NCBI RefSeq assembly: GCF_001638985.1
Contig: NW_017265157.1
Location: 835,727-899,726, forward strand
Length of the DNA stretch: 64,000 bases
Origin: Phycomyces blakesleeanus NRRL 1555(-)
Lineage: Eukaryota; Mucoromycota; Mucoromycetes; Mucorales; Phycomycetaceae
Direction of reading: 5' to 3'
The notes under the pieces were generated by a model. That model was not told the origin of the DNA, did not search any database, and saw nothing but the letters and a program-made list of their open reading frames with translations. The first letter of the stretch is position 1. Each line of letters starts with the position of its first letter. A program made the position numbers and the translations under genes. Positions 1 to 64,000 of this stretch are shown here, in pieces.

Positions 1-442
1 TGTCAGGCTTGTTTTTCAAGATGGCAATCTTGCTTCTCCAGAAGATATAAGATCTTTCTGTTGATGATGGCATCAGAGTAAACATCGTCACTGTTTTCAA
101 ACAGCACATCACTGCTGTCATCATCTCTCTTAACTCTCTTATCTTCTCTCTCATCTTCCTCATTTCCAGTCAAGGTTTCAGCAACAGCCTGTTGCCCAGA
201 AGAAGAATCATCTGTGTTGAGCATCTCTGGTTCTGAGTGACTATATAATGCTATGTGCATCATTTCATTTCCTCTATCGTTGGCCAATATTGTCTTTGCA
301 AGATCCAATGCTTCCTTCAAAATTTTTCCTTCTTTAAATTTATCTTCCTTTAAATATAAGTATTAAGTTAATAATTATTTTATTGCTTTCTATTTTATAT
401 ATATGAAGTACTTACTTCTTGCATTGTCTCGTATGTAGCCCT
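1..442 (-). pseudogene. 3' part of a hypothetical gene split by a MULE
   Basis: Unrecognised gene read on the minus strand and running off the left edge. An open exon (about 320 down to 3) starts KEALDLAKTILANDRGNEMM and becomes very acidic and serine-rich (DDSSSGQQ, EDEREDKRVKRDDD). Upstream on the same strand is a GTAAGT intron (about 403-345 region) and a short exon piece that ends at the MULE target duplication. The coding frame of that piece (ending TYETMQE) continues across the 9-bp duplication into the other half at 5.2 kb, so the element appears to have landed in an exon. Function is unknown. It could be a host gene or the accessory gene of another transposon. Confidence 0.45.
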
Positions 443-451
443 TTCAAGTAT
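443..451. repeat. 9-bp target site duplication, left (TTCAAGTAT)
   Basis: TTCAAGTAT is found here and again, same orientation, at 5198-5206, directly outside the inverted terminal repeats. A 9-bp duplication is the usual length for Mutator-like elements. Confidence 0.85.
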
Positions 452-459
452 CAGCAATC

Positions 460-660
460 TTAGGGGACGGGGGGTTTTTGGCTATGGGGACGGGGGGTAA
501 TGGCACCGCACAATTTAAAGTGACTGCGAGTCCGAGGCCCAGCTATAAAGTGTCTTGAAGAACCCCCTGTCCCCATTCTTTATAAGCACACCCTTGTCCC
601 CATCACTTATAAGCACACCTTGCTCCATCGTTATAAGCACACTCCTGTCCCCATCTTTAG
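460..660. repeat. left MULE terminus: foldback repeat plus tandem units
   Basis: TATGGGGACGGGGGGT at about 484-499 faces ACCCCCTGTCCCCAT at about 562-576, giving a hairpin inside the terminal repeat. It is followed by three tandem units beginning TTATAAGCACAC at 580, 607 and 631, each ending in a TGTCCCCATC-like motif. This is noncoding and presumably part of the transposase-binding end. Confidence 0.7.
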
Positions 661-778
661 ATCATTTCAATTTCCCGGGAAAAATAAAAACACCCCCTTT
701 CTTAAAGTCATTAACATTTAGTTGTAAGAATAAAAAATAATATTTCCAAATAACAAGATATGATGCCTTTTTTACGTT

Positions 779-825
779 ATGTACATTGCATACATTGCAT
801 ACATTGCGTACATTGCGTACATGAA
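779..825. repeat. 10-bp tandem repeat
   Basis: About five tandem copies of TACATTGCAT/TACATTGCGT, just upstream of the transposase start at 869. It could be a promoter element of the MULE or a chance minisatellite. Confidence 0.7.
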
Positions 826-868
826 TCAATAAAAATACTTATATAACTACAGTGCTCTTTTATTAAAT

Positions 869-2904
869 ATGAACACCAACTTCAATACCCCTATTGAGAA
901 GATGTACTCGCTTAAAACAACTCTCTCATTCCCTGAGAATGGTTATCCTGACAAGCAGAGTGTTCTTCAAGCCGTAAACGATTATGCCCTTTCTAATAAT
1001 TTCACTGTTAAGATTAAGGACGGAAAATTCCCTATTCTTCACATTGCTTGTTCAAAGGCTGGTGTTTATCGTGACAAGCGCAATATAAGTGATGAGAAAA
1101 GAAAGAAGATGCCCAACTCTTCTCTTACTGGATGCCCCTATCTCTTAAGATTTTCTTATAAGAAGAAGAGCGAAAGATATCTTCCTTTGCCCACCTATGG
1201 GGAAAACGAATATTGCCACAACCACCCTGTCACCACTGAGAATTTGGCTTCTTCTCACCAAGGAAGAATGTCTCTTTTGACTGCTGAAGATGCCACTATT
1301 GCAAAGACAATGTTGGAGAATCACGCCAAGTCCCGTGATGTTCAGAAGGCAACAAGTGACAAGGTGACAGGAATGAGAAAGCTGAGGATCAGCGATATCA
1401 ACAATCTCAAGTACAGTGCTACTCGTGGTGATGAGGAGTCTGCCCATGGCGCTACTGAGCTCATCAGAACAATGGAAGCAAAGGGATTTTCCGTTCTCTA
1501 CGAGTTTAATGAGAGAAATAGACTCACTCATATATTTTTTACGAACGATATAATGATCAAGAGAGCTCGACGTTTCCCCGATGTCTTTATTGTGGATGCT
1601 ACATACAAGACAAACTGCGCGAAGATGCCATTGGTTTGCGTAGAGAGTGTCAGTAACCTAGGTGGAGAAAGGTTGAAGAGCTTTCCTGTGGCCTTTGCAT
1701 GGGTAGCCAATGAGACAGAGAAGAGCTATGTTTGGTTTGTGAAGTCTCTGAAAGCAATTGTTTTGGAGGGGGTTGATAAAGCCCCTATATTTGTTACAGA
1801 CAAATGTAAAGCATTGATGAATGCGCTTGATTCCGAGTTCCCCTTGGCCAAGAAGCTTCTGTGTGGTTGGCATATGATCAACAACATTGCCAAAATGGCA
1901 AAAAAAAACAATGAAGCCAGGAAAAGAAAAGGAGTTGTGCACACATTTAGTCAACAAAATGATCTTCGGAGATAAATGCGATGTCTTTGATGAAAATCTT
2001 GAGCTTTTCAAATTGCTGTCATCTCGGAAAGATTTCCAAAGTAAAGAGCAGCTGGAAGACAATAATGATGATTCTACGAAGGTTGTAGAAAAAAGAACTC
2101 TGGAAAAGTACTTTGAAGATGAGTAGATGCCGTGCAAGGAAAAGTGGGCTGGCTACCTCACTAGTCAATTAAAACATTTTGACTGTGTGACAACACAACG
2201 TGTTGAGAGTGGCCATAATGCTCTGAAAAGAAAAATCTCGGCTCTTCAGTCATTGAACTCTTCATTTGAGCAAATTTGCTCCTATCTTCTCCAGTTCGAG
2301 GGCGACTATCAGGACCTTGAGTTGAATGAGGCAACTATCACAGATGCCAGAATATACCATGAACCTCGCCTCCGTGGATTGATTCACCACGTCTCCAGAA
2401 TTGGTTTGATCACCATCCGTGCTGAGCTTCTAGAAGAGGTTGTACCTGGTGAGCTTTGCAATTGCAGAGTAAAAGTGGTGTTTGGTCTTCCTTGTCGCCA
2501 TGATCTGCCAAGAGATCGTATGTTGCTATTATCAGACATTCTTGAAAGATGGATTCTGTCTTCTTCTTTGGGTGAACGTTTGAAGCAACTGGAATGTGAC
2601 GTTTCTCTACAGAAAATCGACGTTGAAAAGCCTGCCCCATGGGTGAAATGTATAACAAAGCTTGAACAATTGTTTCGTCAGTGTGAAGGGAATCAACAAG
2701 TCCAGAATCTTATGGCAATGGTTGATGAACTTGTTGACAATGCTGGTGAAATAATTGACCATCCAAATGTTGTATTTCCTTCGGCAAGTGAGGTCAAAGC
2801 TCCTGGAAGACCTAAGCATGTCAAAAGGAAAACTGCTCTCCCAAAGGACTTTGTCTGTCACAAGCACAGACATCTCCTTGTGCAAAAGAACAAAGTAAGC
2901 ATAT
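869..2904 (+). pseudogene. MULE transposase with SWIM zinc finger (frameshifted)
   Basis: Cut-and-paste transposase of the Mutator-like superfamily. The DDE core is visible: the first Asp in FIVDATYKTN, the second in FVTDKCKALMNA followed by the family motif CGWHM, and the Glu in TTQRVESGHNALK. A SWIM-type zinc-binding pattern follows (CNCRVKVVFGLPCRH), then the basic tail GRPKHVKRK. The frame changes at an A-run near 1903-1911 and continues in the next frame from about 1911. That frame contains TAG at 2124-2126, between FEDE and MPCKEKW, where the family usually has Trp. Only these two lesions are seen. A GTAAGC splice donor at 2895 ends the exon, and the frame continues into the OTU part downstream. 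Catalytic residues are intact, so the copy died recently or the frameshift is an assembly error. Confidence 0.85.
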
Positions 2905-2959
2905 AACATACACAAACATGATTTCACAATCTAATACATATTTATTCTTTATTTCTTTA

Positions 2960-4163
2960 GAATGATATCAGAAGTATTTTGAAAGAAGGACTTAAAGAAG
3001 TGATGAAGGAGTTCTTAGAGGAAGAGCCTCTCAAAAAAGTAATTTATAATTGTTTTTTTTGTGAAATTACAATGTAATATCTAATGCTTACTATTTCTAG
3101 TCATAAAAGAAATAAAAAAAGAAACTCACTTCGCTGAAAAAACAAGAGCCTCTCGAAGAAAGTAATTTTTGATAACTTATAAATGAATCACAAAATATTT
3201 TGTATGGTTTGCTCACACATTGCATGTTTTCTCTATAGCTAAAACAACCAATTTCGCTAAAAAGCAAGAGCCTCTCGAAGAAGGTAACCGATAAGATATT
3301 TTACTAAAATTAAATGCTAAATGTTACATTGTTTTTTGTTTCTTCTTAGCTGAAAAATATTCCTCTGGAATTAAAAGACCTAAACATCTCCAAGACGACT
3401 ACTGGTACGATTTGCCTAGTCCAAAAAAACAAAACAAAAATGTGCATGACTTTGCTCTGCCTGCTCAAATCGACCAAGCCGCCATTTCGTTGACGTTTAA
3501 CCCCAAGTACGATGGTTGGTGCGGTTTCCGTGTATTTGCACACCTGAAAGAGGGTGGAGAGGATCAGTTTCCTTTGGTGAAGAAGAAGATGTTGGCCACG
3601 ATGGCAACCCACAGTAAACGTTACGAGCACAACTTTGGCATGGATGTTGCTGAAGTGACAGAGGTCATTGCCTTTGGCTCCAAGATTGACCCTGCTCTTG
3701 GGGAAAATATCCCATCTTGCCCTTCCTCTATGTGGTTCTCTGCACCAGACTGTGCTCAGATAATAGCTGACACCTATAACAAGCCTGTTTGTGTGTACTC
3801 GGACGATCGGAGCGTCTTGCCTGTAACTTTCCTTCCCCTCCATGATTGGAAGCCTCTCAAAAGAAAGCCATTGCCAATGGTCTTGCACCATGTACATGGG
3901 TGCCACTGGACAACAATTAAAGTGAAGCCTCATTTACATCGGTCCTGGCCTGAGGTAAATGCACTGTATTTTGATGCTATCCGTAGAGGTAGTATCATTG
4001 ACTGCTTTCCACAAGTTGGAATCATTGGGGTCAGTTCCCAAAGAACAAGTCTTATCTTTTACCCTCCACTACTACAACTACTACAATTACTACTACTGCC
4101 ACTAACTCTCCTACAAATTCTCCCGTAAATTCTTCCGATATTATTGACCTCACACATATATAA
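2960..4163 (+). pseudogene. OTU-like cysteine protease domain, C-terminal part of the MULE protein
   Basis: Three further GT-AG introns (about 3040-3100, 3163-3239 and 3284-3349) join short exons that each encode a version of KKQEPLEE. The frame then runs into an OTU-type peptidase: Asp and catalytic Cys in YDGWCGFRVF, and the general-base His in HGCHWTTIKV. The reading frame is open across the splices, so this is most simply the C-terminus of the transposase. OTU or ULP proteases fused to MULE proteins are known in other lineages. The first frame stops at 4128. A 1-nt shift near 4015 opens a Thr-rich tail ending SSDIIDLTHI, which resembles a SUMO-interacting motif. Fusion and tail are inferred; cDNA would settle both. 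Confidence 0.7.
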
Positions 4164-5020
4164 CTTATCTATCTTTCTATCTTTTAATATACTTTACTCC
4201 TATTTTTTCTTTAATTTTTTAACAAACACAATTGCACCCAGTCTGTCTTTAATTTTAATGTTACATGTAAAACTCAGATACGAATATTATTGACATCCAA
4301 CTAATTGGAAGACTATATAATTGGCTTTTATTTTTTGGAGTACAAAGTCTGTGCATTTATAAGCAATCTGATTAAGATATTCATCCAATCACAGATGTGA
4401 ATTTTACCATAAAAGATGTAAAACAGAAACGACGCATAGCTTTTGATAGATTTCTGTCTTAATTCGAACGCTAAAGCTTGGATATTTTGCCGTATTGCTG
4501 AAAAAATACGTACATCTCTATATCCAAAATTTGAAGTTAATTTATTATGTTTTGGTTGAATAAACAAGCAAAATATACACTTTTTTTCACGTTTTTAACT
4601 ATTCAAAATAGATTGTTTTTGCTAATAAATATTTTTTCTACATAATAATATGGTCTAAAACTTTTACTGAAACGTTTTTTTACTATTTTCTATTGATATA
4701 AAGCACTTGCAAGTGATTTTTACTAACATTTTCAAATTGTTGTTTTTTTGTTCAATCTTTCACAAATGAAATGTACAGAACTTTTGTAATTCACTCATTA
4801 AACGTAATTCAAAAAATATTACAAAACAAACAAATACTCACTTTATGCAGAAAAAATCAACGAAACCAACCATCTTACTCTCATATTTCTATCTATTTTT
4901 TTGAACGAGTTATGAATTTTTTAAAAATAAATAAAAATGAAAATGAAAAGTTACGGACAAATGTTCTTCCACTTTTGCATGATTTTTCTTAGTGAATAAA
5001 GACAAGTGATTATACTGGAT
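4164..5020. other. noncoding 3' part of the MULE
   Basis: AT-rich sequence between the protease stop and the right terminus. I see no convincing gene. The open frames here are short and low in complexity. Confidence 0.6.
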
Positions 5021-5189
5021 GGGGACATGGGGGTGACTGGTTTTTGGGGGACAGGGTGTTACACACAGAAACGATGGATGTCTGCCGGACAAGTTAAAAG
5101 TAGTCACGCCTCTAATTATCTGCCGGACTACTCACTATAAGCTTGTGTAACACCCTGTCCCCATCATCCAAAAACCCCCTGTCCCCTAA
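5021..5189. repeat. right MULE terminus, large foldback
   Basis: GGGGACAGGGTGTTACAC at about 5047-5064 is the exact reverse complement of GTGTAACACCCTGTCCCC at about 5145-5162. An outer pair (GGGGACATGGGGG and CCCCCTGTCCCC) extends the stem imperfectly. The loop holds two copies of TCTGCCGGAC. Together with the left end this makes a MULE with hairpin-forming termini. Confidence 0.75.
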
Positions 5190-5197
5190 TATTTACG

Positions 5198-5206
5198 TTC
5201 AAGTAT
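5198..5206. repeat. 9-bp target site duplication, right (TTCAAGTAT)
   Basis: Perfect match to 443-451; marks the right boundary of the MULE. Confidence 0.85.
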
Positions 5207-5467
5207 GGTTTGCAACATAGAATCTAATTTTGTTTGTCTTTTGTTATGAGATAAACTTATAACTTCCTAGTAGTCTCTCAAAATTTTGTCTTTTAATTTC
5301 TTTAGGCTTTTATCACTCATGGCATTGACAGCACTTATGATTTTGTTCCATGTCTGTGTTCTATTTCTATATAGCTGAGAGTAGGGGTGGAACTCATGAT
5401 AAGCCTGCATCAATGCAAGCTTTCTTTCATTATCCCATTTTTCTTGAGGTGAAGCTTTCATTAGCAC
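5207..5467 (-). pseudogene. 5' part of the hypothetical gene split by the MULE (Myb/SANT-like)
   Basis: A minus-strand exon from about 5467 encodes KWDNERKLALMQAYHEFHP followed by YRNRTQTWNKIISAVNAM. The spaced tryptophans and helical pattern resemble a Myb/SANT or MADF-type DNA-binding domain. The frame stops at 5267, and a second open piece (from about 5232) reads LDSMLQTILE up to the MULE insertion. It is the upstream half of the gene whose downstream half lies at 1-442. Similar proteins are encoded next to Harbinger-type transposases, so a transposon accessory protein is an alternative to a host transcription factor. Confidence 0.45.
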
Positions 5468-6470
5468 ATAATTAGTAAGTAGTTACAGTAAGTTTTATAA
5501 AAGCCTCTCAAATTTGATAATGTTATTCTTTACAAAATTATATATTATGAAAATGCTATTATTTTTCTTTTTGATAGCACTGGAATTAATAGAAGATGTA
5601 TTATGATTCATAGCTAGATAAGTATAGAGTTTATGTTAAATGTTTTCAAGAGAGATATAGCTAAGAGTATAAGAAGAGTTGATATGTGACAAAGTAAGAT
5701 TAAGAAAGATTAAAATATATATTTATTAATGGTTTTATGTCTTTTATATTAGCAAGCTATATACCATGTATTATTATCAATGAAGTTGTAAGAATAATAT
5801 AAGAATATATATAAAAGACTCAATTAAATTCTGACAAAAAAGTACTTATTGAGAGAACTAAAACCAATAAATCATATCAAATATACATCTCTTTTTTTAA
5901 ATAAACTTGTTCTTTAAAGATTAAATAAATTAATTACATATATAATAGACGCCCTTGGCTACCCTATCCTTTGATTTGAGAGTGAAAAAATAGACTTAAT
6001 TTTGAGGAAATAATTAATGGAAAATGTTAGTAAAAAATTAGGAAATTCATAATTTTCCACATACATTTTTCACTAAATCGTGTCAACCAAGAAAAATGTA
6101 TAACAATCATTGGAAATCAAATCGCTATCTCAATTGAAAATGGATAAAATATTCAATTTTTTACTAGTTAACATCTTCTCGAGTAGACATAAAAGAAGTA
6201 CAAAAAATTAATTTTGTATTAATGAATTTGTTTACTGATAAAGTTAAAATTTTATTTTAACATTTATATACATAATTAAATAAAATATATCTAGCTTATA
6301 TATGTCTCTCAATATTTATACTAATCTTTTTAATTCAAAGAATGTACATATAATATATAATGTTTCTAGATATTTTGTAAAGAGCATATGTTTTATATAT
6401 ATATAAATGCTTTTGTCCAAATACAAAAAAATATTACTTTTCTTTTCCAAACATACTTTCCCAAAGCAAA
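5468..6470. other. AT-rich intergenic stretch
   Basis: No gene, RNA or clear repeat seen. The sequence is very AT-rich and probably includes the unresolved left end of the Harbinger element that follows. Confidence 0.5.
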
Positions 6471-7600
6471 ATGAGCTCTCAACCTAGTAAGTATACTTTA
6501 ATCAGTATAATATAGATGTGTATTTGAAATACCTACTGATAAAAATTCTGTAGCTCCCACTCAAAATAACATCAAACAATAGAGTAAGGATGGTGTAAAT
6601 AGTGGATCAAGCTCAGAAAGAATCGTTGTGAATTGGTTGACTGGGCAAGTCAATTATGACCAATGGAAGAGAAAACCTGCTAATGCTATTATCAAGGCAA
6701 CTCTTTGCTCAGAAATACAAAGCATACTCATATCAAATGGTATCACTCATGAATCAATTCACAATATACAAGGACAAATAGCGCACCTTCACAAAAATTA
6801 CAAACAAGTGATTGATTGACTGAACTAAACTAGACAAGACCTAAGAGATATGCTGGAACAAGATGGTGTGTCTCAACCTGAGATTAGTATCATTATTGCA
6901 TGTATATATATATATATATAGCATGTATCTAAAATACAATGTTAATAATAATATGTATTCTATTTTTTGATATTTCTTTTAGAGAAAAGGAAGAGCCATG
7001 TTTGTCTACTTTAATGAACTTGATCCAGTAATGAATCATTGAATATCAACCAAACCTCCATGCCCACAGTCTTTCTTGAATGACACAGACGTTGAACATG
7101 TCCTGAATGTACGCTCTGGTCATGCATCCATGACAGTGCTTAATTTGATGCATCAAGAGCATGAGAATGTAGAAGTTGCAGAAGACGATGATGAGACTGG
7201 TGAAGAAAGCAAAGATAAAGATGATAAGGAGATCGAAGAAGTAGACAGACAGGTAGTTGCTAGGTATCTTTCTGCAGCAACTACTGTAGGAAATAATTGC
7301 CCTTCCAAACGGGCTCATACAAATATTGACAAGAGTCTCTTTGAGTTTATGAAGAGATCTAGCGATCTGGAAAGGAAGAAAATAGAAAGAGTTGAGAGAC
7401 AGTTAAAATTTGAGACCAAAATTCAAAGCAGGTGGTTAGAGATTGAAGAAAGACAGATTGTTGTAAAAGAAAAGAATGCAGAGATCTGCAAAAGAAAACT
7501 AGACCTTGATGAAAGGGAGATTGCCCTGGAACAAGACAAAATACAAATTGATAAATCCAGGACACAAATTCAACATGCCGAAATGCTCAAAGGCTTATGA
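6471..7600 (+). pseudogene. Myb/SANT-like accessory gene of a Harbinger element
   Basis: Start ATG at 6471, 16-nt first exon, intron 6487-6553, second exon, and an intron before about 6983. The second exon encodes a trihelix/Myb-like region (VNWLTGQVNYDQWKRKPANA, then ITHESIHNIQGQIAHLHKNY). The last exon has FVYFNELDPVM, an acidic stretch and a long charged coiled coil (ERKKIERVERQLKFETKIQS). In PIF/Harbinger elements such a protein binds the ends and helps the transposase. In-frame stops lie at 6580 (TAG) and 6817 (TGA, where Trp is expected before LN), with others after, so the copy is dead. It converges with the transposase at 7.7-8.8 kb. Confidence 0.65.
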
Positions 7601-7669
7601 ATGTCAAAGAAAGATATTCTTAAAGAAATAAAAAATGTTTAACTAAAATACACTAATAAAGATTTTTTA

Positions 7670-8833
7670 TATAAAAATAAAAAATAAAATTAAAAATATA
7701 TTTATTAGAAAATAAATTGCTTTAACCTTTGTTTTTTTTTCTTTGCCCAATTCCACTGAATCATTTTTCTCTGAATCTTTAGGATTACAATTACTCTCAA
7801 CAGTGTACTCAAAGTCATTATCGCCTTTGTGTACAAGCAGGTTGTGTAAAATACAGCAACCTCTTATCTAGTAGCACATTTTTCTTATATCTTTTTTAGT
7901 GTGGATCACTGTCTTGAGGCCTTTTAAAGATTGAAATCTTTCTTTTAGGATTCTAATGCAGTGTTCTACAGAAACACAGATATTGGAATGAACAGTATTG
8001 AAATCCACATTTTCTTGTGTCATGCCAGTTCTACATTGTTGCTTATATGATATGATTGTGTACAGAGAAAGTATGTATGCAGCAACAACAAGCAAGTATT
8101 TCTTATCAGAAAAGAAAAGTTCTGGTGTTTTGCATAAGGGACTGACAAGATACATTCATGAATTATAGAAACAGTCATTCCATCCAGAGTATATCATTCT
8201 AATGAGTTTTCTGTCATTGTATACAATCATTACAGAGAGACAGTAAAATGATTTTCTACTAAAGATGTCCTCTCCACACCATTTTGGCTTATATTAAAGC
8301 TTTATAAGAGTCCCATCAACAAATCTAAAACAAGAAGGGAAACTGGATTGAGCTCTTATTCTTTGACTTATTTTGTTTCTTTTATTCTGCTCAGACCAGA
8401 ATAATGTTTGCTTTGCTAATGAGAGGAGAATAGTAATAAATCTGTTATTGTACTTAATAACAGATCCCTCTAATTAACCTGTTGGTTATAAGTATTATAT
8501 TAAATTAGAAATCAGAAATAGCAATAGCAATTACAATTATAATCACAATCATATAATACATGCCACTTACACCAATTGTCTGTGCAATACTACCAGCAGT
8601 AACACCAGTTCCATATATTTCCAAGCACTTAAGAGCAACCATCATTTGAATACTTATGTCTACTTGTTGTCTTTCTGCTGTATTGTTGAAAACAGGATTC
8701 ATTTCGATCATGTTACAAATAGCAAAGAAAGAGTCCTTATTTATTCTAAACTCTTGTCTAAATCTATTGTTATCAAGATCATTCAAAAACCATCTAATTC
8801 TACTGAGTGGCTGAGAGACTATAGATCACTCTC
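7670..8833 (-). pseudogene. PIF/Harbinger transposase (DDE_4 type), decayed
   Basis: Read on the minus strand. The N-terminal helix-turn-helix region is RQEFRINKDSFFAICNMIEM. After a GTAAGT intron (about 8576-8480) come FRFVDGTLIKL (first Asp), a degenerate middle (KPKWCGEDIFSRKSF) and the C-terminal signature EHCIRILKERFQSLKGL (Glu), followed by IRGCCILHNLL. Stops interrupt it, including TAG at 7868-7870 just before IRGCC, where the family has Trp. The order HTH-D-D-E and the EHxxxxLKxRF motif identify DDE_Tnp_4. It forms a two-gene unit with the Myb-like gene to the left. Inverted ends were not found. Confidence 0.7.
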
Positions 8834-8929
8834 TTAGATATCTCTTTCTAGATAACGCGAGGTATACAAGGATTTCTGATATATCAACAGTAACATTTAA
8901 TACATTATTCTCACTGTGAATTTGGGATT

Positions 8930-9245
8930 CGATTAGTTTATAAAGAATCAATTTTTAAGCAACTTAAGAAAAGCTTTTCTATAGCTTATGTTGAGTATTT
9001 TTTTATAAAAATTGATATATAAAGTAGAATAATATAAAAGAGGCAAAGACATTAACAATTTTTTGTTTAAAGTATTTCAAGATGTCAAAATGAGTGATCC
9101 TAAATTTCAATCCTAAAGCTTTTTCCTTTGAATTAAATTTATACATTTTAATTCTATTCAGATTCTTCTCAACCAATCATTTTACCATTTAAACACCTGC
9201 TTTCCGAATCCTAATTCTAAGAGATAATGAAACCCCCCTATTATT
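8930..9245. repeat. dispersed repeat, copy 1
   Basis: About 300 bp that recurs in the same orientation near 9970-10258. Shared landmarks are TTGATATATAAAGTAGAA, AGTATTTCAAGA, and TTTAAACACCTGCTTTCC, ending in a GATAATGAAACCC-like stretch. Noncoding, probably part of a nonautonomous DNA element. Confidence 0.65.
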
Positions 9246-9875
9246 GGGCCAGAGAATTTTTCTTTCTATAATTTCATGAGTTGAATATTTTTTCTTTCAA
9301 AAAAAAGAGAAAAGAAGGTTTGGTTCTACTTCAAACTTTTTTGATCACAACAAAAAGATGTTCAAGTAAAACAAAACATTGAATAAGGAAATGTAAAGGT
9401 TGTATTGAGTAATGAAAAAAATAATTCTGTTAAAATTTTGCAAAGGCAACAATTTTCAGCATATAAAACAACTTTGTCAAAATTTTAAATAAGAAAAAAT
9501 ATATATTTTTCTTTACATGATATTAGTAAAGAATGCCTAGCAAATACAACCTTCTAAGGCATAACTCAACTCAATGAAGAAATAAGTATATACAAATGTT
9601 TTTTTTAATAAGTTACAGCTGTATTTTTAATTATTTACTATTAGAATATATCTTTTTAACTTATAAAAATAAGGCAAACACTATGAGAAAAAAAAGGTGG
9701 TTAGACTGGTGGTTTGACTGATGGTTTGACGGGTAGTTTTTTTGCAAGTTCTCCATTCAAACCACTATTGAGTTTAAACAAAAATAAATGACCTTCCACA
9801 TTCTGTTCTTTAATAGGGGGTTTCATTATCTTTTAGAATTCTAGTTCGGGTTAGGATTTGGAAAGCGGATATTAA
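9183..9875. repeat. inverted-repeat pair, possible MITE
   Basis: The end of copy 1 (GCTTTCCGAATCC to GATAATGAAACCC, about 9190-9240) is repeated in reverse complement at about 9815-9872 (GGGTTTCATTATC to GGATTTGGAAAGCGG). The arms are roughly 55 bp and enclose about 570 bp of noncoding sequence. I could not define a target duplication. Confidence 0.55.
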
Positions 9876-9969
9876 ATCTGTAGCCAATGAAAATGATTAT
9901 AAAGTGAAAATTATTGAGTCCCCTTTTTTAATTAATTGTTTTATTCTTGAACCTAATATTTTATTCTAA

Positions 9970-10258
9970 ACAATTAAGTTAATTTCTATCGCTTATATTG
10001 GAAACTTAGCTTATAAAAAGTTGATATATAAAGTAGAAATATGTAAGAGAGGCAAATAAATTGAGAAACTTTTGCTCTAAGTATTTCAAGACATCAAAAT
10101 GAGCAATTCTAAATTTCAAACTGAAAGCCTTTGGATTAAATCTACACATTTTAATTCTATTCAGATTCTTCTCAGCCAATCATTTCATTATTTAAACACC
10201 TGCTTTCCAAATCCTAACCTTAATATGAATCCTAAGAAATAATGAAACCCTCTAATAT
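9970..10258. repeat. dispersed repeat, copy 2
   Basis: Direct repeat of 8930-9245, sharing TTGATATATAAAGTAGAA and TTTAAACACCTGCTTTCC. It diverges by visible substitutions and short indels, so the duplication is not recent. Confidence 0.65.
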
Positions 10259-10534
10259 GTTGTTTGTATAATATAGCAATATTCCTTTCTTAGTATTGAC
10301 TTTTCTATTAGATGTGATTTCTTTTATTTATTGTATAAAGCTTATATGTTATTAGATACTTTTATTTGGTACTCTCTTATATGACAGTTATTGTTTTAAA
10401 ATATAGATTAAATAGACATTTTATTGGACATAATTTATCTTTGTTATTATTGCTCTAAAGAAAATAGCTGTCTATTGGGTTATATTTATAAGAATTATTG
10501 TTTGATTTAAAAATTATACTTTTATTGTGTATTA

Positions 10535-10715
10535 TTAAAGAAAAAAAGCTTTTATTGTTCATTTTATTGGATGTTAATATAATAAAAAGCTTTTATTGTT
10601 CATTTTATTGAGTATTATTATAGAAAAAGACTTTTATTGTTCATTTTATTGGGTATTATTATAGAAAAAAGTTTTTATTGTTCGTTTTATTGGTTATTAT
10701 TTAATAATAGAAAAT
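10535..10715. repeat. 41-bp tandem repeat, about four units
   Basis: The motif TTTATTGTTCRTTTTATTG starts at 10551, 10592, 10633 and 10674, an exact 41-bp period, with AAAAAGCTTT- and ATTATTATAGAA-like spacers. Noncoding minisatellite in AT-rich DNA. Confidence 0.85.
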
Positions 10716-10859
10716 CAACATTTGAATTTTATTAGCTATAAACTATACTATATTCTAAGTTATTATAGTGAAGTATCTCATTTGACTTTATTATATTTGA
10801 TTACTTACAAGACTACAATCTTCTATAACAGTCTCTTCAGAGATAAGAGATTCTCAAGA

Positions 10860-11421
10860 TATATGCCTAACTTTCATGGCATCTGGTGAGGTTGATACTA
10901 ACATTCTTCATCAACATTGTGTGTTTAGCACATATTTGTTTTCTAATTATTACTGATATAGACCTCCAGCTAGGACAAGAACCAAGATCCTTCACCAAAG
11001 GATGGACAGCCAGCTCATCACAAATGATCTTTGTAAATACTTGGAGAGTGGCCTTCTCTTCATTTTTTACCTTAATATCAAGATCTTCACTTATCATTTT
11101 GAATACATGCTTCAAAGTTATATCTCAGGTATTCGGAATAGGTGCACAAATAAGACTGTTGCAAGACTATTAGATTATATGTTAATATATATTCATTTTA
11201 TTTTATTTTTGACTTAAAATGTCAGTGGTGGAAGGTACTGTCTCTTGTTCAGAAAACCCTCTGTTGTCTAGTTGACTGAAGGTAATCAATCTTCGAATTC
11301 AATTCTTCTTTGATAGAATTTAATTCCAGTTTGATAGTGTTCTGTCCTGCCTTCAAAGAGATTATCTCACTGTGCATAGCTTATAGTAAAGATATGATCT
11401 GGCTTTCTGTGTTATTCATGT
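10860..11421 (-). pseudogene. decayed hypothetical gene with a coiled-coil start
   Basis: Minus-strand relic. The first exon (about 11421-11220) reads MNNTESQIISLL, then a coiled-coil region (IKLELNSIKEELNSKIDYLQ) with stops. A downstream exon reads TLKHVFKMISEDLDIKV, FTKIICDELAVHP, then CPSWRSISVIIRKQIC and INLTRCHES, and stops with TAG at 10867-10869, where a Trp codon is likely. The layout (coiled coil, then a W-rich C-terminus) resembles transposon companion genes such as the one at 14.5 kb. No function recognised. Confidence 0.4.
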
Positions 11422-12025
11422 TAAGAGTTTAGTTCATATAAGCAAAAAGATTGTTGTGAAAGGAGAATAAAGAGTGAAAAAAATTTCTATCATCTATTAT
11501 TAGTTTCATATTAATTAGTTTAACTTTTTCATCTCAGTCAATATTAATTTTGACTTACCATAATTATATTGACAGCTAATACGCAATGTTTCAGATTCTG
11601 TTTCTGAGTTTACACTCATATTATCTATGTCATTATTATCTTGAAGCTATTATGTCTACACAAAACTCAAACTTATTAATTATAAAGACATATCATTTAA
11701 AAGCAATTACTGATACATATACCTTTACTTCAAAATGTTATTTTCAATCTTTAAAAATGTTATTAATTACAAAGCATAGTAGTTACAAGTGCAGATTCTG
11801 CAATACATTTTACAATAGCACAAGAAAAGTCAATTTATGCAGAATTCAGTATATGAAAACCTATTCTTTAAACATAGTTAATTTTGAGATTTCCCAACTC
11901 ATTTCTGTCCCTGAGCAAATCAATATTGTATCAAGTATTGTATTTGGATACATCTCTGCATAAGTATATGAAAGACATACGCACTGTTAGAACAAGTAAT
12001 TAATTATATTATTATCTTTATGAAC
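11422..12025. other. AT-rich intergenic stretch
   Basis: No supported gene. An open frame at 11586-11963 has no recognisable domain and looks like chance in AT-rich DNA. Confidence 0.45.
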
Positions 12026-12029
12026 GAGC

Positions 12030-13075
12030 AGAGAAAACACAGTCACAATTGATAACCAAACTGTGGATGCCTTCAATAATGGTGATAATGATAATGATAA
12101 TGATCAGCTCATGGTAAGATATATATATATATCTATGTATCTATGTCTAAAACACTAATTACTATTTACCTTAATAAAGTATGATATCAATCTTGATTAT
12201 ATCATGGATGACATCCACGTCAAAACCTCTCCTCTGATATTTGATTCCAGTCAACCCACTCCGGTTCCTAACAATGACGATGCAAAAAATCTTGAGTTTA
12301 TTAAGATAATCAAGAATTTTGGAATTTCATGTGAAGCACATGAAATGATTGCTTGTCATTTCAATAAGATTCTAGAGACATCTACTGACATAACATACAG
12401 AGCATGCTTTTCATACCTTGGAGATAAACTTCTTGAGAGATTTTCTTTTGTAAAAGGAGATAAGTATGACATTTGCCATAATGATTGTAAACTTTACAAT
12501 GGCAGTCATGAGACAGTGTGTTCTAATTGTGGTGAGGCACGTTATAAAAACAATGCCAAAGACAAAGACGGATTGATAATCTCTGTCAAAACAATGATTC
12601 AGATCTCTTTGACTAGACAGCTTGCTCTCTGTTTGGCTGACAACACTATAAGAAACGAGATGATATATTGTCATAACCATCAATCCAGTCAAAATGGAAA
12701 CAAATCTGATGTCTTTGATGGCCAAGCTTATCAATCAATCAAGCATCTTTTTTCTGACGAGAATTATATTGCCATTTTGTTGTCAGTTGATGACTTTCAC
12801 TGCAAAAACCATTGGGAATTATTATAATAATAGGTTTTGATTATCGGGATATTTTGTCACATAAAAATGAATTACTCGTAAATATTAAGGAAATCATAGT
12901 TGACAAGTTATTGAATAAAGTGTCAAAAATAATTGAATATTATCTTATTCCAAAAATAAAAACCGGGAGTTTAGGTATAATGTCTGTGTATCAACTGTTC
13001 TCGGGGATCAATTATATAGACTATTCTAAATGCAGAACAATGTATTATCTACCGCTGATTACACCTGTAATTTGA
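12030..13075 (+). pseudogene. N-terminal relic of a tnp2-like transposase
   Basis: A short exon ending in a GATAAT microsatellite (NGDNDNDNDQLM) is spliced over about 12115-12179 to an exon that opens around MDDIHVKTSPLIF. It carries KYDICHNDCKLYNG, TVCSNCGEARYKN, LTRQLALCLAD and DVFDGQAYQSIKHLFSDENY, then LLSVDDFH. The paired CxxxC and CxxC zinc-like motifs and the following order match the N-terminal half of the tnp2-like gene at 51.7-54.7 kb (YDMCASGC, VCPHCNGPRY, CKDILDGDGIHRLL). The frame breaks near 12827 and the catalytic half is missing. The remaining open frame to 13075 is not recognised. Confidence 0.55.
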
Positions 13076-13079
13076 TGTA

Positions 13080-14473
13080 GGCCTTGTTTTTGTAATAACA
13101 GGCGTAATAACAGGGCACTTCTTTAATGTTTATTGGCTAAATGAATCGAAGAAAAAATTCTCATAGGTGCAAATGCTAAGCACGAGTTACTCAATTGGAT
13201 ATTGTTTTGTTTTGAAAAATGGTTTTTTATTTGTTTTTATTTTGGATAAAAAAAGCCTTTTTTTTTGGCAATAATAAGAATTCTATATAGTATTACTATT
13301 AAATACACTAATCTGTTATATTGTACTTCTTATAAATTTTGTTTCAGAATTTTTTGAATTAATAAACTCGGATAGTGAGTATATATGCTTACTGAAGCTA
13401 TTTGATTAAAGGGAGTAGAAAGATACTTACATACTGTTAGAATAATTTGTTAATAATGGAATAAAACACAGATTTATATTATCAAAAGCTACGAGCCAAT
13501 GCGTCATTCAAGTATATATTACAAAGAAAGGAATATAAAACATATACATACATATTTACTAAAGGAACATGTCTTGTCCTTGAGTACCGGTCATATAAGA
13601 ATGTGAAGAACCATTTCAACTATAAAAAAGGAGAGTGAGAATGCTGATATAAAAAAACAAAACAAAATAAAAACAACACAATAATAAAATGAATAACACG
13701 TACCCTTATATTCTTTAAATGATTTGTTTTTACTGACCATATGTAAATCAAGGGTGAGCTATATTTAAAGTAGATGTTAGATATTGTTTTTAATACTGGG
13801 AAGAAGATGTTAATATAGATATATACGTACATGCCACCAATATGTTTTTGTGTTTTTTTTGTCTGCACCGGTTATATCAGAGAAATATATGTAATGGCTA
13901 TTTAAAGTAATTTATAGTTAGTAAAATAATGATATATTTAATAGTAAAGTACCTCTTGTATAATGAAAGACACCTGCATCATATGTATATATTAAGGGTG
14001 CCTAAAGTGAAACATAGTAGGATTAAAAGAGTGTTATTTTTATTAATATTATTAAAGAGTAGAGAAAAACAGAAAAAGGTGGGAAAATAAAAAACAGTGT
14101 TTGAAAAAGCTGTAGACCCTGAAAAAGTTATTAGACTGTTTCTCTTACTTTGAAAAAAAAATTGTCTACTAATTATAGCTTTATATGTTTCATAAAACAA
14201 TTGTTACTTACTATATATCTAAAGAAGTTGTTTTCTAGCTCAATTTTTTTCAAAATAATATATTTCGATCTCCTCGATCATTTAAATAAAGAAGTATTTA
14301 CACACTCATACACTTGCTCAACTTGCTCGCTTAATCATTAACATAATTGTTTAATCACTCAATCACTCTACAATTCTTTACGTGTAAAGTACTCTCTTAA
14401 AAATTTATTAAAATAGAAATATCAAGCAATATATATCAGAAACTTATTATTTTATTATATAAAAATACAGATA
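13080..14473. other. AT-rich intergenic stretch
   Basis: No gene or clear repeat seen. Several short open frames are of biased composition. It may include the outer end of the tnp2 element whose companion gene starts at 14474. Confidence 0.45.
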
Positions 14474-15689
14474 ATGGCTCCAAGAACTAACATCAACCAG
14501 AACGCACGTACCAATGGATCAACATCTAGGCCATTGATCAACGCAGTCAACACTGGGCGTATAGAATCGTCAAATCCAATGATTGCTCCTAGACCAGAAA
14601 ATATATCAATTCCAGTGTCAGAGTTTAATGATGTAGTCAGTCTTCTCGCTACACTCAATGACAAAATGACAGCCGTTAGTTCCAATGTTAGTGAATTGAA
14701 AGGTAATTAAACACAAACTATATTGTTTTCCAATAGACTGACTATTTGAACAGTACAATGCCAGGTGGGTGCTCAATCGACTGGCATGCAAGCCGTTCTG
14801 GATTCTGATATGGATCCTCAGGACATCATAAGCAGCTCAAGACACCCAAAGATCTCAGTAAGCTCAAATACTAAAATTATAAAAACAATCTCCCTTTAAA
14901 CCAAAAATCAATATACCTTTAATAGAGTATTATTCGGGGGCGGTTAAGAGATATTAATCTGAAGACAGATGATTTGGAGTTGATCAGAGAGAATGATGAT
15001 AAACCAACTTGGGATGTCAATATTGGTTTGTCTGACGAGTTTAACAAGAATCTTGCAAGTGATTTGATGCTTTACATTCGTTGTCAACCTGTAGCAGCCA
15101 TGGTACCACCAAAAGAGCTATGTGGTATAATTGTAAACAGCTATTACAATCGCTTGGCTGCTAGTAAGCTTACTGAAGAAGACAGACAGACAAACACTAC
15201 CTCAAACAGAAGAGGAAATAGAAAGACTGCTGTAAGCATTTCTATTTATAATAATTCAATTTTGACAAGTATACTTAAAATATTATATATATCGTAGCTT
15301 AATAAAAGGAGAAAAAGAACGTACACAAAGCATAAGGATGCCGTCACTGAAAAGTTTAATTGGGATTATAATGGCGTTTTTTACAGAGATGCAATGTCTG
15401 GTGATGAGACAGAAACCGATACTTCTGTTGTTGCATCTCGTCCTGATTGGCGTAGTGATGAGATAATGTTTTATATAAAATGGTTTTTCTGTTGTTTGAT
15501 TCCTGATGTATATATACATTTATAGTTGAATACCGTGTTTGACTTTCTTGATGAGCTTGCCAGAGATGACTTGGGAAAAAGAGCAACACAGTTGAAGTCG
15601 CGGAGTCATGTGTTAGTACACGAGACAATTCCTCATGGTTCGGTCACAAAAATGCCTACATGGTCAAAACGCGTATAATAAATTTCTGT
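14474..15689 (+). CDS. companion gene convergent to the tnp2 transposase
   Basis: Start ATG 14474 (MAPRTNINQNARTNG). Exons appear at 14474-14700, about 14764-14857, about 14926-15231, about 15298-15460 and from about 15525, with canonical GT-AG borders except the fourth donor, which reads GATAATG where GGTAATG would be expected. The N-terminus has a short coiled coil (DVVSLLATLNDKMTAVSSNV). The central region reads LELIRENDDKPTWDVN and PPKELCGIIVNSYYNRLAAS. A basic segment, NKRRKRTYTKHKDAV, looks like a nuclear localisation or DNA-binding patch, and the end reads WRSDE, FDFLDELARDDLGKR. No known catalytic domain. It converges with the transposase across the sequence gap, as expected of the second gene (TnpA-like role) of a tnp2/CACTA element. 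Function inferred from context only. Confidence 0.55.
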
Positions 15690-15789
15690 NNNNNNNNNNN
15701 NNNNNNNNNNNNNNNNNNNNNNNNNNNNNNNNNNNNNNNNNNNNNNNNNNNNNNNNNNNNNNNNNNNNNNNNNNNNNNNNNNNNNNNNN
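15690..15789. other. assembly gap of 100 N
   Basis: Exactly 100 N, a conventional scaffold gap of unknown true size. It hides the 3' ends of the convergent companion gene and tnp2 transposase. Confidence 0.98.
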
Positions 15790-17913
15790 TGAACAGGCAG
15801 AATGTTGTTGTAGTCATACTTCAGAAATTCTGGCTCATACAACTCGATGCCCTGCTTGGTTCTAGGTTGATGGCGAGGAATTTTGTACCACTCAACGAAG
15901 GCAAATACGTGTTGGGGGTTGTGACAAGGGGAAAGGTTGGTGTGCATGAGGTTTGGTGTAAAATCGTGCAAGAACAAGTACTTAATACGACCAGCATATC
16001 TTTCCTCAGAGTCTCCACTTTTTTCAATAAATTTCACTTGTATATGCGATCCTCTCATGACCAAGCCTTCTCCACCTGTGTAAACTTGTCCAAGAAGATT
16101 GATGGACAAAATCTTCTGGATTCGGTCATTCACAAACCAACAATTCCTGATTGTTGTCTTGGCACTGCAAAGAGAATCGTTGTCATACTCAATTTTATAG
16201 AAATCGAGCAGACAATCATACTCGGATTTTCTCATTGTTGTTGGTGGCTTCAAACACAATGGTAGAGCAGAAAGAGGTAGAGGTTCGTTGCCAAATGTTT
16301 GCTTTGAAGGCTTTTCAGCAGATTGTAGGAACGTTGGCAAGTGAAAGTATGACAGTATCAAAGTATGTGGCGAAAGTGCAGGATTATAGATTTTATGGCC
16401 AGACAGCTTGAGAAAGAGAGAGAGGAGTAAAGGACTGGTAACATTTCTGAGATGCGCTTGACAAAAGTCACCATTGTAAGAACTCTCAAGAAATCTTTTC
16501 ATGTAGGTATTCTCGAACCCACTCTTCTGGTTTGCCTCAAACCCTTTCAATACACCATTATAGCGCTCAAAGCTAAATAGCCAAAATCCATAAATTGGCC
16601 CAAAGTTCTCAATCGTTTCTTTTAGATGGAGATGGAGATGCATGTTTTGCGTGAATACATCTGGTTTATAAAAGTCTTCACAACCAACACAAAACTCCTC
16701 CAAACTTTCGTGAGCTTTTTTGATCCCATTTTTGGTGATACTTGGCTTCGTCAATTCTCTGCATGCATCGACAAAATAGATTCAATTGTCAAGCAGATCA
16801 TCTCACAGGCGTCTATTGACCAGAACAGGAGAGTATATTAGGCATTATGATTTCTACTCATATGCCTTCATAAACAGAAATTTCTTTCCAATCTTTATCT
16901 TCAGAGTCGTATACCCTACAGGGAGTACCATTCTATTAGCCTCTTCCTGCATCTCTACAAAATCTTTGTCATCAAGCAAATTGTTTGCAATCCAAATATC
17001 CATCATTCGTTTTGCAGTCCCGAGAAAAAGGTTGTGCATGGGATCGATAATGGTTGCACGCACTGGCTCAAAGTACACAAGTCGATGAAGCTCAGACCAA
17101 CAAACACCATTCTCAATCTCCAATCGCTTTCTCTCTGTCAATGTCTTTGCATTCTTCCACAGGTTTGCATGTCTGCAATTTTCTTCTTTTGTGCGGCCTA
17201 CCCATTCCGAAAACTTAAGCCCAAAATAGTTTACAGCAGTGGTCCCATCAACACAAGCAAACTGACGATTGCATTTGTAGCATGCACATGTGCTGTTGTG
17301 AGATGTAAACCCACACGTCTTTCTTGCAGCAGGGATGTCGCATGCAACCATCAACAGAGCAACACGCACCAGAGCACCTGAGCAGTTATATGTATCAATT
17401 GTGATACCTTTATACAATAGCATAAGTTCATCAACAAGAGGACGCAAATAGTTATTGATCTCGTCGGTGCTTGCTTCTTTAGGTCCAGGCATCAATCCAA
17501 CAAGAATGACATTTTCTGCCTTGTTCCGCTCTTCTCTCGGCAGATTGTTAATTGTCAGGTATATCGCACCACAAGAATATGTTACTCCATCAAATGGTTG
17601 AAACCAATCAATGTTCAGTGTCAATAGTAATGATCATTCCTTCGAAACAAACTGGACACCATCCTCATCCACTAATTCGTTCCACATCTTTCCATCATAT
17701 ACATCGAATAAAGTACCATCGACTTTTGGTTCACGATTCCATCTGTTGATCATACTCTCAAAAGAAGGACGTGTAAACATTTTTTTCAAGGTAGTTGTCA
17801 ACGAGTTATAAACAAATGTGCACTTTGGAATCATGGCGTTCTTCATACTAGACTTGTAGAGATCATTCTTACAATGCATCTTACTACCAACTCTTTTGAA
17901 ATTGCAGGATGTA
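15790..17913 (-). pseudogene. tnp2-like (CACTA/EnSpm) transposase, C-terminal and catalytic part
   Basis: Minus-strand continuation of the gene whose 5' exons lie at 24079-24927 beyond the gypsy insertion. From about 17640 it reads LNIDWFQPFDGVTYSCGAIY and NLPREERNKAENVILVGLMP, then GPKEASTDEINNYLRPLVDE, a strong tnp2 signature. Next come a Cys cluster (CACYKCNRQFAC), IDPMHNLFLGTAKRMMD and KKFLFMKAYE. The C-terminal region (15790-16754) includes SFERYNGVLKGFEANQKSGF and FVEWYKIPRHQ. Four in-frame stops fall within 16782-16856, at least two at likely Trp codons, and a frameshift lies near 17630. This copy is inactive. The true end is lost in the N gap. Confidence 0.8.
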
Positions 17914-17918
17914 TGTGT
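17914..17918. repeat. gypsy 5-bp target duplication, left (TGTGT)
   Basis: TGTGT directly before the LTR start here and directly after the other LTR at 24074-24078. Five base pairs is typical for Ty3/gypsy integrase. Confidence 0.8.
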
Positions 17919-18461
17919 TGTGGTATTTCAGGTACGAAACAATAGAAAAATAAAATATTTGATAATAGAGACGTATAGAAATACTTTGAGACTGTATATA
18001 AGTTGTCTTTATTCATAAATAAAAAGTGTCCCTTTTTATAAGAAAACACAATCTGCTCTTGTCATTACGTCTTAGTTTCTTAAGGCTTTCTTCCTTTACT
18101 ATATTTGGTTATTAGAGTGTATTTACTGCTTAACTAGTGTCGGTGTTACAATTATGACATCAAGTCATAAATCGTACTTCTTTAGCTCTTAGCTATTCTT
18201 TTCTCTTTTATACTAGAGCTTTAGGACTTCCTACTAAATTAGCTCCATATCGATCTGACACAGTTTACCCGGCAGTATGATATAATTATCTTAACAATCT
18301 TTAAGATATTATCTACAGTACTAACTGTAATAATTATTGGGCTGATTACTTAATCGTTTATATATATTTTATACTGACAAGATGATAGCTACTACGCTAT
18401 CCCAATATGAATATGTTCTTATATGTGATAAATCCAACATCCGAGTGTCTGGATCACCACA
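17919..18461 (-). repeat. 3' LTR of the gypsy element
   Basis: 543 bp, TGTGGT to CACCACA as written on the plus strand. It is downstream of the coding frame in the element's orientation. It matches the other LTR without a visible difference. On the minus strand it carries TATAAAAAGGG, a likely TATA box. Confidence 0.95.
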
Positions 18462-18480
18462 TTATCCCCACCCAGGTATT
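18462..18480 (-). other. polypurine tract of the gypsy element
   Basis: Minus strand CTGGGTGGGGATAA immediately before the 3' LTR, the place and base content expected of the plus-strand primer. Confidence 0.7.
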
Positions 18481-18535
18481 AACTAAATACCGTTCAAGTA
18501 CTCTATGCAATTCTTCTGATCAGCTTGTTCTTTTT

Positions 18536-18536
<1 letters not shown>

Positions 18537-18567
<31 letters not shown>
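18537..18567. repeat. homopolymer T tract
   Basis: About 30 T in a row (poly-A on the coding strand) between the gag-pol stop and the 3' LTR. The length may vary or be an assembly artefact. Confidence 0.85.
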
Positions 18568-18569
<2 letters not shown>

Positions 18570-18606
18570 TTTAAACGAGTACTGTGGTGCTCAAATAACT
18601 CTTTAT

Positions 18607-21600
18607 TTAGACCTTACTGCGTTTCTTCTTTTGATAAGCTGTCTTTGCATAATTCTTCCTTTTAGTACCTGAATTTTCTTTAGGTGCGGAATATGCAACT
18701 TTCATATCCTTTAATAATTTCTTATTGGCCTTATTGATGTCTTTGATACCTTCTGGAGCTTCACCAATTCTTTGCCAGTATTCCTTTATGAACTTAGGAT
18801 CGGTAAAATGATCCTCTGGCTCCCAGGTATCGTGAGACTCATCATAATCCAACCATTTGCATCTATACAAATAATTGTTCTTGTCATCTTTTATGTGCCC
18901 AATAATTGCTTCGACTTCAAAAAAGTCATTCTTTTGCTCTAATACCTTGTCAGAAACTTTTTTCAATAAAGAAGGAGGATAATTCCTTGGTTCTAAAAAT
19001 CCCTTTTCATTTTTCAATACATAAGTATTGGCAGCAGTCTTTCTAACAACAGTGTAGAACCCCTTATACTTCGGATCTAATTTATTCTGTTTTTCTGTCA
19101 CCAAAATCATTACCGTGGTTCCTGGAACCAGATCTATCATTTTGTGACTTCCATCAAAGCGTTCCTTTTGCTTTTCTGTGACATGCTTTACGTGTTCAAA
19201 CACGGCAGGGTAGACTATCTCAGTCATTCTTTTAATTTTTTCTTGCAACTCTTTCTGAATCTGTTCAGCAGTTGCACTATCCTTTTCTTTACTAAAATCG
19301 ACAAAGTCATTTGGATTCCTTCCAAACATTAACGAGAATGGCGTACTCTTAGTCCTAGCATTATACTTGCTATTCAAAAACAACTGCGCAGATGGCACCT
19401 TCTGATCCCAATCAGCGACATTACCAACTATTTGTTTTTTAATGGTGTTCACTGCCGACTGGACAGCTCTTTCACTTGCACCATTAGCTCTAGGATGGTA
19501 CTGCGAAATCAACGCATGTTCAAAACCAACATTCTCTTTTATACATGTCATCAGCGAGTTCACAAACTCCCGTCCACAATCACTCTGCAACTTTCTCATC
19601 GGACCCCATGTACTAATGACGTCCAGTACTTGTAACGCAATCGTAGCTGCCCTTTTATCAGGTATGGCACGCAATACATAAAATTTGCTTGCGATGTCTA
19701 TCATCACTAACAAGTACTCATTTCCTCTAGTCGACGTTGTAAATGGCCCAGCCAGATCTATTCCCCAACTGTCACCAGGAAGTGTTGCAGTCACAGGTCT
19801 TAAAGGATTATAACCTTTTCTTGTGATATTATGACGTTGACACTGTATACACGATTGTATAAGATCATTTGCTTGACTCTTCAAGCTGGTCCAATAGATA
19901 CCTTTTCTCTTTAAGGCATGTAGTATAGCTTCTACACCAAAATGACCTTTCAAATGTTCTTCAACTAATAACTTATTCCTTTCATTTTCTGTGGGAGGAG
20001 TAAAGTACTCACCACTCAAGATGTCTGGTAGCGGTTCCATAGTGACAGCACTATTTCTCATGATGGATCTAACCACACTATCCCCACCCAGTTCATTTGA
20101 TAATGTTTCAGTCTCTTCAGATAAACGTGACAACGCATCAGGAAGCACATTCGAAACACCAGGCAAATGAACGATCTTAAAGTCATACTGTAAAATCGTG
20201 TCCATCCATGCGATCATCATCAGATTCGCAACACGTTGGGTGTGAAGATATGTCAATGCCTTGTGATCCGTGTACAAGGTAAAGTGAGAACCATAGACAT
20301 ACTTGTGAAAACGCTTGAGTGCAAATACTAACGCTAGTAATTCTCTTTTGGTCGCAGAATACTTTCTTTCACTTTGGGATAAGCTCTTAGCCACGAAAGA
20401 AATATATTTTTTCTTGCCATCCTTGACTTGATACAACACTGCACCAATACCAGTAAGAGATGCATCACAGCTGATACTAAAAGGAGAGTTCATATCTGGG
20501 TACGACAACACCAGATCACTCAAAAGTGCTTTTTTCAAGTTATTAAATGCAGTTTGATGCTTATCTGTCCATAAATGGGTAATCAACTTTTCATTTCTCA
20601 ATGAATCTAGTGGCGACATAATGGAAGATACATTCGGAATCAACGTTCTAAAATAGTTGATCAACCCACAATAACTTTGGATATCTTTACCCGTCTTTGG
20701 TTGAGGAAATTCAAGAACATTAACAAGTTTTCTGCGGTCCATTGTAATTCCTTCAGGTGAAATATGAAAACCAAGCAAATAAATTTCTTTCTGAAAGAAA
20801 TGACATTTTTTCGGATTCAACTTCAAATTGACTCTTGTTAATCTCTCAATCACTTGCTTCAAGTGTTCCTTGTGTTCCTCGAACGTTTTGCTTGCACAAA
20901 CAATGTCATCCACAAAAAACCGTACAAAAGATAGTCCTTCCAAAGCTATACTCATAGTTCTTTGAAATTGTGAACTGACATGCTTTATACCAAACACTGT
21001 ACCAATAGGTTTGTACTGTACACCACGCCATGTGAAACTAAGTTTGTGTGTGTCCTTTGGGTTCAACCTCAAAGAATTAAACGCAGATTTCAAATCCAGA
21101 GTGGAATAAATATTCGCACCCTTTAAATCTTCAAACAATTCACCGATCAATGGCAAAGGCATACGATCAATTGACTTCAACAGGCAATTAATTAATCTGG
21201 GATCATGGCAAACGCGATATCCAGTAATTTCTCCTTTACCGTTTGTCTTCTTGACAACAGTCAAAGGCGTATTCCATTGTGTGTTTGCAGACGCTCTTTC
21301 AATTATACCATTGTCCAGCCATTCTTTCACCTGTTCATCCACTACACCTTGCATCTTGTAAGGAATGGGATAAGGGCTTCTGAACGCCGTAGCATTTTCT
21401 GGGGTGTCCAAACATACAACACTTTCAGGTATAGTACAAAACGAACCCTTAGGAATATCTTGATTGTCTTTAATGAATGGTCGAATATAATCCATAGCAT
21501 CCTCAAACTGTTTGGGACCTACAGCCGGATTATTTTCCTTTCGTTCATTTTCTCTCTCAATGGATTCAAGAAGATCACTCTTATTGTTGAAGCGTCTATC

Positions 21601-23508
21601 GGCTTCTCTACGTTCCTCACTTGAATCAGCATCATCATATGATAAAGGTAAACCATAAATACCAATACCAAGAGAAGACATATAATCAGTACCAATACTG
21701 AAATCATACTCATGACTATTAGTTAAATTCATCACTTCAAACTCGCGTTGAATAGTCTTACTATTGCAAGTTACACTGATCACACAAGTACCGATTCTTT
21801 TAATCTGGGTATTGCTATCAGCCAAACGAATAAAATACTTATGAACATTGTTTTTGTTCAACAAATCTTTATTAATGTGATTGATGTAACTAATGGCTAT
21901 TCCATTCTTCAAGCAAAAATTCTTGTCCACCGAACTGAACGTGGCCCCACAGTCCAACAAGGAGATGGTTCTAATGGAATTATTTGCCAAAATAGGAAAG
22001 GTAATATTAGTGCTCATGTTCTTAAAATCTCTTTTAATAACCATGTCTTTAAGATTGTACTTACAATCTAATGCCATCTTGGCCAGAGCACTAGTGTTGT
22101 CTTGGTACTCTGACCAAGACAACGAGGGACTCCCCTCAACCACAGTGGAAGCTCTTGCTGGTCTACCAGCAGAGGAGCGGACTGCCATCCTTGACACCTT
22201 TGTCAAGTACTTCTCCCGTTCCGGACAGGAGTGTCCCTTAACCCAGGGAGCCTTGCATGAGAAACAGATGCCATCCTTCATCGCCTTCTTGAAGTCCCAT
22301 GCCTTCTTGGGAGACTGAGAACCACGCTCGCAAGAGAAAGACCTTTTCTTTCCCTTGTGGGAACCAGCAGAGAGAGAGGACGCACCATTGTGAGCAGCAA
22401 ACGAACTCCAGGAGGACGCGGCAGTACCATTGGCAGGATTATGTAACAAAGCAGTGGAGTCACTTGTTGACACACTCACCAACGAGATGATGTCCTCAAT
22501 CTTTGAGGGCATCTTGGTGCCATAGTTGGCTGACAAAGGAATGAGACAAGCTTCCCGGACTTCCGGACGCAGATTCCACCAGAAGCAGAGAACCAATTGA
22601 ACACCATCGTCCAACGAGGCCTGGCGGCGGAACTTTTGGAATTTGGCACCAAAAGAACGAGCGGATTCTCCTTTGCCTTGTTTCATGCACCAGACACGAC
22701 CCATGTTCAGGAACTTACGGAACGGCGTGTCATAGTGATCTAGAAGAATACTTTCGGCCTTCTTCCAGTTGTAGGCCTTGCCTTTGAGCTTGTCCTCAAA
22801 CCAAGAACGTTCTTCCTTGTTCAAACAAGTGGGCAACAGACGTTCCCAGCAGGAATCCAAGGTCAGAGAGTGTGCTTCCAGGACTGTGGTAAACTCCTGG
22901 CAGAAGTCATACACCGAATCGAACACATCGCGGTTGGCCTTCACCAGAGGACCCTCAGAACGAAGCTGGAGAAAAGGTAGGTTACTGGGAACCAGAGTGC
23001 TTCTCTTGTCATGAGGCTTAGACGCAGGAGCAGTGGAAGCCTTGAGGTCCTTGAGGATTTGCTCAGCCTCAGCAAACAGTACTTGTGCTTCCTTGGCACC
23101 CTTGGAAGCAGACTTGGCAGCAGTAGAGGTGGGATCCCTCTTGGAAACACCCAAGTAGTGGCCTAGAGCGGCATAGTAGTTGCCCTTCTTAGTGTTGAGG
23201 TCCTCCTCAGCAGAAGCCAGCAACATTTCCACGGTGGCCACAAGGTTGTTGTTAACTCTGACTCCAGAGTTACCCAAATAGATGCGAGGAGAATTGGCAC
23301 CCTCATAACCAGAACGGCCAGCATCGGAACCAGAAGAACCTTCTTCAGAATCAAAGACACCGTCCTCAGAACACAAGGGAGTCATCACGGTATCACCATC
23401 GTGGTCGGCAGAACCAGCAGCAGAAGGAGGAGGAATGACACCAGAGTTGACACGGGCGGTTTCTTCACCAGAAACAATAGTAGAGTTGACAGCGGATTGT
23501 TGAGACAT
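18607..23508 (-). CDS. Gag-Pol polyprotein of a chromodomain gypsy element
   Basis: 1633 aa, one frame with no stop. The start lies only 22 nt after the 5' LTR. Residues 1 to about 430 are Gag, with a CX2CX7HXC zinc knuckle (CFSCKAPWVKGHSC). The aspartic protease has LLDCGATFSSVD, so Cys replaces the usual Ser/Thr of D-S/T-G. Reverse transcriptase shows LPLIGELFEDLKGANIYSTL and the catalytic FVDDIV box. RNase H has CDASLTGIGAVLY and YTDHKALTYL. Integrase has the H-H-C-C finger (ending SCIQCQRHN) and the D-D-E triad in WGIDLAGPF, LQSDCGREF and NGASERAV. The end carries a chromodomain (YRCKWLDYDESHDTWEPEDH), which in other chromoviruses steers integration to marked chromatin. Everything needed for retrotransposition seems present. 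Confidence 0.96.
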   Translation of the reverse strand: MSQQSAVNSTIVSGEETARVNSGVIPPPSAAGSADHDGDTVMTPLCSEDGVFDSEEGSSGSDAGRSGYEGANSPRIYLGNSGVRVNNNLVATVEMLLASAEEDLNTKKGNYYAALGHYLGVSKRDPTSTAAKSASKGAKEAQVLFAEAEQILKDLKASTAPASKPHDKRSTLVPSNLPFLQLRSEGPLVKANRDVFDSVYDFCQEFTTVLEAHSLTLDSCWERLLPTCLNKEERSWFEDKLKGKAYNWKKAESILLDHYDTPFRKFLNMGRVWCMKQGKGESARSFGAKFQKFRRQASLDDGVQLVLCFWWNLRPEVREACLIPLSANYGTKMPSKIEDIISLVSVSTSDSTALLHNPANGTAASSWSSFAAHNGASSLSAGSHKGKKRSFSCERGSQSPKKAWDFKKAMKDGICFSCKAPWVKGHSCPEREKYLTKVSRMAVRSSAGRPARASTVVEGSPSLSWSEYQDNTSALAKMALDCKYNLKDMVIKRDFKNMSTNITFPILANNSIRTISLLDCGATFSSVDKNFCLKNGIAISYINHINKDLLNKNNVHKYFIRLADSNTQIKRIGTCVISVTCNSKTIQREFEVMNLTNSHEYDFSIGTDYMSSLGIGIYGLPLSYDDADSSEERREADRRFNNKSDLLESIERENERKENNPAVGPKQFEDAMDYIRPFIKDNQDIPKGSFCTIPESVVCLDTPENATAFRSPYPIPYKMQGVVDEQVKEWLDNGIIERASANTQWNTPLTVVKKTNGKGEITGYRVCHDPRLINCLLKSIDRMPLPLIGELFEDLKGANIYSTLDLKSAFNSLRLNPKDTHKLSFTWRGVQYKPIGTVFGIKHVSSQFQRTMSIALEGLSFVRFFVDDIVCASKTFEEHKEHLKQVIERLTRVNLKLNPKKCHFFQKEIYLLGFHISPEGITMDRRKLVNVLEFPQPKTGKDIQSYCGLINYFRTLIPNVSSIMSPLDSLRNEKLITHLWTDKHQTAFNNLKKALLSDLVLSYPDMNSPFSISCDASLTGIGAVLYQVKDGKKKYISFVAKSLSQSERKYSATKRELLALVFALKRFHKYVYGSHFTLYTDHKALTYLHTQRVANLMMIAWMDTILQYDFKIVHLPGVSNVLPDALSRLSEETETLSNELGGDSVVRSIMRNSAVTMEPLPDILSGEYFTPPTENERNKLLVEEHLKGHFGVEAILHALKRKGIYWTSLKSQANDLIQSCIQCQRHNITRKGYNPLRPVTATLPGDSWGIDLAGPFTTSTRGNEYLLVMIDIASKFYVLRAIPDKRAATIALQVLDVISTWGPMRKLQSDCGREFVNSLMTCIKENVGFEHALISQYHPRANGASERAVQSAVNTIKKQIVGNVADWDQKVPSAQLFLNSKYNARTKSTPFSLMFGRNPNDFVDFSKEKDSATAEQIQKELQEKIKRMTEIVYPAVFEHVKHVTEKQKERFDGSHKMIDLVPGTTVMILVTEKQNKLDPKYKGFYTVVRKTAANTYVLKNEKGFLEPRNYPPSLLKKVSDKVLEQKNDFFEVEAIIGHIKDDKNNYLYRCKWLDYDESHDTWEPEDHFTDPKFIKEYWQRIGEAPEGIKDINKANKKLLKDMKVAYSAPKENSGTKRKNYAKTAYQKKKRSKV

Positions 23509-23530
23509 TTCGAGAATTCAAAGTAAAAAA

Positions 23531-24073
23531 TGTGGTATTTCAGGTACGAAACAATAGAAAAATAAAATATTTGATAATAGAGACGTATAGAAATACTTTG
23601 AGACTGTATATAAGTTGTCTTTATTCATAAATAAAAAGTGTCCCTTTTTATAAGAAAACACAATCTGCTCTTGTCATTACGTCTTAGTTTCTTAAGGCTT
23701 TCTTCCTTTACTATATTTGGTTATTAGAGTGTATTTACTGCTTAACTAGTGTCGGTGTTACAATTATGACATCAAGTCATAAATCGTACTTCTTTAGCTC
23801 TTAGCTATTCTTTTCTCTTTTATACTAGAGCTTTAGGACTTCCTACTAAATTAGCTCCATATCGATCTGACACAGTTTACCCGGCAGTATGATATAATTA
23901 TCTTAACAATCTTTAAGATATTATCTACAGTACTAACTGTAATAATTATTGGGCTGATTACTTAATCGTTTATATATATTTTATACTGACAAGATGATAG
24001 CTACTACGCTATCCCAATATGAATATGTTCTTATATGTGATAAATCCAACATCCGAGTGTCTGGATCACCACA
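23531..24073 (-). repeat. 5' LTR of the gypsy element
   Basis: 543 bp, no difference seen against 17919-18461. It holds the promoter for the minus-strand transcript. The sequence between this LTR and the Gag start (23509-23530) is T-rich and has no TGG tRNA primer-binding start. Confidence 0.95.
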
Positions 24074-24078
24074 TGTGT
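24074..24078. repeat. gypsy 5-bp target duplication, right (TGTGT)
   Basis: Matches 17914-17918. Confidence 0.8.
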
Positions 24079-24927
24079 GTTGTTGCTGTAATCGTACAAT
24101 GTGTGACAATTACTGCATGCTACATATTTTGATATGCCATTTGTCAAGTCATTGTATCCTGTCATTTTCCTCCAACCCGGAATGCTTGTGGGAAGTCGGA
24201 AATCCTCTCCATAATGTTCGAGGATTGTATTTATGAATGTAATCAAAATTACTGCGCCTTCATCCACAATGAAGCTAGAAATAAATATCACAGTGAAAAC
24301 CGCAATTACTCGATGCCAAATATTCTCTGGAAGGTTTTCTGTAGACTCTGTAAGTTATCATAAAATAATATTAATTTTTTGTTTCTTTAAGTCAAACCTT
24401 TTTTCTTCAATCATAGTTTATTTTTAATATTTACCCTGTTCTTGCTCAAATTCATCTGACGACTCATATTCAGACTCATACTCTGAGGTATACTCCTCTG
24501 TTTCAAAAAGAGATTCTTCCACCAAAAGAGGTAAGTGGGTATTGACATACTGCTCTGGTGAGGGTGCACCATCGGAGTAATTATCATCTATTGGTACCAA
24601 GTTTAAATAGAGTGCGCATTGGGTATAAAAAATAAAATACTATTACATTCAATATGTTCTTCAATTTGATCTACGTCCATATCAGCTTCACCAGTGTTTA
24701 CTTCGGCTGTCAAAACTATTTGTTCTAATGGATTAGAATACATCATATAAATAAATGAAAAATTGATAACTTAATTTACCATTAATGGTTTTATCCATAT
24801 TCCTGTCATTATCATTCTGGGCATGACGCTTGGCAGTTCTTTTATCTGTCATGGTGTATCCAAGAGGATTGCGATTGCATCTTGTGCATTTGCAACGAAC
24901 TTCATCGGGATTGGCAATGGAAAACAT
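24079..24927 (-). pseudogene. tnp2-like transposase, N-terminal exons, separated by the gypsy
   Basis: Minus-strand 5' exons of the transposase that resumes at 17913. The start at about 24927 encodes MFSIANPDEVRCKCTRCNRN, a CxCxxC motif near the N-terminus as in other tnp2 proteins. Next are a small exon (about 24717-24645), an acidic exon (about 24605-24436: PLLVEESLFETEEYTSEYES) and an exon from about 24352 with LEHYGEDFRLPTSIPGWRKM and VACSNCHTLYDYSNN, ending at the LTR. The frame of the CxxC exon continues on the other side (SSMKNAMIPKC), so the retrotransposon cut the zinc-binding region. Introns are short with GT-AG borders. Confidence 0.75.
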
Positions 24928-25084
24928 TTTTTCACTTAATTTTTTTTAATAATAAAGGAAGTGTGTAACAGCCGTTGCTTATTATAATTGTCTTTATTAT
25001 TTTGAAAAAATTCTCTCAGTGACTCTGATATATATTAGGCCAATGATATGTCTTTAAATATATTCTCGCTGCTAAACACAGGAA

Positions 25085-27042
25085 ATGACCTGGGTTGTAA
25101 TTTTTTGGCTACTATTATCGATAATTCCAGGTAAGTGGAATTCAATTATTTTAAGGTGTTTTTGCAGTGTTTGCTTCACACAAGGTTCTTGGTTTGGTGA
25201 CTATTTTACATATCATCGTGCTCAACCTTCCTTCAGTGGTCCTTTACAAGTGCAAGCTAATGATCCAGATTGCAATGATCCCTGCCACAACTGTACCTGC
25301 CGACTTCTGGTCATTTCTTGAGCCAATCATCAAATCACTTGAGATACTGCAAGCAGACAAAATGGTGATAAAAACACCAACAAAGACAATGAGAGCAAAA
25401 GTCCATGTTCTCATGGCAACTGATAACATTTTAGCATTGACAAAGCTGGCATGTCATGCTGGCCATACAAGCAAAAATGGCTGTTGTATCTGCAATGTTG
25501 TTAGACAAACTTCAGGTCATGGCCAATATTTCAGAACCTTGCCAAGCAACATCATTCGCATCTTAGGGAGCTTCAGAAGTTTCAACCCTGATATTGTGTT
25601 GTGTAAGGGCCTCAAAGAACAATCTCTATTTGCTTCATTGACATCATTCACAGACCCATTTTTCTTTGCCCTTGATGAGATGCATGGTCTTTGTCACAGA
25701 ATCAGCAAGCAGATCTGAGAGCTTGTTTGCAGGAAGTATGGATCTAAGCATCCCCTTTTCCTCTCTGCTGGAGCACAGAAGGAGATAGGCGCGGCAATGG
25801 AAGGAACAAGAGGATCGATCCCAACATCCTTCCACAGTGCTTGGAGAGACATGGCAAGACATGCAAGATATTTCCGAGCTGCATACTAGGTCAATTTCCT
25901 TCTGTTTGTGGTTTCCACTCTGGTGGTGGAGCATGACCACAATCAAGATGTATGGAAGACATTGCTTGGCCTTGTGCAAGCATGCACTCTACTCATGAGC
26001 TGAGAGTTATTAGTGGAGGAACAAACCTCTATAAAAAGGTATGTTTAGTAGTATTCAGAGTTTTATTTTTGGAACTTATTCTGATCTTTCTCTTAGAAAT
26101 CCTATTAAGTAAAATTCGTACCTGAAAGGTCATTTCTAAAATAGTAAAGTTGGAATAGAAATATTCACTCTCAACCAACACCTCTTGCAGCATTACCCGG
26201 CAATGATTGATGCATTTGGCCCTCCCAGAGCGTACAGCACCAGATTGCTAGAGAAAGCTATTGGAGAATGTTCTCAGTTGATAAAGGGCAATTCTGCTAT
26301 TGGTGCAAACGCCAGGAACATCATGCTGAGACTTGCCCATACAAGACGTGTGGATGTAAATGGAGCCATTATAGTTAAGGCAAGGACAATAGCATGAATA
26401 TTGCAATACAATAACGAGTCTGCTGGTTGGCTAATAACTGAGAAAGATGAGCATGTTGAGGTTGACTCAGACATTGAGTTCTGGGGGCCTTTGGGATGTA
26501 AAACGATTCATGACAGCATTGAAGAAATTTCTTGTCTCCCAGTTCTTCTTGCAAAGTTCTATGAATCAAAGGGGGTGGAATGCAGCACAATTAATCCAGC
26601 CTTGACAACAAGCTGCAAGGCTTTTGTCAATGGCTGTGTGATAAACTCTGCGTTAGCTCACAAAGTACAAAGAGAGGCCCACCATGTTTGCCTCCAGTTG
26701 CAAGTAAACAAAGCAATAAATGCAAGACCAGGATTGTCTCCCGCTCTAAAAGACTTCTTTGGCAAAGTTGTTCTTTTCTTTGAGCATATTAATGAGAGAA
26801 AAAGATGGTCACTTGCTTTGGTCTTGGTGTATAGCACGATGCTGTATAATGGTGTGCTGGTGGTGCGAAATGGACAAATGAAGCCAAAGGTAGTCCATCT
26901 GGCACATGTCAAGAAATTGGTTGGGCTGGTGGTATCAGACGTGACAGTAAATACAACAGCAGCAATGACAATGGCATACATAGTGTGGCCAGAACTCAAC
27001 CGTGGCCCTAAGTTGTCACTTTGTTCTTTTGCTGATATTTAA
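25085..27042 (+). pseudogene. second tnp2-like transposase, 5'-truncated and decayed
   Basis: Plus-strand relic whose frames match, in order, the minus-strand gene at 51.7-54.7 kb. MIQIAMIPATTVPADFWSFL matches MMQLAIIPEPKHPKNIASFL. KVHVLMATDNILALTKL matches KVHLVVATEDTPAVSDL. FFFALDEMHGLCH matches FFGQDEMHLLGH. FGPPRAYSTRLLEKAIGEC matches MGPLRAYSCCPIERTIGAY, and a C-terminal LVLVYSTMLYNGVLVV block follows. At least three frame breaks (about 25715, 26180 and 26400) and the missing N-terminal zinc motifs show it is dead. A small exon with a GTAAGT intron sits at about 25090-25166. It is divergent from, and only about 160 bp away from, the tnp2 gene to its left. Confidence 0.7.
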
Positions 27043-27912
27043 ATTGGTTTTTTTCTGTAATACATTTTTTTTTCAAATTGTCTTAACATATTTTATCCTA
27101 CCAGCAAAAAGTTTGGATATTTTCTTCTCTCACTATAAGAAAAAAGAATTGCCAGGTTTTTTAAGAAAACCTGGCACACCTAGCAACTTTTTTAATCTCC
27201 TACAAGCTTTACCAAATTTAGGTCCCTCTAAACCAATCTTGGTTTTTTTTTGCTTTTGTTTTACATTTTCTTTCTTTCTTTTCTATATTGACACATTGAG
27301 ACTGTTCTTTCTTTTTACCAAAATGACTTTACATTCAGATAGCTTTTGTGGGTAAGAATAGAAGAGTAGACTGCCTTTTCTTTATGCACTAAAATAAGTG
27401 TGATATGTCAGGATTGGAAGTTGCCTTTGAAGCAGCTGGAAGATATCACAAGAGTAGTTTTTCAGAAGAATCAAGATAATGTTTTATTTCAATGAAGCAA
27501 TTTGTATTTATACTATCTTAAAGGGATTTTGCTAGAAGTTACCAGGTATTGGAAACTTCTAGCAAAGTGTAGTATTTCTGAGAAGGATTGAATTGGATTG
27601 GTCAGATTAGGATTCAGATTCTAGGAACAACATACTCATGACAGCACAAAGATAAATAAAGTACAAAGATAGCCAATCAACTTATATAACTTCTAGCTGG
27701 GTTTTTAATATAGACTTTGAGATTATTCTGAAATCAATGTCAAACTATTTAATGTTAATAATGTGATTAAGTTTAAGATAAAGTATAATTTATATTTGTA
27801 TGTATAGAAAAAATGCAAGAAGAAAAAAAAACTATTGGTAATGCGTTGGAGTTGGCCACACTACATGCTGAATGGTCTTGTCATTAGTATCATGAATGAG
27901 ATCAGCCATCTC
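27043..27912. other. noncoding stretch
   Basis: No gene seen; AT-rich, with short homopolymer runs. It probably contains the 3' end of the tnp2 element. Confidence 0.5.
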
Positions 27913-28441
27913 TGTTATAGTGGTTGAAGTTGAAGAAGTTTTTAAGAAGAATTGAAGATTTGAGATTAGGAACAAAGATTTGTGAGAACTTGTGTAGGTT
28001 TTGTTTATTGAGAAAGATTTGGTATCAAAGTTTGACCAGGTTCCTATACTGAACTACTACTGCTATTTATATTATTTTGGATCGAGAAAATTATATGACT
28101 GGGGTCAGGTAATCGATCCTATCTGAGCCTTAATCAGAGCAACGTGATCTTGGGATAATTAATGTATGATTAATTATATAAATGTGTGTAGTCCCAATGA
28201 AGTATTAACATCGAAAGTAAATGTGTTTATGAGTTATAATTATGCTTATAATAATCCACTGATGTATCCCATATTATGGTGATATCATCATATGAAATAT
28301 AATCACTATCATGCATGCTAAACCTGTGTGTTAAATAATAAAGTAATTGGTAGACACCTTTGACTGGAATAGCTGAGGCCTTATATTATTTTCTTCAGAC
28401 TTATTCTCAATTACAGCAGTAGTCAATACTCATTTACAACA
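27913..28441 (-). repeat. solo LTR 1
   Basis: 529 bp, TGTTAT...ACAACA on the plus strand. It is the reverse complement of the solo LTR at 35336-35867, at roughly 95% identity by eye. No internal element adjoins it. I found no matching 5-bp flanking duplication, so it may have been rearranged. Its right border lies 11 bp before a small open frame. Confidence 0.8.
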
Positions 28442-28452
28442 TCATTGAAGTA

Positions 28453-28716
28453 ATGCAACAGCCTTTGACAGGAGGTAATATGAGTGATGCCAGTCAAATG
28501 TATATAAATGCAGCAAAACTTGCTTCTATACAGGTCTACATCACTTTTGCCAAGTATTGCTTGATAGATAAAGCTATATCAGCTTGGGGTAAGCTGTCAG
28601 ATAATCAAAAAAACATAATTATCCATAATCTTGAGGAGAATGCTGCCAAGAGAAAGATTGCTCTTAATCAATTTAAGACTTCTTGGAAAGCCTGTTTTTT
28701 GGTTTCTCAAAAATAA
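28453..28716 (+). CDS. small protein of unknown function, W-x-x-L/NQ/LEExAA family
   Basis: Open frame of 87 aa starting MQQPLTGGNMSDASQMY; the real start may have been cut off by the solo LTR. The C-terminal half, ISAWGKLSDNQKNIIIHNLE followed by ENAAKRKIALNQFKTSWKAC, aligns with 55137-55535 (PLWGSLAPNQRNILVRNLEE, ERAARRNIALDRFENFWVSI), and both end near LSQ. Both are near tnp2-like transposase genes. Predicted helical and basic, with no known domain recognised. An accessory or DNA-binding role in that element family is a guess. Confidence 0.45.
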   Translation: MQQPLTGGNMSDASQMYINAAKLASIQVYITFAKYCLIDKAISAWGKLSDNQKNIIIHNLEENAAKRKIALNQFKTSWKACFLVSQK

Positions 28717-28774
28717 AAGTCAATAAAATATCATTCAAGATCAAATTAACTAGTAAGTCTTTTAAAAATATTAC

Positions 28775-28792
28775 TAAGGGAGCGGTGCTCCC
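28775..28792 (-). repeat. Helitron 3' terminal hairpin
   Basis: Minus strand GGGAGC-ACC-GCTCCC followed by TTAGT. It is the subterminal hairpin that in rolling-circle elements signals termination. The end reads TTAG rather than the canonical CTRR, so the boundary is tentative. Confidence 0.5.
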
Positions 28793-28853
28793 CCCCCCCC
28801 CCCTTTGGAGGGTCCCCCTCCCTCCCCCCTCCCTTTGGGGGGGGGGGCCCAGA
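28790..28853. repeat. C/G homopolymer-rich block
   Basis: A run of about 15 C, then CCCTTTGGAGGG, CCTCCC runs and about 11 G. The block is strikingly GC-rich in AT-rich surroundings and partly self-complementary. It lies just inside the Helitron 3' hairpin. Confidence 0.85.
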
Positions 28854-29033
28854 GCCTACCAGAAGTTAATATAAAACCCTTCCCTATTGGAAGTCTAAGT
28901 ACCGTATAGCACAATTAATAGGAACATTTTATTTGAGTGAATTATATGAAAAGAAAGGATATGTATAGATGTTTTATTATTCAAAAAAAATTGGTTAGAT
29001 GAGTTTATAGTGTATGTTATATATAATTTTTTA

Positions 29034-32000
29034 CTAAATGTCAAAGACTTCCTTAAATACAACATTGTCTGTAAATACAGTATTTGCCGTTTCATTGGAA
29101 TTTGCTGGTGTATCAAGCATTATCTTGATTGTAGAAGGTTTTCTGACCCGGGATAGAGCAACATACAGCTGGCCATGGGAGAATACTGGGGCAGGGAGAT
29201 ATAATCCAATGCTCTCAAGAGTTTGACCTTGTGACTTGTTTATTGTCATTGCGGATGCAAGACGAACTGGAAATTGGAACCGCTGGAATTCAATTTCATC
29301 ATTTGATCCAGATGGATTAAGCTTTATTTTTGGAATAAGAGATACTTGCCCAGCATTGGATCCAGGCACAATTGTTGCTCTGATGACAGATGTTCCAAAA
29401 GAGTTGCAAATCAGGCGTGTACCATTACAGAGGCCGTTTTTTGGGTCAAGATTGCGAAGAAGCATGATAGAACATCCTTTTTTTAAGCACAGTGAGTGAG
29501 GTGGTAGGGATCCAGGATCAATGGTATTTAGTAGCTCAACTGGATATGTTAACTGACCATCTTCATCAATTCTCTGGTTGACGCTCTTAAACTCTTGTGC
29601 CTCTCCAGGAAACTGGCCCAGAAGAATATCATTGAGTTTCTTGACATCTTTATTCTTAGGAGTAAGCAAAGTACGGCCCATGAGGAAATGAGGGTTGGCT
29701 GTATTAGAGGAGAGATCATGGAAAACTGCTTTGGCCAGATCAGCAGGATTACATCCAGAAAGTAACATATGGGGCAGAATTGAGATGGTGTCATCACCGC
29801 CTGTTGTGTGGGCAGAACCACTACCAACTTATAAGAGAAATGCTCCAAATTCCCTAAGCTCTAATGTTTTTTGTTCATTATTTGCTTGGGCAATTTGCAT
29901 GTTTATTGTAAGCCGCAAGGTTTTCACATTTCTCCATGCAGATGCTTTCTTGATACATTGGCTTACAACCTGAGCTCTCATTGCCTTGGGTATAACAGGA
30001 AGGACTTGCCAAAAATCCCCTCCAAAGACAAACAACTTCCCTCCAAATGGAACGTTTTCAAGTAATGGATTGACAGCCTTCATTATATCTTGCATGGATC
30101 TGCTTACAGTATTAAAAGCATCTTTACTAATCATAGAAGCTTCGTCCCAGATAACCAATTCCGTTCTTCTAATAAGTTGTGCTATTTGCGAGTTTGCATT
30201 GATGGAGCATAAGGAGTTAAGATCAACTTGCACTGGAATCTTAAACCTGGAATGTGCTGTATGCCCACCGTCTAACAGCAATGCAGCAATTCCACTTGTT
30301 GCTACTGCAAGAGCAATTTTTCCTTGTTGGCAAGTTTTTTGAAGCAAGGCATTAAAGACAAATGTTTTTCCCGTCCCACCTGGACCATCGACAAAGTACA
30401 ATTTTGGGCCTCCCACGTTTTCTTCAATTGCACTTAATACTGTTGTATAGATACGTCTTTGTGAATTATTGAATGTCAATGTATCTGGATCTGGCAAAAG
30501 CTGGGCTTGATCGCATAAATTTTCTTGTTCTTATATGATGGCTTGAACATCTTGCCTATTTGGGTTAAAGTGCTGGATGTCATGCATTAGTGAAAGAACA
30601 AATTCACTGAACAACATGAGAGACATAGAGTTGGCAAATAGATGACTTTCGATATCCCATAAACATCTGTCAAACATATCTTGTGTGGGGACTAACGCAG
30701 GAATTCCACTACTTTCTCTTGCCAAATGAAGATAATCTTCAATCATAGAATCACAATGAGCAAGCCACAAAGAGAAAGGATCTGATACTGCACAGAAAAT
30801 CAAAAGAATAGTAAATAGTCTTTGTAAAGAAAATGGGATCTGATGAGCTGCTGTCTCTTCCATACAGTTACTTTACTCATCATCATTCAAAAGTAATCCC
30901 AGAGCACGACATGCAGCTTGGTTTGTTTCATACACATATCCTTCTACTGTACATATGTCTTCAAAGCTTTTGGTCCCTTTAACATTATGCAGCAGTAATC
31001 ATAACGAATATTTTTCAATATCTCTTGGAGACACTGTGTAAACTCTGCCAATTGTTCCTTTATCAAACCTCTTACGTGCTGTCCATTTTCGTTCTTTTGT
31101 ATTCCATACATAAAGAGATGGAAAGTTGACGTAAAGAAGTTTTTCAGATGATGGGTGTGTAGCATTATAGTCAAAATATCCCATTAAAGTAGTGTTTTTT
31201 CTGGAATTCGCAACATTCTCTGGGTTAGAAGATAGATTATAATATATGGGTTAGGCATTTTCCAGATGGATTGAAAGTCGTTGATGGCTGCGATACTCTT
31301 GATGAAGCTTGAAAGAAAATATTCTCCACCATGCTTCAGAATCAGAGACATACCGAGCATCAAGAAACTCATTAACTTTGTTTACATGCTCTTGTTGTTG
31401 TTGTGGAGCGGAATTGGTGGGCATAAGCTGCACACAGACTATTGCACGGTCATGTCCTTTATATACATTCTTGTAGAGATATTTTACGGCAGAAACAGAG
31501 GTGCTAATCTCAACATTTATATGGGCATTGTATTTTGTACATATGTATCCATTGTGTGGAACAACCTATCTATTATCCATGATCTTTGGCCCTCTTCTAA
31601 TAACTCTTCCATTTCAACTGCATTAATAAATAGGGTATCTGTTTCCACCATTGCTGGTCTCATTGCAAAGCTTTTTAAGATAATTCTTTGAACAGATCCC
31701 ATTCTTCATGCATGATGCTTTTGGATATTTCTTTCCATATGGGCCATGCATCATGCATTGTTTTACTGTTTCATATGCCAATGGCTCAGTTTCAGGATCT
31801 GGGATTTCAGCCAAAACTATTTTGTCAAAATCTTCTATTGTTTTTGGTTTATCTTGTGGTTGCAAAATCAAAAGAATGTGGACATGAGAAAGTCCACGCT
31901 TTTGGAATTCAATGACATATATAAAGACCAAAACTTTCCCCAGAATATTTTTTTGTAAGGTCAATCATGAACTCTTTGAGCTTCATATTGAAAACCCGAG

Positions 32001-33870
32001 AACAAAGATCTGGTCTGTCATTAGCTTTTTGCCCAGCCAACAGGGAATTTGTGATTTCTGGCCACTTTGAATTGCAAGTGAAAGTTATGAACAAATCAGG
32101 CTTGCCAAAACGACGCACAATACTCATTGAATCTTGATAAAGTTGAGCCATATACCAGAGGCTACCAATAAAAGAATATGGAAGAATAGCTTTCTTTCCA
32201 AGATTTGCAAGATTACAATCGTTATGGATAACAGCATCCTGAATTCCACTATAAAGATCTACATGGAGACAATTTTGATTGCTGGTGATGAAGTACAACC
32301 GATTGTGCTCAACTTTGGTGTACATATCAACAATATATTGTTGAAAGAGATGGCCAAAAAGATAGAGAAGGTGCTGTGTGTTGCGTCAATACATCAAACG
32401 GTTTGAGTACCATTGCATTACTGTAACATGCTCTTCTGACAATGAGCTGGCATCAATGGTCCAACCATCTTCACCATGTGGAAAGAGTAGCACATAGTGT
32501 AAAGCATCATAAGATTGGTGGTACTCATTGATGTTCTGTTGGAAGTTGGCTCTGGTGTGCAGCACAATGTCTCTTGAAGTACCCTCTTCATTATTCATAA
32601 TAAGAACTGCTATTTCACTTGCAGTTGGAGCATTGTACCATCTTTGATCCTGAGGCCCCTCAGCTACTAAATGCAAAGTGAGATCTATAGATTGTCTCTT
32701 TTCCCAAGAAATTTGATTCATTGTTCTGAAGAGATGTACGAATGGATTTGTTTCCATAAGAATGGACTGAATCTTTTCCAAAACACTTCTCTCCAATTGT
32801 GAGGAATGGTACTGTCTTTGATCTATCTGAGCAGCACTATCATAAATATAGATCTTAGCAAATTTTGTGTGAGTGATATCAGATTCTGTTACTGGCAAAA
32901 TAGATCCAATTCTATGACAAATTGTTCCGTGAATCCAGAAGTTGTATGCCCCATTGATATTGTTGCCAACAGAGGTATCAATTTTAGCTCCCAAAGAAGT
33001 AAAGCTCATTGTACTATTATAGCTTTGAATATTTTCAAGAAACTTCTTTCTATCACGTGTTCTATAGTTCAAAAGCTCAGCAATTCCTGTAGGTGTTGGC
33101 TCAATTTGGGGGAGAACATGCTTTCCTTTGTTACAACACATAGAGAACATAGAGCTTCTTAAAGAAGAACGACTGTTTTTTTCATGTGCCCACATCATTG
33201 CCCCACAAAATCGACACTCGATATCCATATCTCCCCTGTTATTAACTGCTGGTTCTGAAATAGCTGGAAGTTGGGTAATATTATTCAAGCCTCTGCCTCG
33301 ATTTCTAGATCCTCTTGCTCTGCTACTGTTATTGTTTGGACAAAATCTGCTTGTAATTTGGCAATGATCAGTTCCGTTACAGTGAGGACAATGGAGTAAA
33401 ATTGATCCTCTATTCACAGTTGAAATCTCCTCGACTTATTCTTCTCTTCCAGTCACTTCTTCATTGGATGAAGTCTCCTCAATCTCTTCTTCCATGACTG
33501 CTTCAAGAACTTCAGTAATAGTCTCATTTGCAAGTGGAAATTCAGTCAACTCAGAAACTGAAATAGAAGTCAATGTTTCTATGTCCAAATTTTGGTCTTG
33601 GACAGACTCACTTCTTATTCTCAAGGCAGCAGCTATTTTTTTATAAACATATTTATTATTAAAAAATATATATAATACTTGCAGTAATACGCATAAGTGT
33701 ATAAATAAATAGTTACTTCAGCTACTTTCTGCAGGATATTCATTTACATTAGTTTTCTTTTGAGGAATGTGGAGGGAAATGTTCTTTGGGTTCATGAGAC
33801 ATTGCTTATGAGTACTTCTGCTATGTCCAAGCATATGGCAAGCAGCACAACAACGTTGAGTAGATGACAT
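29034..33870 (-). pseudogene. Helitron RepHel protein (HUH Rep plus PIF1 helicase)
   Basis: Minus strand. The N-terminus (start about 33870) has a Cys/His knot, CCAACHMLGHSRSTHKQC. After a short intron and an acidic exon, 33417-32386 is the helitron N-domain with CPHCNGTDH and CRFCGAMMW fingers, ending near HYVLLFPHGEDGW. The Rep region has RRFGKPDLFITFTCN, the HUH motif in RGLSHVHIL and the two-tyrosine site in YICTKYNAHINVE. The helicase has Walker A (DGPGGTGKT), Walker B (VIWDEAS), FGGDFWQVLPV, and the C-terminal INKSQGQTLE and YVALSRV. In-frame stops occur near 33436, 31620, 30890, 30533 and 29850, most of them TAA or TAG. The order Rep-Hel is complete and the catalytic motifs are still readable, so decay is moderate. 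Confidence 0.88.
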
Positions 33871-34864
33871 TTTATTTTTTGGTTTTTTTTTCAAAGTTAG
33901 AGTTTGGTTTGATAGTTGTATAAGTTTTTTGGCAATAGTTTGTAAAATAAATTCAAGGGGTTAATATCTCAGTATATCATGTGACATAGTAATGTCAGGA
34001 GCGGATTGGAATTGGCACTCAGTTCCAATCCTACCCAATCAGGAACAACTACTCCAACCGCAGTAGTTGGGTAAGCAAGGCCAAGAAGAAGAAGACAAAC
34101 GTTGCTCAGCAAGATACCACAGCAAAAGGACTTAGCTAGAATCTAGGATACTGTGGCATCTTATAAATTAATATAAATATTACAAATATTATCACAAATA
34201 AACATTATTTTTATCTTCATATTTCATTCTATCATATTATCTTATTGTGTGACTTTTTGTACATTACAGTAAAAGTGCTAGATTTTAGATGTAAATAGAT
34301 GTTTTACAGGCAAATTTGTATATCACATGATGCTGCTAATTTTGATTGATTTTAGATATATAAATAGCATATATAAATACAAGCATAACTAATTCAAACA
34401 ATTTTTTTTCTTTCTTTTTAATGAAGTAGATAATACAGTATTTCACACAAACATTTATAGAGCATATAATAAACACATTTTTTTTTGCTTCAAATCTAAT
34501 TGCTGTTAAATATGAATTATAATTCATTTATTGCATATACTTCTTCTATTCTTTTTTGTTTTTTTGTTTTATTTGTTTATTTTAGTATTTTATGCTATAA
34601 TAAAAAATCTATAAATAAAAAATATTTTGTCTATTATGCAATATATATTTTTGACTAATTGGAGAGCTGAAATATTATACTAAAAAAGTCTAGATTATAA
34701 TAATACTTGTATTTTATTGGTTTAATAAATCCCAGAACTTTATTATTCTACATATCTGATTTGGTTAAATAGGCAAAACTGATTACTATATACTGAATCT
34801 CTATTGGCTCAGAAGAATGTTGCCAGGTTGGCAGTTTAATACCTGCCATTTCTTACAGTGAATA
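33871..34864. other. noncoding stretch with two adjacent hairpins
   Basis: AT-rich. Two perfect hairpins lie side by side: GGATTGGAA/TTCCAATCC (34003-34031) and CAACTACT/AGTAGTTG (34046-34069). A weaker pair follows (GATACCACAG near 34109, CTGTGGCATC near 34155). This may be the Helitron 5' region or another small element. No gene seen. Confidence 0.5.
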
Positions 34865-35275
34865 CACTCTTTCCAGAAATTATTGGTGCAAAAATAAAAA
34901 TCAATTTAGTGCAGTTTTTTAACATTTCTCTGCTTAATTCATGTTATATTTGGGTTTAATTTTAGAGAAGAGACAAAGAAATAAAGTGAGACTTTGTATA
35001 GTGGTTTTATTGAAAGAGAAAAAGAGAAAGTTGGTATTGGTTGAGATGGTCTTCTAAATATGACAGTTACACCCTTTTTATAAGACTTCTTTACTCTCAG
35101 GTCCGTATTTATCATTGACTTTTAAGATTAATGCTGTCTTTTTGATAGGACTTGTTTTATAAATATTTATATGACTGTCAAATACAACAATTCATCTTTT
35201 TTGGTGCATTTGGTGCATTCCATTTTTGCAGCAAATAATTTTTTATTTTTGCACCAATAATTTCCGGAAAGAGTG
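34865..35275. mobile_element. MITE, TA-flanked, Tc1/mariner-like
   Basis: 411 bp with terminal inverted repeats of about 37 bp. The left begins CACTCTTTCCAGAAATTATT and continues GGTGCAAAAATAAAA. The right end is its reverse complement with one change (CCGGAAAGAGTG). TA flanks both sides (34863-34864 and 35276-35277). There is no coding capacity. TA target preference suggests Tc1/mariner, but the ends do not match the Tc1 at 62.97 kb. Confidence 0.8.
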
Positions 35276-35330
35276 TATTACAAATTATTATAAACTGATT
35301 ATAAATTTCTAAAATTATAAACTGATGAAC

Positions 35331-35335
35331 AATCA
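35331..35335. repeat. solo LTR 2 target duplication (AATCA), left
   Basis: AATCA directly before the LTR and again at 35868-35872. Confidence 0.8.
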
Positions 35336-35867
35336 TGTTGTAAATGAGTATTGACTACTGCTGTAATTGAGAATAAGTCTGAAGGAAATAATATAAGGCC
35401 TCAGCTATTCCAGTCAAAGGTTTCTACTGATTACTTTATTATTTAACACACAGGTTTAGCATGCATGATAGTGATTATATTTCATATGATGATATCACCA
35501 TAATATGGGATACATCAGTGGATTATTATAAGCATAATTATAACTCATAAACACATTTACTTTCGATGTTAATACTTAATTGGGACTACACACATTTATA
35601 TAATTAATCATACATTAATTATCCCAAGATCACGTTGCTCTGATTAAGGCTCAGATAGGATCGATTACCTGACCCCAGTCATATAATTTTCTCGATCCAA
35701 AATAATATAAATAGCAGTAGTAGTTCAGTATAGGAACCTGGTCAAACTTTGATACAAAATCTTTCTCAATAAACAAACCCTACACAAGTTCTCACGAATC
35801 TTCGTTCTTAATTTCAAATCTTCAATTCTTCCTCTTAAAAACTTCTTCAACTTCAATCACCACAACA
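35336..35867 (+). repeat. solo LTR 2
   Basis: 532 bp beginning TGTTGT and ending ACAACA, flanked by the 5-bp duplication AATCA. It is an LTR left by recombination between the two LTRs of an element. Opposite orientation to the copy at 27913-28441, so the pair forms long inverted repeats around the Helitron. Confidence 0.88.
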
Positions 35868-35872
35868 AATCA

Positions 35873-36394
35873 TTCTAATTCCTGCTTCTTTTGTAATAAC
35901 AAGTCATTAGAACTTGTATCACAAAAATTAAGCCCAACAAGAAATGCCAGATTGAGACTTGACAAAATAATTGTCAGACATTATTTTGATGAATCCGAGA
36001 AATCGGGATAATTGACCGCAGCAGTTCTGTATGTCAAAGATACCTCATAGATAACGAACCGCAGTAATGTCTTGTAAAGATCAACCACAGTAACATCTTC
36101 TGAGCATCAACCGCAGTAAAAGGACTTCTCTTGTAATTAAATAGAGTATAATAGTTTACTGCGGATAATGCGCAGTATTAGTTTAGAAAACTATATAAGA
36201 CAATTCAATTCCTATCAATAAAAAGCATCTTTGATCCTCTCTTTGATTTTACGTATACTCCTTGATCCCCAGTGGGTTTGACCTTTTGACTTTGTTATAG
36301 TAAAAGGAAGACCAACCCAGATCGGGAACGACAAATGTCCAACAAGGCAAAAATATAACTGAAATACAGAAGATTTACATAATTCGTTTGTAAG
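35873..36394. other. noncoding stretch with short CCGCAGTAA repeats
   Basis: Copies or variants of AACCGCAGTAA occur near 36015, 36057, 36083 and 36109, and an inverted one (TTACTGCGG) near 36158. A similar motif is at about 34055. It may be the remains of another LTR. No gene seen. On the minus strand a run of five T at 36349-36353 is the nearest possible Pol III stop for the tRNA. Confidence 0.45.
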
Positions 36395-36467
36395 TGGAGA
36401 AGCTGGGCGTCGATCCCAGTGCCTCTCGCATGCTAAGCGAGCGCTCTACCATTTGAGCTACATCCCC
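36395..36467 (-). tRNA. tRNA-Ala (anticodon AGC)
   Basis: 73 nt on the minus strand starting GGGGATGTAGCTC. The anticodon arm is CTCGC-TTAGCAT-GCGAG with anticodon AGC. The T arm is CTGGG-ATCGACG-CCCAG. The acceptor stem pairs GGGGATG with CTTCTCC and has one T-T mismatch at 6:67. The G3:U70 wobble pair, the alanine identity element, is present, and the discriminator base is A. There is no intron. Its first base directly abuts the 5' end of a LINE on the plus strand. The first 13 nt are the LINE target sequence, repeated at all junctions of the array. It looks functional. Confidence 0.96.
36455..36467. repeat. LINE target site, copy 1 (in the tRNA gene)
   Basis: GAGCTACATCCCC, nucleotides 13 to 1 of the tRNA-Ala gene. 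Identical copies lie at 41211-41223, 46023-46035 and 50837-50849. Confidence 0.95.
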
Positions 36468-36674
36468 ATCTCTCTTTCACGTAAGCTACTGTTACACAAG
36501 ACATAACAAAAAAATTGGTTGCATCCATACGAAAGCTTCATCAATCCGTCCTACATCTTGTTCAAAACGTTACATCCATTGTCAAAAACATTGCATCCAT
36601 TACCACTGTTGCCTTATCTATCAGCAGAAAAAATTTCAGCCGATTCCGACAACTCTTCATTTTTGCGATCTCAA

Positions 36675-37586
36675 ATGTCAACATTGCTGCCATCCTCTGT
36701 CATGCAGGGAATGTCACCCGATCTCGCCTCATTTCTGGGGAACATGCAGGCCCAATTCATGTCACTACAACAACGTACCAATGAACTTGAATCTCTTGCC
36801 GCAACTAATGCTAAATTAACTGCTCAATTAGTTAATGCAGAAAAGCTAATTGCTGATCTCAGATCTCAATTAGCATCTCAGGGCAATTGCCAAATTACAA
36901 CAAATGCATCAACATCATCTGCACCAACCACACCCAAGGAGCCTGGCACTGAGGCTTCTACATGGGCTACAACTGCTGCTGCTGCTCACAACTCTGTTGT
37001 TGTTCCTACTGCTCTTTCTGTTTGCAAGACTCCAAGACCTCCTTCTGTTCGCCAGGTTGCTGCTTCTGCTAGAATGTTTGCCATTCCCACTGGTCCCAAA
37101 GGATATCAATATGTGTATATCCCACGTTCACGTCGTCTCACACATAGAGAAGTGCGCAACTCTTTGAAAACACTTGGTGTTGATACTGGCCGCATCTTGG
37201 ATATCAATTTTCCTGCCAAGGATGTAGTTGGCATCCTAGTTCACAACCAGTATGCTGAGAAATTCCAGACCACTCTGACCACAGTTGCCATTGAGATCTT
37301 AGATGCGTTTGACCCTTTGGATCCCAAAAACATTGCAGATCCCAAATATAAGTCTCTTTCTGATTCAGAGCTAGAAGAAGTTGCTGCTGAACTTCATTCT
37401 GATCGTTGTATGAAGGCTCTCAAGTACCTTCGTCCTCATGTTGCTGTTCCTGTTGGTCATTTCTTTTGTGATCAAGGCTGGATCTCTAAGGAAGATATTC
37501 CTGTCCATTCTGTTTCTGGTCCTGGTGCTGGTATTCATGATTTCCAATCACCATCTCGTCGTACCTCTGTTGCAATGTCTGAATGA
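36675..37586 (+). CDS. LINE A ORF1 (RNA-binding/chaperone-type protein)
   Basis: About 303 aa from the first in-frame ATG (MSTLLPSSVMQGMSP). The open frame extends further upstream without ATG. It has a short leucine-heptad coiled coil (FMSLQQRTNELESLAATNAK), a low-complexity linker, then a conserved domain (QYVYIPRSRRLTHREVRNSL, LDINFPAKDVVGILVHNQYA, LRPHVAVPVGHFFC). No CCHC knuckles are seen. Coiled coil plus a nucleic-acid-binding domain is the usual LINE ORF1 plan, with the protein trimerising on the element RNA. The stop overlaps the ORF2 start as ATGA. Confidence 0.8.
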   Translation: MSTLLPSSVMQGMSPDLASFLGNMQAQFMSLQQRTNELESLAATNAKLTAQLVNAEKLIADLRSQLASQGNCQITTNASTSSAPTTPKEPGTEASTWATTAAAAHNSVVVPTALSVCKTPRPPSVRQVAASARMFAIPTGPKGYQYVYIPRSRRLTHREVRNSLKTLGVDTGRILDINFPAKDVVGILVHNQYAEKFQTTLTTVAIEILDAFDPLDPKNIADPKYKSLSDSELEEVAAELHSDRCMKALKYLRPHVAVPVGHFFCDQGWISKEDIPVHSVSGPGAGIHDFQSPSRRTSVAMSE

Positions 37587-40500
37587 GTGAAATCTCATTA
37601 GGACTTTGGAATGCTAATGGTCTGCAGCCTCGTGCAATTTATGATGTTCTTCAACACTGTCACTCTCTACATATGCTTTTTATCACTGAAACATGGCTTC
37701 TTCCCCCATCTCGTCTCCCCACTTCTTGGTCCCAGATTCATCTTTATGGTTCACCTGTAGCTGGCAACTACAGAGGTTCTATGGGTGTTTCTGTTCTTAT
37801 TTCTCCATCTTGTCCTTATCCTGTCACTCAGATTCCTATGTCATCTAATTATGCTTTAGCCATCAAGATTGGTTCCCTCAGAATTGTATGCCTGTACTTA
37901 CCGCCCTCTATGTCCACCCATGATGCTCTTGCAGTTCTCTCATCCATTCCTTTGACCAATGACACTATTATCTGCGGCGATTTTAATTCACGTTTGGGTT
38001 CACTTACTGGTGACTATGCTACTAACACTCGAGGTCTTGCTCTTTGTCAATGGTTAGAAGAACGTGCTCTTACTGTTGTCAATGGCCAGCTCTCACCATG
38101 CATACCTACATTCATTTCATTCCGCCAAAATGTGGAGATAAGCAGTATCATTGATCTGTTTATCACTAATATGTCCCTCACCAATGCCACTCTCAACATT
38201 CATACCGACCTCTCACTCAACTCTGACCACCGTCTGCTTTCACTTTCATTTACATATGCCATCAATCCAACATCACATGCACCATCACCATCTCGCAAAA
38301 CATGGAACCTCTCACGTCTTCAAGAACCTGATGTTCTCAAACTATATGCCCACACATTTGTCACTAATTCCACCAACCTCAAATCCACTTTGCAATCGAC
38401 CTTCGAACACCCTCCTTCCTCACGTCCACCAATTGATGCACTAACTGATGAATTCAACTCACTCATTTATAATTCTTTAAGTAGCTCAATTGGCAACCGT
38501 CCTCCCCGTCCTTCCCACTGGAAAAAATTCTGGAATCCAGTACTTCAAGCAGCTGCAGAGCACCGCAATTTCTGCTACAAGAAATGGCGCCGTGCATGTG
38601 GTATAGACAGAATTCATTGGTGGGATAAGCATCTCAAAGCGCAGGCAGAATTCCGACATCAAGTGCAATCATCTAAGCGCCAATCATGGCATGCTTTCTG
38701 CAAATCAATGGAACAAGACTTTTCCAAAGCAACATCAAAGATCAAACTACTCAAACGCCGACGGCAGTCTCAGCACATGTTTCAACATAGTGATGGACCA
38801 GCAACAGCAGCAACAATTATGTGTGAGCATCTTGCATCTGTATACAGTGGCAGTATCCTCCCAGATCAGCGTCCTCCTCCTCCTCTTCACAGTACTAGTC
38901 TGCCTTTTGCCTCTGCCAACTCGCCATTTGTTTCTTCAGTGGTAGAGGGATGCATGCAATTTATGCCTAACCGCAAGGCACCAGGCCCAGATCACATCAG
39001 AGCAGAAATGTTGAAAGTAATTCGACCACAAATTGCTCCACTACTCTCACTCTTGTTCACCATCTGTTGGCAATGGTCATATGTACCTGTTATTTGGCGT
39101 CAGGCTCAAGTTTTTCCCATTTACAAAAAGGGAGATCCATCAATTGCTGCTAACTATCGACCTATTTCACTAACTTCTGTTGTGCGGAAACTGATGGAAA
39201 TGTGTATTTCTCCAGTGCTTCACAAGTTTTCCCCTCCTCTGGATGTTGCTCAGGGTGGTTTCCGTCCTAGACGTGGTGCCATGGACCAAGCTCTCTGTCT
39301 GCATGACCTCATGAAAGCACACTTCCACCGCCATCACCATTATCCTGTTGTTGCATTCTTAGACATAAAGGCAGCTTATGATACAGTAGACCGACGAGTC
39401 ATTTGGGATGCTCTTGCTAGACGTCACACACCACCAGCTTTACTTGGACTTCTTGTCAATATGTTTGATAATGTCTCTATATCTGTTCTTCTTGGCAACT
39501 TCTCTTCTCATTCTTTTTCTCCCACCACAGGCGTCCTTCAAGGTTCCGTTCTCAGTCCACATTTGTATTCAATCTATATCAACTCCCTGCCACCAATACT
39601 CCGCACAGTTGCATCACCACTCACCTCAACACATATCCCATCAACCTCTCCTTCCTCATTGGATGCTTACAATTCTCTTCTTGCCCCATCAGATGTGAAT
39701 GACTCTCAACACATTCACTTGCCTACTGCCATTAACAGTCTTCTTTTTGCTGATGATGTTGCTATCTTTGGCTCTGTCACTGATGTTCAGAGTATGCTTG
39801 ACCTTGCTGCCCAACACTCCTTCCAGCTTGGCTACCGTTGGAGTCCTTCAAAATGTGCTGTACTCTATCCTCCTTCACGATCTTTACCACGTTCTACTAT
39901 CTCTCTGTATGGCGAGTTGCTTCCTGCAGTAAATGAGTTTATATACTTGGGTATACCTTTCTGTAACAAAGGCATCTTTGGACCGTCTGTTGTCACTCAT
40001 CGTCGTTCTGGAGCATTGGCTGCTATGGCAACTCTTACTGCTGTTGGTGCATGTAGATCTGGTTTCAGTTTGCTCTTAAGTTCACGTCTGTTCAAAACCT
40101 TTATACGACCAAAATTCGAGTATGGTCTTACAATCACATGTCTTTTGCAAAAAGATGTTTTACTTCTAGAGAAAATTCAAGATAAATGCTTGCGAATGAT
40201 TGTTGGTGGCCATGCAACTTCATCTACTGCAGTCTTGAAACATATCTGCAACCTGCCCAGTATGGCTTTTCGCGTTGACATTCTCAAAACAAAATTTTGT
40301 CTTCGGGCACACACTCTTCCTTCTGGTTGTCTTCTCTCTCTGCTCCATTCTCATCATCTCCAAGCATCAACACTATCCACTCTTCACACAAACCCTCTTT
40401 TTGCCAGCATTCCCCCTGATCTTAATTGCTCCAGCCGCATAAAACTATCCAAGCACTTTGAGTCTTTTAGACAAGAAAAGTTTGCTCACTTTCGTCTCAC

Positions 40501-40903
40501 CAACACTAAGATTCTCATCCAAGCTTGCCGCCCTCTTCTTGAAGTTGATCCTGTATTGTTTCTTCCTGCTACACGCATAGAACGTGGCCGTCTAGTACGT
40601 TGGAGAATGGGCTGGTTGCCTGGTAAGCCAAAGGAGTGTGCATGTGGCTTTGATCATACTTCAAGACGCCATCTCCAATTCTGCATCACAATCCCATCTC
40701 AGCTGTTCTCTCAACTTCCAGCACCACCCACAGATGAAGACAACATCATTGACTTTGCTATATCAGCACTACCAATCTCGTCTACACATCCAAGCCCTCT
40801 ATATTGGAAAGCTCTTCTTACAATACTATGGCATATTGACATGCTATGCAATCCTAATGGCAACTACACACATGAAACCGATCATGGTTCTCTCTGGCAC
40901 TAG
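37583..40903 (+). CDS. LINE A ORF2 (endonuclease and reverse transcriptase)
   Basis: 1106 aa, intact. The N-terminal APE-type endonuclease has WNANGLQPRA, FITETWL, ICGDFNSRLG and SDHRLLSLSF. Reverse transcriptase follows from about residue 450: RKAPGPDHIRAEML, YRPISLTSVVRKLMEMC, QGGFRPRRGAMDQALCL, VAFLDIKAAYDTVDRRV, GVLQGSVLSPHLYSIYINSL and the catalytic LLFADDVAIFG. The C-terminus has RWRMGWLPGKPKECACGFDH plus His/Cys, a zinc-binding end common in LINEs. No RNase H. It should nick the tRNA-gene target and prime reverse transcription there. Start codon ATG overlaps the ORF1 stop by four bases. Confidence 0.93.
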   Translation: MSEISLGLWNANGLQPRAIYDVLQHCHSLHMLFITETWLLPPSRLPTSWSQIHLYGSPVAGNYRGSMGVSVLISPSCPYPVTQIPMSSNYALAIKIGSLRIVCLYLPPSMSTHDALAVLSSIPLTNDTIICGDFNSRLGSLTGDYATNTRGLALCQWLEERALTVVNGQLSPCIPTFISFRQNVEISSIIDLFITNMSLTNATLNIHTDLSLNSDHRLLSLSFTYAINPTSHAPSPSRKTWNLSRLQEPDVLKLYAHTFVTNSTNLKSTLQSTFEHPPSSRPPIDALTDEFNSLIYNSLSSSIGNRPPRPSHWKKFWNPVLQAAAEHRNFCYKKWRRACGIDRIHWWDKHLKAQAEFRHQVQSSKRQSWHAFCKSMEQDFSKATSKIKLLKRRRQSQHMFQHSDGPATAATIMCEHLASVYSGSILPDQRPPPPLHSTSLPFASANSPFVSSVVEGCMQFMPNRKAPGPDHIRAEMLKVIRPQIAPLLSLLFTICWQWSYVPVIWRQAQVFPIYKKGDPSIAANYRPISLTSVVRKLMEMCISPVLHKFSPPLDVAQGGFRPRRGAMDQALCLHDLMKAHFHRHHHYPVVAFLDIKAAYDTVDRRVIWDALARRHTPPALLGLLVNMFDNVSISVLLGNFSSHSFSPTTGVLQGSVLSPHLYSIYINSLPPILRTVASPLTSTHIPSTSPSSLDAYNSLLAPSDVNDSQHIHLPTAINSLLFADDVAIFGSVTDVQSMLDLAAQHSFQLGYRWSPSKCAVLYPPSRSLPRSTISLYGELLPAVNEFIYLGIPFCNKGIFGPSVVTHRRSGALAAMATLTAVGACRSGFSLLLSSRLFKTFIRPKFEYGLTITCLLQKDVLLLEKIQDKCLRMIVGGHATSSTAVLKHICNLPSMAFRVDILKTKFCLRAHTLPSGCLLSLLHSHHLQASTLSTLHTNPLFASIPPDLNCSSRIKLSKHFESFRQEKFAHFRLTNTKILIQACRPLLEVDPVLFLPATRIERGRLVRWRMGWLPGKPKECACGFDHTSRRHLQFCITIPSQLFSQLPAPPTDEDNIIDFAISALPISSTHPSPLYWKALLTILWHIDMLCNPNGNYTHETDHGSLWH

Positions 40904-40981
40904 CTCTAATAATTTAATATCTGTTTTCTTTTACTTCTTTTCTTCTTATTTTTGTCTTCTCATTCATGAAAGGTTTCTAGA

Positions 40982-41046
40982 TCTGCAATTCTGTCTCCTC
41001 CCTTTCACTGTTACAACTTTTTACACAGCTGCAAAGTGGAGAGCAG
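40982..41046 (+). promoter_or_regulatory. conserved 3' UTR block, LINE A
   Basis: A stretch starting TCTGCAATTCTGTCTCCTCC and ending GCAAAGTGGAGAGCAG is nearly identical in all three units (45792-45856 and 50606-50670), although the UTR around it has diverged. Part can pair: CTGTCTCC with GGAGAGCAG. Probably an RNA structure, perhaps recognised by the ORF2 protein. Confidence 0.6.
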
Positions 41047-41160
41047 GTTCAGTCTTTTAGCTTAGTATTGTTTATTTCTCTTCTTCTATTCATTTTTTTG
41101 TCTTTTGTGATCCTTTTAGACTTTTTTTTTTCTTTTTCTTTTGTACTTGGGAGGCTATAT

Positions 41161-41172
41161 GATCTATAGATC
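41161..41172. repeat. 12-bp perfect palindrome in LINE A 3' UTR
   Basis: GATCTATAGATC, present also in unit B at 45971-45982. In unit C (50785-50796) the last C became T, destroying the symmetry. Confidence 0.75.
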
Positions 41173-41210
41173 GCCAGCGATATCTCCTTAATAAAAATAA
41201 TCTTTAATCT

Positions 41211-41223
41211 GAGCTACATCCCC
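41211..41223. repeat. LINE target site, copy 2
   Basis: GAGCTACATCCCC between units A and B; identical to the tRNA-Ala 5' end. Confidence 0.95.
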
Positions 41224-41459
41224 ACTGCTCTTTCGCTTAAGCATTTTATTTGTCTGGTTCCAAAATTTTATTTTTGACGAATCCACATATAAAGTGTATC
41301 CATCCATCAACATCTTTACGCAAAACGATCCATCCATCACGAAAAACGTACCTCCCATTGCCAAAAGTAGTGCAGTCCTTGTCCTTGGTATCCCAGCTGT
41401 CAGCAAAAAAAATTTCAGCTCAATCAGACAACATCACGCCATCTGCATTCTCAATCCTA

Positions 41460-42365
41460 ATGGCCAATTTGCAAATCGGCAACATGCAGGGATTGCCAAC
41501 CGAGCTTACCTCATTCCTGACAACATTGCAGGCACAAATCATGAATGTGCAAAACAGAACCGACCAGTTGGAGCGACTTGCAGCAGAGAATGCAAGACTA
41601 ACTACTGAATTAGACCATGCTAGAACAACAATTGCTAATCTGCAGACGCAATTAGGATCTCAGAGTGCACCTGAAAAAAACTTTTCAGAAATTTCACTTT
41701 CGAACCCAGCCGGCGCAGTAGGTGCTCCTGACAAAAACAAAGAATCAGGTCTGGAAGCCTCCACTTGGGCTACTAAAGCCAGTGTTTCTCTTCCTGTAAC
41801 TGCCCCAAAAATGTCTACTGTTCCCTCTGCTCGCCGTATTGCAGCTTCTGTTCGTATGTTTGCTCTTCCCTCTGGTCCTTCAGGTTATGAATATGTTTAT
41901 ATTCCAAGATCAAGACGCCTTAAGCACAAAGAAGTCCGTTCCTCTCTCCGCACTCTTGGTGTGGATTCTTCTCGACTTTTGGACATTAACTTCCCAGCCA
42001 GAGGTGTCATTGGCATCCTTGTTCATGTCCAGTATGCTGATACATTTAAGGCCAAACTGACAACTGCTTCTGTTGAGATTTTGGACGCATTTGATCCACT
42101 TGATCCTGATAATGTTGCTGATCCCAAGTATGCATCTCTGTCCACTCATGAACTTGCCAACACTGCTGCCATGCTTCACCATGATAGATGTCTCCAAGCC
42201 CTACAGTTCTTGCGCCCACACGTTGCTATCCCAGTTGGTCACTTCTTTTGTGAGGAAGGGTGGATCAGTGAAGATGAAATACCAACACGTACTACTCTTA
42301 CCAATGCTACTGGCGGGTCTTTGTTCAAACGTCAGCGCAGCTCATCAGTCACTATGTCTGAATGA
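41460..42365 (+). CDS. LINE B ORF1
   Basis: About 301 aa from ATG 41460 (MANLQIGNMQGLPTELTSFL). It has the same layout as in unit A: coiled coil (IMNVQNRTDQLERLAAENAR), linker, then YEYVYIPRSRRLKHKEVRSS, RGVIGILVHVQYADTFKAK and LRPHVAIPVGHFFCEEGW. No zinc knuckle. The frame is also open upstream to 41250 but without an ATG. Stop codon overlaps the ORF2 start (ATGA). Confidence 0.8.
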   Translation: MANLQIGNMQGLPTELTSFLTTLQAQIMNVQNRTDQLERLAAENARLTTELDHARTTIANLQTQLGSQSAPEKNFSEISLSNPAGAVGAPDKNKESGLEASTWATKASVSLPVTAPKMSTVPSARRIAASVRMFALPSGPSGYEYVYIPRSRRLKHKEVRSSLRTLGVDSSRLLDINFPARGVIGILVHVQYADTFKAKLTTASVEILDAFDPLDPDNVADPKYASLSTHELANTAAMLHHDRCLQALQFLRPHVAIPVGHFFCEEGWISEDEIPTRTTLTNATGGSLFKRQRSSSVTMSE

Positions 42366-45300
42366 GTAATCTCAATATCGGATTATGGAATGCCAATGGC
42401 CTGCAACCCAGAGCCATTCAAGATACCCTTCAACACTGTCAGTCCTTACATATGCTCTTCATTACAGAAACATGGCTTCTCTCTCCCTCACATCTTCCCA
42501 CATCATGGTCACAAATTCACTTGTATGGGTCTCCTGTAGCTGGCACCTATAGGGGCTCTATGGGTGTTTCTGTTCTCATATCACCTCACTGTCCTTATGC
42601 CGTCACTCAAATACCTATGCCCTCCAAATATGCTCTGGCTGTCAAAATTGGCTCACTCAGAATTGTATGCTTATATCTTCCACCAAATATGCCCACTCAT
42701 GATGTCCTACATGTACTCTCTTCCATTCCTTTAACACATGATACCATTCTTTGTGGTGACTTCAATGCAAGACTTGGCTCTGTTACTGGTGACTATGCAT
42801 CAAATTCTCGTGGACTGGCACTATGTTCTTGGATAGAAGAGAGATCTCTATCAGTTGTAAATGCAGATCTTGCACCTTGCATACCAACATATATTTCTTT
42901 CCACAACAACTATGAAATCAGCAGTATTATTGACCTCTTTATAACTAATATGCCACTCATCAATCCTTCTCTTCATATTGCTACTGACTTGTCTCTTGGA
43001 TCAGATCATCGCCTTTTATCACTTTCCTTTACCTATGATCTACAGCACTCTACCAATATGCCACCACCATTACGCAAGACATGGAACCTCTCACGCCTCA
43101 ATGAACCTGATGTCCATGCTCTTTATGCTCATACCTTCAATCAAAACTCGACCTCCCTCCTTTCCACCTTGCAAGACATTGTACAGAATCCACCACTCAC
43201 TAGACCCAACATTGATGCTATCACTGATGAGTTCAATTTACTCATTTATGACTCATTAAATAGCTCAATTGGACATCGACCCTCTCGCCCAAATCATTGG
43301 AAATCCTTCTGGAATGTAGCTTTGCAAACAGCAGCAGATCGTCGTAACCAATGTTACAAAAAATGGCGCCTAGCAATAGGTATTGACAAAGTTGTTTGGT
43401 GGACTAAACACAAGCATGCACAGGCCGAATTCCGATCTCAGGTTCAGCAAGCAAAACGTCAGTCTTGGCATGTCTTTTGTCAGTCTATGGAACGTGACTT
43501 CAGCAAAGCAACATCAAAGATAAAGCAGTTAAAACGCCGTAGACAGCCGCAACATACTTTCCAGCACGATGATGGACCAGCCGTAGCAGCAGCAACAATG
43601 TGTGACTATTTGGCAACAGTATATAGTGGACATATACTTCCAGCAACCCGACCACCAGCACCAATGACCACTTGTAACAGTGTGCCTTTTGCCTCTGATG
43701 ACTCTCCCTTTACCTCACCAATTGTAGAGGAATTCATGCAATTTATGCCTAACCGCAAGGCACCAGGACCAGACCATATCAGAGCTGAAATGCTAAAACC
43801 TATAAAAACACATGTCTCACCCATTCTTACTTTATTATTTACAGTTTGCTGGCAATGGTCATATGTTCCAAGTTTGTGGCGCCAAGCCCAGGTCTTCCCA
43901 ATCTTCAAGAAGGGTAGTCCAACTGACCCGGCAAACTACCGACCAATCTCCTTGACCTCTGTACTGCGTAAGCTTTTTGAGATGTGTATAGCCCCCCAGT
44001 TGCACAAGTACTCTCCTCCTTTGGATGTGGCTCAAGGTGGTTTTCGTCCTCGCCGTGGTGCTTTGGATCAAGCTCTCTGTCTCCATGATCTGATGAAAGC
44101 CTATTATCACCGTCATAAGCACTACCCTGTTGTTGCATTTCTGGATATCAAGGCTGCCTATGATACAGTGGATCGACGAATCATCTGGCATGCTTTACAA
44201 AAACGTTGCACTCCACCGGCACTTTTGGGTCTCTTGGTTAACATGTTTGACAATGTCTCTATCTGTGTCCTTTTGGGTAACTTTTCTTCACACTCGTTCT
44301 CACCTGCCACTGGGGTTCTCCAAGGTTCTGTCCTCAGTCCACATCTGTATTCAATATATATCAACTCCCTGCCCCCATTGCTCCGCACAGTTGCTCACTC
44401 ACAAACTACAACCCATGTTCCATCACCCTCTCCTACCTCATTGGATGCATATAATGCTCTTCTTGCTCCTTCAGGTGTAGATGGCTTTGGACATATTCAT
44501 TTCTCAACACCCATCAATTCTCTGCTCTTTGCCGACGATGTAGCTATTTTTGGTTCTCTTTCAGACGTTCAGGCCATGCTAGACCTTGCTGCAGACCACT
44601 CTCTTACTCTTGGATATCGATGGAGCCCCACCAAATGTGAAGTTATATATCCCAAAACACGTGCAAGCTCGCCAGTTTCTCTTCTTTTATATGGTCAAGT
44701 TCTCCCTGCCACTGACCTGTTTATTTATCTGGGTGTTCCTTTTGCCAATAAGGGTATTTCTTCCAAGTCCATTGCCACTCATAGACGTTCTGGTACACTC
44801 GCTACAATGGCAACCCTAAACTCTGTTGGTGCTTGTCGTTCTGGTTTTTCTCTGCTGCTCAGTTCACGATTGTATAAGACCTTTGTCCGCCCAAAGTTTG
44901 AATATGGTTTGGCGATCTCCACTCTACTGAAACAAGATATCAAAGTGCTGGAGTCCATTCAAGATAAGTGTCTTCGCATGATTGTTGGGGGGCATGCCAC
45001 GTCCTCTACAATTGTGTTAAAGCACATCTGCAATCTGCCAAGTATGAAGTTTCGTGCTGATGCTCTTATGGCCAAGTTCTGTATAAGATCACGCTTTTCG
45101 CCAGCCCAGTGCCTTCTGTCTCTTTTGCACCGTCATCATACCGTCTATTCTTCACTTGTCTCCTTGGGAAAAACCCATCTTCTATCCAATCTCCCTCCAA
45201 CACTCAAACTTCGAAGCCCTAGTGCTGTAAAAAATCATTTTGAAAGCATTAGAGAAGCTGGATTTGCAACCTTTCTCCAGTCTAATACGCAAGTTCTCAT

Positions 45301-45685
45301 TCAAGCATGCCGCCCAGTTCTTGGAGTTGATCCAATCTTGTTTTTGCCAGCCTCACGTGTGGAACGTAGCCGTTTGATTCGTTGGAGAATGGGGTGGTTA
45401 CCAGGCAAACCAAAGGAATGTCCTTGTGGATCAGATCACACCTCACGCCGCCATTTGTTGGATTGCCCACTTGTTCCTATGGCACTATTTGAACAGTTGC
45501 CTCAACCTGACCAAGATCAGATACACAGAATTGATTTTGCCATCACATCCTTGCCTTTGTCATCTCAAGAACCGCGACCTGCTTACTGGATACCACTGCT
45601 GACTATTCTCTGGCACATAGATGTTATATGTAATCCTGATGGTGACTATTCACATGAGACTGAACATGGTGCTCTTTGGATATAA
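42362..45685 (+). CDS. LINE B ORF2 (endonuclease and reverse transcriptase)
   Basis: 1107 aa, no lesion. The APE endonuclease shows GLWNANGLQPRA, FITETWLLSP, LCGDFNARLG and SDHRLLSLSF. The RT shows MPNRKAPGPDHIRAEML, NYRPISLTSVLRKLFEM, VVAFLDIKAAYDTVDRR and LLFADDVAIFG. The C-terminal zinc motif is CPCGSDHTSRRHLLDCP. All catalytic residues are present, and this is the best candidate for an active source copy. Translation probably depends on termination-reinitiation after ORF1, since no separate leader exists. Confidence 0.95.
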   Translation: MSNLNIGLWNANGLQPRAIQDTLQHCQSLHMLFITETWLLSPSHLPTSWSQIHLYGSPVAGTYRGSMGVSVLISPHCPYAVTQIPMPSKYALAVKIGSLRIVCLYLPPNMPTHDVLHVLSSIPLTHDTILCGDFNARLGSVTGDYASNSRGLALCSWIEERSLSVVNADLAPCIPTYISFHNNYEISSIIDLFITNMPLINPSLHIATDLSLGSDHRLLSLSFTYDLQHSTNMPPPLRKTWNLSRLNEPDVHALYAHTFNQNSTSLLSTLQDIVQNPPLTRPNIDAITDEFNLLIYDSLNSSIGHRPSRPNHWKSFWNVALQTAADRRNQCYKKWRLAIGIDKVVWWTKHKHAQAEFRSQVQQAKRQSWHVFCQSMERDFSKATSKIKQLKRRRQPQHTFQHDDGPAVAAATMCDYLATVYSGHILPATRPPAPMTTCNSVPFASDDSPFTSPIVEEFMQFMPNRKAPGPDHIRAEMLKPIKTHVSPILTLLFTVCWQWSYVPSLWRQAQVFPIFKKGSPTDPANYRPISLTSVLRKLFEMCIAPQLHKYSPPLDVAQGGFRPRRGALDQALCLHDLMKAYYHRHKHYPVVAFLDIKAAYDTVDRRIIWHALQKRCTPPALLGLLVNMFDNVSICVLLGNFSSHSFSPATGVLQGSVLSPHLYSIYINSLPPLLRTVAHSQTTTHVPSPSPTSLDAYNALLAPSGVDGFGHIHFSTPINSLLFADDVAIFGSLSDVQAMLDLAADHSLTLGYRWSPTKCEVIYPKTRASSPVSLLLYGQVLPATDLFIYLGVPFANKGISSKSIATHRRSGTLATMATLNSVGACRSGFSLLLSSRLYKTFVRPKFEYGLAISTLLKQDIKVLESIQDKCLRMIVGGHATSSTIVLKHICNLPSMKFRADALMAKFCIRSRFSPAQCLLSLLHRHHTVYSSLVSLGKTHLLSNLPPTLKLRSPSAVKNHFESIREAGFATFLQSNTQVLIQACRPVLGVDPILFLPASRVERSRLIRWRMGWLPGKPKECPCGSDHTSRRHLLDCPLVPMALFEQLPQPDQDQIHRIDFAITSLPLSSQEPRPAYWIPLLTILWHIDVICNPDGDYSHETEHGALWI

Positions 45686-45791
45686 TTTAGACTTTTTCTT
45701 TTCTTTCATAGCTCTTCACTTTTCATTGTTCTTTACTCCCTTTATCTCTCTTCTTTCTCTTTTGTTCTTTGCTGTCTGAAAAGTTCTTTGT

Positions 45792-45856
45792 TCTGCAATT
45801 CTGTCTCCTCCCTTTCACTGTTACAACTATTTTCACAGCTGCAAAGTGGAGAGCAG
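45792..45856 (+). promoter_or_regulatory. conserved 3' UTR block, LINE B
   Basis: Second copy of the block described for unit A; differs by only a few bases. Confidence 0.6.
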
Positions 45857-46022
45857 ATTCAGCCATTGAAGCTAGTATGATTTGATCTTCTCTTTCCCCT
45901 CTCTTTTTTTTGTCTTTTGTGATCCCTTGGGACTTTTTTATATCTTCTTTTTGTACTTTGGAGGCTATATGATCTATAGATCGCCAGCAATATCTCCTTT
46001 AATAAAATATAATCTTTAACCT

Positions 46023-46035
46023 GAGCTACATCCCC
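46023..46035. repeat. LINE target site, copy 3
   Basis: GAGCTACATCCCC between units B and C; followed by an extra GC before the shared LINE 5' end, as expected from imprecise 5' joining. Confidence 0.95.
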
Positions 46036-46273
46036 GCACTGCTCTTTCGCTTAAGCATTTTATTTGTCTGGTTCCAAAATTTTATTTTTGACGAATCCAT
46101 ATATAAAGTGTATCCATCCATCAACATCTTTACGCAAAACGATCCATCCATCACGAAAAACGTACCTCCCATTGCCAAAAGTAGTGCAGTCCTTGTCCTT
46201 GGTATCCCAGCTGTCAGCAAAAAAAAATTCAGCTCAATCAGACAACATCACGCCATCTGCATTCTCAATCCCA

Positions 46274-47179
46274 ATGGCCAATTTGCAAATCGGCAACATG
46301 CAGGGATTGCCAACCGAGCTTACCTCATTCCTGACAACATTGCAGGCACAAATCATGAATGTGCAAAACAGAACCGACCAGTTGGAGCGACTTGCAGCAG
46401 AGAATGCAAGACTAACTACTGAATTAGACCATGCTAGAACAACAATTGCTAATCTGCAGAAGCAATTAGGATCTCAGAGTGCACCTGAAAAAAACTTTTC
46501 AGAAATTTCACTTTCGAACCCAGCCGGCGCAGTAGGTGCTCCTGACAAAAACAATGAACCAGGTCTGGAAGCCTCCACTTGGGCTAGTAAAGCCAGTGTT
46601 TCTCTTCCTGTAACTGCCCCAAAAATGTCTGCTGTTCCCTCTGCTCGCCGTATTGCAGCTTCTGTTCGTATGTTTGCTCTTCCCTCTGGTCCTTCAGGTT
46701 ATGAATATGTTTATATTCCAAGATCAAGACGCCTTAAGCACAAAGAAGTCCGTTCCTCTCTCCGCACTCTTGGTGTGGATTCTTCTCGACTTTTGGACAT
46801 TATCTTCCCAGCCAGAGGTGTCATTGGCATCCTTGTTCATGTCCAGTATGCTGATACATTTAAGGCCAAACTGACAACTGCTTCTGTTGAGATTTTGGAC
46901 GCATTTGATCCACTTGATCCTGATAATGTTGCTGATCCCAAGTATGCATCTCTGTCCACTCATGAACTTGCCAACACTGCTGCCATGCTTCACCATGATA
47001 GATGTCTCCAAGCCCTACAGTTCTTGCGCCCACATGTTGCTATCCCAGTTGGTCACTTCTTTTGTGAGGAAGGGTGGATCAGTGAAGATGAAATACCAAC
47101 ACGTACTACTCTTACCAATGCTACTGGCGGGTCTTTGTTCAAACGTCAGCGCAGCTCATCAGTCACTATGTCTGAATGA
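46274..47179 (+). CDS. LINE C ORF1
   Basis: About 301 aa from ATG 46274. Same coiled coil and C-terminal domain as in unit B, with a handful of substitutions (for example LDIIFPARG for LDINFPARG, and LQKQL for LQTQL). Open and probably translatable. Stop overlaps ORF2 as ATGA. Confidence 0.8.
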   Translation: MANLQIGNMQGLPTELTSFLTTLQAQIMNVQNRTDQLERLAAENARLTTELDHARTTIANLQKQLGSQSAPEKNFSEISLSNPAGAVGAPDKNNEPGLEASTWASKASVSLPVTAPKMSAVPSARRIAASVRMFALPSGPSGYEYVYIPRSRRLKHKEVRSSLRTLGVDSSRLLDIIFPARGVIGILVHVQYADTFKAKLTTASVEILDAFDPLDPDNVADPKYASLSTHELANTAAMLHHDRCLQALQFLRPHVAIPVGHFFCEEGWISEDEIPTRTTLTNATGGSLFKRQRSSSVTMSE

Positions 47180-50100
47180 GTAATCTCAATATCGGATTAT
47201 GGAATGCCAATGGCCTGCAACCCAGAGCCATTCAAGATACCCTTCAACACTGTCAGTCCTTACATATGCTCTTCATTACAGAAACATGGCTTCTCTCTCC
47301 CTCACATCTTCCCACATCATGGTCACAAATTCACTTGTATGGGTCTCCTGTAGCTGGCACCTATAGGGGCTCTATGGGTGTTTCTGTTCTCATATCACCT
47401 CACTGTCCTTATGCCGTCACTCAAATACCTATGCCCTCCAAATATGCTCTGGCTGTCAAAATTGGCTCACTCAGAATTGTATGCTTATATCTTCCACCAA
47501 ATATGCCCACTCATGATGTCCTACATGTACTCTCTTCCATTCCTTTAACACATGATACCATTCTTTGTGGTGACTTCAATGCAAGACTTGGCTCTGTTAC
47601 TGGTGACTATGCATCAAATTCTCGTGGACTGGCACTATGTTCTTGGATAGAAGAGAGATCTCTATCAGTTGTAAATGCAGATCTTGCACCTTGCATACCA
47701 ACATATATTTCTTTCCGCAACAACTATGAAATCAGCAGTATTATTGACCTCTTTATAACTAATATGCCACTCATCAATCCTTCTCTTCATATTGCTACTG
47801 ACTTGTCCCTTGGATCAGATCATCGCCTTTTATCACTTTCCTTTACCTATGACCTACAGCACTCTACCAATATGCCACCACCATTACGCAAGACATGGAA
47901 CCTCTCACGCCTCAATGAACCTGATGTCCATGCTCTTTATGCTCATATCTTCACTCAAAACTCAACCTCCCTCCTTTCCACCTTGCAAGACATTGTACAG
48001 AATCCACCGCTCACTAGACCCAACATTGATGCTATCACTGATGAGTTCAATTTACTCATTTATGACTCATTAAATAGCTCAATTGGACATCGACCCTCTC
48101 GCCCAAATCATTGGAAATCCTTCTGGAATGTAGCTTTGCAAACAGCAGCAGATCGTCATAACCAATGTTACAAAAAATGGCGCCTAGTAATAGGTATTGA
48201 CAAAGTTGTTTGGTGGACTAAACACAAGCATGCACAGGCCGAATTCCGATCTCAGGTTCAGCAAGCAAAACGTCAGTCTTGGCATGTCTTTTGTCAGTCT
48301 ATGGAACGTGACTTCAGCAAAGCAACATCAAAGATAAAGCAGTTAAAACGCCGTAGACAGCCACAACATACTTTCCAGCACGATGATGGACCAGCCGTAG
48401 CAGCAGCAACAATGTGTGACTATTTGGTAACAGTATATAGTGGACATATACTTCCAGCAACCCGACCACCAGCACCAATGACCACTTGTAACAGTGTGCC
48501 TTTTGCCTCTGATGACTCTCCCTTTACCTCACCAATTGTAGAGGAATTCGTGCAATTTATGCCTAACCGCAAGGCACCAGGACCAGACCATATCAGAGCT
48601 GAAATGCTAAAACCTGTAAAAACACATGTCTCACCCATTCTTACTTTATTATTTACAGTTTGCTGGCAATGGTCATATGTTCCAAGTTTGTGGCGCCAAG
48701 CCCAGGTCTTCCCAATCTTCAAGAAGGGTAGTCCAACTGACCCGGCAAACTACCGACCAATCTCCTTGACCTCTGTACTGCGTAAGCTTTTTGAGATGTG
48801 TATAGCCCCCCAGTTGCACAAGTACTCTCCTCCTTTGGATGTAGCTCAAGGTGGTTTTCGTCCTCGCCGTGGTGCTTTGGATCAAGCTCTCTGTCTCCAT
48901 GATCTGATGAAAGCCTATTATCACCGTCATAAGCACTACCCTGTTATTGCATTTCTGGATATCAAGGCTGCCTATGATACAGTGGATCGACGAATCATCT
49001 GGCATGCTTTACAAAAACGTTGCACTCCACCGGCACTTTTGGGTCTCTTGGTTAACATGTTTGACAATGTCTCTATCTGTGTCCTTTTGGGTAACTTTTC
49101 TTCACACTCGTTCTCACCTGCCACTGGGGTTCTCCAAGGTTCTGTCCTCAGTCCACATCTGTATTCAATATATATCAACTCCCTGCCCCCATTGCTCCGC
49201 ACAGTTGCTCACTCATAAACTACAACCCATGTTCCATCACCCTCTCCTACCTCATTGGATGCATATAATGCTCTTCTTGCTCCTTCAGGTGTAGATGGCT
49301 TTGGACATATTCATTTCTCAACACCCATCAATTCTCTGCTCTTTGCCGACGATGTAGCTATTTTTGGTTCTCTTTCAGACGTTCAGGCCATGCTAGACCT
49401 TGCTGCAGACCACTCTCTTACTCTTGGATATCGATGGAGCCCCACCAAATGTGAAGTTATATATCCCAAAACACGTGCAAGCTCGCCAGTTCCACTTCTT
49501 TTATATGGTCAAGTTCTCCCTGCCACTGACCTGTTTATTTATCTGGGTGTTCCTTTTGCCAATAAGGGTATTTCTTCCAAGTCCATTGCCACTCATAGAC
49601 GTTCTGGTACACTTGCTACAATGGCAACACTAAACTCTGTTGGAGCTTGTTGTTCTGGTTTTTCTCTGCTGCTCAGTTCACGACTGTATAAAACTTTTGT
49701 TCGCCCAAAGTTTGAATATGGTTTAGCTATTTCCACTCTGCTGAAGCAAGATATTAAAGTTCTGGAGTCCATTCAAGATAAGTGTCTTTGCATGATTGTT
49801 GGGGGGCATGCCACGTCCTCTACAATTGTGTTGAAGCACATCTGCAATCTGCCAAGTATGAAGTTTCGTGCAGATGTTCTTATAGTCAAATTTTGTATCA
49901 GATCACACTTTCTGCCTGCCCAGTGCCTTTTGTCTCTTTTACACCGTCATCATACCATCTATTCTTCACTTGTCTCCCTGGGAAAAACCAACCTTCTGTC
50001 ACATCTCCCTCCAACACTCAAACTCCAAAGCCCTAGTGCAGTAAAAAACCATTTTGAAAGCATTAGAGAAGCTGGATTTACAACCTTTCTCCAGTCCAAT

Positions 50101-50499
50101 ACACAAGTTCTCATTCAAGCATGCCGCCCAGTTCTTGGAGTTGATCCAATTTTGTTTCTGCCAGCCTCACATGTGGAACGTGGCCGTTTGATTCGTTGGA
50201 GAATGGGATGGTTGCCAGGCAAACCAAAGGAATGTCCTTGTGGATCTGATCACACCTCACGCTGCCATTTGTTGGATTGCCCACTTGTTCCTGTGGCACT
50301 ATTTGAACAGTTGCCTCAACCTGACCATGACCAGATACACAGAATTGATTTTGCCATCACATCCTTGCCTTTGTCATCTCAAGAACCGCGACCTGCTTAC
50401 TGGATACCACTGCTGACTATTCTCTGGCACATAGATATTATATGTAATCCTGATGGTGACTATTCACATGAGACTGAACATGGTGCTCTTTGGATATAA
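47176..50499 (+). pseudogene. LINE C ORF2, broken by one stop codon
   Basis: Same protein as in unit B, but codon 681 (49216-49218) is TAA where B has CAA, just upstream of the FADD box. The remaining 414 codons continue in the same frame. The first part would end within the RT palm, so the copy should be unable to reverse transcribe. Other replacements hit Arg codons (Arg to Cys near 49650, 49789 and 50261; Arg to His near 48155). Confidence 0.92.
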
Positions 50500-50605
50500 T
50501 ATAGACTTTTTCTTTTCTTTCATAGCTCTTCACTTGTCATTGTTCTTTACTCCCTTTATCTCTCTTCTTTCTCTTTTGTCCTTTGCTGTCTGAAAAGTTC
50601 TTTGT

Positions 50606-50670
50606 TCTGCAATTCTGTCTCCTCCCTTTCACTGTTACAACTATTTTTACAGCTGCAAAGTGGAGAGCAG
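50606..50670 (+). promoter_or_regulatory. conserved 3' UTR block, LINE C
   Basis: Third copy of the conserved block. Confidence 0.6.
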
Positions 50671-50836
50671 GTTCAGCCATTGAAGCTAGTATGATTTGAT
50701 CTTCTCTTTCCCCTCTCTTTTTTTTGTCTTTTGTGATCCCTTGGGACTTTTTTATATCTTCTTTTTGTACTTTGGAGGCTATATGATCTATAGATTGCCA
50801 GCAATATCTCCTTTAATAAAATATAATCTTTAACCT

Positions 50837-50849
50837 GAGCTACATCCCC
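50837..50849. repeat. LINE target site, copy 4 (array end)
   Basis: GAGCTACATCCCC ending the array; followed by TTATTGTGTTATAGTGG, the presumed original 5' flank of the tRNA-Ala gene. Confidence 0.92.
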
Positions 50850-51120
50850 TTATTGTGTTATAGTGGTCACAGTAAAACATAACAATCTAACAATATAAAC
50901 AAACAGCCAAAAGTCAAGTTGAGTGTAAAGATATTTTTTATTACTGTATAAATTAAGAGGTTTTATTAGTTTTTGGTGCCTGACTGTTAGATATATTAGT
51001 AATTTAAGCTCCAGCCAATAAAAATAAGAATAAAAAACTGGTGAAGCCCCTAACGTCTTTTGGTGAATATATTTTTTTATATATATCAAAATTTATATAT
51101 ATAATATATTTTCACTATAA
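50850..51120. other. former upstream flank of the tRNA gene
   Basis: AT-rich noncoding DNA, now about 14.4 kb from the tRNA because of the LINE array. Confidence 0.6.
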
Positions 51121-51165
51121 TTGGTGTGGACAGACTAAAAGTTCAAAAAAAGGGCAAAAAAAAGG
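51121..51165. repeat. left inverted terminal repeat of a large composite element
   Basis: TTGGTGTGGACAGACTAAAA followed by GTTCAAAAAAAG. Its reverse complement is at about 62233-62290 (ending TTTTAGTCTGTCCACACCAA). The first 32 bp match without a gap. Outer flanks are TATAA and ATATA, so the target duplication is unclear (TA possible). Confidence 0.8.
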
Positions 51166-51665
51166 TAAAATAAGTCTATCTTAAACTTAGCCAATCAGCT
51201 TTCTTTATGACTGGCCACATCTTTTTTTAAAAAAGTTCAAAATTAGTTCAAAATATATATTAGATAATTACTGTAGAAAAAAAAGTGCAAGTACTCACAG
51301 AAATAATTGCATATCTGCAAAATCCATGTAACTTTGTAAAAATCATATTAATCTTACTAAATTTAGAGTGTTCTAAACTCCTTTTAGAAGCTGTGGACCC
51401 GCGATTAATTTTTTTCATGTGTTAAACTCAGACGTCTATTTTAAGTGAGAAAAAAAAGACGACTGTTCTTTTTTGTTTACAATTTTGATCAAGGTTACAA
51501 ATATAGCCAATCAATCAGATATACCGTTAATTTGGATTTTCTGGTGATGTGCAATTTTAAATAAAATGATAATGACAATCAACTTTGTTGAGTAATATCT
51601 AAATAAAACAAAAGGTTTATATACATTTATTAAAAAGAAAGAGGGAAAAAAAGAAGAAGAACAAA
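51166..51665. other. AT-rich noncoding stretch
   Basis: No gene seen. It lies between the left inverted repeat and the tnp2-like gene and may be the subterminal part of the enclosing element. Confidence 0.5.
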
Positions 51666-54600
51666 CTACTGATTGTGGGTTGGCGAGGGCCAGACGATAT
51701 GTCTAATGACCCTGTCCTTAGTATTGTGGACGAGGCCAGCCATCCCCTTGAAGGACTTCACATCCACTATCCTCATCTCGCCCTGCGAGTGGTTGCTCAA
51801 CACAGAGAAGAGCATGACTGGCAAGGGCCTGATGTTGGAAAGACTCTCGGTGGCTGCAAAGAGCCTGGTCACTGCTTTAACAGTGTGGGAAAAGAGTTTG
51901 CGGACAAATCCATAACTTTCAAAAAACATAATTAAATTATGATTAATATCAACTTTTAATAATATAGAATATAACTAACAACACTTACTCTCACATATGT
52001 TTGAGCACAACAAGATTGTTAGCTCGAACATGTCTACTGTCAAAGGAGAACCGGACTCTGTAAACCACCGAGTCTTTCCACATCTTCATGGTTCAAACCA
52101 CTGAGTCTTGTTCCTCGAAGGAAGAAACTCCTTCTTCTGCCCAGAAAGGCAACAACTGTTGGACGAGGTCCTCCCATTCCATGCCAATGGTGTTGACCAA
52201 CTTGGCCATGCTATACCTGGTCGGACTGGACCACAGCTGAGGACCAGCAACATCATCACTTGCAACCTCGAAGTTGCTGGTCGTTCTGTCAGCTGGTCCA
52301 GTCCTGGCTGGATGGTTGCTGCAGCAGTGGCTGATGGCTGCCATCTGGAAAAGAACATTTTCCATGTTTTTTCCGGGCTCCTTCCTGGACTTGATTGCAG
52401 AGGTATAGGCACCAATCGTGCGTTCTATTGGACAGCAGCTGTAAGCCCGCAAAGGGCCCATTTCCCACAACATGAAACCAAGATGAACCAGCATGTGCTG
52501 GTTCATCACGAATATGTTGGATTTCAGCTTACTGTCCAAAATCTTGCACCTCAGAAAGGAGTGCCAGTGGCCAATTGCCCTATAAAACTCATTAAAAACC
52601 GGATAGAAATATATATCTAAGCCACTTACTGCTCCACGGCAACAATGTCGCTGGCAGTGATGCTCCATTGTTGGACAATGGAACACACCAGAACCAGGTC
52701 TCTCACGGCCTGCTTTGCATCTGCAAAGCAGAGGTGGTCGATTACCATGGTTGATACAACAAACAAGAGAAAGTCCATCCAATCGACGACCTTCCTCTTG
52801 CTGTTTGATTCCTTCATTGACCTCCACGTACCAGTAAATGCCATCGGTATATCTGCCCTGGATGTGCTGACTGCTTTTTCGATGTCATCTAGGCTAACAT
52901 TCAGGGCAAAGGGATACTCAAGTTGTTGCAGGCGTTCTTGGAGGTGCATTCCATGGGATTTTCTGTCTGGGCCTGCAGTCCCAGGGCAGAATTTGCCACC
53001 AAGGGATTGATAGAGCTGATGCCCTGTTCCATGACCTAGGAGGTGCATCTCGTCCTGGCCAAAGAAAGCAGAACTGGTGAGTGTGGATAACTCTGCAAAG
53101 GCATTGTATCTCCCACCACCAGGTCTATAAAATGATGTTTGTGGTTTTTTTGATATTTCATAACTTACGCTTCCTTCGGCTCTGCGAATGCTCCCTACGT
53201 CCCTCATGGGGGCAGGACCCTTGCTCTCCAGGAAGCATATGGTCTTGGCAATGCTTTCACCATGCGCAAAACAATGGCAGCAGCCGTATTGTGCATTGTG
53301 ATGCATAAGGTTCATCAAGTCAGATACAGCTGGAGTATCTTCAGTTGCCACGACAAGATGAACCTTATACACCACATACTGGTCTCTGTCCCAGCACTTC
53401 ACTCCACTTGTCTGCAAGGCTCGCAGGTTGGCAAGGATGGGCTCCAAAAACGAAGCAATGTTCTTTGGGTGCTTAGGCTCTGGGATGATGGCCAGCTGCA
53501 TCATGTTACCCTTCTTGTACCTAAATATATTATATTAGTATATATAAATATACATCTAAATCAATGGGTTTTTTTTATTTACCTTTTGGCAGGGTTAATA
53601 TTCATGTTAATAATGTGAATGATGCTAGCTGACATGGCAGCGTCCTTGAAGGGGTTGAACTGGTCAACAAACATAGACACCACCATGTCACCCTGGCCAA
53701 CAATCCCACCTGCGAGCAGTCTATGGATGCCATCTCCATCAAGAATATCCTTACAGACATTTGATCGGCCACCAGCCAAAACCTCCATGCCATAGGCGAT
53801 CTTTGCCCATTCTTCAGGGTGAGCCAACTTGAAGCGTAATTTCTCTGAGAGAGGCACTACCTGGTATGTCTGTACAGGTGATATAGTGCCTCTCTCATGC
53901 TGGTACCGCGGTCCATTGCAGTGAGGGCACACCTCATTCTCAACGATTGAGTTTCCAGGCTCGACATCAGGAAAATGAAAGCACCCACTGGCACACATGT
54001 CATACACCTGTGCCTTGACTGTGTATTCTTGCTTGAGCAAGGTATCCACCTTTTAATATGACAGAAGTGCATCCGTTTTAGCTAATACAATAATAAGTAT
54101 ATGTAATATAGTAGATATGTGATAGTAATAAACTTACGGGATCCACATTCTGTCATGTACTCATTTACGATCTTGACAGACTGATCATAGATTTCACAAG
54201 AAACACTGTTCTCAAAAAACAAGGAGAACAACTCCAGACTAACAGCCTCAGCACTGCTGTTGGGAGTGTACATTGGTACAAACTGGTCGTACTCAATGTT
54301 GGCCTGCTCTGGTTCAGCTTGGGCCATTCCTTGGTTTTGGACACGTGTGAATCCAGGACCATTCTCTAATATATTTACACAGTTAATATTTAACATAAAC
54401 ATAATCATATGTAATAATGTTATTATTAACATTTTCTTTTAATTGTTCTTACCAGAGGTGTACTCCACCTCAACATTGTTGGAATTGGCTTCCATAGGAG
54501 AAGCGTCCTCTTCATCAGCCTCAACGTTGTTAGTGGCAGCAGCCAAGAAACCATCAAAGCCAATTGAATCATCGACAGAGGCTTTATCGTTGATATCCAT

Positions 54601-54729
54601 CATGTTGTAAGCTGGATAAGTGACATTGATATCCATTTGAGCAGGTTGTTGCTCAAAGAACGAATTGTCAAGCATATAACTGCTTGTTTCGTTTTCGCTA
54701 ACAGGGTTAAGTAAGCCGTTAATGTTCAT
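51666..54729 (-). pseudogene. tnp2-like transposase, nearly intact
   Basis: Minus-strand gene of at least six exons with clean GT-AG introns. It has an acidic N-terminal exon (54729-54450: MNINGLLNPVSENETSSYML), an exon ending at 54136, then paired zinc motifs (YDMCASGC, VCPHCNGPRY) and CKDILDGDGIHRLL, SMFVDQFNPFKDAAMSASII, MMQLAIIPEPKHPKNIASFL, NAQYGCCHCF, FFGQDEMHLLGHGTGHQLYQ, MGPLRAYSCCPIERTIGAY, and a C-terminal block (51929-51666). The only lesion I see is TGA at 52093-52095, before TMKMWKDSVV, where Trp is plausible. Much richer in GC than its surroundings. Mobilises a CACTA/tnp2-type element in the nucleus. Confidence 0.75.
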
Positions 54730-55136
54730 TTTGAATTGTTGTTTTGTATTTTAAAAAAATAGGGGTGTAAGATCGAAAAAACCACTTGGGATGTGATATT
54801 AGTTTTTATTCCATCAGTTGACAGTGAAAAATTACAAGTGCGCTAATTATCATGAAAATTTTTTTAAAGGGATTCTGGCTTTTTGTTTTTTATTTTTCCT
54901 TGTTGTTTTTGTTTTTTATTTTTCAGTTTTTCTTGTTGCTTTTGTTTAACTTTGTTTTTTTTATATTTTACATCTTCTTTACAGTTCTAAAAATGTCATT
55001 GCTCAACATTGCGCAATTAAACCTTTGACTGGTGATGCTGGAGACAGCATATGCCCGGCTTGAGACCAGATTTGAGGCCAGGTTTGAGGGCGGTGAGGCC
55101 GCCACTGAACAGCCTGTCTGAGGTAACCCTCCTGAT
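54730..55136. other. divergent intergenic region of the tnp2 element
   Basis: T-rich sequence between the minus-strand transposase and the plus-strand small gene; probably holds both promoters. Confidence 0.5.
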
Positions 55137-55535
55137 GTGAACCATTTGCAGCCGGTCATTGGTGGCAACACCATTCCACGCCCTTCCCCCCAAGGACAAC
55201 CTAACAGTTGGGTACTCTCAGCCGGGAGTGTTACTGCAGCCCTGGTATTACATTTTACCAGGGGTAACACCAAAGAAGCTTGGCTTCTTTACAGTGCCAT
55301 TGGCAGACTTGCTCGCCAACTTGTACAGGTAACAATGTCATGCTACTGTACAAATGGTATAGCTATACCATTGTGGGGTAGTCTTGCACCTAACCAGAGA
55401 AACATCCTGGTTAGAAACCTTGAGGAGAGAGCAGCCAGAAGAAATATTGCTCTTGATAGGTTTGAGAATTTCTGGGTGTCTATCTTTGTGCTTTCTCAGA
55501 GATGGAGAACTGCTGTCTCCAGTGGAAGACAGTAA
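55137..55535 (+). CDS. small protein of unknown function, homologous to 28453-28716
   Basis: 132-aa frame, head to head with the tnp2-like transposase. The C-terminal half PLWGSLAPNQRNILVRNLEE and ERAARRNIALDRFENFWVSI matches the 28.45-kb gene at W, G, L, NQ, NI, LE, AA, R, IAL, F and W, and both end at LSQ. The start is uncertain, since a GTAA-AG pair inside could be an intron. Base composition is GC-richer, like the transposase beside it. No known domain. Being next to two different tnp2-like genes suggests a second protein of that element. Confidence 0.55.
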   Translation: MNHLQPVIGGNTIPRPSPQGQPNSWVLSAGSVTAALVLHFTRGNTKEAWLLYSAIGRLARQLVQVTMSCYCTNGIAIPLWGSLAPNQRNILVRNLEERAARRNIALDRFENFWVSIFVLSQRWRTAVSSGRQ

Positions 55536-55778
55536 TAAAATGTAAGTAACTTTTAAATATAAAGCCATTTATAAGATCATAACTAATACAAATCAATTGT
55601 TTTGCTTTGTTTGTTTGTTTTTTATTTTATTATAGTAGACAATACTGAACTTTATAAGTGACATTTATAAAAAAACATAATAAAAATACTATTTTAAAAA
55701 AATTGTTATCAAGTAGAAAGTAATTTGGTATATGCCTTGTATACTTCTTCTACTGTCATTTGTTTGTTTGTTTGTTTG

Positions 55779-55809
<31 letters not shown>

Positions 55810-56563
55810 TTTCATTTTTTTGTTTTTTATTTTTTATTTTTTTTTTCTATTTTTTTATTTTTATTTTTTATTTATTTTTTCTATTTTTTTTATTTTTTAT
55901 TTTTTATTTTTTTGTATATTCCAGGGACCAAAAAATAAAACAAAAATAAAAATAAAAACTTATTTTTATGTGACGCAATGTGTATTATTTGACCAATTAG
56001 AGATTCAACAAATTTAACAAAAAAGAGTTAGTTAAAAGTAATACACAAGTCTAATTGGTTTGAGGATGCTGAACAGCACTCAATCGAGTTTAATACTATG
56101 GAATTCCACAAATCCGATTGGCAAAGAGTAGTAACACTAACATTGTATCACCTTGTTTTTATTGGCTGAATCCATATCTGCAAGTATGCATTTTTTACAT
56201 AGTAATCTGCATTGGTGGAATTACAAATGCTGTAATTTCCTACAGTGAATGCTATGTTCATAATGCCGTCACTGTCAGTAAGCATAGTCAATGCTTCATA
56301 TTCAAATACATCAACATAAAGAAGTCTGTTTTGTTGTGAATAAAGACAAATTTGTTTATATCATCTAATTAAAACTCTTCAGAATCTCTCTCTGCTTGAA
56401 TCTGTATCAGTATATTGTCAAAGCATATGTATGCAAACAATATTCCCTGTCTCTAAAAGTCCTCTCAATCAGTACAAGAACTCTTAACAATTCTCATTAA
56501 TAAAAATCATTCTTCTTGAGCTCAAACCTCTCTCTATTTCATAATCTAATTATTTATGAACAT
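55536..56563. other. noncoding stretch with poly-pyrimidine microsatellite
   Basis: 55753-55920 is nearly pure T with TTTG, TTTTG and ATTTTT repeats. Long open frames here encode only Phe-rich strings and are artefacts. The rest shows nothing recognisable. Confidence 0.75.
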
Positions 56564-59020
56564 CTATATTTCCTGGTAGATGGTAAAGTATTAGCCAAAA
56601 AAGAGGCTTATCTACCAGAAAATCAGACAAAAAAATTCACCTACCAGAAAATAAAAAAGTTCATAATTTACTAAGTCACTTTGATAATTGTTTCAATTAA
56701 TAGCACAATTTTTTTGAAAAAAAAGAAAGATAAATATATTTTTATTGTTGTGTGTTTGATCTGTGAAAGTTCACTTTGTATTTATCTTTTAAAGCTTGAA
56801 TTGACTGAAAATAAAGCTGTTGCATATCATAGACATACTTGGCTTCATCATCTGTTGTATACTAAGATAGTTTTGTAAGATCTTGATGAGATTAGTGTAT
56901 TGTTTGATTTGTTTTTATATACTGGTCAAAAAATGAGTCTAGATCGATTGCTGGAATTTTCAGTGTTTTGTAGAGTTTGTAGTGTGTGTATTTGATTAGT
57001 AGTAATGGCAGAAGTGGTAGAGAAGAAAATAGAGTTCGATGTGTGTATCTTCAATAGATACATATGTGTGCAAGGTCTGTATCTTCTTTTAAAATCAAAG
57101 CAAGTGTATGAAATAATTGTGATTGTATCTGAAACCTCAACTACATAAGCAGTATTTTGGTCAACAAATGACTGAACCTGCCATTATCTACTATCTACTG
57201 AATCAGAAGCAACAATTCTTACTTCTCTTTCATCATCATCTTCTTCTGCTTCCATCTCGCATATTCTTTGTTCTCTTGTAAATGCACTCATTGCCCTATT
57301 GTTGGACATCACTCTATCGTACTCTTGAGAAAGATAGTATTCAACATCATGTACTAAAACAAAAACAAGCTTATCAAGTCTCTTGTTTCTAGATCTTTTC
57401 ATGAAAACTGTTTTTAATTGATTGTGTCATGACTCAATATAATTATTGGTGAGCATATGTGAAAATTGACGTTCATGATATGCTCTACTTCAAATCTTAA
57501 ATTTGTCTTCAGTACACCAGTTTTTCTCGAAGTAGTCCAAAAAGATGCATTGATCGTTAAAATCTTCTTTGAACTATACAAGTTTGTGATGAAACTGATC
57601 TAAATCTTCTTCATACACAATCTCTTGAAGAGATTTCATCATTTCACTAAGAAGAAGATGAGCCTCAGATGGCAAAGAGCCAGAAATCTTAACAGAGTCA
57701 GAGAGCTTTCTGTTCCATGCTTGAGTTACGTGAAATATGCAAAATTGGATTTGTGTGGTAGAAAAGGTGGTTTGAATTGCATAGACTTTGGCTGAGCAGC
57801 AATCAATAGTTATTTGTTTTGGATTAACAAGCAAGAGAGAAGACTTTAAGAATTGCAGCTACTGCACAATGGGGCCCACACCTCTATCATTGGTAATCAT
57901 ATATGCTACAGGCCAGCCTCTACCAATTTCTTCATCACGGATAAGAAGAGTATAAAGAATCTCATCAATTTTTTCAGAGATACCACTCATGATATCCAAG
58001 CAAAAAGAAGCAGCATTTTTCGTCTTATTTTGCTGTATTAGCAACATAAAACCACAAGCAAATACGTTTAGACTTGGTGAGTAGCTGGTATTGGCCCCAA
58101 AAATTGAAAAGTTCATTGCAGGAAGTTTCTCATTTATTTAAATCATGAAAGAAATCATTTGATCCTTGTCAAAATGATACAAAGTCTTATTTATCTATAA
58201 ACAATTGGTTAAATAAAATTTTATTTAACATAAATTCATATATTTACCTTATTCATTAAGTTCCAAATGTCATAATAGTTGACCTTGTGTTCAGAATTTC
58301 TTCCATATCTATCAATAGCTCTCAGCATATCAATACATATCTGGCTAGCAGATTTAGATGACTGTTCTAATTATTGGGACAGCTCATTGAGGTATTTCTT
58401 TGCAAGAGGAAGAGTACACATATCTTCATGAACATCACCAGGAGTATGCTCAGTATGATCTTTTGTCAAAGTTATCTCACACCACTCTGGCGTCTTAAAG
58501 AATCCTCTGACATGAAAAAGAGCAGAACACTTATTTTTCTAAGTTCTTTTCTGAACTACTCTCATGGCTGCCTTAGATTCATAAGTGCCAGCATGATGAC
58601 ACGAATACTCTTGGGAAAAGCACATCTTAATATCACTGTCTTTGGCTTCTTCAGCAGTAATATCAGTAGGTTGCTTGTTAGAATTATGGATAATCCATTT
58701 GACTGCACAGGATTCACCAATTTCTAGCAAGCAATCTCTCCACTCAGATGTTCTAACTTTTATAGTAGTATCAAGTCTAAGAGTTATCACTCCAGGAACA
58801 GATGTACACTCCAATGCTTCAGAGATTGTTGCCAAAGTATAAATGTTTTTGTTGGATTGAATGTTGTTTGTTGACATATTTAGTGAATAATTATTTGAAA
58901 ATAAAAACGCGTGATTTAAGGGATATAAAACCTTTGTTTCAAATAAACAATTCAAAAACAAGAGAAAGTATTAACAGTCACTATTTTGGTTAATAATTTT
59001 CCATCTACCAGGAAATATAG
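56564..59020 (-). mobile_element. second MULE, 2457 bp, decayed
   Basis: Perfect 20-bp inverted ends: CTATATTTCCTGGTAGATGG at 56564-56583 and its complement at 59001-59020. Similarity continues imperfectly inward to about 41 bp (ATTAGCCAAAA against ATTAACCAAAA). CTACCAG motifs recur below the left end (about 56610 and 56640). It encloses a minus-strand MULE transposase relic. I found no target duplication. Confidence 0.75.
57184..58877 (-). pseudogene. MULE transposase relic
   Basis: Minus strand, start about 58877 (MSTNNIQSNKNIYTLATISE). The N-terminal zinc-like region has KWIIHNSNKQ and CFSQEYSCHHAGTYES. The core has VNYYDIWNLMN, FSIFGANTSYSPSLNVFACG, YMITNDRGVGP, ITIDCCSAKVYAIQ (Asp) and CIFHVTQAWNRKL (C-x2-H), then NNYIES followed by TGA at 57427-57429, then HNQLK. 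The MULE pattern is NNYIESWHNxLK, so Trp became a stop beside the catalytic Glu. The acidic C-terminus ends near 57184. Further stops and a short intron (about 58250-58195) occur. Different family from the MULE at 0.45-5.2 kb, with no SWIM or OTU seen. Confidence 0.7.
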
Positions 59021-59244
59021 ACTTTCATTATCTACACCACTTTTTTTATAAACCCATTTATTACAGGTATAACATTTTAGCCAAAATAACTTGTCAGTAT
59101 ATATTACTCTTATAAAGTTATAAATAATAATCAATACTCATCTACCTTCATTTTAACTCCATCCTTTTCATCTCTTATTTTTTTTATAAAAAAATTATCT
59201 TTTTGTATCGCCTGTACCTTACATTAAACTATTGTAATAAAAGT

Positions 59245-60297
59245 ATGTCCACTCCCAGCGCTATTGAGTTTGTTTCTCATCAGGAATATGACAATCAGTC
59301 ACATTCCTGGATGAAGCCAGATGGTGATAAAGATGGGTTGTCATCAATTAATCGGCTGCAGTACTTTCTGCTGAAAGACAATGCAGACAATCTGAGGAAG
59401 TATCTTGGTGGCTTCAAAAACAGAAGAAGGTCAAGGTCAGCAAGACCAGAGTGATAAATGACTGCTGCCAGTATTTTGACAAACAGGGTGTGAAGCGCAC
59501 CAGCTCTCAAATAAAAAGCAAGCTGACATATTTGATAGTCAAGCAATATTCTATTGCATTCAAAGCCTGGGAAGAGAGCACAATGAGAATTAGCAAAGAA
59601 GAAATGTCTCAACGTAAAAAAGATGAGCTTGAAGATATGAATATTGTTATGTATAAGTTAAAACAAATATTTAAATAATTTAAATTATTTTTTATAAGTA
59701 TATCTTAATGATATATGCCCAAACTTCACGCAGATGAGAAAAGTACTTGGTGAAAGTAAGGCAAAGTCACCTGCTGTATGTAATACAACAATGTCCTTGG
59801 ACTTAAACAAAGTCTAAGACATGAGCAAGGGTGAAGACGGTGAAAACAATGGAGGTGACAAAGCTAGTGAGACCAGCAAAAGCTGCAAAGACCAAGAAGA
59901 ACAGGGAACTGATGTCAGCAATGAGATCAGTTCTCAGAGAGAGGCCGTTGTCCAAAGCAAAAGTGAAAGCAGCACCTCCAAGCACTCTGATTCCAGTGCG
60001 TACAGTGGCAAAAGACAGCCTAAATTCTTTGGCAAGATTGTGAAAAACACGGCAAAAAGATCAGTCAAGAGCATAGAGGATATTGGGCATGGTATAAAAG
60101 AGTTCAATGATGCCCGGATATCACTCTTAGAATCAAAGTAAGAGGAAGAGCTCAAGAACCAGAAGGAGAAGCTGCAAAAAGAGCTTCAATGCGAGCAGCG
60201 GGTAAAAGGAGTGATCCTTATGGCAAAAACATTTGACTGGTCTGAGGAGAAGACTAAGAATAAATTAGAAGAGGTGTATAACCAATATCTCAATTAA
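59245..60297 (+). pseudogene. accessory gene of the 62-kb Harbinger element
   Basis: Start ATG 59245 (MSTPSAIEFVSHQEYDNQSH). The frame shifts near 59420, then runs VINDCCQYFDKQGVKRTSSQ and IKSKLTYLIVKQYSIAFKAW, a helical Myb/trihelix-like stretch. After an intron ending about 59732, a lysine- and serine-rich part follows (FFGKIVKNTAKRSVKSIEDI) and a coiled coil (KNQKEKLQKELQCEQRVKG) ending at 60297. In-frame TAA codons lie at about 59816 and 60139. It converges with the transposase that follows, as in the 6.5-8.8 kb element. The DNA-binding role is inferred from that arrangement. Confidence 0.5.
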
Positions 60298-60779
60298 TAA
60301 ATTGTATTTCTTCTATTTATATTATGCGTTTAATTTATATATATATACAAATTCTCAGAACTAATGTTATTTCATTTAAAAAATGTAAAGGCATGTAGAC
60401 TATATAAAAATACTATCATTAAAGCAGACAAAATTGATCTTCTACTTACATCTTCAAAATAGTTCAATAATAAAATATTAAAGAAAGGGAATAACATAAA
60501 TAATAACAAAATATCTATTTAATTACAGCTGTCAAATGCCAAAAAGTGAGATCTATCTAATAGATATAAAAGCTAATACTTCTGTTTTTTTTTAATGTAT
60601 TTGGAATGATCAAAGTTTATTTTCTTTATTCAAGAAGATTTATTCTTCTCTTTTGACATAACAACACGTTGTGTCTGGATCCACCTTGTATTTCCATCTA
60701 TATTCTGGGATCCATCTACTATACCAGACTCCTCTGAATATCCTGTCTTCTGCAGGCATTCAACTTCAGCTTTCTCTCT

Positions 60780-62053
60780 ATCTTCCTATTGACGCTTGGC
60801 TTCCTGAGACCACTTGTCATCATCTTGACACATCAAGAAATTATTCAAGGCTACACAAACCCGAATCCATGTGTTAACCTTTACAACATCTTCCTTTCTT
60901 TTTATCCTTACAGGGATTGATTTGAGAGAGTAGAATATCTCTTTCAAGATTCTAAATGCATGCTCAAGATCTTGGTGTTGAACTTTTGGTCTGCTAATGA
61001 GAGTTCACTGTTTCTTAGCTTCTTTTTGATTGGAACAATATAGTTCGTAGCCTTGTACCTCGCGTCTGCCAACATGTACTTGTCATCAGAAAAGAATTGC
61101 TCTGGGAATTTTCCAAGTTCACACTCAGACAAAGTACACATATCATGCAAACTTCCAAAGAAACTGGTTGACATGTATCAGATTATGCATCTATAATCAC
61201 ACACTGTGATACTGTTTACACAGTAAGCAGATCTGTGACCGAAAAACTGCTTTGGCTTTCACAATAGTGCTTTTGCCAGCTTAAATAAGCATCTGCCAAG
61301 AAATCCAACAAGGTTTGGAAATCCTAATGGATATTCATTTGCTCATTTTATCTCTGCTTTCTCAGATTCGGTTGGCCAATAAACAAACTTGTGCTCCAAA
61401 AAGAGAATTACTTTAAAGAATCTGGTTGTTATATTCTCAATAGAGCTCTCTATTTGTTCTTATTGTAGGAAACAGATGAATATATTTGCTTTTGTATATG
61501 TGGGTAAACCATCGTAGAATATTATCTTGAGTCACTTACTTCCTATTCCAGAACATCTTGCCAAATGGCCACTTGACAAAGAATTACCATTTGATCCTAA
61601 TTGGTCAAGAACAATAGAAATCTGTAGTCTAACATTGATTGAGTCAAATCCTGACAATTGTTGGTAAAGCTTGTGGTTTTTTACAAGATCATACAGCTTA
61701 TAAAAAGAGCTCTTGCTCATTTGTAACTCTTCCAGGAAGCCGCTTTCATCCAAGGCAAGCAGAAAATTCAATCTTTTTTTTTGAGTTACAAGTTTCTTGA
61801 TCTTATTTTGTCTTTTGAAAAAATAGCGTCCTTTGCTGATTTTGTCTTGGGCCTTTGTAACCATCAATTTCTCCTGTTGTAGCTTTAGTTTGCATATGCT
61901 TGCAAAATCTTCATATGTGTCATGATATTCCTCACAAGCAATGACATTAGAGCCGGACAACATCTTGATCATCTTCTTCAACGTGTGTTGAGTGATAGCT
62001 GCAGATGCATCCAAAGTTGATTTTGCAAGTATATTTATTGGAGTATGCGGCAT
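60780..62053 (-). pseudogene. PIF/Harbinger transposase, second copy, decayed
   Basis: Minus strand from ATG 62053 (MPHTPINILAKSTLDASAAI). The N-terminal exon has SGFLEELQMSKSSFYKLYDL, a helix-turn-helix typical of the family, and ends at a GTAAGT donor near 61530. Downstream, in broken frames, come FLEHKFVYWPTESEKAEIK, GFPNLVGFLG (first-Asp region, Asp apparently lost) and the C-terminal signature DLEHAFRILKEIFYSLKS (Glu) with VCVALNNFL. Many stops. Its start is about 180 bp inside the right inverted repeat at 62233-62290. Confidence 0.65.
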
Positions 62054-62232
62054 TTTTTAAGATAATAAGTAAAAGAGTAATATATTTCTCACTTTTATAT
62101 ATGCTAGTATTTAATTATAGCAAGTATATATGCTTTAAATTGTTGTTTGCTATTTAAGTGTAATGCAACTAGAAGGTATGCGTGATATTATCATGCAAGT
62201 AGTATCAGACAAAAACTGGCCAATTATAGCTG

Positions 62233-62290
62233 TTGATTAATTTTGCCTTTTTTTTGAACTTTTTTTGAACTTTTAGTCTGTCCACACCAA
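62233..62290. repeat. right inverted terminal repeat of the composite element
   Basis: TTTTAGTCTGTCCACACCAA at the outer end is the complement of 51121-51140; the inner part (TTTGCC, T-runs, GAAC) matches less exactly. Confidence 0.8.
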
Positions 62291-62969
62291 ATATACTGTA
62301 AAAGACTGCTGCTTTTAGTTTCTGAAAATCTGCAAAAATTTTACTAGAATTTTCAATTTTTATTTTTTTTAATCAGTTTTTATTTTTTTTCTACTGTGAT
62401 TTTAGATCGTTCTTTTTTAGATATAAAATCACACAGCTGTCATTTTTTTGGCTATAAAATTACAAAATTGAGATTTTTTTATATTTTATAATTTTTTGAT
62501 TAAAATTGTAAATTATACTGAAAAAACACTTATATAAAAATTAATACAATATTTAATAAATGATATATATTTTTAAGGTTTTTCTTTTTCTATTTCAAAA
62601 TAAACCATTTAAATATTTATAATTTTTTTTACATATTATAAATGTGAATATAAAAGCAAATATTTTAAGAGAATGAGACAAGAAGTTGTAATTTCATTTT
62701 TACTATAGAAATATTTTTGCAATATTTTTTCCTTTGATATAAGGAGCTAAAATATCAGATTTTTTATTTCACATTTTATGATATGTGAATGTTTCATTTT
62801 TGGATTATTTTTTGCTATAGTTGAATCATCATCAAATCAAATATCATAATTCAAAAAAAAGTCTTTCCAAAAAAATCAAGTACACTTTTAGTAATGTATG
62901 CAGTATATGACTTAGTTAATGACTTAATAATATATGAGTATAATTATGATAATATGCACAGTACATATA
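62291..62969. other. AT-rich intergenic stretch
   Basis: No gene, RNA or repeat recognised. Confidence 0.6.
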
Positions 62970-64000
62970 CACCCGGCTTAGGGTGAAATTGACTTACCTC
63001 CAACTCCGCCATGACTTCTTTCTATGCAAGAAGACCATTCTCTATTTTTCTTTTATTTTAATTCTGTAATCTCTCTAATAAAACAAATCACAATGCCAAA
63101 GAACAATAAAGCTAAAACTACCAACTCATATTATAAGACAACAGATTTTGAAAAAGAAATGATTATTGGAAGATATAAAGAAGGACGTAGCTCCTATGAG
63201 ATTTCAGATGCAGAAGGCATATCTCAATCAACTGTTTATTGTATAATTAAAAATACAAAACAAAGAAGACGTGCGCTGAGAAGGAGCATCCTGGGGCCTC
63301 TAAGAAGCTATCACCATAGGCAATTTGTTATTTGAAGTTCACCGCAAAAAAAAAATAGATGCAACACATTAGCTACCATCATGCACAGTGTTAAAGAGAT
63401 GCATGACATCTCAATCAGTCAAGAAACAGTACGCAAATATCTGCACAATATGGACCTTCACTCTTGTGTTGCTGTAGCCAAGCCTTACCTAGATGAAGCA
63501 CATAAGAAGGCACGCTTGCAATGGGTTAGGGAGCAAAAAAATTGGAATGATGAATGGACGTCAGTAATCTGGAGTGATGAGTCCAGATTCACCCTTTTTC
63601 AGAAAGGTGGACAGCAATATGTTTGGTGCCAACCACATGAGAAGTATGACGATGACTATCTGATATCAGCAGTGCAAGGGTTGGGTGGTTCAGTATCAGT
63701 TTGGGGTTGTATTTGGGCAGGAGGTGTTAGCCCACTAGTTATATTAGATGACTACATAACAAAAGAAATGTATGTCCAGATACTGAGGGACAACTATCTT
63801 CCATTTCTTGCTGCCCTTCCTGATAAGGACACCACCACCTACCTTCTCCAAGAAGACAATGCCAAGCCACATAAGAGCAAGTTGGCAGAACAGTGGAAAA
63901 AAAGAAACGATGTGACTATCTTATCATGGCCTGCAAAAAGTCCAGATCTCAATCCAATTGAGAATATGTGGAGCTACCTTAATAACAAGGTTAGAGATAG
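62970..64000 (+). mobile_element. Tc1/mariner element, right end outside the window
   Basis: The likely left terminus is CACCCGGCTTAGGGTGAAAT at 62970, directly after a TA (62968-62969). The transposase gene begins at 63091. The element continues past the window end, so its right terminus cannot be checked. Confidence 0.7.
63091..64000 (+). pseudogene. Tc1-type DD34E transposase, frameshifted, cut by window end
   Basis: Start ATG 63091 (MPKNNKAKTTNSYYKTTDFE). The N-terminal HTH reads MIIGRYKEGRSSYEISDAEG. The frame is lost near 63285-63355, where there is a run of ten A. From about 63360 another frame is fully open to the window end, with ISQETVRKYLHNMDL, VIWSDESRFTLF (first Asp), VWGCIWAGG, LLQEDNAKPH (second Asp) and SPDLNPIENMW (Glu). 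There are 34 residues between second Asp and Glu, so DD34E, the Tc1 type. Apart from the A-run region it looks intact; the frameshift could be sequencing error. Confidence 0.88.

Follow-up and report, generated by a model that had tools for sequence, protein, structure and literature searches.

The R1, R2, SART and TRAS retrotransposons insert base-specifically into multicopy targets, these being rDNA or telomeric repeats, whereas mammalian L1 elements carry a poly(A) tail and insert with loose specificity. The LINE of Phycomyces blakesleeanus described here differs from the former in that its targets are tRNA genes, and from the latter in that it ends in a constant TTTAAYCT and inserts specifically at tRNA genes. 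Other tRNA-gene-specific LINEs have been reported: the excerpts of PMC4640811 consulted list NeSL-1_TV, LIN15_SM and LIN25_SM as specific for tRNA-Pro, tRNA-Arg and tRNA-Glu genes, respectively, and assign a restriction-like endonuclease to those LINEs with a specific target that belong to neither the R1 nor the Tx1 clade. On the basis of these excerpts, NeSL-related LINEs resemble the Phycomyces LINE in being specific for tRNA genes; the NeSL clade has a restriction-like endonuclease and no AP endonuclease, whereas the Phycomyces LINE has an N-terminal AP-type endonuclease and several target isotypes.

Dictyostelid TRE5, TRE3 and NLTR-A are also AP-endonuclease LINEs at tRNA genes, and TRE5, like the Phycomyces LINE, lies upstream of the tRNA in the opposite orientation (parts of PMC5911963 and PMC5006619). 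According to the same parts of these sources, TRE elements are found either 40-54 bp ahead of the gene or 40-150 bp past it, and NLTR-A comes closest, at 2-6 bp upstream, whereas the Phycomyces LINE lies at base 1 and duplicates nt 1-13; the dictyostelid elements insert outside the gene over a range of positions, and the Phycomyces target is inside it. TRE5 and TRE3 are described there as having an oligo(A) end and requiring a -1 frameshift, in contrast to the lack of poly(A) and the ATGA overlap found here, and NLTR-A carries an RNase H, for which ORF2 of the Phycomyces LINE has no match. The initial annotation of this locus had stated that known tRNA-linked elements insert near the tRNA gene instead of reading the gene itself with base precision; as a claim of no precedent this fails, because the NeSL-related elements named above and the dictyostelid TRE/NLTR elements are tRNA-gene-specific. 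In several lineages of Dada elements, the duplicated sequence is tRNA nt 8-13, within the A box, and Perkinsus families target TAGCTC, but these are DNA transposons inside the gene rather than LINEs (excerpts of PMC8869645). Grem-LINE1 of Mucor, also L1-like and from Mucoromycotina, is described as pericentric, with no mention of tRNA targeting in the parts of PMC7377519 consulted. The novelty of the Phycomyces element is that of a putatively L1-like AP-endonuclease LINE in a fungus with base-exact, tRNA-sparing, multi-isotype targeting; a limited literature search, partly of excerpts, yielded no fungal AP-endonuclease LINE using a tRNA gene base-precisely while sparing it.

Structure of the LINE array at a tRNA-Ala gene

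The window, by which we mean the whole 64,000-nucleotide stretch analysed, forms the terminal part of a P. blakesleeanus NRRL 1555(-) contig. It contains the intact target gene, a tRNA-Ala(AGC) on the minus strand (36395..36467; 36394-36467 according to ARAGORN), identified with ARAGORN and by genome comparison, the 73 nt of which are identical in 14 further genomic copies. Nucleotides 1-13 of this tRNA, in the LINE-strand reading, are GAGCTACATCCCC. This sequence is found on the plus strand at 36455..36467, as the 5' copy of the target-site duplication (TSD), and again at 41211, 46023 and 50837, for an expectation from shuffling of 0.03; these borders are exactly those of the initial annotation. 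LINE A (36468..41210), which is full length and ends in TTTAATCT without poly(A), is separated by a 13-bp TSD (41211..41223) from LINE B copy 1 (41224..46022). A further 13-bp TSD (46023..46035) and two extra nucleotides (GC) precede LINE B copy 2 (46038..50836), which is followed by the final 13-bp TSD (50837..50849), all these features being on the plus strand. The DNA past 50849 would be the old upstream flank of the tRNA-Ala gene.

The three LINEs lie head-to-tail, each with an ORF1 and an endonuclease/reverse transcriptase ORF2. They had been described as a single family; the stacking was borne out, but LINE A and LINE B are separate subfamilies (69% nucleotide identity, 72% in ORF2), and the two B copies are the only close pair (98.1% identity). 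LINE B copy 2 cannot be a simple tandem duplicate of copy 1, because its ORF2 is broken by one in-frame TAA and its 5' junction has the additional GC. Formation of the array by tandem duplication was rejected, as the B copies diverge at 1.9% of sites and in the 5' junction; duplication was retained only for the stretch of contig C35 that repeats a section of this array and for a few tRNA loci. Over 4799 bp, LINE B copy 1 shares 99.5% identity with L009, a copy lying at a tRNA-Thr gene.

Coding capacity of the LINEs

In LINE A, ORF1 encodes about 303 aa from an internal ATG (36675..37586, plus strand; longest possible start 36519), and its stop overlaps the start of ORF2 as ATGA. ORF2 (37583..40903, plus strand; 1106 aa) is stop-free, with an AP-type endonuclease and a reverse transcriptase. 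The corresponding plus-strand ORFs of LINE B copy 1 encode 301 aa from an internal ATG (41460..42365) and an intact 1107 aa (42362..45685). ORF2 matched PF14529/PF03372, corresponding to the N-terminal AP-type endonuclease, and PF00078; the Pfam scan gave no RNase H match. Residues E36, Y105, D133, D191, H216 and A723-D724-D725, which we take to be catalytic, were invariant in 31/31 aligned ORF2 sequences. With an N-terminal AP-type endonuclease, a reverse transcriptase and these putative catalytic residues retained, the element is classed as an AP-endonuclease LINE. The best profile match among solved structures was human L1 ORF2p (4-780, E 4.9e-44), ahead of R2; a single-sequence search placed R2 slightly first, over the RT alone. 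Named proteins from Mucor, Rhizopus and Umbelopsis were roughly 40-55% identical to ORF2, and no DNA-level relative outside Phycomyces was confirmed when viral_contigs and genome_contigs were searched with ORF2 and with its alignment.

The AlphaFold model of LINE B ORF1 contains, in order, a helix (14-68), a beta-alpha-beta-beta-alpha arrangement and two helices, the first corresponding to a predicted coiled coil and the second to an RRM-like strand/helix pattern. A Foldseek search with ORF1 gave nothing at E<=0.001, and no Pfam domain scored above the cut-off, with a single weak match in one of the three copies.

Target genes and occupancy

The Ala 13-mer occurs 44 times in 53.5 Mb (reversed control, 0) and the Thr 13-mer 33 times (reversed control, 1). 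Our survey of the 15 identical tRNA-Ala(AGC) genes found 12 with a LINE directly at base 1, one with a LINE 45 bp off and two that were empty. Base-1 LINEs were also found at 10/12 tRNA-Thr(AGT) genes, 7/14 tRNA-Ile(AAT) genes (two of these apparently being one duplicated locus) and 2/11 tRNA-Phe genes. The one tRNA-Tyr gene read had a base-1 LINE with its own nt 1-13 duplicated, and two LINE junctions had a duplicated tRNA-Lys 13-mer. The L017 gene, a tRNA-Asn with a short intron according to ARAGORN, was taken here as an intron-bearing tRNA-Tyr(GTA), and L109, a Phe-type 13-mer place at which ARAGORN found no tRNA, was left out. Thus tRNA-Ala is not the exclusive target that it had been thought to be. 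With most copies at one defined target flanked by a TSD, the element is a target-site-specific non-LTR retrotransposon.

No alignable LINE lay directly at base 1 of the 11 Lys(CTT) genes examined (9 sampled from about 22 Lys(CTT)-like genes, plus two at LINEs), two of which have another element and then a LINE. Four other GCTC-type genes (two Lys-TTT, Thr-CGT and Cys) had no LINE. Genes lacking GCTC were represented by a sample of 16 (4 Gly, 7 Arg, 5 Asn), none with an alignable LINE. GCTCA is therefore a poor predictor of occupancy, given the empty Lys(CTT) and other GCTC-type genes.

Junctions and mode of insertion

The LINE lies upstream of the tRNA and antisense to it. Its 5' end, sometimes truncated, adjoins tRNA base 1, and nt 1-13 of the struck tRNA are repeated on the far side, the full tRNA surviving on one side of the LINE as initially proposed. 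Truncated copies abutting base 1 are L020, L047, L075, L080, L081, L082, L085 and L086. Between 0 and 2 extra nucleotides were found at base 1 overall, with 0 or 1 at 49/52 full-length 5' junctions. The invariable 3' end reads TTTAAYCT and lacks poly(A). The 13-bp tRNA flanks expected at copies elsewhere in the genome were present: among the best 40 of 81 candidates, all 40 LINE 3' ends were followed by tRNA nt 1-13 (34 exactly, 6 with 1-3 mismatches). A regular expression identified 67 ends, 64 of them at tRNA nt 1-13; it missed at least three tRNA-flanked ends (L012, L018 at 3347, and L034). Part of this set was found through tRNA 13-mers, so the 40/40 count and that of 17/20 given below are less biased. 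Exact TAATCTTTAAYCT occurs at 34 places, 19 of which continue with GAG or AAG; of the other 15, 14 lacked convincing LINE similarity and one had it (L147). The resulting 20 LINE ends, which represent exact matches only, had a tRNA-derived flank in 17 cases, two of which (L072 and L073) were identified by the 3' motif and LINE sequence past the junction. The genome searches scored the best 42 of 304, 40 of 81 and 63 of 2452 candidates, and old copies are therefore under-counted.

Four LINE ends lacked an in-register tRNA 13-mer. At a tRNA-Glu gene, the duplication was shifted to -8..+5, out of register at CTC|A; another end was at TGGCTC|AG, with no tRNA in a scan of the 0.7 kb read; and two lay at sites without explanation. 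At the start of one Gly gene (L126), 9 of 10 positions agree with the LINE B 5' end, and this short similarity may be what is left of a LINE.

An unvarying 3' end, 5' truncation of differing extent and a duplicated target together mark target-primed reverse transcription, by which this putatively L1-like LINE family of Phycomyces very probably inserts into tRNA genes. The first nick would fall on the tRNA sense strand at nt 13/14, within TRGCTC|A of the Pol III A box, and would free a 3'-OH to prime cDNA synthesis on the LINE RNA; the second-strand cut would lie 13 bp from this nick, between positions -1 and +1 of the gene.

Proposed growth of the arrays

As the whole gene persists beside the new copy, it would remain open to repeat insertion. 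Later copies would land between the tRNA and older copies, such that arrays would grow from the tRNA side. ORF2 was stop-free in 11/17 copies nearest the tRNA and 6/17 farther out (one-sided p=0.03), in a comparison of 34 of 43 ORF2 rows that omitted nine without a clear array position and counted C35:434708 as one element with its tRNA-side start. The Tyr array on C4 contradicts this age order. An A copy at a Thr junction (C1:62314) has 12 nt of the Ala 13-mer at its 5' end, as if its RNA template had begun in an Ala-site donor. An element on C44 is flanked by the Ala 13-mer at one end but by the Thr 13-mer at its opposite end, indicating that recombination also shapes arrays.

Alternative explanations and target recognition

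The 13-mer stands at every LINE border in the window, as it would if it were the LINE's own end transported to each site. This can be considered practically excluded, because closely related copies bear the Thr, Ile, Phe or Ala 13-mer matching the adjoining gene, near-identical copies being found at differing tRNA types. At L009, a LINE B-like copy lies at base 1 of a tRNA-Thr(AGT) gene with that gene's own nt 1-13 duplicated, and the 13 bp must therefore derive from the target. The sequence changes with the target tRNA and is not part of the LINE, in agreement with its original description as a TSD of tRNA nt 1-13. It is also very unlikely that high occupancy results mainly from recombination copying tRNA-plus-LINE blocks rather than from many insertions. 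Such copying is visible at some loci: C35:439800 and C10:1561272 have an identical 60-bp tRNA 3' flank, to both of which C10:1503240 is 83% similar, C44:93582 and C44:114995 are 86% alike, two Ile loci on C15 are apparently copies of each other, and a section of the window array reappears at C35:345-352 kb, with 99.9-100% identity in the 2.5 kb compared. However, in the 15-60 bp examined, the 3' flanks of the remaining occupied Ala genes and of the Thr genes with a LINE showed no such similarity, these genes differ in 5' junctions or truncation points, and subfamilies A and B are both present at base 1 of Ala genes. Block copying as the sole cause was rejected, the 12 occupied Ala genes forming at least nine groups by 3' flank.

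Insertion at tRNA genes by target-primed reverse transcription is compatible with more than one mode of recognition. One reading, at somewhat less than even confidence, is that the LINE's AP endonuclease itself recognizes the A box (TRGCTC|A) of the internal Pol III promoter, which would open an entire class of tRNA genes to it, with exact copying of nt 1-13 keeping the host gene unbroken and the target renewed; this would be a self-regenerating L1-type system filling most tRNA-Ala(AGC) and tRNA-Thr(AGT) genes. An alternative, likewise at somewhat less than even confidence, is the choice of the gene by Pol III factors (TFIIIB/TFIIIC on tRNA genes), as proposed for Dictyostelium TRE5 and yeast Ty3, with the endonuclease merely taking whichever suitable site, for instance CTC|A, is closest. 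In the window, GCTCA occurs 112 times and TRGCTCAR 17 times, yet 64/67 LINE 3' ends, in the set partly found through tRNA 13-mers, are at tRNA nt 1-13; the signal must therefore include more than a short motif. The out-of-register tRNA-Glu duplication and the possible remnant at a Gly gene without GCTC also point to Pol III factors, the latter lowering the likelihood that the endonuclease reads the A box. Against such factors, positional scatter is small, as seen at the full-length 5' junctions, compared with the 40-54 bp range given for TRE5 in the available part of PMC5911963, and the insertion at TGGCTC|AG has no tRNA detected nearby. Recognition probably combines an endonuclease preference around TC|A with a further feature of tRNA genes.

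With several tRNA types of naturally differing sequence, occupied and empty genes, and shifted and off-target cases in one genome, the Phycomyces LINE offers a ready test of whether LINEs find Pol III genes through DNA sequence, Pol III factors or both. Endonucleases and ORF2 proteins able to place DNA at a repeated site while leaving that site whole are of interest for gene insertion too.

Mimicry of the native tRNA upstream region by the LINE 5' end was considered but found no support. A weight matrix built from 35 upstream stretches without an alignable LINE or element D was used to score the ends of LINE A, LINE B and two C-type LINEs; their scores did not exceed those of random positions, being equalled at 28-44% of positions in the window. 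Short LINE-like starts are present ahead of element D.

A LINE array at a tRNA-Ala gene

A search of the genome (53.5 Mb, 60 contigs) placed the window at the end of contig C24 (899,726 bp), of which it forms the final 64 kb. The 13-mer GAGCTACATCCCC, nucleotides 1–13 of the minus-strand tRNA-Ala(AGC) gene ending at 36467, read on the opposite strand, was found at four window sites (0.03 expected), exactly matching the positions in the initial annotation. The gaps between these sites are filled by one copy of LINE A and two of LINE B; the two subfamilies display 69% alignment identity, and the B copies are 98.1% identical to each other. The ORF1 stop and ORF2 start overlap (ATGA), and ORF2 contains AP-endonuclease and reverse transcriptase domains. 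The best match of the ORF2 profile among solved structures was human L1 ORF2p, and ORF2 relatives with about 40–57% identity were detected in Rhizopus, Mucor, Umbelopsis and others, with higher values in Phycomyces. ORF1 is predicted to comprise a coiled coil, an RRM-like pattern and C-terminal helices, a layout presumably resembling that of L1 ORF1p; a fold search with ORF1 yielded no significant match. Other mobile-element genes are abundant at this contig end (18607–23508, 869–1975, 52626–53504 and 29829–30497), including those for a retroelement polyprotein (integrase and chromodomain), a MULE transposase, a tnp2 transposase and a PIF1-like helicase.

Occupancy of tRNA genes

The Ala 13-mer occurs at 44 genome sites, and its reversed control at none. 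All 15 tRNA-Ala(AGC) genes, identical across 73 nt, were inspected on the upstream side. At most of them (12/15), a LINE directly abuts base 1, the first nucleotide of the gene (0–1 extra nt); at one, a truncated B lies 45 bp away (C10:538902), and two are empty (C3:2581498 and C25:374721). Sorted by 3' flank, the occupied genes form at least nine groups: the flanks of a C35/C10 pair are identical, with an 83% relative at C10:1503240, those of a C44 pair are 86% alike, and the remainder are dissimilar.

Ala was not borne out as the sole target, because many copies are bordered by 13-bp sequences of other types, with junctions at Thr, Ile, Phe, Tyr and Lys. The sequence GAGCCAAGAAGGC, nucleotides 1–13 of tRNA-Thr(AGT), has 33 genome sites (reversed control, 1), and 10 of the 12 identical tRNA-Thr(AGT) genes carry a base-1 LINE, the other two having none. 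For tRNA-Ile(AAT), 7/14 genes are occupied, two of the seven being copies of one locus, and for tRNA-Phe(GAA), 2/11. Six Tyr-type junctions were found, and in the one gene inspected the LINE lies 1 nt from base 1; ARAGORN labels this gene as Asn with an intron, and our own reading is Tyr(GTA). Two Lys junctions each have two mismatches, and the 11 Lys(CTT) genes examined all lack an alignable LINE directly at base 1. No such LINE was present at four other genes of the GCTC type (two Lys-TTT, Thr-CGT and Cys), or at 16 sampled genes without GCTC at nucleotides 10–13 (4 Gly, 7 Arg and 5 Asn), very short LINE pieces escaping detection by alignment.

The 13-mer as target sequence

Two copies at Thr sites closely match elements of the window: one is 99.5% identical to LINE B across 4799 bp, the other 99.6% identical to LINE A across 4016 bp. 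One subfamily is thus found at several tRNA genes, each time with the 13 bp of that gene, which identifies the 13-mer as target sequence; at the sequence level, these tRNA-matched borders of near-identical copies settle the choice between a duplicated target, as first proposed, and a part of the LINE ends. Nor do copies elsewhere lack the flanks: among the best 40 of 81 candidates obtained with the B 3' end as a DNA query, all 40 scored 3' ends are followed by a tRNA 5' 13-mer (34 exact, six with 1–3 mismatches). The corresponding figures were 64 in a table of 67 LINE 3' ends and 17/20 in a pattern-based set. Four ends depart from this rule. At a tRNA-Glu gene (C1:3190203; L014:1356–1440, C1:3185.4 kb), the 13-bp duplication spans −8 to +5, with one mismatch between its copies, placing the inferred nick at TCCTC|AATGG, again CTC|A. 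A short 3' piece at C4:2574744 has duplicated GAGCCATGTACAAC, with an inferred nick at TGGCTC|AG; the 0.7 kb read there contains no tRNA. The end at C13:343833 has no exact partner within 0.9 kb, and that at C4:1242388 is short and degraded. A further degraded 3' end (C8:632767), with an Ile-like 13-mer (three mismatches) about 0.9 kb from a tRNA-Ile gene, suggests old arrays with decayed duplications.

Insertion mechanism and site choice

LINE 3' ends read TTTAAYCT or near variants, without poly(A), and 5' ends are truncated at many different points, yet abut base 1. Constant 3' ends, 5' truncation and target duplication are marks of target-primed reverse transcription in LINEs. Judging from the junctions, the first nick would fall in the A box, behind C13 of the tRNA sense strand, with the second cut at the −1/+1 boundary. 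The 52 full-length 5' junctions recognised have no extra bases (34), one (15) or two (three, one of them the C35 duplicate described below). A LINE A copy at a Thr junction (C1:62314) carries 12 nt of the Ala 13-mer ahead of its 5' end; most simply, its RNA was begun in an Ala-site donor and then inserted at Thr.

The window alone contains 112 GCTCA and 17 TRGCTCAR sites, so a short motif cannot account for the strong preference for tRNA genes. Nevertheless, CTC|A lies at the inferred nick in both the Glu and the C4:2574744 case. We therefore favour a combination of endonuclease preference and some feature of tRNA genes, be it mainly their DNA sequence or the Pol III factors bound to them. Imitation of the native tRNA upstream region by LINE 5' ends was also considered, with a negative result.

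Proposed array growth, and recombination

New copies would insert beside the tRNA, displacing older ones outward. Stop counts, for 34 of 43 ORF2 rows, provide modest evidence consistent with such growth: ORF2 is stop-free in 11/17 copies nearest the tRNA versus 6/17 farther out (one-sided Mann-Whitney p=0.03), and stops are more numerous in the outermost scored copy in six of eight arrays, fewer in one and equal in number in one (sign test p=0.06). An element of the C44 array with an Ala 13-mer at its 5' border and a Thr 13-mer at its 3' border (L029:6069–6083, L030:925–937) records recombination between arrays. Part of the window array and its right-hand flank (44148–51048) recurs at C35:345–352 kb (L060 and L061, C35:345600–352500), with 99.9–100% identity across the 2.5 kb compared, reflecting either a recent segmental duplication or an assembly duplicate.

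Relation to known elements

The insertion pattern first noted is thus real, and broader than claimed. The Phycomyces element is a target-specific LINE, a class already known. Dictyostelid TRE and NLTR LINEs insert outside the tRNA gene; NLTR-A, at 2–6 bp upstream, is the nearest of them in position, whereas the Phycomyces LINE lies at base 1 (PMC5911963, PMC5006619). NeSL-related LINEs target tRNA-Pro, -Arg and -Glu specifically (PMC4640811), and Dada elements, unlike the LINE with its duplication of nucleotides 1–13, are DNA transposons duplicating tRNA nucleotides 8–13 (PMC8869645). Grem-LINE1 of Mucor may belong to the same wider lineage (PMC7377519). At the level of titles and abstract openings, with subscription journals thinly covered, we found no fungal report of such base-1 insertion. 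What is new is the combination of an AP endonuclease, base-exact duplication of tRNA nucleotides 1–13, several tRNA types, an intact tRNA and occupation of most genes of two tRNA families.

Possible LINE remnants and element D

Among 49 upstream stretches listed, five that lack an alignable base-1 LINE (L106 Phe, L118 Lys, L120 Lys, L126 Gly and L065 Lys) start with 8–10/10 letters of a LINE 5' start, a match found at 0.4% of random window positions. Some apparently unoccupied genes, one Gly among them, may therefore have lost most of a LINE. A second repeat of about 1 kb, element D, begins near TCACGTGTGTTGTA, at a distance of about 10–13 bp on the upstream side of many tRNA genes (Phe, Lys, Gly, Asn, Arg and Ile); it lies behind some LINE arrays as well. 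Copies were found at L065:1–1158 (the reference), L034:7100–8099, L087, L092, L106, L107, L112, L118, L119, L126, L129, L136, L139 and L145. In L118 and L126, D aligns from just past the LINE-like start; in these and L065, the 10 bp preceding D resemble the LINE 5' end, which would fit insertion of D into LINEs about 10–13 bp from the tRNA.
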